This document shows, piece after piece, positions 1 to 64,000 of a DNA stretch of 64,000 bases. The translations under genes and the position numbers were made by a program. Positions within the stretch are counted from its first letter, which is position 1. Each line of letters starts with the position of its first letter. Origin of the DNA: Ignavibacteria bacterium (lineage in GTDB: Bacteria > Bacteroidota > Ignavibacteria > Ignavibacteriales > SURF-24). The notes beneath the pieces were generated by a model. That model ran no database searches. It saw only the letters and a list, made by a program, of their open reading frames with translations, and was not told the origin of the DNA. The stretch spans positions 1-64,000 of the forward strand of contig JAAXKQ010000015.1 of assembly GCA_025612245.1 (NCBI GenBank). Direction: 5' to 3'.

Positions 1-611
1 CCTCTGCCGCCCTTGCAATCTGCTCGGTCCCGGCTGCACTCTGCTGTGTAACCGAGGTGATGCCTTCAATGTTCTTACTGATCTGCTCGGCTGCACTCGA
101 CTGCTCTTCACTGGCAACAGCCACCTGTGTAACCATGTCCGAAACCTTCTGGTTCATTTCCAGTATCTGAGTAAGCACCAGTGCCACATTTTCCGTCAGC
201 ATCATTCCTTCTTCAACTGCCCTGGAGGCACCATCCATGGATGCATCAGCTTCCTTGGCCTCCGACTGTATCTGCTTTATTGTGTCTGCTATCTCTTTTG
301 TCGCCTTGGTGGTCCGTTCTGCAAGCTTTCTTACCTCGTCTGCTACTACTGCAAAGCCACGCCCCTGCTCACCGGCACGGGCAGCCTCAATTGCTGCATT
401 TAAGGCTAAGAGGTTCGTCTGGTCTGCTATGTCGTCAATTACCTGCGTGATCTCTCCGATCTGGTCGGTTTTCCTGGCAAGAGAGGTTATTTTCTCTCCG
501 GTTAGCTTTGTCGCATCAACTATCCTCAGCATTCCTTTTTTCGTGTCTTCTACTTTCTTTGTACCTTCCTTTGCACTGTCGCTTGCAAGGCGCGAGTTCT
601 CGGCTGCCTTG
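1..611. repeat. 611-bp perfect direct repeat, copy A (other copy 2802-3412)
   Basis: Line-by-line comparison shows positions 1-611 identical to 2802-3412 at a constant offset of 2801. Identity stops abruptly at 612/3413, where both genes remain MCP signalling domain but differ. The left limit of this copy is outside the window. The tract encodes the signalling hairpin of two chemoreceptors. Confidence 0.97.
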
Positions 612-1618
612 GCTGCAGACTGGCTGCTTTCCAGAATGGTCTTTGTCATCTCTTCCACTGCACTTGCAACCTCGGTCGTCTGCTGGCTTTGTTCGCTGCT
701 TCCGGCAGCCATCTGCTCGGCAGAGCTCGATATTTCGTTTGCTGAACTTGCGGTTGCCTGCACTGCTTCTGTAAATTGGCTTATGGTACAATCCAGGTCA
801 TCAACCATTTTATTTATTTTTTTGCCAAGTACAAAAAGATCACTCTTTTCTTCCAGGTGGGCCTGTTTTGTAAGGTCTCCGCTGGATACGGCGTTTATTA
901 CCTCTTCAATTGGTCCGATCTGTTCTTTTAAGTATTCCCTCTGTTTTGCTTCCAGCTCTCTTAAATCGTTAAAAAGCACAAAGACGGCAACCACTTCTTT
1001 TTTGCTGTTATATATTGGTCCCGATTGTATCAGTGCGGGAAAAGCTTCACCTGTATGCGCCTTTAAGGTAAATTTATCTCCCTTCAGCAGAAAGTCGCCC
1101 TTAAGGGCTCTGAGTGTCAATGAATCCTGAAGGAATACATCCTTAACCTTTAGCCTGCCCACAATTTCATCGGGCCTTCGGTTAAAACGCATAAAGTCGC
1201 AGGCCGCCTGGTTAATATATGTAAGAGTTGTATTTTTATCTGCAATGTAAAAGGCTAAATTCATTCCGGCCCTGAAGCTTTCAAACATTGCTATCTCATC
1301 CTGAATATGTTCTACAAGACCGCTAACGGACTTGCCCAGCAGGCCGATTTCGTCGTTCCTTTCAGTATTTATTTGAATGGCATAGTCGCCCGAAGAGGCC
1401 TTGGAGGCAATTTTGCTGATGAGTTCAACCGGCTTGATTATCCTTAAATTAACTATGATCCCAAAGATCACTGCAAGCACTACGTTGCAGATTAAAGTAA
1501 CTGAAACAACTTTTACCGACATGGACATATCATTAAGTAGCGTCGTGCTCAGTATGTTTACTAAAGTCGAAATTACAAATAACATTAATAATAGCTTTGT
1601 ATGAAGCTTAATGAACAT
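1..1618 (-). CDS. Methyl-accepting chemotaxis protein with PAS domain, C-terminus cut by window edge
   Basis: Membrane chemoreceptor that signals to CheA/CheW. Reading down from 1618 (start MFIKLHTK) there are two closely spaced membrane helices within the first 50 residues, a HAMP-like segment, a PAS domain (around residues 90-210, with IADKN and an INQAACDFM stretch), a second linker helix, and the MCP signalling domain with the conserved hairpin tip ([17 protein letters not shown]). The two helices are almost contiguous, so there is no sizeable periplasmic sensor; the PAS domain is probably the cytoplasmic sensor. Start 1618 is preferred over 1630 because GGGAG lies five bases upstream of it. 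The last residues lie outside the window. Bases 1-611 are identical to part of the next receptor gene (2802-3412). Confidence 0.93.
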
Positions 1619-1971
1619 TTTGACTCCCATAAATTAAATGTACGTTAAACATATAAACGGATATGAATGAGCAGCATATGAGTTAATCGAAGAAGGATAT
1701 AGGCAGCAGTTTTCATCAATTTTAACCCCGAGATATCCGTACATTCTGCGGTTTCCATATTATTATCGGAATTACACACGTACAGTTTATAGCAGAATTT
1801 TTAAGTTTAACCAATTGTCACTCCTGCCTCCATTAAATGGCATGTGCAAAAAAAAGGACCTGATTGAATATTAGCACAAATGTATTTACGTTATAAAATC
1901 CCCTGAAAACAGGGGGTATATGCCATTTTTTTGCCTATTAAAGGATTAATGAAAGAAGGAAGAAAGAAATT
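1619..1971. other. Divergent intergenic region between chemoreceptor and cytochrome genes
   Basis: About 350 bases with no credible gene. It must carry the start signals for both divergent genes. A small hairpin CCCCTG-AAAA-CAGGGG (1900-1915) lies about 57 bases before the cytochrome start and could sit in its leader. No known riboswitch or operator was recognised. Confidence 0.6.
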
Positions 1972-2574
1972 ATGAGGAAATATATTTCGATGACTTTTGT
2001 CTTATCGGCTGCTGTTCTCTTTGTTTTTTCCCAGATGCAGTGTTCTTCTGAAAAAAAGGAGAATAGTAAAATGTCACATGAGGAATTGGTTGCTCGCGGT
2101 AAATACCTGGTTAATTACGGCGGATGCAACGACTGCCATACACCCAAGGTAATGACTAGCCAGGGCCCCTTACCCGACTCCACGAAACTGCTTTCCGGGC
2201 ACCCTGCAAGTATGACCATTGGACCTATCGATACGGCTGTTACAGCCACCACGTGGCTTTATGCAAATATGGGCCTGACCGCCTGGGCCGGACCCTGGGG
2301 CGTCTCTTATGCCGCTAATATTACACCGGATGATCAGACAGGAATTGGCACCTGGACCGAGGAAATATTCTTTAAGGCCATGAGGGAAGGAAAGTATTTC
2401 GGCACCGGAAGGCCGCTTCTGCCTCCAATGCCCTGGCAAAGCCTTGCCGGACTGAAAGATGAGGACCTCAGGGCAATTTTTGCATACTTAAAATCGATTA
2501 AGCCGATAAATAACAAGGTGCCGGACCCGGTCCCCCGCAATATGGTTGAAAGGACGATAAAGGCCAGAGGCTAA
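1972..2574 (+). CDS. Monoheme c-type cytochrome, probably periplasmic or membrane-anchored
   Basis: 200-residue electron-transfer protein. A hydrophobic signal segment (residues 5-22) is followed by Cys24, a possible but non-canonical lipobox (SQMQC). The single heme site is CNDCH (Cys52, Cys55, His56). Met153 in the LPPMPW stretch is the likely distal heme ligand, as in class I cytochromes such as those paired with dehydrogenases. No partner oxidoreductase is adjacent. It is transcribed convergently with the chemoreceptor at 2674-4764, and the two share a bidirectional terminator. It is wedged between two chemoreceptor genes that share an identical 611-bp tract. Substrate and redox partner cannot be told from sequence. 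Confidence 0.88.
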   Translation: MRKYISMTFVLSAAVLFVFSQMQCSSEKKENSKMSHEELVARGKYLVNYGGCNDCHTPKVMTSQGPLPDSTKLLSGHPASMTIGPIDTAVTATTWLYANMGLTAWAGPWGVSYAANITPDDQTGIGTWTEEIFFKAMREGKYFGTGRPLLPPMPWQSLAGLKDEDLRAIFAYLKSIKPINNKVPDPVPRNMVERTIKARG

Positions 2575-2623
2575 TAAAACTATTCAAAACTTAAAGCCGG
2601 CAGGAGTGACCGGCAAAAAAAAT

Positions 2624-2656
2624 GGGGCACTCTAAAAATGAGTGCCCCTAAATTTT
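2624..2656. terminator. Bidirectional intrinsic terminator
   Basis: Nine-base-pair stem GGGGCACTC / GAGTGCCCC (2624-2632 and 2640-2648) with a 7-base loop. A T-rich run follows on the plus side, and an A-run precedes it, giving a T-run on the minus side. It lies between the convergent cytochrome and chemoreceptor genes and can serve both. Confidence 0.88.
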
Positions 2657-2673
2657 TGGCTGCCCGGTAAAGG

Positions 2674-4764
2674 TCAGCTCCTTAGCATCTTTCTGTTATT
2701 TTTTGCGGAAAACTGCTCTTCATGTAACGTCCTGAGTGAATCACCTTCCAGCTTAAATCTCGAAACAAGATCCTGCAGGTTGACAGTCAGGCGGTTCAAG
2801 TCCTCTGCCGCCCTTGCAATCTGCTCGGTCCCGGCTGCACTCTGCTGTGTAACCGAGGTGATGCCTTCAATGTTCTTACTGATCTGCTCGGCTGCACTCG
2901 ACTGCTCTTCACTGGCAACAGCCACCTGTGTAACCATGTCCGAAACCTTCTGGTTCATTTCCAGTATCTGAGTAAGCACCAGTGCCACATTTTCCGTCAG
3001 CATCATTCCTTCTTCAACTGCCCTGGAGGCACCATCCATGGATGCATCAGCTTCCTTGGCCTCCGACTGTATCTGCTTTATTGTGTCTGCTATCTCTTTT
3101 GTCGCCTTGGTGGTCCGTTCTGCAAGCTTTCTTACCTCGTCTGCTACTACTGCAAAGCCACGCCCCTGCTCACCGGCACGGGCAGCCTCAATTGCTGCAT
3201 TTAAGGCTAAGAGGTTCGTCTGGTCTGCTATGTCGTCAATTACCTGCGTGATCTCTCCGATCTGGTCGGTTTTCCTGGCAAGAGAGGTTATTTTCTCTCC
3301 GGTTAGCTTTGTCGCATCAACTATCCTCAGCATTCCTTTTTTCGTGTCTTCTACTTTCTTTGTACCTTCCTTTGCACTGTCGCTTGCAAGGCGCGAGTTC
3401 TCGGCTGCCTTGGAGCTATTCTGTGTGCTTTCAAATATTGTTTTTGTCATCTGTTCAATTGCGCTGGCTACTTCTGTTGCCTGCTGTGCCTGCTCATGGC
3501 TTCCGGCAGCCATTTGCTCGGAAGAAGAGGATATCTCGCTGGCCGAACTGGCCGTAGCTTCAGTAGCTTCATGTACCTGCAGAAGAAGTGAGTTCAGCGA
3601 TTCGGCAAGGTTATTTGCATTTTGCTGCATCTGGCGGTAGTCTCCTTTATATTCTCCCGTCATCCTTGCCGTTAGGTCGCCAAGGGCAACTTTTTCTACC
3701 ACTACTTCATAAGAACGTATATTGTCCATTATTGTATCCAGGGTGTTATTTATTCCTGAAACAATCTTTTTGTAGCCTCCGCTGAATTTATCTGCATTTC
3801 CGCGCTTCGAAAGCTGCCCTTCTACTGCAGCCTTTGTCAGTTCATTTGTTTCTTCAACCAGTTCCCTCAGGTTCTTCGTAATTGCATTCAGTGCCGGGGC
3901 CAGCCTGTCCTTGCTGTCGTAAAGCGGCAGCTCAATGGAAACGTCTCCCTGTGAAATTGCATGCATCCCTTCGGCAAATTTTTCCAGCTGAAACGCATAT
4001 TCATCGAGCACCTTTGCCATTATGCCAATCTCATCATTCGAATCGACATTCGCTCTTGCCTCAACGTGCCCTTTCTGCAGTTCCTGCGCCATATTGAGTA
4101 CTTTGCCTATGGGGCGCTTGATCATCCTGGAAATATAGATTCCAAAACCTATTGAAATTGCTACACCTATAAACATGAAAACATACATGGCCGAAACTGC
4201 CGAACTGGCTTCTTCCGAATTATTCGCCGAGATCTTTTCACCCTCGGCAAGGTTAAACTTAACCCAGTCTTCTATTGCATCCTGGTAGGCTATGGCCGAC
4301 TTGGTCATATCGCCAAGCAGTACAGCCCTTGCCTCATCGTCCTTATTTGCAAGAGCCAGATCCTGAACCACTTTCAGGTACGTCCTGTAATCGGCCCTTT
4401 TTTCTTCTGCAGTCCTTGCAAGCGCCTTTTCCTCTTCTGTCTGTGCAACTTTCTTGCAGAATTCAACTTCTTCAGTAATTACCCTGGAATCCTGCGCCAT
4501 ATCGTCAATGTATTCACGGATCTTGCCGCTTTCATTTTCCATGACTGCCTTTAGCGTGGAAAGCCTTACGTGCTGATAGCGCTGAAGAACATCTCCAAGC
4601 TTGGAAATTGGAACTGCATTATCCTGCCACATTTCTGAGCTGGATTTGGCAACATTATTAAGATTGTACGTACCAACCAGCCCTATTACAGCGGCAATTA
4701 ATGCCACAATACAAAAGCTTACAACTAGTCTCGCACCGATTTTTAGGTTAACGAACCACTTCAT
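2674..4764 (-). CDS. Methyl-accepting chemotaxis protein with four-helix-bundle sensor and HAMP repeats
   Basis: 696-residue chemoreceptor. Order: membrane helix (about residues 10-32), periplasmic four-helix-bundle sensor (to about 185), second membrane helix (about 195-215), HAMP domain followed by two or more further HAMP-like helical modules (up to about 400), then the MCP signalling domain with hairpin tip [17 protein letters not shown]. The start MKWFVNLK at 4764 is chosen over 4791 because GGAGAGG lies just upstream. Positions 2802-3412 are identical to the neighbouring receptor gene at 1-611, while the sensor halves are unrelated, so the two receptors probably feed the same array with different inputs. 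It ends at the shared terminator at 2624. Confidence 0.95.
2802..3412. repeat. 611-bp perfect direct repeat, copy B
   Basis: Identical to 1-611. The copy lies wholly inside the signalling domain of the chemoreceptor at 2674-4764. The right boundary (3412/3413) is sharp, with diverged but homologous coding sequence immediately beyond. This is the pattern left by gene conversion or a recent partial duplication. Confidence 0.97.
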
Positions 4765-5175
4765 AAATCCTCTCCGGGTTGAATAATTCATTCAGTTGAT
4801 ATTAAATATAGTTATCCCAATGCGCAAAGGAATCCGGCAAAACCGGGCGCCTTAAAGTCTTAGTTTTTTTATCATCGGTCAAATAGGGAATATTCAGGAA
4901 TGAGTCGAATTTTAAGCTATCTCAATTATATCCATTCCTTTTTTGCATTGAATGACATCTTCATTATCGGATGCTGCCGGGAAATATTTACCATTGTCAA
5001 CAAATTTTTTTTATAAAATTTTCATATTAGGATTTAGGGGCTTAAAATCTCTTTTCCGGGAGAACATTTTGTAAAAATTGCCCTTCATTCCAAATAAAGG
5101 GAGATCAAAATACGGATTGCGGTTCCATCTGAAATCTTTAGATTATGAATTACCACATTCCCGAAGGCTTAAAAT
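4765..5175. other. Intergenic region without recognised features
   Basis: About 410 AT-rich bases between divergent genes (chemoreceptor and DinB-like protein). No open frame, hairpin or known regulatory motif stood out. It presumably holds both promoters. Confidence 0.5.
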
Positions 5176-5706
5176 ATGTTCAGAGAAAGAATTACAATGG
5201 TGGAAGAGATTTTCCGCTCATGCTCGGAGGTTGTCTATAAGGCAATAGACGGAGCAACAACGGAGGAGCTCAACTGGAAGCCGGCCCCTGAATCGCGCCC
5301 CATTGCCGAAATTACCGCGCACATAATAAGAGTTGATCTCCATTTCCTGAAGAAAATGGGCTATCTGCCCGATTTTGAAGCCCCGAAGACCGATAACGAG
5401 AATGACCTGAAATCGGGAATAAGAAAAACGGAAGAGTATGTCCTGGATATTTTAAAAGGATTGAGTGAGGATTCAGAACTTATGAAGCCGCGGCCTTCGG
5501 AAATTGCACTGGAGCACGAAAGCCTGGACCATATACTGCCGCACTTAAGCCAGCACCACCTTTATCACCTTGCACAGATAATCTATCTCAGGAGGGCCCG
5601 GAACAGAAAGTGGAAATCTCCCGTGGAAGACTGGGAAAAAACAACTTTCACTATCGGCAGCTATCTAAATCCCAAAGCTACCGCTTCATTAAGAAACATT
5701 CCATGA
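5176..5706 (+). CDS. DinB-like four-helix metal-binding protein
   Basis: 176 residues matching the DinB/YfiT superfamily, small four-helix bundles that bind a divalent metal through three histidines. The likely triad is His49 (in ITAHI), His127 and His131 (in SQHHLYH), in the expected positions and spacing. Family members include thiol-dependent S-transferases (bacillithiol or mycothiol) and proteins of unknown function, so the reaction is not determinable here. There is no signal peptide, so it is cytoplasmic. It stands alone, with its 3' end facing the GH92 gene. A start at 5197 (MVEEIF) is possible; 5176 is favoured by an AAGG stretch 8 bases upstream. Confidence 0.8.
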   Translation: MFRERITMVEEIFRSCSEVVYKAIDGATTEELNWKPAPESRPIAEITAHIIRVDLHFLKKMGYLPDFEAPKTDNENDLKSGIRKTEEYVLDILKGLSEDSELMKPRPSEIALEHESLDHILPHLSQHHLYHLAQIIYLRRARNRKWKSPVEDWEKTTFTIGSYLNPKATASLRNIP

Positions 5707-5769
5707 AATGAGGACCTTCCTTACTTCAGGCTGAAACAGCATATTTTCAGGCCGGAGACACGATTTTTT

Positions 5770-8013
5770 TTACTGCTTTTTGCTTTCCAGGGACGCATCC
5801 GGAGACTTTTCCGGCTCCTTACTCATAGTAAACTGCAGACTTCCGCCTCGCAATAAATCCTTATGACTGATCTCAAAGCTATGGTATGGCTTCCCGTTTA
5901 GCAATACCGACTTCACATAAACATTTTCCACGGAAAGGTTGTCCGCCTCTATAACAAATTCGTTACCTCCCGCGCTCCTGATTTTTGCTTTCTTTAATGC
6001 AGGCGAACCCAAAACGTACATTCCGCTTGCGGGATTTACGGCATAGAACCCGAGAGCGCTCATTACGTACCAGGCCGACATCTGCCCGCAGTCCTCGTTT
6101 CCACATAGCCCGTCTGGCTTATCCGTATAAAAAAGCGCCATAATTTCCCTTACCTTTTCCTGCGTCTTCCAGGGGTAGCCCGCATAACTATATAGATATG
6201 CGGTGTGGTGCCCCGGCTCATTCCCATGGGCGTACTGCCCGATAGTCCCCGAAACATCCGGCGGCGTACCCTCGCTCCTGCCGGTTATCCTGAATAACGA
6301 ATCCAGCTTATTTACAAAGGCTTCGTTGCCTCCAATGAGCCCGATCAGACCGGGAACATCCTGCGGCACAAACCATGTATACTGCCATGAGTTGCCTTCC
6401 GTAAAATCATTCCCGGAGGCGGCGCTTAAAGGGTTGAAATCCTTCCTCCACGTGCCGTCGGAATTTCGCCCCCTTGCAAAGCCAACAGCCCTGTCAAACA
6501 CATTCCTGTAATTATCTGAACGTTTAAGAAAAGCGCCATATTCATCCTTAAGCCCCATCTCCTTTGCCGCCCGGGCAATGCACCAGTCGTCAAAGGCGTA
6601 TTCAAGTGTCTTGGAAGCCGACTGCTCCCAATGGTCTGCCGGCACGTAGCCCAGCTTCATGTATTCTTCCAGGCCTTCGTAAATCCTGCACGTGGCGCTC
6701 ATTTTCATTGCCTCAAAAGCCAGTTTCATATCATAGCCCCTTATACCCTTAATATATGCCTCAGCTATAACAGAAACCGAATGATATCCTATCATAGCCC
6801 AGGTTTCAATATTTGCCAGGGGCCATATTGGCAGCATCTTAAATGTATTCTCTTTGTAATCTGCCAGAAGGGAGTTAACAAAATCACTTACCTTTTCAGG
6901 CACAAGTAGTGTATAAAGCGGATGAGCCGCGCGGAAAGTATCCCACAGCGAAAAAGTTGAATACTTCAGAAACCCCTCAGCCTTGTGTATCAAACCGTCA
7001 TAGCCCCGGTAGCTCCCGCTTGCATCCATGCAAAGATTTGGAGTTAAGAAACTGTGGTAAAGAGCCGTATAGAAAATCGTCTTGTCCTTATCCGTACCTT
7101 CAACTTCCGCTTTTGAAAGTTCCCTGTTCCACGCCTCTTTTGCTTCCAGTCTTACTTTTTCAAAATCCCAGCCTGGAATCTCTGCATCCACATTTTTAAG
7201 AGCCTCTTCAGTAGAGACATATGAGATGCCGACTTTAATATAAATTACCTCATCCTTCCTGGTCCTAAAGTTAACGTAAGCCAGAAGGCTGTCCGAAGAT
7301 TCCTCAGGCCAGTTCTCAATGACCTCTCCTTTAAGCTTGAGCCCGTATGAGTCAAATGGCTTTGAGAAACGCGCGGCAAAATAAATAAACCTGTTTTTTG
7401 CCATCCCCATTACCTGGTGATAGCCCGTAATAAGATCATTCGACTTTATTGACACTTTCGACATAATAACCTTCTGGTTATAAATTGTATGCCTGAGGTC
7501 AATTATAAAATGTGCGCTCTCACTTTCAGGAAATGTATACTTGTGGAATCCTGCACGCAAAGTTGCGGTAAGCTCGGCCTTAACTTTTGGATCATCCAGG
7601 AATACGGAATAGTAGCCGGGACTTGCAATCTCATTTCCGTGCGAAAACCTGGACCTGTAACCGCTTTTGGGCCTGTGCTTATCTCCGGGCTCGGTCATAA
7701 GCACCCCCACTTCCGGCATTATAAGAAAATCCCCCATGTCACCAACACCCGTCCCGCTCAGGTGCGTATGGCTGAATCCCATAATGCTGCTGTCCGAATA
7801 GTTATAGCCCGAACACCAGTCCCAGCCCTGCGTATCCGTATCAGGACTCGGTTGCACCATTGAAAAAGGCAGCGCAGCACCGGGGAAAGTATGCCCGTGA
7901 GCCGCCGTACCTATAAAAGTATTAACATACCTTGTAAAATCCTCTTTTTGCTGCGCGTAAGTAACGGAAGCCATAAGTAGAACCCCAAAAGTAATAAGAC
8001 AAAACTTTTTCAT
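5770..8013 (-). CDS. Secreted GH92 family alpha-mannosidase
   Basis: 747 residues with a cleavable signal peptide ending at about residue 20 (VTYAQ). The whole protein follows glycoside hydrolase family 92: the N-terminal VNTFIGT and GHTFPGA motifs, the FSHTHLSGTG stretch, then the (alpha/alpha)6 domain with NEPGHHTAYLY and the GNEDCGQMSAWY motif that carries catalytic-site residues. GH92 enzymes are calcium-dependent exo-alpha-mannosidases (mostly alpha-1,2) that trim N-glycan or yeast mannans. No SusC/D pair is adjacent, so this is an isolated glycan-degrading enzyme, periplasmic or surface located. The oxidoreductase gene at 8029 lies 15 bases upstream on the same strand, so the two may be co-transcribed. 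Confidence 0.95.
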   Translation of the reverse strand: MKKFCLITFGVLLMASVTYAQQKEDFTRYVNTFIGTAAHGHTFPGAALPFSMVQPSPDTDTQGWDWCSGYNYSDSSIMGFSHTHLSGTGVGDMGDFLIMPEVGVLMTEPGDKHRPKSGYRSRFSHGNEIASPGYYSVFLDDPKVKAELTATLRAGFHKYTFPESESAHFIIDLRHTIYNQKVIMSKVSIKSNDLITGYHQVMGMAKNRFIYFAARFSKPFDSYGLKLKGEVIENWPEESSDSLLAYVNFRTRKDEVIYIKVGISYVSTEEALKNVDAEIPGWDFEKVRLEAKEAWNRELSKAEVEGTDKDKTIFYTALYHSFLTPNLCMDASGSYRGYDGLIHKAEGFLKYSTFSLWDTFRAAHPLYTLLVPEKVSDFVNSLLADYKENTFKMLPIWPLANIETWAMIGYHSVSVIAEAYIKGIRGYDMKLAFEAMKMSATCRIYEGLEEYMKLGYVPADHWEQSASKTLEYAFDDWCIARAAKEMGLKDEYGAFLKRSDNYRNVFDRAVGFARGRNSDGTWRKDFNPLSAASGNDFTEGNSWQYTWFVPQDVPGLIGLIGGNEAFVNKLDSLFRITGRSEGTPPDVSGTIGQYAHGNEPGHHTAYLYSYAGYPWKTQEKVREIMALFYTDKPDGLCGNEDCGQMSAWYVMSALGFYAVNPASGMYVLGSPALKKAKIRSAGGNEFVIEADNLSVENVYVKSVLLNGKPYHSFEISHKDLLRGGSLQFTMSKEPEKSPDASLESKKQ

Positions 8014-8028
8014 GACGGCCCTGGTAAT

Positions 8029-8682
8029 TTATAAATGTTCCGGAGTTTCCTCGTTAATTTCAGTAGATGAAATATACCTTAGCTTTGGCGGCGGATATTT
8101 GACAGCATTTAAGATTGCACTGGCGACCTTTTCAGCCGGGTTCGCCCTGAACTTGCCCGGAAGGAAGAAAGCAAAGCTTTTTGCTATTTCCTCTCCAAGC
8201 CTGAATTCTTTTCTTTTTCCAAGAATGAGCGAAGGCCTGAGTATGGTAAGCTGTTTGTATCCAAGCTCTTTAAGTGCCTCTTCAATCTCCCCTTTTGTCC
8301 TCGTATAAAATGTCCGCGAGCGCGGATCGGCACCAAGAGATGATACCAGTATATAATGCAAGGCCCCGTGTGCAAGCCCCATCTTTGCAATGCGCAGAGG
8401 ATAGTGGAAATCCACTTTTCTGAAATTTTCCTTTGTCCCTGCCTTTTTAATCGTAGTGCCCAGCGTACAGATAATGGTCCTGACGTTAAAGATTTCGGGA
8501 AAGTTTTCCATTTCATCGAAATCGAACACAAATTCATTCAGCTTCGGGTCTTTTACCCCAAGCGGTTTTCTGAGCATAGCGTTAACCTGGACGATAAAAG
8601 GATCGTGCAGAAGCGTCCTAAGACACTCAGAGCCTACCAGTCCGCTGGCTCCTGCCAGGAGAACCTTAACGTTTGTTTCCAT
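8029..8682 (-). CDS. NAD(P)-binding oxidoreductase, HTATIP2/YwnB-like atypical SDR
   Basis: 217 residues with a Rossmann dinucleotide-binding motif GASGLVG (residues 11-17), SSLGADP (114-120) and YTRTK (126-130), the Tyr-x3-Lys pair of short-chain dehydrogenases. Overall length and motif order fit the HTATIP2/YwnB group of atypical SDRs, whose substrates are mostly unknown. It is cytoplasmic, with no signal peptide. It precedes the GH92 mannosidase by 15 bases on the same strand, but a functional link is not evident. Confidence 0.85.
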   Translation of the reverse strand: METNVKVLLAGASGLVGSECLRTLLHDPFIVQVNAMLRKPLGVKDPKLNEFVFDFDEMENFPEIFNVRTIICTLGTTIKKAGTKENFRKVDFHYPLRIAKMGLAHGALHYILVSSLGADPRSRTFYTRTKGEIEEALKELGYKQLTILRPSLILGKRKEFRLGEEIAKSFAFFLPGKFRANPAEKVASAILNAVKYPPPKLRYISSTEINEETPEHL

Positions 8683-9195
8683 ACCGGCATCTTCAGTTTG
8701 TTAATAAATTCAATATATATTATTCGCCATTGCCATTAACTTTAAAGGTAAGTTTATAAAATTGCGGCCCATTGTCAAGGACAACCGCCCACGGCAGCAT
8801 GCCCAAAACCGCCTCTGGCTGACTAGCCACGACCTTTCTGGTCGTGGAATAATGCGCTCCCTCACACTCCACGGGGGACTTTAGTCCCGGATTCTCAGAG
8901 ACAGGGAATCTAAAGCTAAAACCCACTCGCAAGCTGGGAAATCTCCTACACAAACTGAAGCCTGTTTCAATTAAACATCCCCCAAACCGCATATACATGC
9001 CATCCCCCCCCTTAAAAATTCCCGCAAAAACCGCATGCACATGCCGTTGCCCGGGGCACAATATATTCTTATTAATGTATTGAGAATTTGATCCTCCCGT
9101 ACGAAATACAAGGTTCTATAGAATAGATTTTTTCCGGCAGACGGATTTATTAAATCAGCATTCTAATTCACTTAAAAACCAGGCGGAGGCAGACC
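8683..9195. other. Gene-free region with palindromic repeat pieces
   Basis: About 510 bases upstream of tonB. It holds a perfect 8-bp hairpin (CCACGACC-TTTCT-GGTCGTGG, 8827-8847) and a second palindrome GGGACTTTAGTCCC at about 8875-8888. Both have counterparts near 19070-19115. Open frames across it have no protein-like composition, and I see no other gene. Confidence 0.6.
8827..8890. repeat. Interspersed palindromic repeat, copy 1
   Basis: The hairpin CCACGACC/GGTCGTGG is followed about 35 bases later by a GACTTTAGTCcCGGAT block. The same two blocks in the same order and similar spacing occur at 19070-19120 (GGTCGTG, then GACTTTAGTCtCCCGGAT). This indicates a dispersed intergenic repeat family rather than two chance hairpins. 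Confidence 0.55.
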
Positions 9196-10029
9196 ATGAC
9201 ATCAGCACTCAAGAACCGCTTCACTAATACTCCCAGTATGGAAGAACTTGTATTTGCAAACCGGAATAAGGCTTACGGAGCCTATCTCTTAAGAAGAACG
9301 TATCCCCGGAATCTCATGATCGCCTTCTGGCTCGCCGTAACGCTCTTTGCCGGAGGCGTAACTACCCCGCTCTTATTAAGAAACCATTCGGGAGATTCGG
9401 GCCTTGCAACTATAACTAAAGGAAGCGTTGTACTGGATGCCATAGCATTGACTTCAGTTGCAAAGCAGATGGACCTCAATGAAATTGCAAAGCTGATCCC
9501 AAAGGTCAGCACTTTCAAGTACATGGCTCCACTTGTAAGACCTGATGCCGAGGTTATTGAGGATTATTCACCGGACGTAACCATGCTTAAGGATGCCATT
9601 CCCGGAATTGTAACAAGAAAGGGTAACGACGCCGGAGTTGATATAAGCCTTATAGATGTTAGGGAGCCCGTCAGTACGGATATAGTAAAGGACAACAAAA
9701 CCGAGGAGAACACTGTATTTAACTGGGCTGAGGAAATGCCCCGCTTCAGTGAAGGCGAAGATGCCCTGCTGTCCTTCCTCATGGAAAACATTCACTACCC
9801 GGAACTTGCCCGTAAGGTCGGCGTGGAAGGCAAGGTATTGGTCAGCTTTACGGTTGAAAAAAGCGGAAGCTTAAGCAACATGAGGGTTATTAAAAGCATC
9901 GGCGGCGGCTGCGACGAAGAGGCGCTGAGAGTCGTTGCCCTTACAGCCGGCAAATGGATAGCTGGTAAACAGAACGGAAAGGCTGTTAAAGTAAATATCA
10001 GCATTCCCATTGTATTTAGTCTTCACTGA
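9196..10029 (+). CDS. tonB: Energy transducer TonB, Bacteroidota type
   Basis: 277 residues. The N-terminal cytoplasmic stretch (ELVFANRNKAYGAYLLRR, residues 17-34) is typical of Bacteroidota TonB proteins. One membrane helix follows at about residues 41-62, then a periplasmic linker and the C-terminal TonB domain (about 190-277, with YPELARKVGVEGKVLVSF and the conserved cysteine region GGGCDEEAL). It couples the ExbBD proton motor to outer-membrane receptors such as the one at 45788-48910. A strong GGAGG ribosome site precedes the start. It is a single-gene unit with its own terminator, without adjacent exbB/exbD. Confidence 0.93.
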   Translation: MTSALKNRFTNTPSMEELVFANRNKAYGAYLLRRTYPRNLMIAFWLAVTLFAGGVTTPLLLRNHSGDSGLATITKGSVVLDAIALTSVAKQMDLNEIAKLIPKVSTFKYMAPLVRPDAEVIEDYSPDVTMLKDAIPGIVTRKGNDAGVDISLIDVREPVSTDIVKDNKTEENTVFNWAEEMPRFSEGEDALLSFLMENIHYPELARKVGVEGKVLVSFTVEKSGSLSNMRVIKSIGGGCDEEALRVVALTAGKWIAGKQNGKAVKVNISIPIVFSLH

Positions 10030-10090
10030 AAGCAGAGTATCTTTTATATTTTCCATCGGTACTTCTGACAACGCTAGACTCCTCCTGAAA

Positions 10091-10120
10091 GCCTCAGCCG
10101 AAGCTGAGGCTTTTCTTTTT
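10091..10120 (+). terminator. Intrinsic terminator after tonB
   Basis: Perfect 8-bp stem GCCTCAGC-CGAA-GCTGAGGC (10091-10110) followed by TTTTCTTTTT. It sits between the convergent tonB and M6 protease genes. It is preceded by only three A residues, so it is a weaker terminator in the minus direction. Confidence 0.9.
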
Positions 10121-10131
10121 ACCAGAGGCGC

Positions 10132-13100
10132 TCATTTGAGCAGCATAAGCTTCCTGCTGGCACTGTACTCACCGGCCTGAATAGTATAAATGTAAATGCC
10201 GGAAGACAGCAAGGATCCGTCGAACTGAACCTTATATCTGCCTGAAGCCTGATACTTGCTTACCAGAGTCGATACTTCACGGCCGAGCAAGTCATAAACC
10301 TTAAGTTCTACATGCGAGTATTTCGGAATCGAATAACTTATTGTAGTCGTTGGATTAAATGGATTTGGGAAATTCTGAAATACCATAAAATCCTTCGGCC
10401 GATCCGTTTCTTCTCTTTCAACACCACCTGAAACAGGCCGGAACTTTCCTGGTGTAAAAAGCAATGATGTACTGTCCGCTATCAGGTTCTCTTTGGGAAT
10501 GCCTTGGTTTACATAGGTAAGATTATTAAGATAATCCTTTCTTAAGCCTACACGAATTACCTGGCGTGTTGGCTCGGTGCCAATCTTTTTATAGTTTAAC
10601 CGTATGGTGTTATCTTCACCATTAAGAACCATCTGGAATGAATTCAGAGTGTCATGAGGAGTTGCAACGGAAGCTCCGATATTTTCAAAACTTAAAATAA
10701 ATTTTTTACCGGTCGTCTTATATAGTATTCTGCCGTTTCCGTAGGGTGATTCCTTGTACATGCTCCACAGGCCATATGCAATTGATATTGCATTCGGAAA
10801 ATCAAAAACCCCAAGCTGTGGTCCCCCGGCTCTGCCATCTATATCGAGCTCTGGATATGTATAATTCAGATGCTTATGCGTAAAACTGGCTAATCCGAGT
10901 ATTCCTACATAAATTGAATCGAACTGCTGGCCATAATAACTAAAACTGAATCCTAATGGTATTTTGTTCGGCGTATATCCCGATTCCATATTCCATCCGT
11001 TAATTCCTCCCCCGTTTTCCCATTCTGTAATTTCCGTACCGGTAGAGGAAATATCCTCCCATGAGTAATCAACTTTCTTAATTTTATAATTCCCGTTTAC
11101 CAGTAATGGATCCGGCCTGAAATAAATGGATGTATTGCTTGCCGGTGGCTCATTATTAAGCAATACCGGGTCATAGTAACAAACACCTTTTACGGCATCC
11201 CTTTCAATTCCCACTTTAACCGATTTTGCTGTCTCATCGTTGCTGAAATTCTTATAGTTTATGGTAATTGAGCTGTCTGATGGATTGAGCACCATCTGAA
11301 AGCTTGAATTCAAACCGGCCGAAGTCCCTTTCATACCCACATTTTCATAGGACAATATAAACTTGTTATCAACTGTAGCATAGTAAATCTCACCACCTGA
11401 AAATCCGTCGAAAGGTGATATGCTAAAATCGTTATATGCCAGGGCTATTGAATTCGGGAATTTCTGACTTCCCGGCCATGAAACCCCTTTCAGATATTTC
11501 CCGGCGTCAACATCTTCATAACAATAAGTTAAATTGCTCCCGCATAAATGCTGATGCGTAAAACTCACCAGACCATTAATCCCGGCAAAGAGACTGTTAT
11601 ATTCCTGCCCGTAGAAATAAAAATCAAATCCGAGGGGTATGCTCGTACCGCTGTAGCCATCATCCTTGGCGTTGTCGTCTTTTAACGGTCCATTCACCCA
11701 ATTTGTTATTTTTGTCCCGGTGCTTTTTATGTCAATCCAGTTATAACCTTTTTTCCCCACCAGGTAATCTTTATCTTGAGTAATCTGCGCGTCATTTTTT
11801 ATATTTACATCAAAGCTGACATAATCATCATGCACTTTAATGTTCTTTATATCCAGCCCTCCTGCGTATCCATCAGATAAGAAGCTGGAAGGATTTGTGA
11901 AATCGTTGATTTCCGTCCGCCCCGCTTCATCCGTAAAGGCAGACCTGCTTATCAGGCCATCATTGGCAAGATTTCCATCCGGACGGTATATATATAAATG
12001 ATCCGGCGGACCGTAGTAATTACCCCAGTCATTTATGAACGACACATCTTCGTTGACCCTGTAAACAATCAGTCCGGTGCCTGGAATGTGACTCTCAAAG
12101 TTTCCACCCCTTTTTCTGAATTCAACCAGGAAGTATTCGCTCTTCTTTCTCGGGGAATTTATCCTGTAAACACTCCCTTCCTTAAACAGGTTTAATTTAA
12201 CGCTGTAGCTCCCGCTCGTCGAGATGACAGGAATATCATCTATCCAGCCCAGCATTTTCTTGCAGTACATCAGCATATGACCCATTCCGTTAGCCATTAT
12301 ATCCCATCCGCCTAATGGGTGCTGGCTGTTATCTGCGGACCTGTATAGATCCGGCAGGCCAAAAGAATGAAGCATTTCATGTATGGGTTCGCTTATTACT
12401 CCCCCGCGTTCCTCAAATGCATCCTTTAACACAATATTATATTGGCTGCTTTTATAACCGTTGATTGAAAAAGAATTGTTAATGGACATGTGCGGCCACA
12501 TAATACCCTGCCAGGGGCCATTGTCCATTGCAATAATGAGATTAATATTGTCAATTACTCCGTCGCTGTTCCCGTCAAATCTTGCATCGGATGGTATATA
12601 TTTTTTTATGTAACTCATTGCACTGTCAAAAAGGGCATTCTCTCTAGTCCCTCTTTCATCCTGCTTGTAGCCTTCTGGATTTAGAAATGCGTCATAAGGC
12701 CTGTAGTAATTCGTTGTATGCGGATCCTCATAATAAAGAAGCGTATCCCCGTTGCGGGCATAAATTTTACTGTCAATTTCCAATTGCCCATACGATGCTT
12801 CCTTAAAGTAATCATTAATTGAAGATGACCCGGTATTATAGATCCGGTCATAAAAAGCAGCATCTTTGGTAAATGCCCCGTCTTTCAACTTTACAAATAC
12901 CATAAGCTGGTAATAGGTACCCGTCGCACTCTTTATGGAACTTGTTTTGGATAGCTTTTGGGATCTGTTTCCATTGATCTTTCCCGTTGGAAATACGTTG
13001 ACCCCTTTTTGTAATGGCACTTTTGCCGGATCAGTCTCGCCTACGATATAATTTGAAGGAGCAAGCCGATTATTGGAAATAACTGCATAAACATAGTATC

Positions 13101-13299
13101 CCGTTAAGGGATCATTTACTATGGTATAGTTATCTTTATCATGCATCCAGTTGTAGAATTCATCACCGCTCTGGAAAATAGACAATACTTTTCCATCGGG
13201 CTGCTTTACCTGTATAGGCCTGAAGGAGATTGGTGCTGAATAATTAAATGATTGAAAAAAGAAAACCGCGACTAGTAAAAAAAGAAATTTCCTGAACAT
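10132..13299 (-). CDS. Secreted M6 family metalloprotease with T9SS sorting domain
   Basis: 1055 residues. A signal peptide covers about residues 1-21. The M6 (immune-inhibitor-A-like) catalytic domain has the zinc motif HEMLHSFGLPD (His307, Glu308, His311), and M6 peptidases are secreted zinc endopeptidases. Two repeated beta domains of about 200 residues follow (both with YSWEDISSTGTEI or YNWIDIKSTGTKI and GFxFxYYGQxxxS patterns). The C-terminal 80 residues are a type A T9SS sorting domain starting at FPNPFNPTTTISY and ending KLMLLK, so the product is exported across the outer membrane and probably surface-attached. GGGGAG precedes the start. It is monocistronic. The target protein is unknown. 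Confidence 0.93.
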   Translation of the reverse strand: MFRKFLFLLVAVFFFQSFNYSAPISFRPIQVKQPDGKVLSIFQSGDEFYNWMHDKDNYTIVNDPLTGYYVYAVISNNRLAPSNYIVGETDPAKVPLQKGVNVFPTGKINGNRSQKLSKTSSIKSATGTYYQLMVFVKLKDGAFTKDAAFYDRIYNTGSSSINDYFKEASYGQLEIDSKIYARNGDTLLYYEDPHTTNYYRPYDAFLNPEGYKQDERGTRENALFDSAMSYIKKYIPSDARFDGNSDGVIDNINLIIAMDNGPWQGIMWPHMSINNSFSINGYKSSQYNIVLKDAFEERGGVISEPIHEMLHSFGLPDLYRSADNSQHPLGGWDIMANGMGHMLMYCKKMLGWIDDIPVISTSGSYSVKLNLFKEGSVYRINSPRKKSEYFLVEFRKRGGNFESHIPGTGLIVYRVNEDVSFINDWGNYYGPPDHLYIYRPDGNLANDGLISRSAFTDEAGRTEINDFTNPSSFLSDGYAGGLDIKNIKVHDDYVSFDVNIKNDAQITQDKDYLVGKKGYNWIDIKSTGTKITNWVNGPLKDDNAKDDGYSGTSIPLGFDFYFYGQEYNSLFAGINGLVSFTHQHLCGSNLTYCYEDVDAGKYLKGVSWPGSQKFPNSIALAYNDFSISPFDGFSGGEIYYATVDNKFILSYENVGMKGTSAGLNSSFQMVLNPSDSSITINYKNFSNDETAKSVKVGIERDAVKGVCYYDPVLLNNEPPASNTSIYFRPDPLLVNGNYKIKKVDYSWEDISSTGTEITEWENGGGINGWNMESGYTPNKIPLGFSFSYYGQQFDSIYVGILGLASFTHKHLNYTYPELDIDGRAGGPQLGVFDFPNAISIAYGLWSMYKESPYGNGRILYKTTGKKFILSFENIGASVATPHDTLNSFQMVLNGEDNTIRLNYKKIGTEPTRQVIRVGLRKDYLNNLTYVNQGIPKENLIADSTSLLFTPGKFRPVSGGVEREETDRPKDFMVFQNFPNPFNPTTTISYSIPKYSHVELKVYDLLGREVSTLVSKYQASGRYKVQFDGSLLSSGIYIYTIQAGEYSASRKLMLLK

Positions 13300-13563
13300 A
13301 ACAATATTCTCCCCAATAAAATCAACTTTAAGAAATTTGCAAAAGAACAGTTAAAAGAGTTGAAAATTACACAAATTCGCCTTATTCCAAAAGAAAAATC
13401 ACCCTGCCAATGAAACAAACTCTTTTGGAAATAATAAAAGTGATTTTTGGGGTCAACATGAGGGAATATTAAACGGTTTCAGATTTTCAATCCCCTCCAA
13501 ATAGACTTTTATAAAACTTCCCTTTTGCTTATTTCTATGTAATAGACATAATGAGGAAGAACC

Positions 13564-15171
13564 ATGAAAATTGGAATTGCGGCCGACCACGGCGGATATG
13601 ATATCAAAGAAAAAATTGCCGCTTTCCTGCGCTCTGAAGGCCATAGCATAACCGACTATGGCGCCTACAGGCTTTCACCTGAGGACGACTACCCCGACTT
13701 TGTCGTCCCCCTTGCACGCGCTGTAGCTTCAAACGAAGTCGAACGCGGCATTGCAATCTGTGGAAGCGGCGTCGGCGCCTCTGTAGTGGCTAACAAAATC
13801 CCCGGCGTTAGGGCAGCCCTCATAAACGACTGCTTCTCGGCACACCAGGGCGTTGAAGACGATAACATTAATGTCATCTGCTTCGGCGGAAGAATTACCG
13901 GCTACTCACTTATGAAAGAGCTTACCGTAAGCTTTCTTAAAGCCTCTTTCTCCGGAGCCGAAAGACACAAAAGACGGCTTGATAAAGTAGCACGTTTAGA
14001 AATGAAAGGAGATAGTAATATGGAGACCGGCAGAATGAACCCCTTGCTTAAAATAAGGGAATATCTGCAAAGTATATGGCTCGATAACCTGAGCAGACAG
14101 ATAATTAAAAACGGGAAACTTAAAAAACTAATCGATGAAGACGGCCTTAGCGGAATCACCTCCAACCCCGCCATATTTGAAAAGGCTATCAACGAGGGCG
14201 AAGAATATTTAAGCGATATACGCACTCTTGCAATGCAGGGAAAATCAAAAGAAAAAATCTACGAGGAGCTTACTATACGCGACATTCAGGATGCCGCCGA
14301 TTTGCTGCTCCCGGTCTTCGAAAAAGCACAGGGCCAGGATGGCTTCGTAAGCCTTGAGGTTTCGCCTTACCTGGCGCATAAAACCGAAGATACCATTAAA
14401 GAGGCTCACCACCTCTACGAAAGGGTTAACCGCCCGAACATAATGATTAAAGTCCCCGCAATAACCGAAAGCATCCCCTCTATTAAACAGCTTATTAGCG
14501 ACGGAATTAATATAAATATTACGCTCCTCTTCGGACTCGACCGCTACCGCGAGGTAATTGAAGCATACCTTTCTGCCCTCGAGGAACGCCTTGAGGCAGG
14601 CAGGCCAATTGATAACATCGCTTCTGTTGCAAGCTTTTTCTTGAGCCGCATTGATGTCCTTATAGACCCGATGCTCGAGAAGATCGCTGCTGAAGGCGGA
14701 CCGAAGTCTGAGCTCGCAAGGTCACTTATCGGGCAGGTTGCAATTTCAAGCGCAAAGGTGGCTTACAGGATTTTCCAGGAAAACTTCGAAAGCGACCGCT
14801 ACCGGGAGCTCTTAAACCACGGCGCCCACGTGCAGCGCTTACTCTGGGCTAGCACGGGTACGAAAAACCCGGCTTACAGCGATATTAAATATATTGAGCC
14901 CCTCATTGGACCCGATACAATAAATACAATGCCCAAGAAAACTCTGGACGCATACCGCGACCACGGTAACCCCGAAGTCCGCCTCGAAAAAGGAATTGAC
15001 AGCGCTTTTAAGGCTTTGCATAACCTCAAAGAATTGGGAATCGACCTGGACAGGCTTACCCAACAGCTTGAAGTTGAAGCAATAGACAAGTTCATCAAGC
15101 CCTACGATAAGCTCATGCAGACCCTCGAAAGCAAGATCAGGAATATGCAGGAGAAGAACCTCGCGAAATAG
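13564..15171 (+). CDS. Fused ribose-5-phosphate isomerase B and transaldolase
   Basis: 535 residues forming two enzymes of the non-oxidative pentose phosphate pathway. Residues 1-145 are RpiB: AADHGGYDIK with Asp8-His9, the catalytic cysteine Cys66 in ICGSGVG, and FSAHQGVEDDNINV with His94. Residues about 158-535 are transaldolase: GLSGITSNPAIFEKAI, the Schiff-base lysine Lys296 in IMIKVPAI, and GININITLLF. The linker of about 15 residues contains two internal methionines (SNMETGRM), but the frame is continuous. Fusion would couple ribulose/ribose-5-P interconversion to sedoheptulose-7-P use. The glucose-6-phosphate dehydrogenase gene follows 68 bases downstream, so the unit is a pentose phosphate operon. 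Confidence 0.93.
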   Translation: MKIGIAADHGGYDIKEKIAAFLRSEGHSITDYGAYRLSPEDDYPDFVVPLARAVASNEVERGIAICGSGVGASVVANKIPGVRAALINDCFSAHQGVEDDNINVICFGGRITGYSLMKELTVSFLKASFSGAERHKRRLDKVARLEMKGDSNMETGRMNPLLKIREYLQSIWLDNLSRQIIKNGKLKKLIDEDGLSGITSNPAIFEKAINEGEEYLSDIRTLAMQGKSKEKIYEELTIRDIQDAADLLLPVFEKAQGQDGFVSLEVSPYLAHKTEDTIKEAHHLYERVNRPNIMIKVPAITESIPSIKQLISDGININITLLFGLDRYREVIEAYLSALEERLEAGRPIDNIASVASFFLSRIDVLIDPMLEKIAAEGGPKSELARSLIGQVAISSAKVAYRIFQENFESDRYRELLNHGAHVQRLLWASTGTKNPAYSDIKYIEPLIGPDTINTMPKKTLDAYRDHGNPEVRLEKGIDSAFKALHNLKELGIDLDRLTQQLEVEAIDKFIKPYDKLMQTLESKIRNMQEKNLAK

Positions 15172-15239
15172 GCTTTTGTTCTAAACCGGATGCCGGTCTA
15201 TTAAGTCGCTTTTAACCGGATGAAAGGAAGTGTGCGGAA

Positions 15240-16790
15240 ATGGAATCAGCTAGACAGCCCGATCCCTGCATCCTCATTGTCTTTGGGGCAGGAGGAGACC
15301 TTACCTGGAGAAAAATAGTGCCCGCTTTGTTTAACCTTTTTGCCGGCGGCTGGCTTCCGGAGAACTTCATGATGCTTGGGCTGGATATAAAGGAAATGAG
15401 CAACGAAAAATACCGCAGCCACCTCAAAGATGGAGTGGACAGCTTCTCTATCAAACATGAATCGGGAAACCTGTGGAATGAGTTTGCCGAAAAAATTTCC
15501 TACCTTAAGGCCGACTTCACCAGCATACAGGTATTTAACAAATTAGGCCGGCAGCTCGAATCTGTAAACAAACAGTGGAAAGTAAAAGCCAATCACATTT
15601 TTTACCTTGCCGTGCCACCCCGCTTCATAGAACCGATTGCAGAAAGAATCGGACAGTCCGGCCTCGCAAAAGATGAAACCCAATGCCGGATCGTTGCGGA
15701 AAAACCTTTTGGGCGCGACCTTGAAAGCGCCCGGAAGCTTAACAGTATTCTACTTAAAATATTCCGCGAATCGCAAATCTACAGGATCGACCACTTCCTA
15801 GGCAAGGAAACCGTACAAAATATACTGGCCTTCCGCTTCGCCAACGCACTCTTTGAACCGGTCTGGAACCGCAATTATATAGATAACGTACAGATAACCG
15901 TTGCCGAACAGCTTGGCGTAGAACACAGGGGATCCTATTACGACAACGCCGGTGCCTTCCGCGATATGATACAAAACCACCTGCTCCAGATTCTCTGCCT
16001 TATTGCCATGGAACCTCCTGTCTCTTTCGGCGCCGATGAACTGCGCAATAGAAAAGTCGACGTGCTGCATTCCATTCAGTGCTACCGCGAGTCCGACGTC
16101 CACCGCTACGCTGTGCGCGGACAGTATGGCCCGGGCTGGATCGAAGGCGAACACGCCAAAGGCTACCGCGAGGAACCCGGCGTAAATCCCGCCTCTAATA
16201 CGGAAACATTTGCAGCCGTAAAGTTCTTCATCAATAACTGGCGCTGGCACGGAATACCCTTCTACCTGCGCACGGGAAAACACATGGCCGAAACCATATC
16301 AATCGTTACAGTGGAGTTTAACCCCGTCCCTTTCGACGCCTTCCCGCCTGAAGCAACCGTAAACTGGCACCCTAACCGGCTCATTCTCGGCATACAGCCG
16401 GAAAAAGGAATTAGACTTAACATACAGGGTAAACGCCCGGGACTTAAAATGGCTTTTAACCCGGTCGATATGGTATTTAACTATAGCGATGCTTACACTG
16501 AAGAACCACCCGAGGCATATGAAACTCTCCTGCTGGATATAATGCTCGGCGACCAGACACTCTTTATGAGGGAAGACCAAGTGGATGCTGCATGGAGCCT
16601 TATTATGCCAATACTAAACGTGTGGGAATCCACTCCCCCGCTCGATTTCCCTAATTATCCGGCAGGAACCTGGGGACCTGAGGACGCAGAGGCCCTCATT
16701 GCAAGGGACGGAAACCACTGGATGTACTTGCCACTAAAGCTTAATGAAAAAAAGAGGGGCAAAAGCGGCAAAGGAAAGATAAATGAATAG
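15240..16790 (+). CDS. zwf: Glucose-6-phosphate 1-dehydrogenase
   Basis: 516 residues, full length for the family. The N-terminal dinucleotide motif is [10 protein letters not shown] (residues 16-25; the usual form is GASGDLxxRK), followed by EKPFGRD and the active-site signature RIDHFLGKE with Arg182, His185 and Lys189. It oxidises glucose-6-phosphate to 6-phosphogluconolactone, producing NADPH, and is cytoplasmic. A GGAAG ribosome site precedes the start. It lies 68 bases after the RpiB-transaldolase fusion, with which it probably shares a transcript. No lactonase or 6-phosphogluconate dehydrogenase gene is nearby. Confidence 0.96.
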
Positions 16791-16822
16791 TACGCTATTT
16801 TAATAAGCAATACCTGGGGTGC

Positions 16823-16858
16823 CCCGGGCATTTTCATCTTCCGGGACAAAAATTTTTT
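16823..16858 (+). terminator. Possible weak terminator after zwf
   Basis: Five-bp stem CCCGG / CCGGG (16823-16827 and 16841-16845) with a 13-base loop, followed by an A/T-run ending in TTTTTT. It is plausible because it lies between convergent genes, but the stem is short. Confidence 0.35.
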
Positions 16859-17370
16859 CAGCGGTTTTTCACATAAACAAATAAATCAATGATCTCACCA
16901 TTCTTAATAATGCTTTTCTTCTGCCTTACCTCAAGCTCAAAACCCGCTTTCTCGAGCACCCTTAGAGATGCTTTATTCCATTCGAAGACGTCGGCATAAA
17001 TGCGGTGTATGTCGAAATTGTGAAAAGCATACTCGCTTACCGCCTTCAGTGCCGCAGAGGCAATCCCGTGCCCCCAGAATTCTTCTGCCAGCCAGTAGCC
17101 TATCTCTGCCTGTATCCTCTGCACGTCTTCCTTAATGATGAATCCTATTGCACCTACCGCCTTTTCATCAACCTCAATTGCAAACTGCGTGACAGGCTTT
17201 TTATTTACTACCATATTGAGCCACACCTCGGCATCATCAACCGTATATGGATGAGGAAATGCATCCCTAAGGTTGATCCATATATTCCAGTTATTCGCAT
17301 AATGTGCAAGCGACTCTTTGTCCGTAAACTTCCACGGCCTTATCCTGCAGATTCCCAGGTCAATTACCAT
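16858..17370 (-). CDS. GNAT family N-acetyltransferase, RimJ/RimL-like
   Basis: 170 residues with the GNAT fold order of the RimJ/RimL group: IRPWKFTDKESL at the start, then AIGFIIKEDVQRIQAEIGYWLAEEFWGHGIASAALKAV-type core strands including the acetyl-CoA pyrophosphate loop (WGHGIA), and N-K-A-S-L-R-V-L-E-K-A-G-F near residue 140. These enzymes transfer acetyl from acetyl-CoA to N-terminal amines or small molecules; the substrate is not predictable. It is convergent with zwf and divergent from the quinone reductase gene. Confidence 0.9.
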   Translation of the reverse strand: MVIDLGICRIRPWKFTDKESLAHYANNWNIWINLRDAFPHPYTVDDAEVWLNMVVNKKPVTQFAIEVDEKAVGAIGFIIKEDVQRIQAEIGYWLAEEFWGHGIASAALKAVSEYAFHNFDIHRIYADVFEWNKASLRVLEKAGFELEVRQKKSIIKNGEIIDLFVYVKNR

Positions 17371-17542
17371 ATAGTAAAAGTTTTATTATTTAATGGTGAA
17401 ATATTACAATAAAGTAAAATAAAACAATATACAGTCAAACAAAACCGTACTTGCAATATTGGGAGAAAAAAATAAATTAAAAATAGATAAACCCTGCCGG
17501 ATAAAGAGGGAAACTAATTAATAGATAAAGACTGGAGAAATA

Positions 17543-18493
17543 ATGAAAGCCATGGTTATTACCGGCTTCGGAGATGCCGGGGTCTTTGAGCAAAGAGAGC
17601 TCCCAAAGCCGGAGCCCGGAATTGGTGAACTGCTTGTAAAGGTATATGCCGCATCGGTTAATCCCGTCGACTATAAGATCAGGACGAACGGCTCCTGGGC
17701 CGTTACCCCGCCCGTAATAATAGGCTATGATGCCTCCGGCGTCGTAGAAAAATGCGGACCCGGCGTTAAGGATTTTAAGCCGGGCGACGAAATTTTCTAT
17801 ACACCAATTATAGAACAGGGACACGGTACCTACGCCGAATATGCCGTCGTGCATGAAGACATTGTTGCACTTAAACCTAAAAATATTTCGTTCCTCGAGG
17901 CTGCCGGTTTACCACTTGCAGGCTGTACCGCCCTGGATGCAATTGTAAACCTTGCCAGGGTCAAACCCGGCGAAAACGTTCTCATTCATGCCGGCGCCGG
18001 CGGGGTCGGCTCATTTGCCCTTCAACTGGCCAAAATTTCGGGCGCACGCGTTGCTACTACCTGCAGCCCCAAAAACATCGACCTCGTTAGAAGCCTGGGC
18101 GCTGATATTGCAATTGATTACAGAAAAGAGGATTTTGCAAAGGCGTTCTTCAGGGAAACCGGCGGCGAACTCGCAGACGTCGTCTTCGACACTGTCGGCG
18201 GCGATACGACCGCAAGAAGCATGGAAATAACGAAAAAATTCGGCAGAATCGTCAGCATCGTCAACATTTCCGGCAACATTAACGCCGGACACAGAAAAAA
18301 TATTGTGCTTTACCTCCTCTTCCTCGAAAGGGCAAAGCACAAAATCGAAATGATGAGAACTCTCGTTGAGGAAGGGAAAATCCGCACTGCCGTCGATTCG
18401 GTTTTCCCGCTGAACCGGGTCGCAGATGCTCACAGGAAAATTGAACAAGGAGGAGTCCGGGGCAAAATCATTCTTCAGGTTTCCGGCGAATGA
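17543..18493 (+). CDS. Zinc-independent MDR quinone oxidoreductase
   Basis: 316 residues of the medium-chain dehydrogenase/reductase superfamily, quinone-reductase branch: an N-terminal GroES-like domain (EPGIGELLVKVYAASVNPVD region) and a Rossmann domain with AGAGGVGSFALQLAK (about residues 153-167). The catalytic zinc cysteines of alcohol dehydrogenases are absent, as expected for NADPH:quinone or enone reductases. GGAG lies 5 bases before the ATG. The OsmC gene follows after 57 bases, so the pair may be a small oxidative or electrophile-stress operon (inference). Confidence 0.9.
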   Translation: MKAMVITGFGDAGVFEQRELPKPEPGIGELLVKVYAASVNPVDYKIRTNGSWAVTPPVIIGYDASGVVEKCGPGVKDFKPGDEIFYTPIIEQGHGTYAEYAVVHEDIVALKPKNISFLEAAGLPLAGCTALDAIVNLARVKPGENVLIHAGAGGVGSFALQLAKISGARVATTCSPKNIDLVRSLGADIAIDYRKEDFAKAFFRETGGELADVVFDTVGGDTTARSMEITKKFGRIVSIVNISGNINAGHRKNIVLYLLFLERAKHKIEMMRTLVEEGKIRTAVDSVFPLNRVADAHRKIEQGGVRGKIILQVSGE

Positions 18494-18550
18494 ATCTTTT
18501 GCCGGAATAACCGCATCTAACATTTATTAACTTAATAAACAGGGGTATCT

Positions 18551-18997
18551 ATGTCCACGAAAAAGGCTTATGTAAAACAGATAAAAGGGATCTCTTTTGT
18601 AGGTAAAACCGACTCAAACCACTGGATCACAATGGACGGACCCGAGGAATCGGGCGGAAGCAACGCTGGCATTAGACCTAAAGAGCTGCTGCTTTTGGGA
18701 CTTGCCGGATGCACGGGAAGCGACGTCGCCTCAATATTAAAAAAGAAACGCGTCAATACGGACGACTTTGAAATCAACATTACCGCCGATGTCTCAGACG
18801 AGCATCCGCAGGTATTTACAAAAATCCACATCGAGTATGTTTTCTACGGCGATAACATCCCGCAGAAGGATGTTGAAAGGGCAATTGAACTTTCACAGAC
18901 AAAATACTGCTCTGTTACAAAAATGCTTGAAAAGGCAATGCCCATTACGCATTCATACAGAATTGAAATAAAAAAAGAAACGCCCGCCGAGATCTGA
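18551..18997 (+). CDS. OsmC/Ohr family peroxiredoxin-like protein
   Basis: 148 residues of the OsmC family, which reduces organic hydroperoxides using two cysteines. The expected pair is present: Cys54 in LAGCTGSDV and Cys120 in TKYCSV. It is cytoplasmic, with no signal peptide. An AGGGG site precedes the start. It lies downstream of the quinone reductase, consistent with a shared detoxification role. OsmC versus YhfA-type subgroup is not settled by sequence reading. Confidence 0.92.
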   Translation: MSTKKAYVKQIKGISFVGKTDSNHWITMDGPEESGGSNAGIRPKELLLLGLAGCTGSDVASILKKKRVNTDDFEINITADVSDEHPQVFTKIHIEYVFYGDNIPQKDVERAIELSQTKYCSVTKMLEKAMPITHSYRIEIKKETPAEI

Positions 18998-19030
18998 TCC
19001 GCTGGCATTCCGATTATTCACGACTTAATT

Positions 19031-19120
19031 GCCGCGGCTGTCAAGGCCTGGCCTTAACAGCCGCGGCCTTCCAGGTCGTGTTTTAAAGAATCGAAACAAA
19101 CCCCGAAGACTTTAGTCTCC
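19031..19120. repeat. GC-rich hairpin plus interspersed palindromic repeat, copy 2
   Basis: An 11-bp perfect outer stem GCCGCGGCTGT / ACAGCCGCGGC (19031-19041 and 19057-19067) encloses an inner stem AAGGC-CTG-GCCTT. Next comes GGTCGTG and then GACTTTAGTCtCCCGGAT, the same block pair seen at 8840-8890. There is no T-run after the hairpin, so it is not a classic terminator. It lies between convergent genes (OsmC and DUF2203). Confidence 0.6.
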
Positions 19121-19176
19121 CGGATACCCAGATGGAAAATCTTCAATCAGCTAAAATTTAATATCTTAGGAGTTAT

Positions 19177-19563
19177 TCAAATGTTATGCAGAAAATACTC
19201 TTCCGGTATCAGCTTCCGGCCGCTGTACCCTGCATCCGCTTCGTGGTAATACCTGATTTCCTCCTCATCACTCCTCCAGCAGAGCATTACCTCTTTGCCA
19301 TGAATGATGGACGGGAAATCCACCAGCCCCACCGTAAAATTCCAGTCCTTATAGTAACAGCCTATTTCTTCAAGCTCGTTCAAATAATCGTTTATTGCCG
19401 TAGCAATGTTCTGGATTTCAGTATCTTCAATTACATTGCCTTCAATTGACGCTGCCCTCCTGCGCATCGTCTCTCCGGCACTGATGATATCCCTTAAAAT
19501 CCTTTTAACAAGCGGCAACGTCTTTCTTGCTTCTTCCGGCGTAAAGTATTTTACTTTTTTCAT
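19177..19563 (-). CDS. DUF2203 family protein
   Basis: 128 residues of a conserved bacterial family of unknown function (DUF2203). Diagnostic stretches are FTPEEARKTLPLVKRIL at the N-terminus and DWNFTVGLVDFPSIIHGKEV followed by LCWRSDEEEIRYYHEADAGYSGR, split here by one residue. It is predicted to be helical at the N-terminus and cytoplasmic. No nearby gene explains its role. No clear ribosome site was seen before the ATG. Confidence 0.85.
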   Translation of the reverse strand: MKKVKYFTPEEARKTLPLVKRILRDIISAGETMRRRAASIEGNVIEDTEIQNIATAINDYLNELEEIGCYYKDWNFTVGLVDFPSIIHGKEVMLCWRSDEEEIRYYHEADAGYSGRKLIPEEYFLHNI

Positions 19564-19727
19564 CTGCAGTCTCGTGTTTTCATCCTTGTCTTTTCTTTAT
19601 CATCTTTTCTTATTTTTTGACATCTCCCCTTAAAATTAAATCTATCTTTATAAATTACATATTCAACAAATTGTTACCCCGGTTTCCTGCCTTATTGATG
19701 CTTAGCACACACACAGGACGCACGCAC

Positions 19728-20551
19728 TCACCTGAATTTCACTTCCACTTTGTTGTTCAGCTCTATTTTAATGCCGGGAATGGTGCTTAAGAACTTCTTG
19801 ACTTCCGGGAAAGGCTTATTTTTCATCGAAATAAAGCGCCTGTAGTTTTCCGGGTTTTCAATGAGCTTCCCAAAATCAATTTCAGCCAGCGTAATTTTTG
19901 AACCCTCCCGGTAAGTGGCGTTGCTTTCGCTTATCAGTCCCGGCACGTTAACAACAAAGGCCATTTTCATATCGCTCATCATATTTTTAATTTTCTGCTC
20001 CATCTGCGTATCTATCTGCATCGTATCTACGGCAGATTCAAGCTGTTCTTTCTTCGATTCCTGAAATTCCTCCGAAGGAAGGTTTATCCTTAGCGTGGAG
20101 GGATCGTTCTTATCAAGGTCGAATGAAATATATTCCTCGCCATTGCTGCTTGTGTCGCTAAGTTCAGGCGTCTCAGGCGGCCTGACGATGCGTGAGGGGT
20201 TCTGCCCTATCTTTACCTTGTCTATATCGCTAAACGAGTAGGTAACTATATAACCTTCCTTACCTTTAGCCGACTGCCTTTTGCCCGATATATACGTTAC
20301 GTGATCACCCATGTCCAGGGCATCCTTGCGGAACTTATCCTCGTCAAAAAGGTCAAATTCCTTTGCGCCTGAAGAATCGCTTCCGGGAAAGAAGTTCGAT
20401 ATAACCAGTAGGGCTTCCTTGCTCATCATGAGATTTTTTCGATTGTCCCGGTTCCGTCGGACTTCAGGTTAATCGTCGTATAAATTTCGATGCAGCCGGA
20501 GAACACTGTCATTGACACTAACAGTAAAGCAGAAATATACAGCCTTTTCAT
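19728..20551 (-). pseudogene. Lipoprotein gene interrupted by a one-base frameshift
   Basis: A lipoprotein start at 20551 gives a signal peptide with lipobox FSGC (Cys20), then TTINLKSDGTGTIEK and a premature TGA at 20426. The downstream open frame (start 20429, 233 residues) continues without a signal sequence. Adding one base to the A6 run (T6 on the plus strand, 20434-20439) joins them into a 274-residue protein reading TIEKNLMMSKEALLV, which looks natural for secreted proteins of the N-terminal 'GSGT' type. The rest is acidic, with a C-terminal half of beta/alpha character. The function is unknown. The cause could be a sequencing or assembly indel, a real inactivating mutation, or slippage at the homopolymer. 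Confidence 0.82.
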
Positions 20552-20728
20552 CTTCTCACCCCGTTTTAACATATAAGCTTGTATTGACATTTTTACTTAA
20601 GTTAAAATGCTGCCTCTTTTAATAATATATCAAATCCGCGTGAGATAATTAGGATAAATTTGCTTCTCTAAGGGTGTTTTGGCGTGAAATATTGACTGGC
20701 GTTACAATTCATCAGCAATGCAGGAGAT

Positions 20729-20759
20729 GGCAGCGGCCTGCCAAAGGCAGGCCGCTGCC
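20729..20759. repeat. Perfect 14-bp hairpin
   Basis: Arms GGCAGCGGCCTGCC (20729-20742) and GGCAGGCCGCTGCC (20746-20759) with an AAA loop. It lies downstream of the M24 peptidase gene, without a T-run on either strand, so simple intrinsic termination is unlikely. It resembles in style the GC-rich hairpins at 19031-19067 and 28435-28461. Confidence 0.8.
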
Positions 20760-20799
20760 GATAAATCCGGGCTCTTGTGCCCCTGTTAAAGGCGTTCCT

Positions 20800-21990
20800 T
20801 TACCTGACTATAATTATCTCCTGTTGTGGTGATGACAAAAATTCACATCCGTTTTCGGTAACTACCACTTCCTCTTCAATGGTAGCAATGCCGAAGTCTT
20901 TGATCGGAAGGCGGGGCTCGATGGTATAAACCTCTCCCTGCTCAATTTTCTTGAACGGCAGATCACCATAGCGTTCCCACTTCGGAGCCAAAAGTCCGCC
21001 TCCATCGTGGGCCATGCGGCCTACCTGGTGCCCCAGCGCATGCGGATATTCTTCATACCCGTTATCTGTAATGTATTTGCGCGCAATGTCGTCAATTTCA
21101 TAGCCCTGGCGACCGGGCTTTATATTCTCTGCCGAAAGCTTTATGGAATCCTTTATTACATTAAAGCCCCTTAGAACTTCTTCGGGAGCTTTGTCTTCCC
21201 CATCCTTCAGTACATACCACGTCCTCTGAAGGTCGGAACAGTAACCCTGGTACGAAATCCCAAAATCTATGTTCAAAACGTGCCCGGGCTCAACTTTCCT
21301 GTCAGTCGGACCAGCGTGCGCGCCTGCGGTATCGGGACCCGAAAATACGCTCGGGCAGTAGTCGGCTTCCCAGGCTAGCCCGAAACCCCTTTGCTTAACA
21401 AGACTCTTCATATATGCTGCAACTTCCTTTTCACTTACGCCAGGACGTATAAAATGAGTGGTCTCATCAATTATCTTCAGGGTTTCTTCTATTGCATGCT
21501 TCATTATATCGAGTTCAGAAGTGGTTTTCCTTCCCCTCAGTGCCGAAATTATCTCCTCCGAGGAGATGAGCCTCTCCAGGTAAGGAGTATCCTTCAAATA
21601 ATCCACCAGCTCCAGGTACATTCCGTGTGTAAGGCCGTCGGCCAGGCTGGAATCTCTCGAGAAGTTAATGGCTATCTTGTTCGGACGGTACTTGTTTATT
21701 GTGCCTACAAGCGTGTCCTTGATATACCTGAGATATCCCACCACGTTTTTATATGTACCCTGCATCCTCATGTTGGCCACGTCAAGTGACCCCAGTATTG
21801 CCGTGGTGTCTCCGTCTTTTGTAATAATATAAGCCGATTGCCAGGTACAGCTTGTACCAACGACCATATCCATTGAAGGATCTTTGATATTGGAGCTCTC
21901 ACGCACAAAGATCAGCCACATGTCGATGTTCTTTTCCCGCAGAATTTTAACGGCCTGCGCTATTTTTTCTTTAATCATTTCTTTCGACAT
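20800..21990 (-). CDS. M24 family Xaa-Pro peptidase
   Basis: 396 residues with a creatinase-like N-terminal domain (to about 150) and a C-terminal pita-bread metallopeptidase domain. The five metal ligands are visible: Asp242 and Asp253 (NIDFG and YCSDLQ), His321 (HALGHQVGR), Glu358 (YTIEP) and Glu372 (TIEEEV). The family removes N-terminal residues preceding proline or cleaves Xaa-Pro dipeptides using two Mn or Co ions. It is cytoplasmic. GGAG lies 5 bases before the start. It is divergent from the antiporter gene at 22127. Confidence 0.93.
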   Translation of the reverse strand: MSKEMIKEKIAQAVKILREKNIDMWLIFVRESSNIKDPSMDMVVGTSCTWQSAYIITKDGDTTAILGSLDVANMRMQGTYKNVVGYLRYIKDTLVGTINKYRPNKIAINFSRDSSLADGLTHGMYLELVDYLKDTPYLERLISSEEIISALRGRKTTSELDIMKHAIEETLKIIDETTHFIRPGVSEKEVAAYMKSLVKQRGFGLAWEADYCPSVFSGPDTAGAHAGPTDRKVEPGHVLNIDFGISYQGYCSDLQRTWYVLKDGEDKAPEEVLRGFNVIKDSIKLSAENIKPGRQGYEIDDIARKYITDNGYEEYPHALGHQVGRMAHDGGGLLAPKWERYGDLPFKKIEQGEVYTIEPRLPIKDFGIATIEEEVVVTENGCEFLSSPQQEIIIVR

Positions 21991-22126
21991 ATCAACTCCA
22001 TTAAATTGGAAAATTGAGAAATTCTTTTCTATAACCTTACGGGTTCAATTACAAAGAATACTAATTTTTGAGTATATTAAACTTACCTATTTAAGATTTG
22101 TAAGGCAAGTAAAGCGGCAGTTTTTT

Positions 22127-24100
22127 ATGCAGCAGATTCCTATTATAAAAGTATTGGTTGTTATATTTTTGGCTTCACTGCCCATTATATTTATTTTCAG
22201 AAAACTCAACCTCCCGAGCATCGCAGGATTCCTTGTTGCAGGCATTATTATCGGCCCTTACGGCTTCAGACTTATAACCGAAGCCGGCGCCATCAGGGTC
22301 ATGGCGGAAATAGGCATCATTCTGCTCCTCTTTACAATCGGACTCGAAGTCTCGGTCGATAAGCTAATCCAAATGAAACGCTTTCTTCTTCTGGCCGGCG
22401 GCTCCCAACTCATCGGTACAATTGCAGCCTCGACAGCTATTTCAAGCCTCATGGGAATTAAGCTAAACCAGAGCATCTTCTTCGGAATGCTTATCAGCCT
22501 TTCCAGTACCGCAATCGTACTTAAACTCCTTTCCGACAGAAATGAGCTCGATACGCCGCAGGGCAAAATTTCCCTTGGCATACTGATATTTCAGGACCTT
22601 GCCGTCGTTCCGATGATTATTCTCCTGCCGGTGCTTGGCAACCGCTCGGGACTGTCCTTTCCTGATATTACACTAAAGCTCCTGCTTGCCTTTGGTGTGC
22701 TTGCTGCGGTCATTTTTGTCGCCCGCTTTGTAATGCCCGCTCTCCTCTTTCAGGTAGCAAAGCTAAGAATGAGGGAGGCTTTTACAATCGGCGTAATACT
22801 GCTCATTCTCGGGGCAGCCTACCTCACAGAAATTCTCGGCCTCTCGCTCGCCCTGGGAGCCTTTATTGCCGGAGTAATCCTTTCCGATACCGAATTCAGC
22901 CATCAGGTGGCAGCCGACATTGTCCCGCTCAAAGACGCCTTTAACAGCCTGTTCTTCGTTTCTATAGGACTTCTTCTCGACTACGGGCTTATTGCCGACT
23001 TCCCCCTTCAGATGCTCGCGCTTACGGCAGGCATTATTGCTATAAAATTCGTCATCATCTTCCTCGTAACACGCCTTCTTAAGTACCCTTCACGTGTGGC
23101 TGTGCTTACGGGACTTAGTCTTTCACAGATCGGGGAGTTCTCGTTCGTGCTCCTGCAGTCGGGCCTTCAGATGAAGATCATAGACGCGGCGTTTTATAAC
23201 GCTTTTCTTGCTTCCTCTATTTTTACGATGCTCATTACTCCGCTTTTCCTGCAGGTTGCACCAAGGCTTTCCCTTAAGATGAAAGGCGGAAGCATTGCAA
23301 AAAACCTCCCCGAAGAGTCCGCCCCGCGCCTTAATAACCACGTGATTATTGCCGGCTTCGGCCTGAATGGGCGCAATATTGCAAGGGTGCTCAAGGAAAC
23401 CGGAATTGGCTATGTGGTGCTGGAGCTCAACCCCGTAACTGTAAGGGAGATTAAGAAAGAGGGCGAAAGGATCATCTATGGCGACGTAACAAGCCGCGAG
23501 GTACTCGAATACGCCAACTGCCGGGAGGCCAGTGTGCTGGTCTTTGCCATTTCGGACCTTACTTCCACGAGAGCGGGCATAAGGCTTGCTAAAGAAATGA
23601 ACCCTTCAATCTATTGTATCGTAAGAACACGCTTTATTAGCGAAGTGGATAACCTTCTTAAACTCGGGGCCGACGAAGTCATCCCGGAAGAGTTCGAAAC
23701 CTCGCTTCAAATATTCTCCAAAGTCCTGCAGAAATACCACATCCCCATTAATGTCGTCATGAAGCAGGCAAATATCATTAGGAGCGAGTCTTACGGCTTC
23801 TTCCGCAAAAAGGAAACTCCCGAGACCATGCTTTCACACATAGACCGCATTCTTGCCGAAGGCGTCACCGAGATCTATTTCGTGGAGGATTCGAACCCGA
23901 ATAAGAATAAGAAACTCTCCGAACTGAACATACGTGCCATCACAGGAGCTACCGTAATTGCATTCCAGAGGGAGGACAGAACAATTGCAAATCCATCGGG
24001 CGAAGAGATAATCAAAAGCGGCGACTCGCTGATCCTCTACGGCACACACATGTCTGTCGATAAGGCAATTAACCTCCTGAACTCCGGGGAAAATTCGTGA
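22127..24100 (+). CDS. CPA2 family monovalent cation:proton antiporter with RCK domains
   Basis: 657 residues. About 12-13 membrane helices (residues 1-390) with the CPA2 pattern (LNLPSIAGFLVAGIIIGPYG at the start, then GLEVS and QDLAVVPMI). Next comes a TrkA-N/RCK nucleotide-binding domain with GFGLNGRN (about residue 408) and a TrkA-C domain at the C-terminus. It resembles KefB/YbaL-type K+/H+ antiporters gated by NAD(H) or similar ligands. The start at 22127 is chosen because the longer frame, open from 21884, overlaps the divergent peptidase gene and its extra residues are not helix-like. No glutathione-linked KefF/G subunit is adjacent. Confidence 0.92.
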   Translation: MQQIPIIKVLVVIFLASLPIIFIFRKLNLPSIAGFLVAGIIIGPYGFRLITEAGAIRVMAEIGIILLLFTIGLEVSVDKLIQMKRFLLLAGGSQLIGTIAASTAISSLMGIKLNQSIFFGMLISLSSTAIVLKLLSDRNELDTPQGKISLGILIFQDLAVVPMIILLPVLGNRSGLSFPDITLKLLLAFGVLAAVIFVARFVMPALLFQVAKLRMREAFTIGVILLILGAAYLTEILGLSLALGAFIAGVILSDTEFSHQVAADIVPLKDAFNSLFFVSIGLLLDYGLIADFPLQMLALTAGIIAIKFVIIFLVTRLLKYPSRVAVLTGLSLSQIGEFSFVLLQSGLQMKIIDAAFYNAFLASSIFTMLITPLFLQVAPRLSLKMKGGSIAKNLPEESAPRLNNHVIIAGFGLNGRNIARVLKETGIGYVVLELNPVTVREIKKEGERIIYGDVTSREVLEYANCREASVLVFAISDLTSTRAGIRLAKEMNPSIYCIVRTRFISEVDNLLKLGADEVIPEEFETSLQIFSKVLQKYHIPINVVMKQANIIRSESYGFFRKKETPETMLSHIDRILAEGVTEIYFVEDSNPNKNKKLSELNIRAITGATVIAFQREDRTIANPSGEEIIKSGDSLILYGTHMSVDKAINLLNSGENS

Positions 24101-24540
24101 AAATAAATTAGCTATTTTTGGAAACAGGCATTACTATTTTTAAGAAATTTCCCCGCTAAAGAAATCCCATTCCCTTAAGCATCTGGCTTTTTGCTCATCC
24201 TTAAATCTGCCTCTATAATAAAACCCGGGGAAATCTGCAAGAATACATTTTTATGAAATTTTTTTCTTGCCCCAAATTCTTTGTTTATAAGCATTAGGAG
24301 GCATATAGGGACAAATAAGGTTGATTTTCGGCAATTATTGTTGCATTTTTAGGCATGCTATTTCAGTTTCTTTTTACGGATTTCTTTTATGGATCATCTT
24401 CTCCCCTTTTGCTGAAACTTGGGCATAAAAGTTGTGCGTAGGAAGTAACTGTGATATTTAGCAGAACAGTGTAAAACTGCAGTCAGATAGCTGGAGTTTT
24501 CATTACAAATTCATTTAAATTATCATCTTTAGGGGTTTTT
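24101..24540. other. Long leader region of glutamate dehydrogenase gene
   Basis: 440 bases with no gene. AT-rich, ending in AGGGG 8 bases before the gdhA start. I did not recognise a riboswitch, strong hairpin or operator, though the length suggests regulation. Confidence 0.5.
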
Positions 24541-25881
24541 ATGTCCGAGTATGTTAACAAACTTATGGCTGAAGTAAAAGCCAAGAATCCGGCTGAACCT
24601 GAATTCCATCAGGCAGTCCTGGAAGTAGCAGAATCTCTGGAATTAGTTTTTGAAAGGCATCCTGAATACCGTTCAGCCAAAATTTTAGAAAGAATGATCG
24701 AGCCGGAACGTGCCATCACTTTCCGCGTACCATGGCAGGACGATCAGGGCGAAATCCACGTAAACCGCGGATACCGCATTGAGTTCAACAGCGCAATCGG
24801 CCCTTACAAAGGCGGTTTAAGATTCCACCCTTCAGTAAACATGGGTATACTGAAATTCTTAGGTTTCGAACAGGTATTCAAAAACAGCTTAACTACTCTG
24901 CCTATGGGCGGCGGTAAGGGCGGCAGCGACTTCGATCCTAAAGGAAAGAGCGACAATGAAGTTATGCGCTTCTGCCAGAGCTTCATGACTGAGCTCTTCC
25001 GTCACATCGGCCCTGATACTGACGTTCCAGCCGGTGACATTGGCGTCGGCGGAAGAGAAATCGGTTTCTTATTCGGCCAGTATAAGAGATTAAAAAATGA
25101 ATTTTCAGGCGTTCTGACGGGTAAAGGCATCAACTGGGGCGGCTCACTGGTTCGTCCTGAAGCTACCGGCTTCGGTGCTACTTATTTCGCCCAGGAAATG
25201 CTCAAAACCAGATGCCACGAAGTTGAAGGCCTCAGATTTGCAGTTTCCGGCTTCGGCAACGTTGCCTGGGGCGCAGTTACAAAAATCAACCAGTTAGGCG
25301 GTAAGGTCGTTACTATCTCCGGACCTGACGGATTTGTCTATGACGAAAACGGTATCTCCGGCGAAAAGATCGACTATATGCTCAAACTCAGAGCAAGCAA
25401 CAGGGATCAGGTTGAAGATTACGCAAAAGAATTCAAGGTTCCTTTCTACGCCGGTAAGAAACCATGGAGCGTAAAGGTAGACGTTGCTATGCCGTGCGCT
25501 ACTCAGAATGAACTCAATGAAAACGACGCAAAAGAACTCGTTAAGAACGGTGTCCTCTGCGTTACAGAAGGCGCTAACATGCCTACCACTATCGAAGGCT
25601 TTAAGGTCTTCAGAGACAACAACATTCTCTTCTCACCTGGCAAGGCTTCCAATGCCGGCGGCGTTGCTACATCTGGACTCGAAATGTCTCAGAACAGCAT
25701 GAGACTCCCATGGTCAAGAGAAGAAGTCGATAACCGTCTGCATGAGATCATGAAGAGAATCCACCAGACCTGCCTTGAAACAGCAGAAAGATTCGGAACA
25801 CCGGGTAACTACGTTAACGGTGCCAACATTGCAGGCTTCCTTAAGGTCGCCGATGCTATGATGGATCAGGGTCTCGTTTAA
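24541..25881 (+). CDS. gdhA: NADP-type glutamate dehydrogenase
   Basis: 446 residues, typical for the hexameric bacterial enzyme. Key residues are the catalytic lysine Lys126 in PMGGGKGG and Asp166 in PAGDIGVG. The substrate-binding stretch PYKGGLRFHP is near residue 90, and the Rossmann domain carries SGFGNVAWGA (about residue 237). It makes glutamate from 2-oxoglutarate and ammonium. Length and the SEYVNKLM-type N-terminus fit the NADP(H) biosynthetic class. Codon use looks more biased than in neighbours (many GGC/GGT and few rare codons), suggesting high expression. It is monocistronic, followed by a strong terminator. Confidence 0.96.
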   Translation: MSEYVNKLMAEVKAKNPAEPEFHQAVLEVAESLELVFERHPEYRSAKILERMIEPERAITFRVPWQDDQGEIHVNRGYRIEFNSAIGPYKGGLRFHPSVNMGILKFLGFEQVFKNSLTTLPMGGGKGGSDFDPKGKSDNEVMRFCQSFMTELFRHIGPDTDVPAGDIGVGGREIGFLFGQYKRLKNEFSGVLTGKGINWGGSLVRPEATGFGATYFAQEMLKTRCHEVEGLRFAVSGFGNVAWGAVTKINQLGGKVVTISGPDGFVYDENGISGEKIDYMLKLRASNRDQVEDYAKEFKVPFYAGKKPWSVKVDVAMPCATQNELNENDAKELVKNGVLCVTEGANMPTTIEGFKVFRDNNILFSPGKASNAGGVATSGLEMSQNSMRLPWSREEVDNRLHEIMKRIHQTCLETAERFGTPGNYVNGANIAGFLKVADAMMDQGLV

Positions 25882-25914
25882 TCCTCCCCTTAAAAGGTAG
25901 GGTAAGTTTCTTTG

Positions 25915-25950
25915 GGAGAGGCTGATATTTTTTCGGCCTCTCCTTTTTTT
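25915..25950 (+). terminator. Intrinsic terminator of gdhA
   Basis: Eight-bp stem GGAGAGGC / GCCTCTCC (25915-25922 and 25936-25943) with a 13-base loop, followed by seven T residues. Confidence 0.9.
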
Positions 25951-26255
25951 ATTTTAACTCCACCCTTTTGTTTCAAACATCAGGCTTTACAAAAACCATC
26001 GCCCTGGTTTTAAGCCGCGGCTGGCCTCGCCTTGTTTCTTTGGAGTGCGTGAAGCTTTTGGTGCAAAAAGCGTTGCCCCATCCCTTTGTACAAAAATATT
26101 TTTTGACGCGAATACCTTTTTCTTTTAGCTTGGAAATAATACAACTCATCTTATTATCAATTCGTTACAATGATCCGTCTCTGATTACAATTCTCTAAAG
26201 AAAGGATACCGGGGAAACATTTAATAAATAAAACTTTTCACGAAAGAGGTGGACT
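25951..26255. other. Intergenic region without recognised features
   Basis: About 305 bases between the gdhA terminator and the propeller protein gene. Only the AGAGGTGG ribosome site just before 26256 was recognised. Confidence 0.5.
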
Positions 26256-28400
26256 ATGAGGCTTATATTTCTTTGGTGTTCGGGACTTTTAATTCTTCTC
26301 ACCGGCATTTTGCCTGCACAGACGCAGTGGAAAAACTACACCAACGGCAGGCAGGTTAAGGCAATTGCCGAGGAAAATAATTACCTGTGGGTCGGAACCA
26401 TGGGGGGACTTGTAAAGCTTGATAAGACTACTGGAGAAACTACGTTCTACAATAAATCCAACTCCGGCATTCCCGGAAATTTCACCCTCGGCCTGGCCGT
26501 GGATACACAGGGCGTTAAATGGCAGGCAACACGCAACGCCGGACTTGGAAGGTTCGACGGCACTAACTGGAAAATTTTTAACCTCGCAAACTCTGGTATC
26601 CCCTTTAACTGGGTCACTTCCGTTACGGTGGATAAAAACCAGGATAAATGGGTCACTACAAACGGCGGAGGCGTGGGAAAACTTACCGATACCACCTGGA
26701 CCAGGTATACCCCCGATAATTCGGGCTTCAGCTCAAAACTAGCTTCCTGCTTTGCAATCGATTCTGCTGGAATAAAGTGGGCCGGATCAACCGACAAGGG
26801 ACTGGGTATGTTTAAGGACTCCGCCTGGACCATGTTCAATAAATCCGGCTCCCAGATCCCCGATAACACTGTCCTGTCCATTACCGTGGATAAGAATAAC
26901 AATAAATGGATTGGCACCAAGTCAGGCGGACTTGCAAAGTTCGATGGCCAGAACTGGTCCGTCTTCAGTACCTCAAACTCTCGGATCCCCTCTAACACTG
27001 TTAACTCCATTGCAATCGATACAAACGGCACCCTCTGGATTGGAACACAGGCTGGACTCGCCTCTTTCGACGGCAATTCCGGCTGGGTGATTTATAACCC
27101 GGAAAACTCGGAACTGAAGGATAACCTGGTTAACGTCGTTTTTGTAGATAAGCAAGGCAACAAGTGGATCGGGACAAACGACTTCGGCCTCTTTAAGTTT
27201 GATGGCACAAAATGGACACAGGTAAATACCTCAAACTCTGGACTCCCGGATAACTGGATCGGCACAATCGCCATCGATAAAGAAGACATTAAATGGATAG
27301 GCACTCTGCAGGGTATGGCCAGGTTCGACGGCAATTCGTGGACCGTCTTTAACTCCTCAAACGGGCTTCCCGTTAATGACGTCTACTCAATAGCAATTGA
27401 CCGGGACAACGTAAAGTGGATAGGAACTAACGGCGGAGGCCTTGCAAAGTTCGACGGCACTGCTTTTACAGTCTTTAATTCCGCCCTGCCTAGCCTGGTG
27501 GTTCATTCCGTTAAAGTCGACAATAACGGCATTAAATGGCTCGGAACCGACGAAGGAGTGGTTAAATTTGACGGCAATACCTGGACAGTCTATAATACTT
27601 CCAGCGGACTTCCGGTAAACCCGGTCCTCTGGGTTGAACCGGATAATTCCGGCAGCCTCTGGGCCGGGACACGAGGAGGCGGACTTGCTGAATTTAACGT
27701 CGCCTCGGGCTGGACCGTCTACGACAGCCTTAATTCCCCTCTTCCCAGCAATACCGTGAACTCCATCGGAATCGATAAAAACGGCACAAAATGGATTCAG
27801 ACTACTAGTGGCGAGGCTGTCTTTGACGGCACAAGCTGGACCATCATTAAACCTGAAAAAAACGGACTCCCCGATTCCTACGTCCGGTCCATTGCATTCG
27901 ACTCAAGCGGCAACAAATGGATAGGCACATTCCTTGGACTTGTAAAGTATAACGACACCACATTTACACTCTTTAACAGACCCAACACGGGACTCCCCGG
28001 TCAGGACGTGGTCTGCATTGCAATTGACAGATACGATAACAAATGGATCGGGACAAACCGCGGTCTGGCAGTCTTTAATGAAAAAGGAATTCCCGGCAGC
28101 AATACCTCAGCCCTCAGCAACAGGACTGAATTGCCTAAAGGCTACAGCCTTATGCAGAATTACCCAAATCCCTTCAACCCGGCTACCACCATTAAATACA
28201 ATCTTCCCGGAAACAGTTTCGTGAAGTTAAGGATATTTGACATATTAGGGCGCGAAGTAACGCTTCTTGTAAATGAGTTTCAGACGTCAGGAATCCACCA
28301 GGCTGTCTTTAACGCACAAAGCCTCCCAAGCGGCACATATTTCTATAGATTGGAAGCCGGAGCATTTACAGATACAAAAAAACTCATGCTCTTGAAATAA
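26256..28400 (+). CDS. Secreted two-propeller (Reg_prop) protein with T9SS sorting domain
   Basis: 714 residues. A signal peptide spans about residues 1-22 (ending PAQ). About 14 repeats follow, of roughly 43 residues each, built on a KWIGTxxGGLAKFDG pattern (two-component-regulator propeller, Reg_prop). Fourteen fits two seven-bladed propellers, as in the sensor half of hybrid sensor kinases, but here no kinase follows. The C-terminal 75 residues are a T9SS type A sorting domain (NYPNPFNPATTIKYNLP, ending KKLMLLK). It is therefore exported to the surface or medium, probably binding a carbohydrate or polymer (inference). AGAGGTGG ribosome site. Confidence 0.92.
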   Translation: MRLIFLWCSGLLILLTGILPAQTQWKNYTNGRQVKAIAEENNYLWVGTMGGLVKLDKTTGETTFYNKSNSGIPGNFTLGLAVDTQGVKWQATRNAGLGRFDGTNWKIFNLANSGIPFNWVTSVTVDKNQDKWVTTNGGGVGKLTDTTWTRYTPDNSGFSSKLASCFAIDSAGIKWAGSTDKGLGMFKDSAWTMFNKSGSQIPDNTVLSITVDKNNNKWIGTKSGGLAKFDGQNWSVFSTSNSRIPSNTVNSIAIDTNGTLWIGTQAGLASFDGNSGWVIYNPENSELKDNLVNVVFVDKQGNKWIGTNDFGLFKFDGTKWTQVNTSNSGLPDNWIGTIAIDKEDIKWIGTLQGMARFDGNSWTVFNSSNGLPVNDVYSIAIDRDNVKWIGTNGGGLAKFDGTAFTVFNSALPSLVVHSVKVDNNGIKWLGTDEGVVKFDGNTWTVYNTSSGLPVNPVLWVEPDNSGSLWAGTRGGGLAEFNVASGWTVYDSLNSPLPSNTVNSIGIDKNGTKWIQTTSGEAVFDGTSWTIIKPEKNGLPDSYVRSIAFDSSGNKWIGTFLGLVKYNDTTFTLFNRPNTGLPGQDVVCIAIDRYDNKWIGTNRGLAVFNEKGIPGSNTSALSNRTELPKGYSLMQNYPNPFNPATTIKYNLPGNSFVKLRIFDILGREVTLLVNEFQTSGIHQAVFNAQSLPSGTYFYRLEAGAFTDTKKLMLLK

Positions 28401-28434
28401 ATTTTCCCAATTTAATTGCGCTGCCCTGAATAAC

Positions 28435-28461
28435 TGGCCCGGGCCTGACCAGCCCGGGCCA
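28435..28461. repeat. GC-rich hairpin downstream of propeller gene
   Basis: Ten-bp perfect stem TGGCCCGGGC / GCCCGGGCCA (28435-28444 and 28452-28461) with a 7-base loop. It is followed by AAAATCG rather than a T-run, so a classic terminator is doubtful. Confidence 0.7.
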
Positions 28462-28638
28462 AAATCGTCCAGGCCCCAAATTTAATTCGCTCGGCTATCT
28501 CCTGCCTGAATAGCCAGTCCCTGAATTGCCACGGCCTTCAGATCCATGGTGCAAACACAATTGATACCGCTCCATTACTCGTAGCCGGTAATTCAGAAAA
28601 CGTAAAAAGCAGAACACCATGCATAACACATTTCCCAA

Positions 28639-28667
28639 GCCCCTTTTGAGGGGCGCTCAGTCTATAG
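28639..28667 (+). repeat. Solo palindromic unit resembling the 55-kb array
   Basis: GCCCC-TTTTGA-GGGGC (28639-28654), followed by G and CTCAGTCTATAG. It follows the same plan as the array units near 55 kb (stem, loop, stem, G, about five bases, then T-C-T-x-TAG). The match is degenerate, so relatedness is tentative. Confidence 0.4.
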
Positions 28668-28772
28668 CCCAAGAAAACAAATCCCCCCACATTCCTCAGG
28701 CGCCATAAAATCTCTGACCATCTGTAATCACGCAATAACTAAGCCCGCACAGCGCGGGCGTAACATCAGTAG

Positions 28773-28814
28773 CCGGGGGTGACCACATCCCGATAGGGAT
28801 GTGGTCACCCCCGG
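28773..28814. repeat. Perfect 19-bp inverted repeat hairpin with GATA loop
   Basis: The left arm (28773-28791) and right arm (28796-28814) are exact reverse complements over 19 bases (core GGGGGTGACCACATCCC), separated by GATA. No T-run follows. It lies just inside the left arm of the inverted-repeat segment. Confidence 0.9.
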
Positions 28815-29018
28815 GAAATATGTATTTCCCCATAAGGGTAAACATATCATTAAACCACGACCCCACACACATAAAAACCATCCCATCAAAACAACCGAGA
28901 ATTATCTTAAATATTCATTACACACAAAACATTCACCGCAATCAGGGAAATGAAAAAGAACATGCAACCGCTATGGGCGGTAGGGAAAATATCTTTTGTA
29001 ACCATTTCTACAAACATA

Positions 29019-29036
29019 CTACCGCTAAAGCGGTAG
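29019..29036 (+). repeat. Seven-bp hairpin CTACCGC-TAAA-GCGGTAG
   Basis: Perfect stem followed by AAAT, located within the inverted-repeat segment. An imperfect relative, CCGCTATGGGCGG, lies about 45 bases upstream. It resembles REP-type palindromes. Confidence 0.5.
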
Positions 29037-29093
29037 AAATCCCAACACATTTACACCTGCCCACATTGCTTCCATTCATCATTCCTCTGTGCC

Positions 29094-29108
29094 GCTCCTG
29101 ACCGGAGC
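29094..29108 (-). repeat. Solo palindrome GCTCC-GGTCA-GGAGC
   Basis: On the minus strand the core reads GCTCCGGTCAGGAGC, followed by GGCACA. It closely resembles the last upstream unit of the 55-kb array (GCTCC-GGCA-GGAGC, then GACTTG). Tentative member of the same repeat family. Confidence 0.4.
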
Positions 29109-29299
29109 TTTGTGTATTGTGGTGGGATAATCCTTTTCCCCCGGGGTTCAGTCGCCCCCATCCGGGGGCTTCCTCACCCCGGGCTACTGATGTTACGCCC
29201 GCGCTGCGGGCTTAGTCATTGCACAATTCCAAACTCCCAGCTTTCATGGTTGTTTCCTTCCCCCTCCACCTTATCCTTGTTCTCATTAAACTTCGAACC

Positions 29300-29343
29300 T
29301 TGAACCTTGAACCTCTTTCCCTTGAACCTTGAACCTCTTTCCC
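29300..29343. repeat. 22-bp perfect tandem duplication
   Basis: Two adjacent copies (29300-29321 and 29322-29343) of a pyrimidine-rich unit built on TTGAACC and CTCTTTCCC. Further degenerate GAACCTT pieces flank it. Low-complexity leader DNA. Confidence 0.85.
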
Positions 29344-29478
29344 AACTTAAAACTCAAAACTCAACACTTCTTCTCCCCCCTCGAACTTTGAACCTTTTTC
29401 CTCCATCTTTGCCTTTATCTTTGAGCGGGCAATTCTTATCTTATATATTCGTAATAATGTAAAACAGAATTAAAGCCT

Positions 29479-32472
29479 ATGCACAATACACAGCACTTCC
29501 GCCTTGAGGACATGATAGGGCAGCGCTACAGAAAATTCCAGAAGCTGATGCCTTTTAAGATTCGGGAAATTCTTCTCGTCTCAAGCCTTTATGACGCCTA
29601 TTTATTTGAAGAGGACGGCCGCCTTTATGAACTGATCAGAAAAGAATACCAGGCCCTAAATCTCAGCCATGCCCCTGAAATAACACACGTCTCCAGCGGC
29701 ATCGAAGCTGTTCAGCTGGCAAAGGAAACCCACTTCGACCTTATTATTACTACCATGCATATTGAAGATATGCACGTCGTTAAATTTGCAAAAGCCGTAC
29801 GCGGCGCAGGACTTAATATCCCCATCATTCTCCTGGCATACGACAACAGGGAAAGAAAGGAACTGACCACAAACTACGATACTTCCGTCTTTGAACAGGT
29901 TTTTATCTGGCAGGGCGACTTCCGTCTTTTAATCGGCATCGTAAAAAGCGTGGAGGATAAGCTGAACGTAGATAACGATACCAGGTTTATTGGCGTGCAA
30001 TCCATAATTCTAATTGAAGACAACGTTAAATTCTATTCCTCGTACCTGCCGATCATTTATACGGAAGTCCTCAAACAGTCGCAGCGCCTTATCTCCGAAG
30101 GCGTGAACCTGTCGCATAAATTTCTAAGGATGAGGGCACGCCCGAAAATCCTTTTATGCACCACTTATGAGGAAGCCTGGAATTACATAGAAAAGTATTC
30201 CGAATACATACTCGGCGTTATATCCGACATCAGTTTTACCCACTACGGCATAAGGGATTATGAGGCTGGAATAAAGTTTGCCCGGAACGTTAAGGCCATT
30301 CATGAGGATATTCCCGTTTTGCTCCAGTCCAGCAACGCCCAGCACGCCGAGGCTGCAAGAAACGCCGGGGCTTCTTTCCTCTTAAAAAACTCGCCCAGAC
30401 TTTTACACGAGCTTCAGGAGTTTATTATCCACCGCTTCGGCTTCGGCGACTTCATTTTTTATACACCCGACGGCCGCGAAGTGGGCATTGCCACAAACCT
30501 CAAGGAGCTCGAAGAACAGCTTAAGAAAGTCCCCGATGAAACTATTCAGTACCACGCCGAAAGAAACCATTTCTCCAACTGGCTTAAGGCAAGAACCGAG
30601 TTCTGGCTTGCTCATAAACTCCGCCCTCATAAGGTGAGTGACTTTTCCAGCATCAATGACCTCAGACAGGAACTGATAAGCTCCCTGCACCTGTACCTGG
30701 AGCTTCGTACTAGGGGAATTATTACCGACTTCTCCAAAGGCTCATTCGACCCGCAAAACAGTTTTGCAAGAATAGGAGGAGGCTCAATCGGTGGTAAGGC
30801 ACGCGGCCTGGGATTCCTGAATAACCTGATTTATAATTACAACCTGCGCGACCGCTTCCCCGGCATCAAAATGTTCGTCCCGGCAGCCATCGTAATTGCT
30901 ACGGACGTATTTGACAGCTTTATCGAAGGCAATGAGCTTGTCAATTTCTCTCTGAATGCTACTGATGACGAAGAAATCGCCAGGAAATTCGTCGAGGCTA
31001 AGTTTTTCCCAAGGGATATTAAACGCAAACTTTCTGAGTTCCTGGAACTGGTTCATGAACCCCTCGCCGTACGCTCATCAAGCCTCCTGGAGGATTCCCA
31101 GTACCAGCCCTTTGCCGGGGTCTATGAAACTTACATGCTCCCGAACAACGACACGGATCCCAACGTCAGGCTTAAGGAACTGCTTAATACAATTAAAAGA
31201 GTTTATGCTTCAACTTTCTTCAAGGCCGCCAAGGATTATATGAAGGTCACCAGCTACCGCCTTGAAGAGGAAAAAATGGCCGTAATTGTCCAGCGCATGG
31301 CCGGCGCACAGCACGAGAACCGCTTTTACCCGGATTTCGCAGGAGTGGCCAGGTCATATAACTTCTACCCAGTGGCCCCCCAGAAATCTACTGACGGAAT
31401 TGCAATGGTTGCCCTCGGACTCGGCAAAACGGTTGTTGACGGCGGTAACTCGGTGCGCTTCTGCCCTAAATACCCCAGACACCTAATGCAGTTCTTCTCG
31501 ACAAAAGAAACCGTCAGAAATGCACAACAGGAATTCTTTGCACTGAACCTGCACAGCAATATTAGAAACAAAACCGCCCAGTGCCACGACGTCCTCGTAC
31601 AGAAATACAGCCTCAACGTTGCAGAAAAGGATAGTACCCTTTATGCCGCAGGATCTACTTATTCACCGGAAAACGATTCAGTCTACGACGGCATCTCAAG
31701 ATCCGGCCAGCGCGTCGTTACTTTCGCTCCCGTACTAAAACACAAGGTTTTCCCACTGGCTGAAATTCTGGACCTCATACTGGACCTCGGTAGCTGGGGC
31801 ATGGGTACTCCGGTCGAAATTGAATACGCCGTTAACCTCAGCGTGCAACGGGAGGCTCCAAAAGAATTTGCCCTCTTACAGATGCGCCCGCTCGTGCTTT
31901 CAAACGAGGCCGAAGAACTGAACGTGGAAGAGTTTAACGAAAACGACCTCCTGGTCCAGAGCGGACAGGTGCTGGGTAATGGCGTTATCAGCGGCATATA
32001 TGACATTGTTGTAGTAGACAGGGATAAATTTGAGAGAAATAAAAGCCGCGAGGCCGCGTTTGAGGTCGGAAGATTTAATTCAAAGCTCGTCGAAGAAAAA
32101 CGCCCTTACCTTTTAATCGGCGTCGGACGCTGGGGCTCCCTCGACCAGTGGCTTGGAATACCTGTAACATGGGACCAGATCTCTGGCGCTCATGCAATCG
32201 TTGAATCGGGCTTCAAGGACTTCAGCGTAACGCCTTCGCAGGGCTCCCACTTCTTCCAGAATATTACATCCTTCAGGGTGGGCTACTTTACCGTTAACAG
32301 CTTTGAACACAACGGATTTATCGACTGGGATTGGCTTGCAGAACAGGAAGTCTATGAGGCAGCACATTATACAAAACACCTGCACTTCGATAAACCGGTC
32401 TGCATTAAAATTAACGGACACCAGAATAAGGGAATTATTCTTAAACCGGGTTCTGACGGCAAGAAAGACTAG
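29479..32472 (+). CDS. Receiver-domain protein with PEP-synthase/PPDK nucleotide-binding domain
   Basis: 997 residues. Residues about 29-160 form a receiver-like fold whose phosphosite is replaced by Thr91-Thr92. Residues about 174-310 form a second receiver with the full set Glu180-Asp181, Asp250, Ser284 and Lys303. From about 430 to 800 comes a PPDK/PEP-synthase N-terminal (ATP-grasp-like) domain with GGGSIGGKARGLG (about 431) and VRSSSLLEDSQYQPFAG (about 531). The last 200 residues (GVGRWGS, GSHFFQNITS) are unassigned. The phospho-His swivelling domain and the PEP/pyruvate TIM-barrel are missing, so it should not make PEP. Similar proteins occur in Bacteroidota with no known function; a signalling or phosphotransfer role is inferred. 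Cytoplasmic. Confidence 0.85.
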   Translation: MHNTQHFRLEDMIGQRYRKFQKLMPFKIREILLVSSLYDAYLFEEDGRLYELIRKEYQALNLSHAPEITHVSSGIEAVQLAKETHFDLIITTMHIEDMHVVKFAKAVRGAGLNIPIILLAYDNRERKELTTNYDTSVFEQVFIWQGDFRLLIGIVKSVEDKLNVDNDTRFIGVQSIILIEDNVKFYSSYLPIIYTEVLKQSQRLISEGVNLSHKFLRMRARPKILLCTTYEEAWNYIEKYSEYILGVISDISFTHYGIRDYEAGIKFARNVKAIHEDIPVLLQSSNAQHAEAARNAGASFLLKNSPRLLHELQEFIIHRFGFGDFIFYTPDGREVGIATNLKELEEQLKKVPDETIQYHAERNHFSNWLKARTEFWLAHKLRPHKVSDFSSINDLRQELISSLHLYLELRTRGIITDFSKGSFDPQNSFARIGGGSIGGKARGLGFLNNLIYNYNLRDRFPGIKMFVPAAIVIATDVFDSFIEGNELVNFSLNATDDEEIARKFVEAKFFPRDIKRKLSEFLELVHEPLAVRSSSLLEDSQYQPFAGVYETYMLPNNDTDPNVRLKELLNTIKRVYASTFFKAAKDYMKVTSYRLEEEKMAVIVQRMAGAQHENRFYPDFAGVARSYNFYPVAPQKSTDGIAMVALGLGKTVVDGGNSVRFCPKYPRHLMQFFSTKETVRNAQQEFFALNLHSNIRNKTAQCHDVLVQKYSLNVAEKDSTLYAAGSTYSPENDSVYDGISRSGQRVVTFAPVLKHKVFPLAEILDLILDLGSWGMGTPVEIEYAVNLSVQREAPKEFALLQMRPLVLSNEAEELNVEEFNENDLLVQSGQVLGNGVISGIYDIVVVDRDKFERNKSREAAFEVGRFNSKLVEEKRPYLLIGVGRWGSLDQWLGIPVTWDQISGAHAIVESGFKDFSVTPSQGSHFFQNITSFRVGYFTVNSFEHNGFIDWDWLAEQEVYEAAHYTKHLHFDKPVCIKINGHQNKGIILKPGSDGKKD

Positions 32473-32527
32473 CTCTTACGGCCCTGTCTTCCAGAGAATG
32501 AGCATTAAGCGCAGAAAAATGACGTTT

Positions 32528-32962
32528 TTAGTTGCTCTTCCTGTGTATTGTAAATGACATGTCTTTTACAACATTGTTGACGTCTGTTACAGCAACCATT
32601 ACGGTGTTGTACTCATCCTCAAGATGTATCCTGCACTGGAAAGTGTACCTGTTCCCCTCAGGCATGAACCTGGCTTTCCTGCCGTTGACTCTTACCGCCT
32701 GAAGTTTGCTGGACGTTTTTACCGTTCCGAAGATTGTAACGTCAGATTTCCTTGTAAATAAAAGACCCCCGTCTTCCACAAAACCAAGCTCCAGTTCAAT
32801 TGTATGGGCTTCGGGAACATTGACCTCAATGGTCATATTGTTGCTTTTTTCACTGCTGGAATCTTTTTCTACGGCTTCGGACAGGCAATTCAGCCTGCCA
32901 TTTGCCAGGACTGCAGCAGAAAATAAAATAGTAAGTAACAGACTCTTGGCTAAATTGCGCAT
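32528..32962 (-). CDS. Small secreted protein with Ig-like (glucodextranase-B-type) domain
   Basis: 144 residues. The start at 32962 is selected because GGAG lies 5 bases upstream and a signal peptide begins there (MRNLAKSLLL, cleavage near ALANG). The mature part holds one beta-sandwich of about 70 residues (FGTVKTSSKLQAVRVNGRKA, then NTVMVAVTDVNNVV), the pattern of bacterial Ig-like repeats that occur in glucodextranase domain B and caspase-like proteins. It is exported, probably periplasmic. It is convergent with the PEP-synthase-like gene. Function unknown. Confidence 0.75.
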   Translation of the reverse strand: MRNLAKSLLLTILFSAAVLANGRLNCLSEAVEKDSSSEKSNNMTIEVNVPEAHTIELELGFVEDGGLLFTRKSDVTIFGTVKTSSKLQAVRVNGRKARFMPEGNRYTFQCRIHLEDEYNTVMVAVTDVNNVVKDMSFTIHRKSN

Positions 32963-33171
32963 CATATCTCCGGCAACAATTATTTGTATTTGACGGTAAT
33001 TGGAAAAGACTTCAGGTAACGACAGCAATATTATGGATTTATTTTTCAAATAACAATGGGCCTGATTCTCACTGCGAGACAATATTTTCTGTCTCTACTT
33101 TCGTATCTTTGCTATTTAACAATTCCTGTATTCAGCAGGAAACAGTAATTAAGTATTCCCGTTTTATTAGC

Positions 33172-34482
33172 ATGCATTCATTAAGTTTATCGAAAATATT
33201 CAGGTTCTGGCTCCCCCTTGCAGCCACCTGGCTGATGATGTCCGTTGAAGGGCCATATCTTTCGGCTATCATTGCCAGAATGCCAAACGCAAAATACAAC
33301 CTGGCGGCTTATGGCGTGGCTTTTTCATTTGCCATGATCGTTGAGGCCCCGATCATAATGATGCTGAGCGCTTCGGTTGCAATTGTAAAAAACAGGTACA
33401 CTTTCTTCAAGCTTAGAAACTTTGTTTACACGCTTAACCTGATTATTACGGCTCTGATTGTGCTTTTTGTTGCACCCCCGGTCTTCTATTACGTGGCCGA
33501 AAACCTGGTCATGTTGCCCCCGGAAGTAGCCAGACTTACACACATTGCCACAATTATCCTAATCCCATGGCCTGCCGCAATTGGCTACAGGAGGTTTTAC
33601 CAGGGAATTCTGATCAGGAACAATATGACGCGCAGGGTTGCATACGGCACCATTGTGCGCTTAAGCTCAATGTCTCTTACCGCACTCTTAATGTTTCTTT
33701 TTACCGGCCTCAACGGGGCTATAGTGGGAGCTTCGGCTCTTTCGGCTGGCGTCGTAAGCGAGGCAATTGCAAGCAGGATAATGGCATTAAAAGCCGTTAA
33801 TAATCTACTCCACGAGGAAACAAATGGGCAGAAAGAGCATCTTTCCTATAAAGAGATAATTAACTTTTACTACCCGCTTGCTCTTACTTCCATCCTTACT
33901 CTGGCCGTAAACCCGATGATTACTTTTTTCATGGGACAGAGCCTAATGCCTCTCGAATCGCTTGCAGTCTTGCCCGTGATAAACTCTTTTATTTTTATCT
34001 TTAAGAGCTTCGGCGTCTCATACCAGGAGACCGCAATTGCCTTAATAGGTGAAAATAAAAAGGAGTATCACCCGCTGCGCAACTTTGCAATTATCCTTGC
34101 CGTAGCCTCTGCCGGAGCCCTCCTTCTCATTGCCTTTCTTCCCCTGGCAGACGTCTGGTTTATCGGCATCTCCGGCCTGTCAAACGACCTGGCCTCAATT
34201 GCAAGGCTTCCACTCATGATATTGGCCTTAATTCCGGCCCTGGAGGTCTTAATCAGCTTCCAGAGAGCCATGTTGGTCGATTCCAGAGAAACCGGCTTCA
34301 TAACGACTGCTACTGCAATTGAGGTTGGCGGAATTATTCTGACACTCTTCATTACAATTAAATATCTTGCTTTTGTTGGCGTAGTTGCGGCTGCCCTGGC
34401 TATGATGTTAGGAAGAATTGGCGCAAACATTTACCTATTCCCCCCTTTCCTGAAATTCAGGAACCCCAAAAAGGAACAATAA
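33172..34482 (+). CDS. Multi-pass membrane transporter, MATE/ANKH-like (MOP superfamily)
   Basis: 436 residues with about 12 hydrophobic helices (residues 10-425) and short loops. The layout and the start FWLPLAATWLMMSVEGPYLS resemble flippase-like members of the MOP superfamily (MATE, progressive-ankylosis proteins). The substrate cannot be inferred. The ATG at 33172 is preferred to an upstream TTG at 33109, whose extra residues are neither helix-like nor preceded by a ribosome site. It is monocistronic; the hairpin at 34518-34551 lies past its stop. Confidence 0.75.
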   Translation: MHSLSLSKIFRFWLPLAATWLMMSVEGPYLSAIIARMPNAKYNLAAYGVAFSFAMIVEAPIIMMLSASVAIVKNRYTFFKLRNFVYTLNLIITALIVLFVAPPVFYYVAENLVMLPPEVARLTHIATIILIPWPAAIGYRRFYQGILIRNNMTRRVAYGTIVRLSSMSLTALLMFLFTGLNGAIVGASALSAGVVSEAIASRIMALKAVNNLLHEETNGQKEHLSYKEIINFYYPLALTSILTLAVNPMITFFMGQSLMPLESLAVLPVINSFIFIFKSFGVSYQETAIALIGENKKEYHPLRNFAIILAVASAGALLLIAFLPLADVWFIGISGLSNDLASIARLPLMILALIPALEVLISFQRAMLVDSRETGFITTATAIEVGGIILTLFITIKYLAFVGVVAAALAMMLGRIGANIYLFPPFLKFRNPKKEQ

Positions 34483-34510
34483 ACTGATTGCTTTTGCCTG
34501 AAAGAGATAT

Positions 34511-34551
34511 AAAAAAAAGTGCAGCTACAAGCCTCTGCCCGCAGCTGCACT
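34511..34551 (-). terminator. Intrinsic terminator for GHL10 gene 1
   Basis: Nine-bp stem AGTGCAGCT / AGCTGCACT (34518-34526 and 34543-34551). On the minus strand it is followed by a run of eight T. It may also stop the convergent transporter transcript weakly. Confidence 0.88.
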
Positions 34552-34573
34552 CTAAAAGAATTTTCTAAAAGAG

Positions 34574-37018
34574 TTACTTTACAAGAATCATCTTTTTTGT
34601 TGAGAGATAATTATTTGTTTTTAGTGTATAGAAATACAAACCGCTTGTAAGGTGATACTTCTCTGCATTGAATTCTATGCTGTGCGTTCCAGCACTCTGA
34701 TACCTGTCAACAAGCACCGCAACCTCGTTGCCCAGAACGTCAAATACACTCACCTTGACGTTGCCGTCTTTGGCTAATGAATACTTTATGACTGTCGAAG
34801 GGTTAAACGGGTTTGGATAATTCTGACTGAGAGAGTATTCTCTTGCCTGCTGTAATTTGTCTTCCTTATCATCCTTTACACCTGAAACAGACACTGTCCT
34901 GAATGGCCACATAACAGACCAGCCACTTTGCTTATTAACCGAATTTTTAGCCCTTAGGTGCCAGTAGTAAATTGTATACAGCTTAAGCGACTTCGGAACG
35001 GTAAGCGCCGTATCGGTCAGAGTTGAATCTAAAACCATGTTTGAGGTAAAGTACTGGTTCGTGCTTAACTGAATCTGGTAGGAAACCGCATTACCCAATT
35101 TCATCCATTTAAATGTCGGCTTTATCGAAACATCTGACTCGGTTTTTTTAGGTTCTACCGTAGTAGGCACTAAAATTGTATCCGTTTCAAACTCAAAAGC
35201 TGCCGAATAATCACTGCTCCCGCCTGAGCCTGCAGCCTTGACCCTCCAGAAATACTGTGAGCCTGGTTCCGGAAGGTTGAACTGGTATGTCAATTTCCTG
35301 TGTTCGGGAGCATAAGCAATAATTCTTTTGAACAGGCTGTCCTTTGCCACCTGCAGGACATAGCTTTCTGCCAATGGAACACTCCGCCAGGTCAGTATTG
35401 TCTGGTATACCTTTGCACTGTTCTTTAATATTAAGGCATGGTTTACAGGAGTTGTCATAGTCGGCGGCTGAGGAACCTGATCCGGCATGCTGTAATGCAG
35501 AACGTTGCTCATTGGGCTTTCATTCGAATAACGGTCAATTGCCGTAACCACGTAATAGTCGCCGCTTGTAGCTGAATACTTCGCAAAGCCTGATGGCAAA
35601 GTTGTTTCGCCCCATGTTCCCAGGATTTTCGAAGGATCATTAAGCATTTCTGCAGTTGGCGCAGTTTCAAACCTGTAAACCACATAAAACGATGCATGAT
35701 TTTTTCCGTCTCCAGCTGCTGCGGGAGCATCCCATTTAAGCTCATATTTTCCCGTGGAAGCATTTTTCTCCATCCTGAGGTTTGAAGGCGCATTTGGAGT
35801 GCTTGTGCTTCCGGGCAGCCAGGCCATCTTTGGGGTAATTGCCGAATTCAGGTAGAAGTGATGAATGAGTGAATCCGTACAGCCTGCATAATTCGATACT
35901 GTAAGACTGTTTGAATTGTAGAAAACTTCTCCCTGGATGGTCGAAGTGGTACGGTTTGTTTTCATCTCCCAGCCCAGTTCACCCGGCGTAAAGCCGCTGG
36001 CTGTGTACCTGTAGGAAGGAAGCCCGATATATAAATGCCTCCCGTTCAGGTAAGAGGTCCCCGACCAGTTCGGAAGCTGTCCGTTATAGCTAACCCAGTA
36101 GAGCTGGGGCATAATGTAATCGATGTATGACGTACCGCTGTGTGCAACACCCGTCTGGTCGGTATACTTGCCCTGAAGCCACCCCGGGGTATCGCAGTAG
36201 ATGCCCGTATTGACCGAAGGATTGCCCGACGGGCTTATGCCGAACTTGACCCACGGTTTTACCGCCTTAATGCTGTCGTTTATTGCTGCTAGCAGCATAT
36301 TGACATTGTTCATACGCCATGCTGCTTTGGTTGTAAATGTACCCTTGTATACATTGTATGTGGCATCATCGTTAAATGTGCCATAATCTGTATAAGGATA
36401 AAAATAATCATCAAAGTGAATTCCGTCTATGTCATAACGGCGGACAATATCCATAATTACCTTTAGCAGGTATGTCCTTACTTCCGGAAGCCCCGGGTTA
36501 AGAAACTGATACGGATTTGAAGTACTCGAATTTACGCATTTGATCACCCATTCCGGATGTAAATTCAGCACATTGTTTGGGGCTAGCCCGTTTGGGCTTT
36601 CACCCGTTGCTAAAATCCTGTACGGATTGAGCCATGCATGAAGCTCCATGCCCCTTTTGTGTGCTTCCTTAACTGCAAACTCAAGCGGGTCATAATTGGG
36701 ATCTGAAGGTGCAACACCCTGCGTTCCTGTCACGTATTGCGACCATGGCTCAATAGCACTCTTATAAACTGCGTCGCACTTGGGCCTCACATGAAAAAAT
36801 ATCGCATTTATGCCGTAGCTTTTATGCTGATCGAAAATCATAGTTAACTGATCTTTCTGCGCAGAAATTACACTGCTGCTGGTTCCCCGGTCCTTAGGCC
36901 AGTCGATCCCAAGCGAGGCCATCCACACACCACGAAGTTCTTGTTTTGGGGAAGTCTGAGGGTAAGACAATACCGACAAAAAAATAACGAAAAGGAAACA
37001 GTAAATAGATTTTTTCAT
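34574..37018 (-). CDS. Secreted GHL10-type glycoside hydrolase with FN3 domains and T9SS sorting domain
   Basis: 814 residues. Signal peptide (residues 1-20), then a GHL10/DUF187 TIM-barrel (about 24-400) with LRGVWMASLGIDW, FFHVRPKCDAVY, ELHAWLNPYR and GIHFDDYFYPY. Three fibronectin-III-like modules follow (about 410-720), and a T9SS type A sorting domain (NYPNPFNPSTVIKYSL, ending MILVK). YngK-like family members cleave peptidoglycan-type or other glycans (the substrate here is unknown). GGAAG lies six bases before the start at 37018, so the longer frame from 37105 is rejected. A tandem paralogue lies upstream (37223-39622). Confidence 0.93.
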   Translation of the reverse strand: MKKSIYCFLFVIFLSVLSYPQTSPKQELRGVWMASLGIDWPKDRGTSSSVISAQKDQLTMIFDQHKSYGINAIFFHVRPKCDAVYKSAIEPWSQYVTGTQGVAPSDPNYDPLEFAVKEAHKRGMELHAWLNPYRILATGESPNGLAPNNVLNLHPEWVIKCVNSSTSNPYQFLNPGLPEVRTYLLKVIMDIVRRYDIDGIHFDDYFYPYTDYGTFNDDATYNVYKGTFTTKAAWRMNNVNMLLAAINDSIKAVKPWVKFGISPSGNPSVNTGIYCDTPGWLQGKYTDQTGVAHSGTSYIDYIMPQLYWVSYNGQLPNWSGTSYLNGRHLYIGLPSYRYTASGFTPGELGWEMKTNRTTSTIQGEVFYNSNSLTVSNYAGCTDSLIHHFYLNSAITPKMAWLPGSTSTPNAPSNLRMEKNASTGKYELKWDAPAAAGDGKNHASFYVVYRFETAPTAEMLNDPSKILGTWGETTLPSGFAKYSATSGDYYVVTAIDRYSNESPMSNVLHYSMPDQVPQPPTMTTPVNHALILKNSAKVYQTILTWRSVPLAESYVLQVAKDSLFKRIIAYAPEHRKLTYQFNLPEPGSQYFWRVKAAGSGGSSDYSAAFEFETDTILVPTTVEPKKTESDVSIKPTFKWMKLGNAVSYQIQLSTNQYFTSNMVLDSTLTDTALTVPKSLKLYTIYYWHLRAKNSVNKQSGWSVMWPFRTVSVSGVKDDKEDKLQQAREYSLSQNYPNPFNPSTVIKYSLAKDGNVKVSVFDVLGNEVAVLVDRYQSAGTHSIEFNAEKYHLTSGLYFYTLKTNNYLSTKKMILVK

Positions 37019-37159
37019 AAGCACTTCCATTAATCTAGATGATAAATTTTTTTGGTTCCATGAAAATAGTAAAATAATTTGGAATTCCGAATAATAATAT
37101 TGCATAACCTTAAAAACCGGCTTAAGTATCTTAATGGAAATAACTTGACGGGTCTTTAA

Positions 37160-37192
37160 AAAAAAAAGCGGCAGACCTCAAATCTGCCGCTT
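37160..37192 (-). terminator. Intrinsic terminator for GHL10 gene 2
   Basis: Ten-bp stem AAGCGGCAGA / TCTGCCGCTT (37166-37175 and 37183-37192). On the minus strand it leads into a T-run. It separates the two paralogous hydrolase genes into independent transcripts. Confidence 0.9.
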
Positions 37193-37222
37193 CATCATTA
37201 AGATAGTTTATCCGTAGTAAAC

Positions 37223-39622
37223 TTACTTCACCAGTAACATTTTTTTCGTGGAGACAAATCCCTCGGTTTTCAAAGTGTACAGGTAAATGCCGCTTGCAAG
37301 GTTCAGCTTGCCGGCATTGAGCTCCGCCGTATAGCTGCCAGCCTTCTGAAATCCGTTTACTAGAACGGCAACTTCCCTGCCCAGTACGTCAAAAATACTT
37401 AATTTTACCATGCCGTCTTTGGCAGTGGAATATTTAACCTGCGTGGAAGGGTTAAAGGGATTCGGATAGTTCTGCACGAGCGAGTATTCCTTTATCTGCG
37501 CCTGGCCTCCTTCTTCAACTGCATCTTTAATTTGAGTTTTAAATCCCCACAGATCCGACCATGGCCCTGTTCCCAGTGAATTCTTCCCCCTGGCGCGCCA
37601 GTAGTAAATCTTATTTACCTGTAATTTCCTTGCCATTGTAAGCGCTGTATCGGTCATAACTGTATCCAGAAGAATCCCGCTGGTCATGGCGGCACTTGTG
37701 CCTATCTGCAGCTGGTAGGATATGGCCTTTGAATCTTTTACCCATTGCAGTGTCGGCCAAAGCGGATTTTCCGTTGAAGTATGTGCAGGCGCAATGAGAA
37801 CCGGCTTACCCGGAATACCCGACTCAAAGCTGTAGAAATTCGAATACGCACTGTTCCCGCCTGCTCCTGCTGCACTTATTCTCCAGAAGTATCTTGTTCC
37901 CGGCTGAATACCGGAAAAAAGAAAAGTCAGGCTTCTATGTTCAGGTGCAATTGTAACCATAGAATTAAAAAGGCTGTCTTTTGCAATCTGCAGTATGTAG
38001 CTTTCTGCCAGTGGTGCACTCTTCCAGGAAAGCCTTACCGAAGTAGTCAGGTTGGCAGTCCTGTTTGCAGGCGCCTGCAGCTCTGGAGCCGCGGGAACCT
38101 GGTCGGGCATGCTCTGGTGAAGCACACTGCTCATTGGGCTTTCATTCGAATATCGGTCAATTGCCGTAACCACGTAATAGTCACCATTTGTAGCTGAATA
38201 CTTTGCAAAGCCTGAAGGCAAAGTTGTTTCGCCCCATGTTCCCAGGATTTTCGACGGATCGCTTAAAATTGTTTCAGTGGGTTCGGTAGCACTCCTGTAT
38301 ACAATGTATGAAAATGCGCTGTCGCCATCCTGCGCCTTCTCAGGTGCGTCCCAATGGAGCTCATACTTCCCGGAAACCGTATTTTTCTCAAAACGGAGGT
38401 TCTTTGGGGCATTGGGCTTTTTACTGTTTCCCGGAATCCAGGCCATCTTTGGCGTAATTGCCGAATAAAGGTTGAAGTGATGAATGAGTGAATCCGTACA
38501 GCCTGCATAATTGGAGATAAGGCTGCCCGAATTATAGAAAACTCCACCCTGTACGGTTGGCGTTGTACGGTTGACTCTCATTTCCCAGCCCAGTTCATTA
38601 GGCGTAAAATCGTCGTTCACATACTTGTAGGACGGAATGCCAATGTAAAGATGCCTGCCGTTCAATACAGACACCCCGGACCAGTTGGGAAGATACCCGC
38701 CATAGCTGGCCCAGTAAAGCTGCGGCATGATGTAGTCTATGTATGCCGTGCCCGAATGCTTAACACCTGCCTGATCGGTATATTTCCCCTGCAGCCATCC
38801 GAAGGCATCGCAGAATATTCCAGTATTGACTGATGGGTTTCCCGATGGACTTATTCCGAACTTTATCCACGGCTTTACCGATTTAATGCTGTCGTTTAAC
38901 TCTGCCAGCATCATATTGACGTTATTGTTGCGCCATGAAGCTTTGTCTGTAAATGTGCCCTTATATATGCTGTAGGTTGCATCGTCATCGTACGTACCAT
39001 ACTCGGAATAAGGATAGAAATAATCGTCAAAGTGAACTCCGTCTATGTCGTATCGCCTGACGATGTCCATGATTACTTTAATCAGATACGCCCGCACTTC
39101 AGGCAGCCCGGGGTTAAGAAAACGGTATTCTGTAGTCTTGCATTTAATTATCCAATCGGGATGCTTTCTCATGACGTTACTCGTATCTACTGAGTTCGGG
39201 TCATCCCCTGTAAGAAGTACCCGGTAAGGGTTAAGCCATGCATGAAGCTCCATGCCTCTTTTATGCGCTTCCTGAACCGCAAACTCAAGCGGGTCATAGT
39301 TTTTATCCTCCGGCGCCGCCCCCTGCTTTCCAGTAAGATATTGCGACCAAGGTTCAAGCTTGCTTTTATATACGGCATCACACTTGGGCCTTACGTGAAA
39401 AAATAGCGCATTGATGCCGTAAGTTTTATGCTTATCAAATAATGAAACCAGCTGGCTTTTCTGCGCGGAAATTACACTGCTGCTGGTTCCTGCATACTGG
39501 GGCCAGTCAATTCCAAGCGAGGCAATCCAGACGCCGCGCAGTTCCTGCTTTGGAGAGCTCTGCGCGTAAGAAACTATAGACATGCAAAGAGCCAGCAGTA
39601 TACAATATATGTTCTTTTTCAT
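37223..39622 (-). CDS. Secreted GHL10-type glycoside hydrolase, tandem paralogue
   Basis: 799 residues with the same architecture as the gene at 34574: signal peptide, GHL10 barrel (LRGVWIASLGIDW, FFHVRPKCDAVY, GVHFDDYFYPY), FN3-like modules, and a T9SS sorting domain (NYPNPFNPSTQVKYS, ending MLLVK). The ATG at 39622 is used; the TTG two codons upstream is unlikely. A stretch of about 130 bases (38125-38258) is almost identical to 35507-35640 in the paralogue, far closer than the barrels. Both products should reach the cell surface or medium and may act on the same polymer. Confidence 0.93.
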   Translation of the reverse strand: MKKNIYCILLALCMSIVSYAQSSPKQELRGVWIASLGIDWPQYAGTSSSVISAQKSQLVSLFDKHKTYGINALFFHVRPKCDAVYKSKLEPWSQYLTGKQGAAPEDKNYDPLEFAVQEAHKRGMELHAWLNPYRVLLTGDDPNSVDTSNVMRKHPDWIIKCKTTEYRFLNPGLPEVRAYLIKVIMDIVRRYDIDGVHFDDYFYPYSEYGTYDDDATYSIYKGTFTDKASWRNNNVNMMLAELNDSIKSVKPWIKFGISPSGNPSVNTGIFCDAFGWLQGKYTDQAGVKHSGTAYIDYIMPQLYWASYGGYLPNWSGVSVLNGRHLYIGIPSYKYVNDDFTPNELGWEMRVNRTTPTVQGGVFYNSGSLISNYAGCTDSLIHHFNLYSAITPKMAWIPGNSKKPNAPKNLRFEKNTVSGKYELHWDAPEKAQDGDSAFSYIVYRSATEPTETILSDPSKILGTWGETTLPSGFAKYSATNGDYYVVTAIDRYSNESPMSSVLHQSMPDQVPAAPELQAPANRTANLTTSVRLSWKSAPLAESYILQIAKDSLFNSMVTIAPEHRSLTFLFSGIQPGTRYFWRISAAGAGGNSAYSNFYSFESGIPGKPVLIAPAHTSTENPLWPTLQWVKDSKAISYQLQIGTSAAMTSGILLDTVMTDTALTMARKLQVNKIYYWRARGKNSLGTGPWSDLWGFKTQIKDAVEEGGQAQIKEYSLVQNYPNPFNPSTQVKYSTAKDGMVKLSIFDVLGREVAVLVNGFQKAGSYTAELNAGKLNLASGIYLYTLKTEGFVSTKKMLLVK

Positions 39623-39766
39623 GATCAATTCTTTAAGGTTAGTTTGATAAAAATAATTAGGCTATGGCTGATCCGGAAATCTAAGCCGGGAGCGCTGATG
39701 CCGCAATGCCTCTATAATTTCCGGCGGTATTTTCTTCTCCTGGAGCCCGGGAAATTCCCCCATTAA

Positions 39767-39800
39767 AACAAAAGCCGCCATCGGCGGCTTTTGCCAAAAA
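39767..39800 (-). terminator. Terminator at the end of the surface operon
   Basis: Nine-bp stem AAAGCCGCC / GGCGGCTTT (39771-39779 and 39783-39791) with an ATC loop. A-rich sequence precedes it, giving TTTT after it on the minus strand. It ends the five-gene operon running from 48910 to 39822. Confidence 0.85.
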
Positions 39801-39821
39801 AATGGGAATCCGGAGGTTCTG

Positions 39822-41174
39822 TTACTTCATCAGAGTCATCTTTTTGCTCAAAACAACTCCGTTTGCATTCAGCTGATAAATATAGATACCTGAAGTCAGG
39901 TTCTTTCCGTCAAGTGTCGCTGAATATGTACCCTTTGTCATCTGGCTGTTAACCAGAGTGGCAGCTTCTTTACCCAGTATATCATAAACCTTCAATGAAA
40001 CAAACCCGTCTTTTGCAACAGAGAATTTGATCTGGGTTGTGGGGTTGAACGGGTTGGGATAGTTCTGTGAAAGCGAATAGTTCTCAACTACCGCGTTCTT
40101 TTCCTTATTAACGCTGCTTACCAGGTCGTTTGTAACATAGCGCTGGAGTACCGGAACACTGCTGGCATTGAACTGAATCAGGTATGCGGTCTTTCCGTCG
40201 TTGCTGAAAGCAATTCCTCTGTTCCTTTCTGAATTAGCATCCATGGTGTTTGGTTCGGCGTATTTCCATGCAAGACTGTCAACAACCTCAAATGTCCTCG
40301 GGTTTACACCATAATATGTACCGATTGTAACGAACTTATCCTGCTGACTTGGACTGTAGGGCGCGCCAATCGGCTTATCCTGGTACGAGCCTGCACTGAC
40401 GTATAAAAGACGGTTTACTGGGTTGACTACAATGCCTTCAACTTTCCAGCCTGCGAAAACAGTATCGGTCAATTCATAGGAATAATATTCACTCGGCCTT
40501 GTAACCAAAAAGCAGCCGGGACCTGTGTGCCTGACCAAATAGATCGTATTTCCATCAGGGCTTACTTCCAGGTTCCTGCCTACGGAAGGTACTTTTTCCA
40601 TGATTACATCAGGATTGGCAAGGTCCGCATCCAGCTTTATAAGCGGATGATCATTAACAGTAGGAGCTATGAAGACGTTTCCTAGCGTATCGCAGGCTGC
40701 TCTTGTAATTCCGTTGCCATCCGGATACTGATACTTGGCCATTCCTTCGCCTGTCTTATAGTTAATCTTGTACAATGAGAAGTCGACTGATGCAATCATG
40801 TTGCCGTCTTTATCTCTTGCTAAGCCTGTTCCGCCTCTGCCGGCTGTACCTAAATCCAGCGGCTTTACTTTGCCTTCAATTGTCACAGATTTGATCGGTG
40901 AAAACGAGGCCTGTGTTCCGTCTGGATTAAATACATAAATATGTGTCACCTTTACATATTTGTTGGTCTCAGGATAAAGAACTGTGTCTGTAGATGCAGG
41001 CTTGTAGAGTTCGACCCAGATTTTACCATCGGGATCTACAGCAACACCGTGAGCGCCTGAGTTGCCCATCAGTGAATCAGCCTTCGTGCCGAATGGAGTA
41101 AGTGTCCACTGCGAAAAAGCTGTGGCCGAAAGGACCAGTACCAACGTAACAACGAACAATAGACGTTTCATCAT
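39822..41174 (-). CDS. Secreted beta-propeller protein with T9SS sorting domain
   Basis: 450 residues. Signal peptide (1-21), then about 340 residues of SMP-30/NHL-like propeller repeats (HGVAVDPDGKIWVE, GLARDKDGNMIASV, LEVSPDGNTIYLV), and a C-terminal type A sorting domain (NYPNPFNPTTQIKFS, ending KKMTLMK). AAGGAG precedes the start. It is the last gene of the TonB-receptor operon; it probably binds or processes the ligand outside the cell, since the lipoprotein encoded just upstream also has propeller-like repeats. Confidence 0.9.
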   Translation of the reverse strand: MMKRLLFVVTLVLVLSATAFSQWTLTPFGTKADSLMGNSGAHGVAVDPDGKIWVELYKPASTDTVLYPETNKYVKVTHIYVFNPDGTQASFSPIKSVTIEGKVKPLDLGTAGRGGTGLARDKDGNMIASVDFSLYKINYKTGEGMAKYQYPDGNGITRAACDTLGNVFIAPTVNDHPLIKLDADLANPDVIMEKVPSVGRNLEVSPDGNTIYLVRHTGPGCFLVTRPSEYYSYELTDTVFAGWKVEGIVVNPVNRLLYVSAGSYQDKPIGAPYSPSQQDKFVTIGTYYGVNPRTFEVVDSLAWKYAEPNTMDANSERNRGIAFSNDGKTAYLIQFNASSVPVLQRYVTNDLVSSVNKEKNAVVENYSLSQNYPNPFNPTTQIKFSVAKDGFVSLKVYDILGKEAATLVNSQMTKGTYSATLDGKNLTSGIYIYQLNANGVVLSKKMTLMK

Positions 41175-41277
41175 AACGAACTCCTTTTTTGATTAAGGTT
41201 AACGATAAACAACTATTCTGGAAAGTTCCATAAAACTGTATCTTAAAAGAGATCACAACTCTTACGTCCCGTCCCCT

Positions 41278-42591
41278 TTATTGTAACTCTAAACCATAAT
41301 AAGGCGCACCCTGCTTAAACATGACAATTGAGAACATTTTTGGCGAATACTGCTTGTCGGTTTCATCTGACGTTAAGTCTCTCGAAAAAATGAGATGCTG
41401 CGCGTTTGTATTGGTCGGGTAAGAATCCCATACAAATGAAAAGAACTTCGCCATTACTACACCAGGCAGAAATGCCTGTGCTTTTTTCGAAGGACTAACG
41501 GATATTATTGTTTCATCCGCGGTAGTCCCTATATACATGTATCCGTCAACACTGAAAGCAAGACTCAGGACACTCTTGCCCGGATAGGCGGCGCCAAAGT
41601 CGAAATAAAGCTCCTCGCTTCCCGAAACAATTGCATCACCCTGTATCTTATATCTCCAGACGCCTTCCTGCCCATCCTTTGTCCCGCCTATGTAAAGATA
41701 GAGTGTGTTGCTGGGATCCTTAAACACCCTGACTGCATTGATCTTTGACGAAGAAGTGGCAAAAGGATATTTAACGACTGATTTATCGGCTTTCACCCTG
41801 AAAATGTTTTTGCCTGCACCGGCAGCCCATATGTTACCTGCCGGGTCAAAATCAAAGTCATTTACATTCTGGTCAATAGTCGTGGATCCTCCTACCCAGG
41901 GCATTGCTCCCGGTGCAACACCAGGATCAATTTTCCAGATCCCTTTAAGCTTTCTTACTCCAAAGAGCTGACCCTGGCCATTGTTTGCATATGGCCCGTA
42001 TGCCATCTTCAGTGAGCTCCATGTAGTCTCCTGGCCTTTCGGTGCGTAGTCTGAAATATTTTTCCCCAGGTCAATCTTTTTAACCCCGATACCCGCACCC
42101 TTATCGGTCTGCGACACATAAAGGTTGCCTTCCCTGTCAAATGTTATCGCTACGGCTGCATCGGTATATTTATACTTATCGTAGTAAACCTCCTGAACCG
42201 CCTTTAGCGAATACTTTAAGGGAACCGCAAAAACATCTGCCGTATTGACAGACACCCTGACGTCAAGATTATCCCCCGGAAGATTCGGGGCCTTTACTTT
42301 TATCTCAGTTGACGTAACACTTATTACAGTGGCTTTCACATTGTTGAAATAAACATTTGTATGTGCGCTGTCTGTAAAATTGGTGCCCGTAATTGTCAGT
42401 GTATCCATCCCTGCGTATGCAAAATTTGCCGGACTGATTGAGGCTGCCGTTGGCCCCGGAGTTCCTTTGTCTTTATATTCGTTATACAAAACAGGAGAGG
42501 CATCTTCGGCGCATCCGTAAAATATGGTAAAAGCCAGAAAGAACAGCATGAGGTACTTTATTCTGTTATTCACGTAAATATTTTTTTTCAT
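41278..42591 (-). CDS. Lipoprotein with IPT/TIG domain and propeller repeats
   Basis: 437 residues. A lipoprotein signal peptide has the cysteine in FYGC (about residue 27). An IPT/TIG Ig-like domain follows (about 48-130: SISPANFAYAGMDTLTITGTNF), as in surface-glycan-binding lipoproteins of Sus systems. The rest (about 140-437) has NHL-like repeats (ITFDREGNLYVSQ, DFDFDPAGNIWAAG, LAFSVDGYMYIGT). By location and type it may be the ligand-binding lipoprotein of the operon, playing a SusE/F or SGBP-like role (inference). It lies 34 bases after the PorV-like gene. Confidence 0.85.
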   Translation of the reverse strand: MKKNIYVNNRIKYLMLFFLAFTIFYGCAEDASPVLYNEYKDKGTPGPTAASISPANFAYAGMDTLTITGTNFTDSAHTNVYFNNVKATVISVTSTEIKVKAPNLPGDNLDVRVSVNTADVFAVPLKYSLKAVQEVYYDKYKYTDAAVAITFDREGNLYVSQTDKGAGIGVKKIDLGKNISDYAPKGQETTWSSLKMAYGPYANNGQGQLFGVRKLKGIWKIDPGVAPGAMPWVGGSTTIDQNVNDFDFDPAGNIWAAGAGKNIFRVKADKSVVKYPFATSSSKINAVRVFKDPSNTLYLYIGGTKDGQEGVWRYKIQGDAIVSGSEELYFDFGAAYPGKSVLSLAFSVDGYMYIGTTADETIISVSPSKKAQAFLPGVVMAKFFSFVWDSYPTNTNAQHLIFSRDLTSDETDKQYSPKMFSIVMFKQGAPYYGLELQ

Positions 42592-42625
42592 TTTCTTACC
42601 ACTTATTTACTTGTTTATATTTGGC

Positions 42626-43645
42626 TTATAAGGAAAAGTTTAAGGTTATTCTGTGAACTGAATCGAATATGCCGAAGGGGGTATATGCATAATCCACACC
42701 CAGGCCGTAGTTCTCATATGAACGTTTTACACCCACGCCAACCGTGTAGCTCCTTTCATCGGCGGGATAGTTGTATCCGGCTCTTAAAGAGAAGGTATTC
42801 ATGAATGTGTATTCACCACCCAGACTGAGCTGCTCCGGATAATCCCTGTAGTGAACCGCGTCAACCGAAAGGATGAATGAATGCATGTCCTTGTCCAGAT
42901 TTTCCATGAGGTCTACCGCATTAAACGCCAGGCCGATTCTGAATGTAAGCGGAAGCTGGAAATTCTCCTTCTCGAACTTTATTTCCTGCGAGAAGTTCTT
43001 TACAGACATTGCAAAGTTCAGGCTTTTGTATCCGGTCCTGTAAAGAAGCCCAAAGTCAAAAGCCATCACGCCCCTTACATTGTCCTGCCTTGTGTAGCTG
43101 TTATTCTTGTCAACTGCAACTACTGACGCACCAAGCGACATCCTTGCATATTTGACGCTGCCGCCAAGTGAGAGCTTGTCGTTGAGCGCCTTTGCATAAC
43201 TGAGTCCAAAGGAAAATGCATAAGGACGGAAAGTACCGAGTTCATAAAATCCGTCTGCATTGTCGCCTTTAATTGTCTCAATAAAATCGCCGTAATTAAC
43301 GCTTAATGCCGTAACACCAATTACACCGTAATCGCCGCCAAAAGGAGCAATCGTTGCTGCACCGTAAAGATACTTTATGTCGGCTATCCAGGTCATTGAA
43401 CCGGCTGCCCCGTTAAACAGGTTCTCCTGGCGGGCAACACTGGCCGGGTTTGAAAACAGAAAGGCAGAGTTGCCATCAAGTGCCGTTACCGCCTCACCCA
43501 TCGAGGCAGTCCTTGCATCCAGAATTGCATTCATAAACTTCATGCCCGACTGGGCCAGCTTCTGGTTGTCCTGCGCATGTGCCGCGCCTGTGAAAAGCAG
43601 GACCGCACAGATAAAACTCATTGTTATAATAAATGTTTTTTTCAT
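42626..43645 (-). CDS. PorV/PorQ-family outer-membrane beta-barrel protein
   Basis: 339 residues with a signal peptide (to AHAQ, about 25) and the PorV/PorQ N-terminal pattern (GMKFMNAILDARTASMGEA, then GNSAFLFSNPAS). The remainder is predicted as amphipathic strands ending in an aromatic C-terminus (ITLNFSL), fitting a 14-stranded barrel. PorV shuttles T9SS cargo to the attachment machinery. Ignavibacteria carry many copies next to individual cargo genes, and here the neighbours at 43665 and 39822 are candidate partners. It lies 19 bases downstream of the large surface protein. Confidence 0.9.
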   Translation of the reverse strand: MKKTFIITMSFICAVLLFTGAAHAQDNQKLAQSGMKFMNAILDARTASMGEAVTALDGNSAFLFSNPASVARQENLFNGAAGSMTWIADIKYLYGAATIAPFGGDYGVIGVTALSVNYGDFIETIKGDNADGFYELGTFRPYAFSFGLSYAKALNDKLSLGGSVKYARMSLGASVVAVDKNNSYTRQDNVRGVMAFDFGLLYRTGYKSLNFAMSVKNFSQEIKFEKENFQLPLTFRIGLAFNAVDLMENLDKDMHSFILSVDAVHYRDYPEQLSLGGEYTFMNTFSLRAGYNYPADERSYTVGVGVKRSYENYGLGVDYAYTPFGIFDSVHRITLNFSL

Positions 43646-43664
43646 TTTATTACCTGCCTGATAA

Positions 43665-45770
43665 TTATCGGATTACGGAAAATTTAGCAATGTGCTTTTC
43701 ACCGGTTTCATTGTTTGTAACTACGGCAATGTAGATTCCGCTTACCAGCATCTGGTTCGAGCTCGTAACCGATCTCCAGTACTCATCACCGCTGCCATTT
43801 GTATGTTCGATCGTCTTTATCAGTTCTCCCAGCTCGGTAAATATCTTTATTGTACATTTCCCGGGAATATTATAAAAGTGAAGTTCATTCTGATACTGAT
43901 CACCAAATCTGAACTTATTGGCATCCGCACCGATGAAGAACGGGTTTGGAACAATCCTGATGCGGTTCATATTTGTCCCGGCAGGCCTGAGAAGGTTTGC
44001 TCCGTCATATGTCTGAGTATAGTACCGGCTGCTTTTAAGCGTATAGGCCGGAATATTCAGCGTTGGATTCGCCGGCTGATCATCGCCTACTGAAACAATG
44101 TAGTAAAAGTAGTAAAGACCGCGCACTGGAGTCTTGTCCGCATAGCTCCTTTCATCGGGACCGGCCGTATAAAGAAGATGATATGTGCTGTCGTACTGTC
44201 CAAGCGCCCTATAGATCTCGAAACCTTTTACCGACGGATCGTCACTGTCCCATTTAAGCGCAATCTGGTCACCTGCTGAAGTTATAGAAAACATTTTAGG
44301 AGGCTTCGGAGCCTGGACCATATTCCAGTTGTTATTATAATTCTCAGTTACCCTTTTCCACGTCTGCATGAGTGAGTCCTTGCCGGTCAAAACAAGTTCA
44401 TTTTTCTCTTTTTCTACTGCGGCAAAATTCGGGGTCTTTTCAGCATCTTTATACTTCCGTCCCATCTCAACTGCAGCCTCACGGCTTATGCCCGAAGCGC
44501 CCTCAACCATTATGATTTTCACGCTCTGCCCGGGCGCAAGCGTGTAAGGACCGTAAGAGTTGTTTGCCGAAAATCCGCCCGAGGTCCCTTTTGCAGGATC
44601 ACCAGTCTGATTGGCAAATTCCATAAAATTAAGCGTCCCGCCTGCCATTGCCGCTGGATGAACACTGCAACCATGACGCGGATTGGCAGTAGGCCTGGTA
44701 ATATAGTTCAGGTATTCATCCTGCATTTTACCTATGTCAAAAGCCGAATTTCCGGAATAGACACCTGCATCGGAATTTTCATAGGTGGTAATCGGAAGCT
44801 TCTGATTGTCTGAATTGTCTGTAGCAGAATAATCAGCGTGCAGCGTCAGTACTCCCATAAACTGTGTTGCGGCAAGCCTTCCTATTGTATCCGACGGCGG
44901 GGCATACCCTTCGGATTTCGACGCATCCCAGATCGGCCCGCCTATGTTGTTGTACGTTACCTGCTTTGTCGGGCAGTACCCGTGCCATGCAAATTGTGTA
45001 CGGAATTTCTCTCCGGCTGGATCAGGCAGTACACCGTCTCCCCTGGTGTCAATCATGGTATTCATTCCCCAGCCGGTCTGGTTTCCTATCACATACCTGC
45101 TCTGCTTGTTTATGGCCCAGCGGTAGTTAAAGTAGAAATAAACGTCCTTTAACGTCTGGTCGAGCACCTTAACGTTTTTCTCGCTCGTATAACCCGTGTT
45201 GGTAAAAGTATATTCCATTACTATGTAGTTATCGTGATATGGATTGCTGAACTGGAATATCTTTCTTTCCATCGTTATTCCAAGCAGCGTGTTTACCTTG
45301 TTGACAATAAGCCTGTCGTAGGGCAAATCGGGGTTGACTTCATCAATTTCCACTGTCTTTTCGAATGAAGGATTGTTGTCAACCGTTACGGCGGGCTGCT
45401 CGAACTTGCTGTACATCTTAAGTTCAACCGGGAAAAACTCGCCCGTTCCCGGAACCCTTGGACCCACGTGCACCACCCTGTAGGGATAATTACCCGTTGC
45501 ATCCTTAAAATCCTTTGTCCCTATCCATACCGCAGTTGCGCACTGCATATCCTGGTTTTTATATATGGCAGGCCACTGAAATCCGTCCTGCTCACTCTTC
45601 GGGGTTCGCCCTTCCTCAATTTCAGCCCCAATTGCCGAATAAAAATTGTGAAGCGATCCGACACTCATATTCTTGAATGTGTACTGCGCATGCATGAATC
45701 CGGGGCTCAGAAAAAGTATCACGGCGAGCAGTGAGGCTGCAAAAGCATATTTATTGAAACTTTTTATCAT
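43665..45770 (-). CDS. Large secreted surface protein with C-terminal sorting-like domain
   Basis: 701 residues, signal peptide to about residue 28 (MHAQ). Residues 30-470 form an unassigned domain with many aromatic and polar beta strands. Residues about 495-590 are fibronectin-III-like (PKPPKMFSITSAGDQIALKW, with GLYYFYYIVSV). The last 90 residues (VVPNPFFIG-like RIVPNPFFIG, then HFYNIPGKCTIKIFTELGELIKTIEHT, split here) are a variant sorting domain seen in T9SS organisms. It is encoded 17 bases after the TonB-dependent receptor, the place where a SusD-like protein often sits, but it does not look like SusD. It may be a new receptor partner. Confidence 0.8.
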   Translation of the reverse strand: MIKSFNKYAFAASLLAVILFLSPGFMHAQYTFKNMSVGSLHNFYSAIGAEIEEGRTPKSEQDGFQWPAIYKNQDMQCATAVWIGTKDFKDATGNYPYRVVHVGPRVPGTGEFFPVELKMYSKFEQPAVTVDNNPSFEKTVEIDEVNPDLPYDRLIVNKVNTLLGITMERKIFQFSNPYHDNYIVMEYTFTNTGYTSEKNVKVLDQTLKDVYFYFNYRWAINKQSRYVIGNQTGWGMNTMIDTRGDGVLPDPAGEKFRTQFAWHGYCPTKQVTYNNIGGPIWDASKSEGYAPPSDTIGRLAATQFMGVLTLHADYSATDNSDNQKLPITTYENSDAGVYSGNSAFDIGKMQDEYLNYITRPTANPRHGCSVHPAAMAGGTLNFMEFANQTGDPAKGTSGGFSANNSYGPYTLAPGQSVKIIMVEGASGISREAAVEMGRKYKDAEKTPNFAAVEKEKNELVLTGKDSLMQTWKRVTENYNNNWNMVQAPKPPKMFSITSAGDQIALKWDSDDPSVKGFEIYRALGQYDSTYHLLYTAGPDERSYADKTPVRGLYYFYYIVSVGDDQPANPTLNIPAYTLKSSRYYTQTYDGANLLRPAGTNMNRIRIVPNPFFIGADANKFRFGDQYQNELHFYNIPGKCTIKIFTELGELIKTIEHTNGSGDEYWRSVTSSNQMLVSGIYIAVVTNNETGEKHIAKFSVIR

Positions 45771-45787
45771 TTTTTTCCTCGTCTAAA

Positions 45788-48700
45788 TTAGAATATTTCT
45801 AATGAAAACCTTAAACCCCAGTATATATCCCTCGGGTTCAGGAAAGTAAAGTAATCCTGGTTCGGCATGTCGATATAGGATTTATTCTTTCTCCATTCGG
45901 CTTTCTGGGCTTCACTTGCACTTTCATCCCATGCATGGTATTCCCCCGTCCTGTAGTCACCAGGTTTATCGTCGCCGAAGATATAGACTCCGGGAACATT
46001 GATGTTCGAGTAAGGCACCTTAATGTTGCCCTGGCCGTCCTTCGGGAAGTTGGAAAATACATCCCTCGACAAATGCAGCGATTTCATGTATGCTTCGTAA
46101 TCCGTCGTCTCGGAAAAGCCCGCATTGGAACCAAGATAATCCATGTATTTCAGGTTAAGGGCATTCTTGACGTCCATGAAGATCTGGAGATCCAGGGGAC
46201 CGAACTTCAGGTTTTTTGAAAGCTTCAGGTCCACGTTGTAAAAGTCTCTCCACTGTACGTTGTTCTTGACGCTCGGAATTGCGCCTCCTCCGGTCCATGT
46301 GTCATAACCGCCGGAGCTCCAGTTTGCAAGGACCGTCAAACGCCAGTCTTCCAGTATGTAGATGCCGCCAAATTTTGGGCCGAATTCCAGTGGCGTAAAA
46401 AAGTCCACGTTGGCCCTTGCATATGGCTGCGGCACCGGCTTTGTAATAAGGTTGTAGTTATTAAGCGCCTCTCTTTCCACGTCCCTTTGTACGGCGGCAT
46501 TCTGGTTGTATGAGGCAAAACCAAACCTTCCGCTCGTTGAAACCATGTATGTATAGTTAATAAAACCCTGAATCCAGTTGCCGCGGTTTTTTGAAATCGT
46601 GGCCTCAAAGCCCCTGATATCCGCATATGAGTTCGGCTCAGGAGTGTTATACGTTGTTGAGCCGTTGCGGCTCGTATATGTAACCGACAGAGGCTGAAGC
46701 GAGACATCCTTGTAATAACCTGAAAGGCGTACAAGATACTCGTCAAATAAACTCTGCTCGTAGCCCAGCTCGTACATGATTGTTCTGGGCAAAGGATTGT
46801 TTGGATTTGCCACATAATTAACCGTGTTTACCTGCAGCTCCCTTCTGAGAAGGTAAAGATTCGATGGCGTCGGTAGCTGACGGAAGTGCCCGTAATTAAA
46901 GAACAGCTTGCTCGACTCGCTTAAAGGAAATGCAATTGCAACACGCGGACTTAATGTAACGTTTGCCTTTGTCGGCGTCTTTGTAAGAAGTGTGTCTATG
47001 CCCAGCGACTGTGCACCCGACAGTGAGCTTGAATACGGATCATCAATGACATACCACTTTGTGTTGGCAGCCGAATAATCAAGCCTTAAACCCACGTCTG
47101 CAATCATGCCTTCAAATTCCAGCTTGTCCTTCACATAAACGGCGCCGCGAAGCGGATATGCATTCCACGTGGTCCTGTATTTCCCGCTCGGAAGATACTT
47201 GTCGTAGTAGGCATAATTTGCCAGGTTTTCCGTGTATCCGAATTCAAAGCCTGCCTTCAGATTATTATATTTGTTGAGCTGTGAAGTAAGATCGAACTTC
47301 ATGTTGTAGGCAGTAACACGGCTTGTGTCTCTGGAGTCGCTGAATCCAACGCTCATTCTGAAGTCCGCAATTCCTGTGCTTGGACCTTCCCAAAAACCAA
47401 AGGGACCTTCGTCTACGTACGTGTTGTTACCGAACTTGTAGACCCTGCTTGTATCCCTGAGCCTTCCGGGACCTGTATCATACTTGGATTCGAAGCGGCT
47501 GACAGTCAGTTCATAAAAAGTATTCGGCGATAAAACGTGTGTCAGTTTTGCGCCTATGTTGTTTACGTCAACCGTCGAGGGTGAAAAGTAATCGTATGTA
47601 AAAAGTCTGTTTTCAATTTGCTTTACCGGTGAAAAGTTGCTCAACTGCTCGGCAATTCCCGTCGGGGAACGGAAAAGCCCAATGTCACCGGTACTGTTGT
47701 TGGAGGTTCCCTGCTGCTGTCCAATGAGCCCCTCAATATTAAGTTTCATTCCCTGGGCCAGGTCGGCAGTCAGTTTCAACTGAAAGTTATTATCCGTATA
47801 AGCATCACGCGAAAGAGGCACCACGTACATTTCGCGGGTTCCTCTGTATGCAGCCAGAAATCTCAGGTTGCCCAGATACTGGCTTACCCCAGGGATGTAT
47901 CCGGTTACCGAAGCATCAATGTCATAGTCCGGCTTTGTAATGTCTGTATTTTTTCTGTGCTGAAAGAGGTATAATTTCTGAAGTTCTTGTGGAGTAAGTG
48001 CTGTTGCCGGGTTATCCCTGAACATCTGTTCGGATAAGGCATTCCAGCCTCCAAATTCAGGATACTGTGCCTGTGTGTACTGATCCCAGGCACCGTTCTT
48101 TGTTCCTGTCCATGCCACCGCATCATCAATATATGGCCTCATCCAGAATGCATTTCTGTCCTGCGGTGAATTTCCGAAATGCTTCGGGCCTGCCGGCCTG
48201 TAACGGCCGTAGAAGGCTACGCCAAAGCGGTCGGTCTTACCTTCCTTTGTAACAACGTTCACGAGGCCTGAACGGATGTTTCCGTATTCGGCGCTGAAAC
48301 CGCCCGTCTGAACCTGAACTTCCTCAATAGCCGTGGTGCTAAGACCCGTATAAGGCTGGTTCGAACGCTCGTCGCGCAGGCTTATGCCGTTCAAAAGCCA
48401 TGTCGTCTGGTCGGCTGCACCGCCACGGAATGCGCCGTCCTTAATGCCCGCCTGAAGACCGATTATGTTGGAAACCTGGGCTACAGGTAGGTTTTCCATT
48501 TCCTTGCCGCTCAGGTTTAACCTGCTGGCAGCCACGTCTTTCTGCACCACCGGGGTCTCTGCAATAACTACAACTTCTGCCGTCTGAAGTGAAGTTTCTA
48601 CGAGTGAGAGATTCTGTGTTGTGGTCTGGTCAATATTTACTCTGACATCTTTGACTGTCGTAGCATTGTAACCGATGAGTGTGGCTCTGAGGTCATATGC

Positions 48701-48910
48701 TCCGGGAGGTACGTTGAGTATTGTGTAAAAGCCTTCCACATTAGAGGCGGCTCCCATTTTTGTCCCTTCTATAACTATGTTTGCACCAACCAGGGCTTCG
48801 CCTGTCTTGGAATCTTTGACTACGCCGGCAATCTTGCCGCCGGACTGGGCAAATAACGGAATATTAGTTAGAAGCAACGCGAGCAGAAACAATCGTAACA
48901 CTAATCTCAT
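45788..48910 (-). CDS. TonB-dependent outer-membrane receptor with CarboxypepD-reg-like domain
   Basis: 1040 residues. Signal peptide (1-21), then a carboxypeptidase-regulatory-like beta-sandwich (about 25-110: KIAGVVKDSKTGEALVGANI), a plug domain (about 120-230 with GLQAGIKDGAFRGG and GFSAEYGN) and a 22-strand barrel ending in an aromatic residue (FSLEIF). It imports a ligand across the outer membrane, powered by TonB. It is the first gene of the operon; AAGGAG precedes the start. The SusC signature context (SusD) is missing. The ligand is unknown; the propeller and TIG partners suggest a large polymer or glycan. Confidence 0.93.
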   Translation of the reverse strand: MRLVLRLFLLALLLTNIPLFAQSGGKIAGVVKDSKTGEALVGANIVIEGTKMGAASNVEGFYTILNVPPGAYDLRATLIGYNATTVKDVRVNIDQTTTQNLSLVETSLQTAEVVVIAETPVVQKDVAASRLNLSGKEMENLPVAQVSNIIGLQAGIKDGAFRGGAADQTTWLLNGISLRDERSNQPYTGLSTTAIEEVQVQTGGFSAEYGNIRSGLVNVVTKEGKTDRFGVAFYGRYRPAGPKHFGNSPQDRNAFWMRPYIDDAVAWTGTKNGAWDQYTQAQYPEFGGWNALSEQMFRDNPATALTPQELQKLYLFQHRKNTDITKPDYDIDASVTGYIPGVSQYLGNLRFLAAYRGTREMYVVPLSRDAYTDNNFQLKLTADLAQGMKLNIEGLIGQQQGTSNNSTGDIGLFRSPTGIAEQLSNFSPVKQIENRLFTYDYFSPSTVDVNNIGAKLTHVLSPNTFYELTVSRFESKYDTGPGRLRDTSRVYKFGNNTYVDEGPFGFWEGPSTGIADFRMSVGFSDSRDTSRVTAYNMKFDLTSQLNKYNNLKAGFEFGYTENLANYAYYDKYLPSGKYRTTWNAYPLRGAVYVKDKLEFEGMIADVGLRLDYSAANTKWYVIDDPYSSSLSGAQSLGIDTLLTKTPTKANVTLSPRVAIAFPLSESSKLFFNYGHFRQLPTPSNLYLLRRELQVNTVNYVANPNNPLPRTIMYELGYEQSLFDEYLVRLSGYYKDVSLQPLSVTYTSRNGSTTYNTPEPNSYADIRGFEATISKNRGNWIQGFINYTYMVSTSGRFGFASYNQNAAVQRDVEREALNNYNLITKPVPQPYARANVDFFTPLEFGPKFGGIYILEDWRLTVLANWSSGGYDTWTGGGAIPSVKNNVQWRDFYNVDLKLSKNLKFGPLDLQIFMDVKNALNLKYMDYLGSNAGFSETTDYEAYMKSLHLSRDVFSNFPKDGQGNIKVPYSNINVPGVYIFGDDKPGDYRTGEYHAWDESASEAQKAEWRKNKSYIDMPNQDYFTFLNPRDIYWGLRFSLEIF

Positions 48911-49298
48911 TTTACTTTCTCCTTTCCGGCAGGTGAGAGGGCCGGGAAAAAATAAAAATTTTAATAATTAGGCTAACATTATTTGAAGTTGAAAGAAAAC
49001 CTAGTGAAAAAATTTTCCTTTGTCAAACGGCATCGCAAAAAAGGATATTGCTATCCTGTCTGTTCCTGCCCCCAATTTCTGCAATTTTCCCGCAAATTAT
49101 TGCATTTTTTCGCATTTTTGCGCAAAAGTTGCGCACTTTGGCGGCTTCATAATTTTTTTTCTGCTGCTTCATTTTTTTTGCTTTGATATTCAGCTCTCAC
49201 CTGAGTATTATTTTTTATGTCCTGCTTGGAGCGTCATTTCTCCCCCGGGGGAAATTTCATAAGTTCCCTATTAAAAACGATCAAAAGGAGTTTCTGCC
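48911..49298. other. Divergent promoter region of the receptor operon and DUF5777 gene
   Basis: About 390 bases. It contains the 12-bp palindrome TTTTGCGCAAAA (49116-49127) within a T-rich stretch of repeated GCA/GCG words, and a second palindrome CCCCCGGGGG at about 49242. No coding frame with protein-like composition. Confidence 0.6.
49116..49127. promoter_or_regulatory. Palindrome TTTTGCGCAAAA, candidate operator copy 1
   Basis: A perfect 12-bp palindrome in the divergent region before the receptor operon and DUF5777 gene. The identical 12-mer recurs at 50242-50253, on the other side of the DUF5777 gene. An exact 12-mer recurring by chance within about 1.1 kb is improbable, so a shared regulator is a fair hypothesis. 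Confidence 0.4.
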
Positions 49299-50150
49299 AT
49301 GAAAAAGATATTGTCTGCGGTTTGCCTTTTTATTGCCCTTCTTTATACGCAAGGCCTTGCACAGGAAGAAAGAATTGAATGGAAAAGAACCGTATCTACT
49401 GAAGTGCCGGAGCTTCATTTATTCCATTCCACAGAGTCACTCAGCCTTCCTACCGCCGATATGCTGCAGAAAGGCGACGTTCAGTTTGAAATCTCGCACC
49501 GCTTCTACCCGCTTGTAAAAACAGGCATTAAAACTTTATTTGGAATCGACGGCCCCGTAAACATGCGCCTTGCCCTGGGCTATGCCCTTACTAACAGCAT
49601 GACGCTCACACTGGGAAGAAGCAACCTCAACGGAAATGTCGACCTGCGCTTAAAGTACAAAATCCTCCAGATACCAAACGGCTTCCTTCCCGCAGTTGCG
49701 GCCCTGAGGCTCGGCACGGCCTGGAACACTGAGGTCGGGAATAGGAAATCCTCCGACAACAGAAATTTCCAGTACTACGCACAGCTTATAATCAACACAC
49801 TCTACGGAAAAACCATCGGACTCGGAATTGTACCTTCATTCCTTTATAACAGTAGCATATTCTCTCGCGAACGCGAGCATTCAGTCACACTGGGCACTTA
49901 TGCCGAAGTATACCTGACACACGCCCTGGGATTGATATTCGAGTGGAACCCGACCGTCTCGGGCTACAGACTGAACGCAAACCCCATGGCATTCGCTTTC
50001 GAAATCAATACGGGAGGCCACTTCTTCAAAATATTGCTTACAAACAGCACGTTCTTAAATCCATCTCAGTACCTTGCAGGTGCCGAAGACCCGGTGAAAA
50101 ATAACAACTGGAGACTCGGCTTTAACATCACACGGCTCCTCAAGTTCTGA
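49299..50150 (+). CDS. DUF5777 family outer-membrane beta-barrel protein
   Basis: 283 residues with a signal peptide (to LAQ, residue 21). The rest alternates short amphipathic strands (QFEISHRFYPLVKTGIKTL, NMRLALGYALTNSMTLTLGRS, HALGLIFEWNPTVSGYR) and ends LLKF, fitting a closed barrel of about 12 strands. It matches the DUF5777 family of Bacteroidota, whose role is unknown. AAGGAG precedes the start. It is divergent from the TonB-receptor operon and may share its control region. Confidence 0.85.
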   Translation: MKKILSAVCLFIALLYTQGLAQEERIEWKRTVSTEVPELHLFHSTESLSLPTADMLQKGDVQFEISHRFYPLVKTGIKTLFGIDGPVNMRLALGYALTNSMTLTLGRSNLNGNVDLRLKYKILQIPNGFLPAVAALRLGTAWNTEVGNRKSSDNRNFQYYAQLIINTLYGKTIGLGIVPSFLYNSSIFSREREHSVTLGTYAEVYLTHALGLIFEWNPTVSGYRLNANPMAFAFEINTGGHFFKILLTNSTFLNPSQYLAGAEDPVKNNNWRLGFNITRLLKF

Positions 50151-50241
50151 AGGCTGCATGCTTGCTGAATGCCTCCTCTTGTGGAGCGGAAGGCTGCACC
50201 TGCCCGCATAAATATGCAGGCTGAGGCGGTTTTTCCTACAA

Positions 50242-50253
50242 TTTTGCGCAAAA
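50242..50253. promoter_or_regulatory. Palindrome TTTTGCGCAAAA, candidate operator copy 2
   Basis: Identical to 49116-49127. It lies about 180 bases before the 88-residue protein gene at 50433 and about 90 bases after the DUF5777 stop. Confidence 0.4.
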
Positions 50254-50432
50254 ACTGCATTTCCATGCGATTGTTAAAGTTTTTTTTTAATGGTATTTAG
50301 TACTTAGAAAAACTTTCGATGCATTTTTTTGTGGCATCCGGTTATTTTAGCTTCCCCTTAGTTATACACCGGCTAGAATTTTCTGGAAATCGGAATTTTA
50401 ACTTTAGAATACTTTACAACAGGAGAATTATC

Positions 50433-50699
50433 ATGGATGCAGCAAATCAGAAGCTGATCAACCCTTTGGCTGACCTTATCAGCGACGAGGTTTACTCATT
50501 GCTGAGCAGTCACTATCTGATCGACGAGGTATCGGTGAGGGATTACCTGATAAGAAAAAAATTCAAACAGATGAAAGAAAAGAATATCAGGACTAATGAC
50601 GCCGTGGAAAGTCTCATGGACGAGTTTCCCCATCTGCAGTTCGACACTATTAAAAAGATCATCTACCACCCGCAGAGAAACAGGAAACCCCTTTTCTAG
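50433..50699 (+). CDS. Small cytoplasmic protein of unknown function (88 aa)
   Basis: I do not recognise this family. The ATG at 50433 is chosen because AGGAG lies about 8 bases upstream and the 38 residues before it are leader-like. The protein is helical and charged. The middle and end (VRDYLIRKKFKQMKEKN, then NDAVESLMDEFP and FDTIKKIIYHP) look like a three-helix unit with a helix-turn-helix-style last pair, as in small phage or sporulation-type regulators, so a DNA-binding role is possible but unproven. It sits just before the propeller kinase/regulator pair, downstream of a palindrome. Confidence 0.6.
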   Translation: MDAANQKLINPLADLISDEVYSLLSSHYLIDEVSVRDYLIRKKFKQMKEKNIRTNDAVESLMDEFPHLQFDTIKKIIYHPQRNRKPLF

Positions 50700-50957
50700 C
50701 ACCTGAATATATTCGGTGAACTTACGGCAATTTTCAAATTTTGGCTATTCCGGAAATAAATTCCTTAACCTTATGAGCTATAAGGATGGCAGTTAAAAGT
50801 AAAAGGCAGAAAGAATCCTGCAGATTCTCCGGTAAAAGACGCAGTATTCCTCTTCAGGCAAATGTGCTTCTTTTATTTTTTATCACTAAATTCATATTGA
50901 AGTTAATATTTTTGTATCACTTTAAGCCAGAGTACAATGCGCCCGGGGATTCAAAAT

Positions 50958-53900
50958 ATGAAGAAGTTCCTTCCTTCAGCAGTGATTTGCCTTTTGCTTT
51001 TTCTGCTGCCCTCCGCTCCCGATAACCTGCTGCTCGCACAGGGAAACCTCACCACGTTCGAACACATTTCAATCGAACAGGGCCTCTCTCAAAGCTCAAT
51101 TAACGCAATTATACAGGACTTTAAGGGCTTCATCTGGATTGCTACGGCAGACGGGCTCGACCGCTACGACGGCTATTCATTTAAGATTTTCAGAAACATC
51201 CCCCAGTTGACGGGCTCACTTTCCGATAACAGCGTTTCAGCAGTTTATGAGGACCGCAACGGAAATCTTTGGGCCGGAACACTTCTTGGCAACCTCAATA
51301 AATACGACAGGAGAAATGAACGTTTTATAAAATATAGCTTCGGTTCCGATTCGGGCTACACGAGCCCGGTAATGAATGCTATCCCCGAATACCCCCTTAC
51401 TTTCTCCCGCTTTAACGACAGGACAATCACCGCCATTTCAGGCGACAGCAAAGGCAACCTCTGGATCGCAACGTGGGGGCAGGGACTCTTCAGCTTTGAG
51501 GTAAAAACGGGAAAAGTAAAACATTTTACGTTCAACCCAAAGGACCCGCATTCGATCAGCAGCAACAGAATTGTTACTTTGATGGAAGATAAAAACGGAA
51601 TCCTCTGGGCCGGAACTTTCGGCGGAGGCCTGAACCGCATTGAAAGAAAAACCGGCAGCCATCCGGGTGAAATTACGCTGTACGTTACGCGCTTCCAGAA
51701 CATTCCCATGCTTCAATCCACACTGAGCGATAACCGCGTAACTACAATTTTTCAGGACGGCAACGGAAGCCTCTGGGCTGGAACCTTCGGAGGCGGCCTT
51801 AATAAAATACCTTTCCAGTTCGTGAACGAAACCAACCCGGCCAGGGTAAAATTCATCCATTATAGAAATATTCCACAAAATAAATCCTCCCTGAGCAGCA
51901 ACTGGGTCATGAATTTAATCCAGGACCGCACCGGAGTAATCTGGATTGCAACTTTTGGCGGGGGCTTAAACAGAATGGACCCCAACTCGGAAACTTTTAC
52001 CGTATTTAAAAACGACCCCGTAAACCCCGGAAGCCTTAGCGATAACGACGTCATCTCGCTCTTCGAGGACCGCTCGGGCATAATCTGGATCGGCACGCAC
52101 CTTGGCAAGGGTATCAACCGATACGACAGAAGCAGAAATAAGTTCCCCCACTATAGCCATATTCCCGGCGACCCCACCAGCCTTAGCGACAACGTCGTCT
52201 GGGCGTTTTCCGAGGATAAGCAAGGCGCCGTATGGATCGGCACTTACAGGGGAGGACTTAACAGGTTCGACAGACAGACACACAAATTCAGGAGTTACAG
52301 GAACATCCCTTCTAACCCTAACTCCATCAGCAGCAATCACGTCAGAGCCGTTTTTATAGACAAAGATGACAATATCTGGGCCGGAACATACAACGCGGGA
52401 CTCAATTTTTTTGACAGGAAAACGGGCAAGTTCACCGCATACAAACATAACCCTTCCGACCCCGCCAGCATTAGCGATAACCAGGTCATCTCAATCCTCG
52501 AGGACAGCCATGGCAACCTCTGGGCCGGAACCTTTGGAGGCGGCCTTAACAAGGTTGTAAGAAATAAGGGAAAATTTTCTTTCATACACTTTAAGAATAA
52601 TCCTTCCGACCCACACAGCCTCGCAGACAACAGGGTTTATAAGATCTACGAGGACAGGCACGGGAACCTATGGATCGGAACCTTCGGCGGCGGCTTAAGC
52701 AAGCTCGATCCCTCAACAGGCACTTTCACCAACTTCAGGCACGACCCCAATAACCCCAACAGCCTTAGCGATAACAGGGTGATTTGCGTATACGAGGACT
52801 TCCAAGGTACAATCTGGCTTGGAACTTATGGCGGAGGCCTTAACAGGTTCGATCCATCTACGGGCAAATTCTACAAATACATGCAGGGCAGAAGCCTCAG
52901 CGGCGTGGTTTATGGTATCCTTGAGGATAACGAACACAATTTCTGGATCAGCTCAGATAACGGACTTTCCAGATTCACCCCTTCAACTTCAGCTTTTATT
53001 AATTACGACCTGCACGACGGCCTGCAGAGCATGGAGTTCAGCGGAGGCGCTTACTATAAAACCCGCTCAGGCGAAATGTACTTCGGAGGCATAAATGGCT
53101 TTAATTCATTCTACCCCGACAGCATCAGGGTAAACACACACGTGCCCCCGGTGGTTATCAGCGCCTTTAGAATTTTTAACAAGGAAGTCGACGGCGAAAG
53201 CGATGAAATCATCCTCTCCAGCAAGGAAAACTTCTTTTCCTTCGAATTCGCAGCACTCGACTATACGAATCCCGAACAAAATCGCTATGCTTATAAACTC
53301 GAAGGCTTCGACGACGACTGGCACTATGTCGATGCTTCCAGAAGACTTGCAAACTATACGAATCTCGATCCGGGCAACTATGTCTTCCGCGTCAGGGGCT
53401 CTAATAACGACGGCATCTGGAACAACACGGGCGCCGAAGTAAGAATTACAATTCTTCCTCCCTTCTATCGCACATGGTGGTTTATTCTGCTTTCTGTAGT
53501 GCTTATTGGAGGAACCCTTTCTTATTTCATTGTAAGCAGAATCAGACAGCTCCTTGCAATTGAAAGACTGAAGACTAAGCTTGCAGCCGACCTTCACGAT
53601 AACATCGGCTCGGGACTGACGGAAATCTCCATCTTAAGCCAGGTCATTGTAACACAGCTTAATAAAAATACAGACGACGTAAAGCAGAAGCTCCTTAATA
53701 TAAGTGAAACATCGGGACAGCTCATAGACAACATGAGCGACATCGTGTGGGTGGTAAATCCCAAACGCGATACTTTGTACGACCTGATCCTCCGCCTTAA
53801 GGATTCATATTCCGAGATATTTTCCTCACTCGGCGTCTCCTTTAAGATTCACAACCTCGAGTCGCTCATTAATGTCAAACTTCCTATGGAGTACAGACAG

Positions 53901-54203
53901 AATTTGTTCCTTATATTTAAGGAAGCCATCAACAACAGCCTTAAACACAGCGAGTGTAAAAAACTGGACCTTGCTACTTCCATTGAAGGAAGAAAACTTA
54001 AAATGGAACTGGCTGATGACGGAAAAGGCTTCGACATGAAACAGAATACCCCGGGCAACGGACTGAATAACATCAGGCGAAGGGCAAAGGCAATCGGGGG
54101 AAGCCTGATGGTGGAATCCGCTCCCGGCAAGGGAACAAGAATCAGTTTTTTCGGTAAAATCCCGCGTTCAAATACAATTTTTATGAAACATAAAGAACAA
54201 TAG
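50958..54203 (+). CDS. Sensor histidine kinase with 14-blade periplasmic propellers
   Basis: 1081 residues. Signal/membrane segment (1-22), then about 14 Reg_prop repeats (IWIATADGL, LWAGTFGGGL and similar, residues 40-700, two seven-bladed propellers). A Y_Y_Y beta-sandwich follows (about 720-830), a membrane helix (about 839-860), a HisKA_3 dimerisation helix with phospho-acceptor His880 (AADLHDNIGSGL), and a HATPase domain (NNSLKH, DDGKGFD, GNGLNNIRRR). It senses an external ligand and phosphorylates the NarL-type regulator 89 bases downstream. The start MKKFLPS is used because it gives a proper signal sequence; 50937 is an alternative. Confidence 0.93.
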   Translation: MKKFLPSAVICLLLFLLPSAPDNLLLAQGNLTTFEHISIEQGLSQSSINAIIQDFKGFIWIATADGLDRYDGYSFKIFRNIPQLTGSLSDNSVSAVYEDRNGNLWAGTLLGNLNKYDRRNERFIKYSFGSDSGYTSPVMNAIPEYPLTFSRFNDRTITAISGDSKGNLWIATWGQGLFSFEVKTGKVKHFTFNPKDPHSISSNRIVTLMEDKNGILWAGTFGGGLNRIERKTGSHPGEITLYVTRFQNIPMLQSTLSDNRVTTIFQDGNGSLWAGTFGGGLNKIPFQFVNETNPARVKFIHYRNIPQNKSSLSSNWVMNLIQDRTGVIWIATFGGGLNRMDPNSETFTVFKNDPVNPGSLSDNDVISLFEDRSGIIWIGTHLGKGINRYDRSRNKFPHYSHIPGDPTSLSDNVVWAFSEDKQGAVWIGTYRGGLNRFDRQTHKFRSYRNIPSNPNSISSNHVRAVFIDKDDNIWAGTYNAGLNFFDRKTGKFTAYKHNPSDPASISDNQVISILEDSHGNLWAGTFGGGLNKVVRNKGKFSFIHFKNNPSDPHSLADNRVYKIYEDRHGNLWIGTFGGGLSKLDPSTGTFTNFRHDPNNPNSLSDNRVICVYEDFQGTIWLGTYGGGLNRFDPSTGKFYKYMQGRSLSGVVYGILEDNEHNFWISSDNGLSRFTPSTSAFINYDLHDGLQSMEFSGGAYYKTRSGEMYFGGINGFNSFYPDSIRVNTHVPPVVISAFRIFNKEVDGESDEIILSSKENFFSFEFAALDYTNPEQNRYAYKLEGFDDDWHYVDASRRLANYTNLDPGNYVFRVRGSNNDGIWNNTGAEVRITILPPFYRTWWFILLSVVLIGGTLSYFIVSRIRQLLAIERLKTKLAADLHDNIGSGLTEISILSQVIVTQLNKNTDDVKQKLLNISETSGQLIDNMSDIVWVVNPKRDTLYDLILRLKDSYSEIFSSLGVSFKIHNLESLINVKLPMEYRQNLFLIFKEAINNSLKHSECKKLDLATSIEGRKLKMELADDGKGFDMKQNTPGNGLNNIRRRAKAIGGSLMVESAPGKGTRISFFGKIPRSNTIFMKHKEQ

Positions 54204-54292
54204 GACGTCTTAATATGTAAAGACATTTACTTTTTTTCTGAATACCGGGCCATATGAAAAAGTATTAATAATTAAATGATACGGAAGAAATT

Positions 54293-54931
54293 ATGATATC
54301 AGTTATTATTGTTGAAGACAACAAGACGATACGCGAAGGACTATCGGCTCTCATTAACGGTACCGAAGGTTTTTCCTGCATCGCCTCTTATGGCGATTGC
54401 GAAAGCTTTTTGAATAACCTGGAATGCTCTAAGGTCGACGTCGTGCTAATGGACATCGGACTTCCGGGCATGTCGGGTATTGACGGAGTCATAAAGGCAA
54501 AAAAAATCTGCCCCGACCTTAACATTCTTATCTTGACGGTTTATGAAGAAAGCAAACTCATCTTTGAAGCGCTCTGCGCAGGAGCGTGCGGCTACCTCGT
54601 AAAAAAGACGCCTCCCTTGAGGCTCCTTGAAGCCATAAAGGATGCTTACGAAGGAGGCTCACCCATGAGCTCACACATAGCGCGCAAAGTTGTAACGGTT
54701 TTCCAGCAGCATACAAACCCGCTCTTTCCAGATTCACAATTCGACCTTACATCCAGGGAAAAAGAAGTCCTTACGGGACTTGCCGAAGGAAGCAGTTACC
54801 TGGACATTGCACAGTCACTTTTTATCAGCATAGACACAGTAAGGCATCATATAAGGAATATTTATAGAAAGCTGCACGTGCATTCGCAGTCCGAAGCCGT
54901 TGCCAAAGCATTAAGAAAAGGATTAATATAG
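54293..54931 (+). CDS. NarL/FixJ-type response regulator
   Basis: 212 residues: receiver domain (1-125) with Glu8-Asp9, phospho-acceptor Asp54 (VLMDIGLPG), Thr82 (ILTVYEE) and Lys104-Lys105 (YLVKKTPP), then a LuxR-type helix-turn-helix (about 148-210: LTSREKEVLTGLAEGSSYLDIA, here split across residues, with SIDTVRHHIRNIYRKL). It is the cognate partner of the HisKA_3 kinase just upstream. GGAAG precedes the start. Targets are unknown; the DUF5777 or surface genes nearby are candidates only by proximity. Confidence 0.95.
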   Translation: MISVIIVEDNKTIREGLSALINGTEGFSCIASYGDCESFLNNLECSKVDVVLMDIGLPGMSGIDGVIKAKKICPDLNILILTVYEESKLIFEALCAGACGYLVKKTPPLRLLEAIKDAYEGGSPMSSHIARKVVTVFQQHTNPLFPDSQFDLTSREKEVLTGLAEGSSYLDIAQSLFISIDTVRHHIRNIYRKLHVHSQSEAVAKALRKGLI

Positions 54932-54957
54932 AGCCATAATTTTACAATTTCACAAAA

Positions 54958-55004
54958 CCAGCCAGGAACAATTCCCGGCTGGTATGGGGCGGCAAAGAGC
55001 CGCC
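54958..55004 (+). terminator. Two hairpins after the response regulator, possible terminator
   Basis: An imperfect stem CCAGCC-a-GGAA / TTCC-c-GGCTGG (54958-54982) is followed by a 6-bp stem GGCGGC-AAAGA-GCCGCC (54988 to about 55004). Neither has a good T-run, so termination here is plausible but weak. Confidence 0.4.
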
Positions 55005-55033
55005 TCTTAATACTCAATTCTCTCTTCTCCGAA

Positions 55034-55664
55034 TCCTTGCGCTGAGGAATAACTTATCTGTAGAAAGGGATTCATTATCCCCCAAAACAGTCCTCCGCGA
55101 AGGACTATATATATAGAAAGAGAAAGCCGCCCCGACCTTCCCCAGAGCTCCGGAGGATCTACACGTCTATGTCAGAAAATTCACCACCATCCCTTTCCCG
55201 AGCCCTGTAAGAGGCAACCTGCCCGTAGAAAATACCGCACGAAAAAATTTCAGAGCCTCAAAGAGGCGATTTACATATAGATAATAAAAGCTATATTCCC
55301 CCTCCCCCAGAGCCCAAGATAGGCGACTTTTCTATAGAAAGAGAGACAATCCAACTCCACCCAGAGCCCTGGAAGGGCAATTTGTCTGTAGAAAATGATT
55401 CCTCCTCCCTCCAAGAGCCTCGGAGAGGCGATTTGTCTGTAGAAAAAAAAGAGGCAACTATCCCCCTTCCCCAGAGCGCTGGAAGGGCGACTTGCCTGAA
55501 GAAATCGATTTGTCTTACAACCTTCTTTTGAGCTTCGGAGGAACGATTGTTTGTAGAAAATGATACCTCCCCTCCTTCAGAGCCTCGGAGAGGCGACTTG
55601 TTTGTAGAAAAAAGGAGGCACCTCCCCCTCCCCCAGAGCTCCGGCAGGAGCGACTTGTAAAATC
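55034..55664 (+). repeat. Upstream array of about 12 palindromic repeats (REP-like)
   Basis: Consensus unit: CAGA, a five-bp stem GCCTC-GGA-GAGGC, then GACTTGTTTGTAGAAAA. Stem cores start at about 55034, 55089, 55144, 55203, 55255, 55312, 55366, 55417, 55476, 55532, 55582 and 55638. Spacing is 50-59 bases, with pyrimidine-rich filler (TCCCCCTCCCCCAG-like). Several stems carry paired changes that keep base-pairing: GCCCT/AGGGC (55366), GCTCC/GGAGC (55638), AGTCCT/AGGACT (55089). The most upstream units are the most degenerate. All run in the same orientation as the transposase gene that follows. Confidence 0.85.
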
Positions 55665-55755
55665 TTTGTGCTATAATTCACCCCATTAAATCCCAATTCA
55701 TTTTACCTTCACCTAAATACATAAAACCAAAACATTCACAAAAGGAAACAACTAT

Positions 55756-56226
55756 ATGGCCGACACATTCAGCCAAATATACCTGCACATTGTGTTTGCT
55801 GTCAGATCCAGGGAACACCTTATCAAACCCTCATTTTCCGAAGAGCTGCAGAAATATATCACGGGAATTGTTAAAAGCCATAACTGCAAGATTCTCGCCA
55901 TAAAAGCCATGACTGACCATGTGCATATGTTCATCTCCTACGTCCCGGGCTCTTCTGTTGCGGATATGGTAAGAGACGTAAAGGCTTATTCATCGGAGTT
56001 CATTAAAAAAAACTGGTCCAATGGTTTTTCATGGCAGCAAGGCTACGGCGTATTCTCACACTCCAGGAGCCAGATAAACCAGGTGATACAGTACATTCAG
56101 AACCAGGAAGAGCACCACAGACATAAATCATTCAGGGAGGAATACATGAAGATACTGAGGGATTTTGCAGTCGAAATGGGAAATAAGGAAGCGTTTGAGT
56201 GGATAAAGGACGGGGAGAATAAATAA
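55756..56226 (+). CDS. IS200/IS605-type Y1 (REP-associated) transposase
   Basis: 156 residues, a full-length TnpA-like HUH single-strand DNA transposase. The HUH pair is His55-Val-His57 (DHVHMF). The nucleophile is predicted to be Tyr113, with Gln117 four residues later (QYIQNQ), the Y-x3-Q spacing of IS200/IS605 TnpA. Such enzymes cut single-stranded DNA at hairpins. It is flanked by arrays of small palindromes (55034-55664 upstream, 56274-56735 downstream), and the two nearest downstream copies are inverted, as in RAYT/REP systems. AAGGA lies about 9 bases before the start. No accessory tnpB was seen. It is intact and probably active or domesticated. Confidence 0.92.
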   Translation: MADTFSQIYLHIVFAVRSREHLIKPSFSEELQKYITGIVKSHNCKILAIKAMTDHVHMFISYVPGSSVADMVRDVKAYSSEFIKKNWSNGFSWQQGYGVFSHSRSQINQVIQYIQNQEEHHRHKSFREEYMKILRDFAVEMGNKEAFEWIKDGENK

Positions 56227-56273
56227 TTGTAAAGGAATAACATAATTTATTTTTATTCACCTCCAAAGATGCC

Positions 56274-56357
56274 TCTACAAGTCGCCTCTCCGAGGCTCTA
56301 TGATGGGGGTGGGAAAACAATTTTTCTACAGACAAGTCGTTCCTCCGGAACTCTATA
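56274..56357 (-). repeat. Two inverted copies of the palindromic repeat just after the transposase
   Basis: Reading the minus strand, the cores are GCCTC-GGA-GAGGC (56284-56296), followed by GACTTGTAGA, and GTTCC-GGA-GGAAC (56339-56351), followed by GACTTGTCTGTAGAAAAA. The second stem differs from the consensus by paired substitutions yet stays fully complementary. Confidence 0.85.
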
Positions 56358-56495
56358 TGGGATATAGTCGTCTTGCTTTTCCCCCGATTCTCGAAGAGAT
56401 CGGATGGAATCAATAATGGAATTAACGCGTATAATTCATACACAAGTTGCCCATTACCGCCAGCCCGCCTCAAGCCTTACGAGTCCATCAATTCA

Positions 56496-56735
56496 AAACC
56501 CTATAAGGGCAACTTACCTGTAGCAGAAGATTCACCCCCTGCCCTCTCCCGGGCCTCAAAGAGGCGACTTGTATGTAGAAAGAGAGCCACCTCCTTCAGA
56601 GCCTCGGAGAGGCGACTTGTTTGTAGAAAAAAGAGCCACCTCCCCCTCCCCCAGAGCCTCGGAGAGGCGACTTGTTTGTAGAAAAAAGAGCCACCTCCCC
56701 CTCCCCCAGAGCCTCGGAGAGGCGACTTGTCCATA
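56496..56735 (+). repeat. Downstream array of five direct palindromic repeats
   Basis: Cores at 56499 (CCCT-ATA-AGGG), 56553 (GCCTC-AAA-GAGGC), 56601, 56656 and 56711 (all GCCTC-GGA-GAGGC). The last three form a nearly perfect tandem with a 55-base period that includes the pyrimidine-rich filler, so they were amplified recently. The final unit is cut short after GACTTGT. Confidence 0.88.
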
Positions 56736-57009
56736 TCGGACCTTCACATCAATATCTTCATCTACCCAAACATCCGACATGGTGTCCTTCCGAATTCCCA
56801 ACCACGTCACTCAGACACCAACTCCTAACATTGGCTCACTTTTTAATTTCTAACTTTTTTCCCCCGGGGAGCTTCATTTCATCCCCCGATTCTTACGCTT
56901 CAGACAGCTTATTCGGCACCCCGGTCCCATTGATCTTTTTCCAATTAATGCCAAGCCTTAATTTTCGTATGTCAGTTAATTACCAGCACATTAAAAGATG
57001 GGGCGCCAT
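56735..57009. other. Intergenic region between repeat array and efflux operon
   Basis: Pyrimidine-rich sequence with a CCCCCGGGG palindrome near 56862, similar to palindromic words at about 29140 and 49242. No gene recognised. It presumably holds the efflux operon promoter. Confidence 0.5.
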
Positions 57010-58059
57010 ATGAAAAAGATAAAAGTTACTTTAAGCCTTGCAGTTATGGGTGCAATTATCGTTGCAGTACTCTTCATGAATAAGGCTTCAAGAGAATCAC
57101 AGGTCGAAAAATCTGTAACCACCGATAAAATTACCGTCTCGGTCGAGCAGGCTCAGGAAGAAACCATCTCCGATGAGCTCTCAATCATAGGAACCGTACA
57201 GTCAAATAACGACGTTGTGGTAGTCTCCGAAACTCAGGGAAGAACATTAAAAGTCTTCTTTAAGACGGGCGACTACGTGCGCGAAGGAACACCTTTGGCA
57301 CAGGTTGACGATGAGCTGAAAAAAGCAGCCTATATGACCGCTAAGGTCAACTACGAGAAGGCTAAAAAGGACCTCCAGAGAATGGAAGCACTTTTTAAGG
57401 AGAAAAACATCTCGGATTCTGACCTCGAAAATGCACGCCTTGGCGCTACTGCTGCGGAAGCGCAGTTTATAGCTGCCCAAAGGACTCTTAACGACACCAA
57501 AATTAAGGCTCCAATTTCGGGCATCATAGCCGATAAGTTCATTAATCCCGGCACTATGGTCGCTCCCGGAACACAGATTGCCAACATAATTGATATCTCA
57601 AGACTGAAAGTAAAGGTCAACGTGCCTGAACGCGACGTCTTCAGGCTTAAGACCGGGGAGACAGCCATCCTTACTACCGACGTTTATCCGGGCACTGAAC
57701 TAAAGGGAAAAATTGAAACCATCAGCTCCAAGTCCGATAACGCACATACATATCCGGTCGAAGTAGTTCTTCCGAATAATTCACGCACACCGCTTAAGGC
57801 CGGTATGTTCGCTCAGGTCAGGTTTACAAGCATTACTAACAGACAGGCCCTTACAATTCAAAGAGGCGCCATTGTTACCAGCATAAAGAACCCTAAGATC
57901 TATGTCGTTGAAAACGGTGTTGCAAAACTAAGAGACATAATTGCTGGAAAAGAAACAAACAGAAGGGTTGAGGTTTTAGGCGGACTCAGGCAGGGCGAAA
58001 GTGTCGTTGTAAGCGGGCAGAATAACCTGAGTGATAACGCCAGGGTAACCATAAATTAA
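57010..58059 (+). CDS. RND efflux periplasmic adaptor (membrane fusion protein)
   Basis: 349 residues. An N-terminal membrane anchor (about 8-25) is followed by a lipoyl/barrel-sandwich half (residues 55-90, SETQGRTLKVFFKTGDYVREGTPLA, split across the motif), a coiled hairpin (about 95-150, KVNYEKAKKDLQRMEALFKEKN), the second lipoyl half (APISGIIADKFINPGTMVAPG), and beta-barrel and membrane-proximal domains. It links the inner-membrane pump to the outer channel. The start MKKIKVT at 57010 is chosen for its anchor-like sequence; 56998 is possible. The RND-TolC fusion gene begins 37 bases downstream. Confidence 0.93.
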   Translation: MKKIKVTLSLAVMGAIIVAVLFMNKASRESQVEKSVTTDKITVSVEQAQEETISDELSIIGTVQSNNDVVVVSETQGRTLKVFFKTGDYVREGTPLAQVDDELKKAAYMTAKVNYEKAKKDLQRMEALFKEKNISDSDLENARLGATAAEAQFIAAQRTLNDTKIKAPISGIIADKFINPGTMVAPGTQIANIIDISRLKVKVNVPERDVFRLKTGETAILTTDVYPGTELKGKIETISSKSDNAHTYPVEVVLPNNSRTPLKAGMFAQVRFTSITNRQALTIQRGAIVTSIKNPKIYVVENGVAKLRDIIAGKETNRRVEVLGGLRQGESVVVSGQNNLSDNARVTIN

Positions 58060-58096
58060 ACCCGCCGTAAGCATATTAAGATAAGGAACTATTAAA

Positions 58097-61000
58097 ATGA
58101 CGATTACAGAATTATCTATAAAGAGGCCGCCGCTTGTAATAGTAATTTTTACCGTGCTGGCTGTCCTTGGATATTTCAGCTACAACCAGCTCCGCTACGA
58201 GCTGATTCCAGACGTTACGCCACCGTACGTAACAGTGATGACTAATTATCCCGGCGGGTCACCCAATGAAGTTGAAACTTCAATTACAAAAGTCGTTGAA
58301 GACGCCGTTTCAAGCGTGGATAAAATTAAGAATATTCAGAGCAGTTCTTTTGAGGGCGTATCCTTCGTTTTTATTGAATTCACTCAGTCGGCAGACGTTA
58401 ACATCGCACTCCAGAACGTGCAGCGCAAGGTTGGCGAAATTGTAAACCAGCTGCCCTCCGACGCCAAGAGCCCCGTGATTTCCAAATTCTCTCTCACCGA
58501 GCTCCCGATTCTGAGAATGGGCGTAACGGCCGACATGGAGCCCAATGAATTCTACCAGTTCATGAAGGATAAGGTTAAACCCCAGATATCTAAACTCGCC
58601 GGCGTGGGACAGGTGACTTTTGCCGGAGGCGAGGAAAGGGAAATTAAGATTAACCTGGATCTTGAAAAACTGAACTCATATAACATTCCCGTCCTGCAGG
58701 TCCTTCAGGCAATAAAAACTTCAAACATGGACTTCCCCGTCGGCAAGATCAAGGATGCCGACGGACAGTACATCGTCAGGGTTTCGGGCAAATTTTCTTC
58801 GCTTGAAGAACTGAAGAACCTCATTGTAAGCCGTTCAAATGAAGGCGGCAACATAAAGCTTCAGGATGTTGCCGAGATCGAAGACGGTACAAAAGAAGCC
58901 GAGAGCTACGCCAGGCTCAATGGCAAAAGCGCCCTTGGCGTCCTGGTACAGAAACAGACCGATGCCAACGCGGTTGAAGTAAGCAGGCTTGTTCACCAGG
59001 AACTCAAAAAGATTGAAGCCGCAAACGCGGATAAGAGACTCAAGTTCGACGTCGCACAGGACCTCTCAAGCTTTACACTTGATGCCGCCCGCGCTGTAAA
59101 CAAGGACCTTATGATTGCAGTTGTTCTGGTGGCAATCGTAATGCTGGTATTCCTGCACAGCCTCAGGAACTCCGTTATCGTAATGGTCGCCATACCGGCT
59201 TCACTCGTTTCAACTTTCATAGGAATGTATGCATTCGGCTTCTCTCTTAACCTGATGACGCTGCTTGCACTCTCACTTGTAATTGGAATCCTGGTCGACG
59301 ACTCGATTGTGGTGCTCGAGAATATTTACCGCCACATGGAACTGGGTAAACCAAAAAAACAGGCGGCGCTTGAAGGCAGAAATGAAATCGGCTTTGCCGC
59401 TTTGTCAATTACGCTAGTGGACGTCGTGGTGTTCCTCCCGCTTGCACTCATTCAGGGACTCATCGGCGACATTGTGCGGCAGTTTGCCCTCGTTGTAGTT
59501 GTATCCACGCTGCTCAGCCTTTTTGTTTCCTTTACAATTACTCCTATGCTCGCCTCCCGTTTTACTAAACTGCAGCATCTTACAAAAGATACCAACATGG
59601 GACGCTTCGGCCTCTGGGTTGAGAAAGCCTTCGATAAGCTTACGGCTAAATATACCTCAATCCTTAAGCTCGGAATGAATAACGGCTGGAAGGTAATTGC
59701 ATTTGCAGGCATCCTCCTTGTATTATCAATTGCTCTTATACCGGCAGGATTTATCGGCTCGGAATTCATGCCTCCTTCCGACCGCGGTGAGCTTTCGGTT
59801 ATTCTGGAACTCCCGGAAAGAATTAACCTCGAGGAGACAAACCTGATTACGCTTGAAGCCGAAAGGATGATTTCAAAGATGCCTGAAGTGAAAAAAGTTT
59901 TTGCCAATGCCGGCGCTTCCTCAGAAGGCTTTATAGGCTATACCTCAAACAGCGTGGCAGAACTGAACGTGTCGCTCGTTCCAAAGACTCAAAGGTCAAA
60001 AAGCGACATCCAGGTGAGCCGCGAAATAAAGGAAAAGCTCCTTCAGATCCCGAGCGTTAAACCCAGGGTCAGCCCGATAGGCATTTTCGGCAGCTCCGAC
60101 ATGGCCCCAATTGCACTGCTCATTAGCGGCCCCGACTTTAATGAGGTCGAAACTACAGGCAAAATGATCAAGGAAGCCGTCCGGAAAATCCCCGGCACCG
60201 CAGACGTCCGCGTCAGCAGCGGCGAGGGGAAACCCGAGACACGCGTCGAAATCAACCGCGAAAAAATGGCCGCCTTCGGTATCGGTCTCGACCAGGTTGC
60301 TGCTACGCTGAGGGTTGCCTTTACAGGCGACGACGAATCCAAGTTCCGCCAGGGAAACGATGAATACGACATTAGAGTCGTTTTTGACAGGTTCGACAGA
60401 AACAATACTTCCGACCTCGGCAAAATTACTTTCATGAACAGCCGCGGCGAAAGAATTGAGCTTTCTCAGTTTGCAAATATCTATCAGACTGTGGGACCGA
60501 CAGAGCTTTCAAGAAAAAACAGGACTGCGGCAATTTCACTCCTTTCCCAGGCCGTCGGCCGCCCGAGCGGAGATATAGCTGAGGATATAAAAAAGGAACT
60601 CAAAAGGCTGAAGATTCCATCTAATATAGAGGTCACTTTCGAAGGTGACGTACAGATGCAGGAGGAATCCTTCGGAAGCCTGTTCATTGCACTCATGGTA
60701 GGAATCCTTTTTGTTTACCTCATCATGGTAGCACTGTATAACTCGTTTGTCTATCCCTTCATCGTCCTATTCTCCATACCCGTGGCAATCGTTGGGGCAC
60801 TGCTGGCAATGGGACTCTTCGTGAAATCGCTCAACATATTCTCAATCCTCGGCATTATTATGCTGGTTGGACTTGTAGGTAAAAACGCCATTCTGCTCGT
60901 GGACAGGACGAACCAGATGCGTAGCGAGGGAATGCCCATGTTTGAAGCTCTTATTGATGCAGGACAGACGAGACTAAGACCGATTTTAATGACCACCTTT

Positions 61001-62641
61001 GCAATGGTATTCGGCATGCTGCCTATCGCAATCTCTATGGGCGCCAGCTCCGAATTAAAGTCGGGCCTTGCTACGGCACTCATTGGAGGCCTTATCAGTT
61101 CGCTCCTCCTTACGCTGGTTCTTGTGCCTGTAGTTTATATAAAAGTCGAACACCTTAAAGTAAAGCTTACAGACATTATAAACCGCTTTAAGGGAAAAGC
61201 TAGTCCAAAAGAAAAGGCTCCCGAGCCTGAATTTGCAGCACCCGTGGCTGAAGAGGAGCCCGGAGGAAGGTTCAGCTTCAGGAAAATGATCAAGGGCTTC
61301 AGCATTTTCATGACCCTCATATTTATTGCTGATTCTTCTTCCTCCGCCCAGGAGCAGGTAAGAAAGCTGACACTTAAAGAGGCGGTGGCAATTGCCATGG
61401 AGCAAAACCGCGAGCTCAAGGTGGCCTACTTCGACAAGGAGAAAAATGAGAAGAAGGTCAAGGAAGCATACGGAAACGCAATGCCTACAATAACCGGAAG
61501 CGGGCAGTACGCTAGAAACCTCAAGCTTCCTGTGTTCTATATGCCCAGCTTTTCTTTCGACCCGGACGCGGGAATTACCATGGGACCCAGCCAGGCCATG
61601 GAAATGGGACTTAAAAATAACTTTACCGGTACAATAAGCGCCGAATGGCCCTTGTACCAGGGAGCTATTTATGCGGGCATCAGGGCGGCTAAAATTGTTG
61701 ACAACATCAGCTCCGAGAATATAGTCAACACGCGTGCTGCTACAATTACGGAGGTTAAAAAAGCCTACTTTAATGTCCTTATCGTAAAAGAACAGTATAA
61801 CCTCATTTCCCAGAGCATTAAAAGGGGCTCCCAGGCCCTTAAGGACGCGCGGCTTTTATTCGGCCAGGGGCTTGCAAGCGAGCTCGATACGCTAAGGGCA
61901 TTTGTGGCAGTTGAAAACCTGAAGCCCGCACTCATTAAAACCGGCAACGGAATTTCAATTGCAAAGTCGTACCTCGTAAACCTTTTGGGGCTTCCTGCAA
62001 ATGAAATAATTGAGCCCGCGGATTCACTTACCTCCGGTGACTTTTTGAAGGAGTTTAATCTCTCCGGGGCTTCAATTGAAGAAGCCCTGAATAAAAGGCC
62101 TGAACTGAGCCTGCTGGATTTGCAGATTAAGGCAAACGATGAACTCATCAATGCCGAAGTAGCAGGTCACATGCCTACTCTTGCAGCCTTCGGACAGCTG
62201 CAGACGGTGCTTCAGGCGGATAATTACAGGTTGAACCAGCGCTGGCCTGCTAGCGCCGTAATTGGACTTAACCTCTCGGTCCCGATTTTTTCGGGCTTTA
62301 AGACCGAAGCAAGAATTGAACAGGCAAGAATTGAAAAAATGAAACTCGAGACCCAGTTTGACAACCTTAAGGCTCTTATTGCAACAGACGTTAAGGTAAA
62401 CACCTCCAACGTTGCCGAGGCTTTCAGGAGAATTGAAGCACAGACACAAACCGTGAAATCGGCCGAGAGAAGCTATGAACTGACAAGAAGCCGCTGGCTT
62501 AAGGGCCTCAGCCGCCAGAACGAGCTTTTTGACGCTGAGCTTGCTCTTACACAGGCAAAAACAAATTACCTGCAGGCCATCTACGATTACCTCGTCGCTG
62601 GTGCGGAACTTGAAAAGGCACTGGGCCGCGCGGGTAGATAA
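58097..62641 (+). CDS. RND efflux pump fused to TolC-type outer-membrane channel
   Basis: 1514 residues. Residues 1 to about 1040 form a complete RND permease of the HAE1/AcrB type: N-terminal helix PPLVIVIFTVLAVLGYFSY, porter domains, 12 helices, the transport-relay Asp pair in GILVDDSIVVLENI, and the second helix set ending near VPVVYIKVEHL. A charged linker (about 1045-1062) leads to a signal-peptide-like segment (from Met1064: MIKGFSIFMTLIFIADSSSS), then an outer-membrane efflux protein of about 430 residues (LTLKEAVAIAMEQNRELKVAY, with coiled hairpins). It exports drugs or other small molecules, proton-driven. The adaptor gene precedes it, so all three efflux parts come from two genes. 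Confidence 0.93.
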   Translation: MTITELSIKRPPLVIVIFTVLAVLGYFSYNQLRYELIPDVTPPYVTVMTNYPGGSPNEVETSITKVVEDAVSSVDKIKNIQSSSFEGVSFVFIEFTQSADVNIALQNVQRKVGEIVNQLPSDAKSPVISKFSLTELPILRMGVTADMEPNEFYQFMKDKVKPQISKLAGVGQVTFAGGEEREIKINLDLEKLNSYNIPVLQVLQAIKTSNMDFPVGKIKDADGQYIVRVSGKFSSLEELKNLIVSRSNEGGNIKLQDVAEIEDGTKEAESYARLNGKSALGVLVQKQTDANAVEVSRLVHQELKKIEAANADKRLKFDVAQDLSSFTLDAARAVNKDLMIAVVLVAIVMLVFLHSLRNSVIVMVAIPASLVSTFIGMYAFGFSLNLMTLLALSLVIGILVDDSIVVLENIYRHMELGKPKKQAALEGRNEIGFAALSITLVDVVVFLPLALIQGLIGDIVRQFALVVVVSTLLSLFVSFTITPMLASRFTKLQHLTKDTNMGRFGLWVEKAFDKLTAKYTSILKLGMNNGWKVIAFAGILLVLSIALIPAGFIGSEFMPPSDRGELSVILELPERINLEETNLITLEAERMISKMPEVKKVFANAGASSEGFIGYTSNSVAELNVSLVPKTQRSKSDIQVSREIKEKLLQIPSVKPRVSPIGIFGSSDMAPIALLISGPDFNEVETTGKMIKEAVRKIPGTADVRVSSGEGKPETRVEINREKMAAFGIGLDQVAATLRVAFTGDDESKFRQGNDEYDIRVVFDRFDRNNTSDLGKITFMNSRGERIELSQFANIYQTVGPTELSRKNRTAAISLLSQAVGRPSGDIAEDIKKELKRLKIPSNIEVTFEGDVQMQEESFGSLFIALMVGILFVYLIMVALYNSFVYPFIVLFSIPVAIVGALLAMGLFVKSLNIFSILGIIMLVGLVGKNAILLVDRTNQMRSEGMPMFEALIDAGQTRLRPILMTTFAMVFGMLPIAISMGASSELKSGLATALIGGLISSLLLTLVLVPVVYIKVEHLKVKLTDIINRFKGKASPKEKAPEPEFAAPVAEEEPGGRFSFRKMIKGFSIFMTLIFIADSSSSAQEQVRKLTLKEAVAIAMEQNRELKVAYFDKEKNEKKVKEAYGNAMPTITGSGQYARNLKLPVFYMPSFSFDPDAGITMGPSQAMEMGLKNNFTGTISAEWPLYQGAIYAGIRAAKIVDNISSENIVNTRAATITEVKKAYFNVLIVKEQYNLISQSIKRGSQALKDARLLFGQGLASELDTLRAFVAVENLKPALIKTGNGISIAKSYLVNLLGLPANEIIEPADSLTSGDFLKEFNLSGASIEEALNKRPELSLLDLQIKANDELINAEVAGHMPTLAAFGQLQTVLQADNYRLNQRWPASAVIGLNLSVPIFSGFKTEARIEQARIEKMKLETQFDNLKALIATDVKVNTSNVAEAFRRIEAQTQTVKSAERSYELTRSRWLKGLSRQNELFDAELALTQAKTNYLQAIYDYLVAGAELEKALGRAGR

Positions 62642-62703
62642 AGATAATTATAGATACATGGTGAATGGCTGAATAGATAGTCTTTAATGTTGAATGTTTT
62701 GAT

Positions 62704-63885
62704 ATGAATGTTAAATTTGAAATGGGAAATAGGAAACTTTTGCCGGATGATCTCCCGGCTGAAACTAATCCGGCTATAACTAATATGAAAAGCTACAGGA
62801 ATTTTATCAGGGATAACAAATCCTTCTTATACGACAGGAGCTTCCGCTTCGTTGGGATTCCTATAATCGGAATATTCGTCTACCTGGTAATTCTTGTTAC
62901 CATCCCGGTCAAGTTCGATACAATGTATTCTTTCTGGCCGCACGTCCTGGGCGATATTCTCATTGCAGTCAGCATTTCCATCCTTGTCTGGGAAGGCAAC
63001 CTTGTTATAAACAAGGAAATAGATAAACATCTGGACTGGTATACTCAGCCTAAAAAAAGGCTGGTATACCAGATTGTGTTTAATACCGTATATACGGTAA
63101 CCGTAATACTGGGTACAATCCTCATCTACATGAGAATCATTAACTACCCGCTTGAAGCCGCAATACCGTTTATTAAGATTACAATACTCATCGGCGTGGT
63201 GATATTCCTCCTTATTGACGCAATTTATATCGGCTACCACTTCTTCAGACAGTGGGAAAAATCGCGCTTTGAATCCGAAGAGCTTAAAAGACAGCACCTG
63301 CAGTCGCAGTTTGACGCACTCAAAAACCAGGTAAATCCTCACTTCCTCTTTAACAGCCTGAACGCCCTTACAACTCTCATCTCCGAAGACCAGAAGCTGG
63401 CCGAGGAATTCGTTCAGCGCATTGCCAGCGTTTACCGTTATGTATTGCAGAATAAGGACAAGGAATTAGTTGAGCTCGAAGAGGAAATTAATTTCATTAA
63501 AGCATTCCTCTTCCTGCAGAGTATCCGCTTTGCAGAAAACCTTACCGTCGTGCTCGAGGTCCCGCAGCGCTTTAACAGGTACTTTATTGCCCCTTTAACG
63601 CTTCAGATGCTCGTTGAAAATGCAATTAAGCACAACGTAATCTCAAGAGAAAAACCCCTGAAAATCGATATCTGCATCGATGGAAACGACATGCTTATTG
63701 TAAGGAATAACCTTCAGAAGAAAAAAAACACGGGCGTTTCAACCGGCATCGGACTTACAAATATTCAGCAAAGGTACGATCTCCTGGTAAAAAAGAATAT
63801 AGAGATACTTAACGACAACTTAAACTTTACAGTCAAAATTCCTTTAATCAAAGAGAAGCCGTCTTATGCGAATACTGATTATTGA
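62704..63885 (+). CDS. LytS-type sensor histidine kinase
   Basis: 393 residues with four membrane helices (about 48-66, 80-97, 122-142, 158-178). A His_kinase (LytS/YehU) domain follows, with phospho-acceptor His213 in NPHFLFNSLNAL and an ATPase lid (VENAIKHN, then GIGLTNIQQRYDLL). Its gene is 62 bases after the RND-TolC gene on the same strand and overlaps the LytTR regulator gene by 20 bases. No clear ribosome site precedes 62704; Met28 (MKSYRNF) is an alternative start. The input ligand is unknown and may relate to efflux substrates or membrane stress. Confidence 0.9.
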   Translation: MNVKFEMGNRKLLPDDLPAETNPAITNMKSYRNFIRDNKSFLYDRSFRFVGIPIIGIFVYLVILVTIPVKFDTMYSFWPHVLGDILIAVSISILVWEGNLVINKEIDKHLDWYTQPKKRLVYQIVFNTVYTVTVILGTILIYMRIINYPLEAAIPFIKITILIGVVIFLLIDAIYIGYHFFRQWEKSRFESEELKRQHLQSQFDALKNQVNPHFLFNSLNALTTLISEDQKLAEEFVQRIASVYRYVLQNKDKELVELEEEINFIKAFLFLQSIRFAENLTVVLEVPQRFNRYFIAPLTLQMLVENAIKHNVISREKPLKIDICIDGNDMLIVRNNLQKKKNTGVSTGIGLTNIQQRYDLLVKKNIEILNDNLNFTVKIPLIKEKPSYANTDY

Positions 63886-64000
63886 AGATGAAGCCCCCGC
63901 CTCTAGAAGGCTAAAGAAACTCCTCTCTGAACTGGAGCCTGCGGCCGAAATTGAAGGAAGCCTGGAGAGCATTGAAGCCTCGGTCGATTGGCTCAGGAAA
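63866..64000 (+). CDS. LytTR-type response regulator, N-terminal part (window end)
   Basis: 45 codons are visible: MRILIIEDEAPASRRLKKLL, the start of a receiver domain with the acidic triplet Glu7-Asp8-Glu9. The phospho-acceptor and the output domain lie outside the window. It overlaps the LytS-type kinase gene by 20 bases, and AGAGAAG precedes the ATG. A LytTR DNA-binding domain is expected from the kinase partner but is not seen. Confidence 0.85.
   Translation, partial: MRILIIEDEAPASRRLKKLLSELEPAAEIEGSLESIEASVDWLRK

Follow-up and report, generated by a model that had tools for sequence, protein, structure and literature searches.

The window (the whole stretch of DNA that was analysed, 64,000 nt) contains a tnpA gene for a Y1 HUH transposase, with a response regulator gene on one side and an efflux operon on the other, set within an array of short hairpin units (Table 1). 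The reading frame is open and intact, and the residues His 55, His 57, Tyr 113, and Gln 117 are all present and invariant among 27 aligned proteins, which confirms the description of an intact IS200/IS605-like TnpA in an earlier note on this DNA. The protein matches the Pfam family Y1_Tnp (PF01797) at 8.9e-27 (94.1 bits against a cut-off of 23) and passes the NCBIfam IS200 model with 80.3 bits against 55. Its predicted fold has a mean pLDDT of 85, and the structures closest to it are those of the ISDra2 and IS608 TnpA proteins. Between congeners the gene has a dN/dS of 0.06-0.09, and its copy number in this genome (G000) is low, with three full-length copies and a few fragments. Elsewhere in the window, two chemotaxis-receptor-like genes about 2.8 kb apart contain identical stretches (positions 300-650 and 3100-3300), which are a recent tandem duplication.

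By its Y---Q--HH motif (YIQNQEEHH), the window TnpA fits subclass 1.2 of the TnpA-Y1 proteins; its C-terminal region, residues 122-150, is conserved and has a predicted helix at 126-136. Subclass 1.2 was described as having this motif and a specific conserved C-terminal domain, as occurring mostly in Bacteroidetes and Cyanobacteria at low copy number, as generally lacking typical IS200 ends, and as not sharing the properties of insertion sequences (PMC6006769, 2018). No REP partner of the subclass is reported there. The automatic search in that study looked for GTAG or GTGG 0-2 nt 5' of a 7-20 bp stem, and such a search would miss the units described here. We had first filed the protein under TnpA-Y1 class 3, from the CAGA found 5' of many units in this genus, and dropped that assignment because the tyrosine motif and the 2018 description fit subclass 1.2. 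Class 3 (PMC6006769) also has atypical high-copy hairpins, and its CnGA foot resembles the CAGA of the genus units, but it has a Y----Q motif and is found in other phyla, and the CAGA foot is not conserved beyond this genus.

Table 1. Positions of tnpA, of the hairpin units around it, and of an orthologous site without them in the window
Feature	Position	Strand	Remarks
Site without tnpA and hairpins; G001 has tnpA and units there	34455..34512		about 57 bp, where L118 has about 1 kb
Decayed unit	55042..55066	+	model R1, 15.1 bits
Decayed unit AGTCCT/AGGACT, tail ATATATATAGAAA	55089..55119	+	read directly
Decayed unit GCTCC-GGA-GGATC	55144..55170	+	read directly
Decayed unit	55198..55231	+	model R1, 14.5 bits
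Hairpin unit GCCTC/GAGGC	55251..55283	+	model R1, 38.1 bits
Hairpin unit, imperfect stem	55308..55340	+	model R1, 40 bits
Hairpin unit GCCCT/AGGGC	55362..55394	+	model R1, 46.2 bits
Hairpin unit GCCTC/GAGGC	55413..55445	+	model R1, 49.6 bits
Hairpin unit GCGCT/AGGGC, one mismatch	55472..55504	+	model R1, 42.2 bits
Hairpin unit GCTTC/GGAAC, imperfect	55528..55559	+	model R1, 34.5 bits
Consensus hairpin unit GCCTC-GGA-GAGGC-GACTTGTTTGTAGAAA	55578..55610	+	model R1, 53.8 bits
Innermost upstream unit GCTCC/GGAGC, ends after GACTTGT	55634..55667	+	model R1, 25.6 bits
tnpA, Y1 HUH transposase, 156 aa	55756..56226	+	HVH at 55-57, Y113, Q117, motif YIQNQEEHH (113-121)
Innermost downstream unit, inverted, ends after GACTTGT	56268..56300	-	model R1, 33.2 bits
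Inverted unit GTTCC/GGAAC, full tail	56323..56355	-	model R1, 49.2 bits
Decayed unit	56494..56526	+	model R1, 14.1 bits
Hairpin unit GCCTC/GAGGC	56549..56581	+	model R1, 41.5 bits
Consensus hairpin unit	56597..56629	+	model R1, 53.8 bits
Consensus hairpin unit	56652..56684	+	model R1, 53.8 bits
Last array unit, tail lost after GACTTGT	56707..56739	+	model R1, 37.4 bits

A covariance model of the unit (R1, built from 25 units) gave 14 strong and 3 weak matches around tnpA, between 55042 and 56739, and no convincing match elsewhere in the window. With two further decayed copies read by eye, the total comes to about 19, the number given in the earlier note, and the stem variants quoted there (GCCTC/GAGGC, GCCCT/AGGGC, GCTCC/GGAGC, GTTCC/GGAAC, and AGTCCT/AGGACT) were all found. 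The tail is conserved, as had been claimed, but the form given for it needs correction: the full tail is GACTTGTYTGTAGAAA, and it is shorter in the units adjoining tnpA and in the last unit of the array, which end after GACTTGT.

Among the 25 units, 97.6% of the cells are paired and 28 cells have changed on both sides, compared with 7.3 in shuffles and with 0-2 when the partner was slid by 1-3 columns. Because some of these units had been picked as hairpins, the test was repeated on sites picked by the tail alone in the available stretches of G000 and its congener, G001. A perfect 5-bp stem was present in 80 of these 130 sites (mean 8.3 and maximum 16 when the 3' arms were redealt), and 17 different stems were represented. 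The hairpins are maintained by paired stem changes; the covariance model and covariation test suggested in the earlier note gave a signal, and the compensatory changes that it had read from the array go beyond chance. Folding energy alone gives no support for the structure, since the z-scores of single 46-nt units are weak (-0.5 to -1.5), and it is the covariation that supports it. A search of Rfam with the units returned no relevant match; one to mir-662 was far below the cut-off and is meaningless.

Related loci were drawn from the order and its relatives (96 genomes) and from named Bacteroidota, Dyadobacter, Flavobacterium, Algoriphagus, Maribellus, and Gaoshiqia among them. Within 500 bp of about 70 related tnpA genes there are 254 hairpins of at least 6 bp, against 17 in shuffled sequence and 32 in the far flanks. 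The degenerate tail TRTTTRTAGMAA starts exactly 9 nt past the loop in 170 of 194 units, at 54 loci, and this distance is anchored on the loop, being the same for 5-bp and 9-bp stems. Because the degenerate form was set after some loci had been viewed, we ran a stricter hold-out test with the exact tail of the window, TGTTTGTAGAAA, solely on loci outside the genus (n=62). This gave 143 hairpin-tail pairs at exactly 9 nt, with 0.2 expected per shuffle (one in five shuffles), and no 9-nt pairs more than 1 kb from tnpA. A scan for the tail alone, at 10 of 16 matches, gave only the chance level.

In the hold-out set the loop on the tail strand was G..A 149 times and T..C twice, a bias that points to that strand as the likely substrate. 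The sequence 5' of the stem shows no conservation across the family, with neither a guide signal nor a GTAG/GTGG foot, and the CAGA foot is conserved in the genus alone. Pairing of a guide with a cut site, as in IS608, was considered and is not claimed, given the lack of a family-wide 5' signal. The hairpin-tail units, in their fixed geometry around dozens of tnpA genes, are very probably a DNA partner for subclass 1.2.

At least one unit occurs at 59 of 89 loci encoding a Y---Q--HH protein (206 units, against 3.6 expected). Their presence is clustered on the TnpA tree, where 13 changes are needed and all shuffles required more. Most members of a 71-protein clade that includes the window TnpA have units, with about a tenth or more of the tnpA genes in the clade lacking a nearby unit of this type; beside the more distant Y---Q--HH proteins tested there is either no unit or one match that looks like chance. 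Two relatives on cyanobacterial plasmids (L186 and L187) lack both the subclass motif and units. The further apart two TnpA proteins are, the more their units differ in stem, loop, linker, and tail (Mantel P 0.001-0.008), a correlation that fits co-inheritance and is by itself no proof of molecular co-evolution.

A genome-wide search, as the earlier note had advised, found the units dispersed. A genus-specific model, with 150 candidates scored per genome, identified at least 80 copies in G000 and at least 86 in G001, and no units among the 150 candidates scored in each of eight other genomes of the order. Outside the genus, two genomes that have a tnpA of this kind were scanned with a strict pattern of hairpin plus tail, which found 19 dispersed copies in one and 10 in the other; of six control genomes, five had no match and the sixth had one, as did its reversed control. 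The outcome that the note had named as telling against it, repeats at this locus alone and no covariation, did not come true.

Many of the copies in G000 and G001 are grouped by four in elements about 200 bp long, arranged + + - - with approximately 45-60 nt from one unit start to the next, and the G001 tnpA copies share this layout with the gene in the middle. One four-unit element folds single-stranded at z = -11.9, and in this fold its two outer hairpins sit at the base of a long stem that the paired tails form. A reading of the dispersed AGAGCTCCGGAAGGAGCGACTTGT copies as clean insertions of single units was rejected, because these copies are embedded in longer composite repeats and do not show the unit boundaries with certainty. 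Mosaic copies elsewhere switch sequence at GACTTGT, where the inner and last units of the array stop, which suggests, as a lead, a possible junction at this point.

For 17 G001 loci we looked for the flanking sequence in G000, which allowed a comparison of 12 orthologous regions. The alignment runs straight through at one of them, a second has units on both sides, a third keeps a unit remnant, and a fourth aligns on one side only; in the remaining regions the G000 spacer is without the four-hairpin element. Two G001 tnpA copies face G000 spacers of 57 and 77 bp, and the site of the window tnpA holds an unrelated gene in G001. Together these differences show turnover, gain in G001 and loss in G000 being indistinguishable at any one site. 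The exact ends of the elements and their target motif are not readable from the unoccupied sites, because the spacers of the two species are too diverged. The two G001 tnpA copies are old, with a dS of 0.47, which means that tnpA itself seldom moves. The three sites at which the two species have a tnpA of the subtype (window 34455-34512, window 55034-56739, and L145 3546-3623) all fall within about 55 kb of a single syntenic contig, which may reflect local movement or chance.

We interpret the locus as a REPtron-like module, with a probability of roughly three in four, in which a subclass-1.2 Y1 HUH single-strand nuclease has the hairpin units as its cognate DNA sites. The conserved catalytic residues, the predicted fold, the geometry, covariation, dispersal, and co-occurrence of the units, and their presence or absence at orthologous sites all support this interpretation. 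When a strand is exposed in replication or repair, a unit would fold into a stem of 5-9 bp with a short loop, most often G..A. TnpA would bind the hairpin, presumably on the tail-bearing strand, together with the TRTTTRTAGMAA tail held 9 nt from the loop, and would nick nearby through Tyr 113 and rejoin the ends. The cut might fall after GACTTGT, the point at which the inner and last units end. In this way elements of two or four hairpins, at times together with the tnpA block, could be copied or moved to other intergenic sites. The case seems to us evenly balanced for a wider proposal, that a large subclass-1.2 clade in the Bacteroidota has its own hairpin system, with a 3' recognition and cleavage tail fixed 9 nt from the loop at any stem length and mobilising two- and four-hairpin elements, and that this would be a second, independent REPtron-like origin, from class-1 transposases.

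The protein is of class 1 by sequence and predicted fold, at three sites in the two species tnpA and its array are found or missing together, as one block, and the four-hairpin elements resemble the block minus tnpA. These observations would agree with an ordinary IS200/IS605 insertion sequence whose end hairpins were multiplied by local duplication and whose dispersed units are remnants or deletion derivatives. We nevertheless consider that origin unlikely, as there are hundreds of units per one or two gene copies, the ends appear inverted and symmetric instead of consisting of one left and one right hairpin on one strand, and the gene combines low copy number with strong purifying selection and long persistence. 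In addition, distant relatives are surrounded by units of the same geometry with different stems. It is highly improbable that the hairpins act chiefly as RNA (terminators or stabilisers of mRNA 3' ends) or as sites for chromosome proteins, with an incidental link to tnpA. Although the units are intergenic and REPs elsewhere have such side roles (PMC3733652), a conserved tail and not a run of T comes after the hairpin, Rfam offers nothing relevant, the hairpin excess drops from near tnpA to the far flanks, and stem and tail track the TnpA sequence.

The earlier note had taken the enzyme for a RAYT. The layout is indeed REPtron-like, GTAG is present in the tail, and the RAYT structure 4er8 is a weaker match to the predicted fold, but a canonical RAYT with GTAG-type REPs is scarcely credible here. 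The window TnpA misses the NCBIfam model for REP-associated tyrosine transposases by far (33.7 bits against a cut-off of 80) and passes the IS200 model, and it has the Y---Q--HH motif of subclass 1.2, not RAYT signatures. The 5' GTAG foot that defines REPs is absent from the hairpins; their GTAG lies 3' of the hairpin, 14 nt past the loop.

A REPtron-like module of the kind we favor has much in common with the TnpA-REP/RAYT systems and their REPs, BIMEs, and REPINs (PMC8266576, PMC3116915), namely one intact gene among many palindromes of its own, dispersed inverted doublets, sequence families matched to the enzyme, and purifying selection on the gene. It differs in having a class-1 enzyme, a 3' recognition motif at a fixed distance from the loop without a 5' GTAG foot, stems of just 5 bp, and four-hairpin elements. 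With IS608 and ISDra2 it shares the predicted enzyme fold, the catalytic residues, and imperfect palindromes as putative recognition sites, but there is no TnpB, no single pair of left and right ends was identified, no family-wide 5' guide is visible, and the units are many, inverted as well as tandem. The ends of the tnpA block appear inverted and multiple, with no IS200-type end pair identified and the exact ends blurred by diverged spacers. The GTAG and CGTC palindromic repeat families (PMC3733652) are likewise small palindromes between genes that fall into subfamilies with compensatory stems and form dimers and clusters, but differ in the tag sequence, its position, and the enzyme. The Y---Q--HH motif, apparently a C-terminal extension, low copy number, and occurrence mostly in Bacteroidetes are shared with subclass 1.2 as described (PMC6006769); what differs is the specific hairpin-tail unit found here in one large part of the subclass.

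REP-like systems as such are well known. The suggestion that this repeat, with its tail, might be an undescribed family has held up so far, no description of the tail having been found in the open-access papers searched. Measured against those papers, what appears new is that subclass 1.2 is paired with a specific DNA unit, that the 3' tail keeps a fixed distance from the loop, and that elements of four hairpins occur. Subclass 1.2, defined in 2018 without a reported DNA partner, gains a testable substrate from the fixed-geometry unit. If the interpretation is true, REP-like domestication has arisen from class-1 transposases too, besides the RAYT lineage. Such a system would account for a widespread class of non-autonomous elements and short palindromic repeats in the genomes of Bacteroidota. 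Its enzyme-hairpin pairs, whose stems vary naturally from one to the next, offer a series in which single-strand DNA recognition can be studied.

Several minor observations were made on the repeats and on the other tnpA genes. A longer dispersed composite repeat is present on G000 contigs C5, C9, C12, C27, C33, C36, C37, and C40 (L147-L164), where one internal hairpin has 18 copies and its reversed control has none; the repeat contains two units with differing middle segments. A 14-nt palindrome, TCAGCCGCGGCTGA, is inserted between the first stem and TGTAG in some units of L118 (approximately 1947-1983), L119, L202, and L205; in L119 it is found at both outermost ends of the tnpA block. In the genomes of L094 and L089 (G100 and G097), tailed hairpins form inverted pairs with a spacing of about 80-130 bp, the two stems often differing, in the manner of REPIN doublets. 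The second full-length tnpA paralog of G000 (L042, C22:123914-124360, 47%) has its own hairpins, TATCCGC-GCTA-GCGGATA followed by CCTGTTTGTAGAA, as well as a second palindrome, GGACCAC/GTGGTCC, so that G000 contains units with the same tail and different stems. The third paralog (L041, C22:41640-42101, 59%) has AACTCC/GGAGTT hairpins on its flanks, along with long GTAGCCCGGGGT...ACCCCGGG palindromes whose tails are different.
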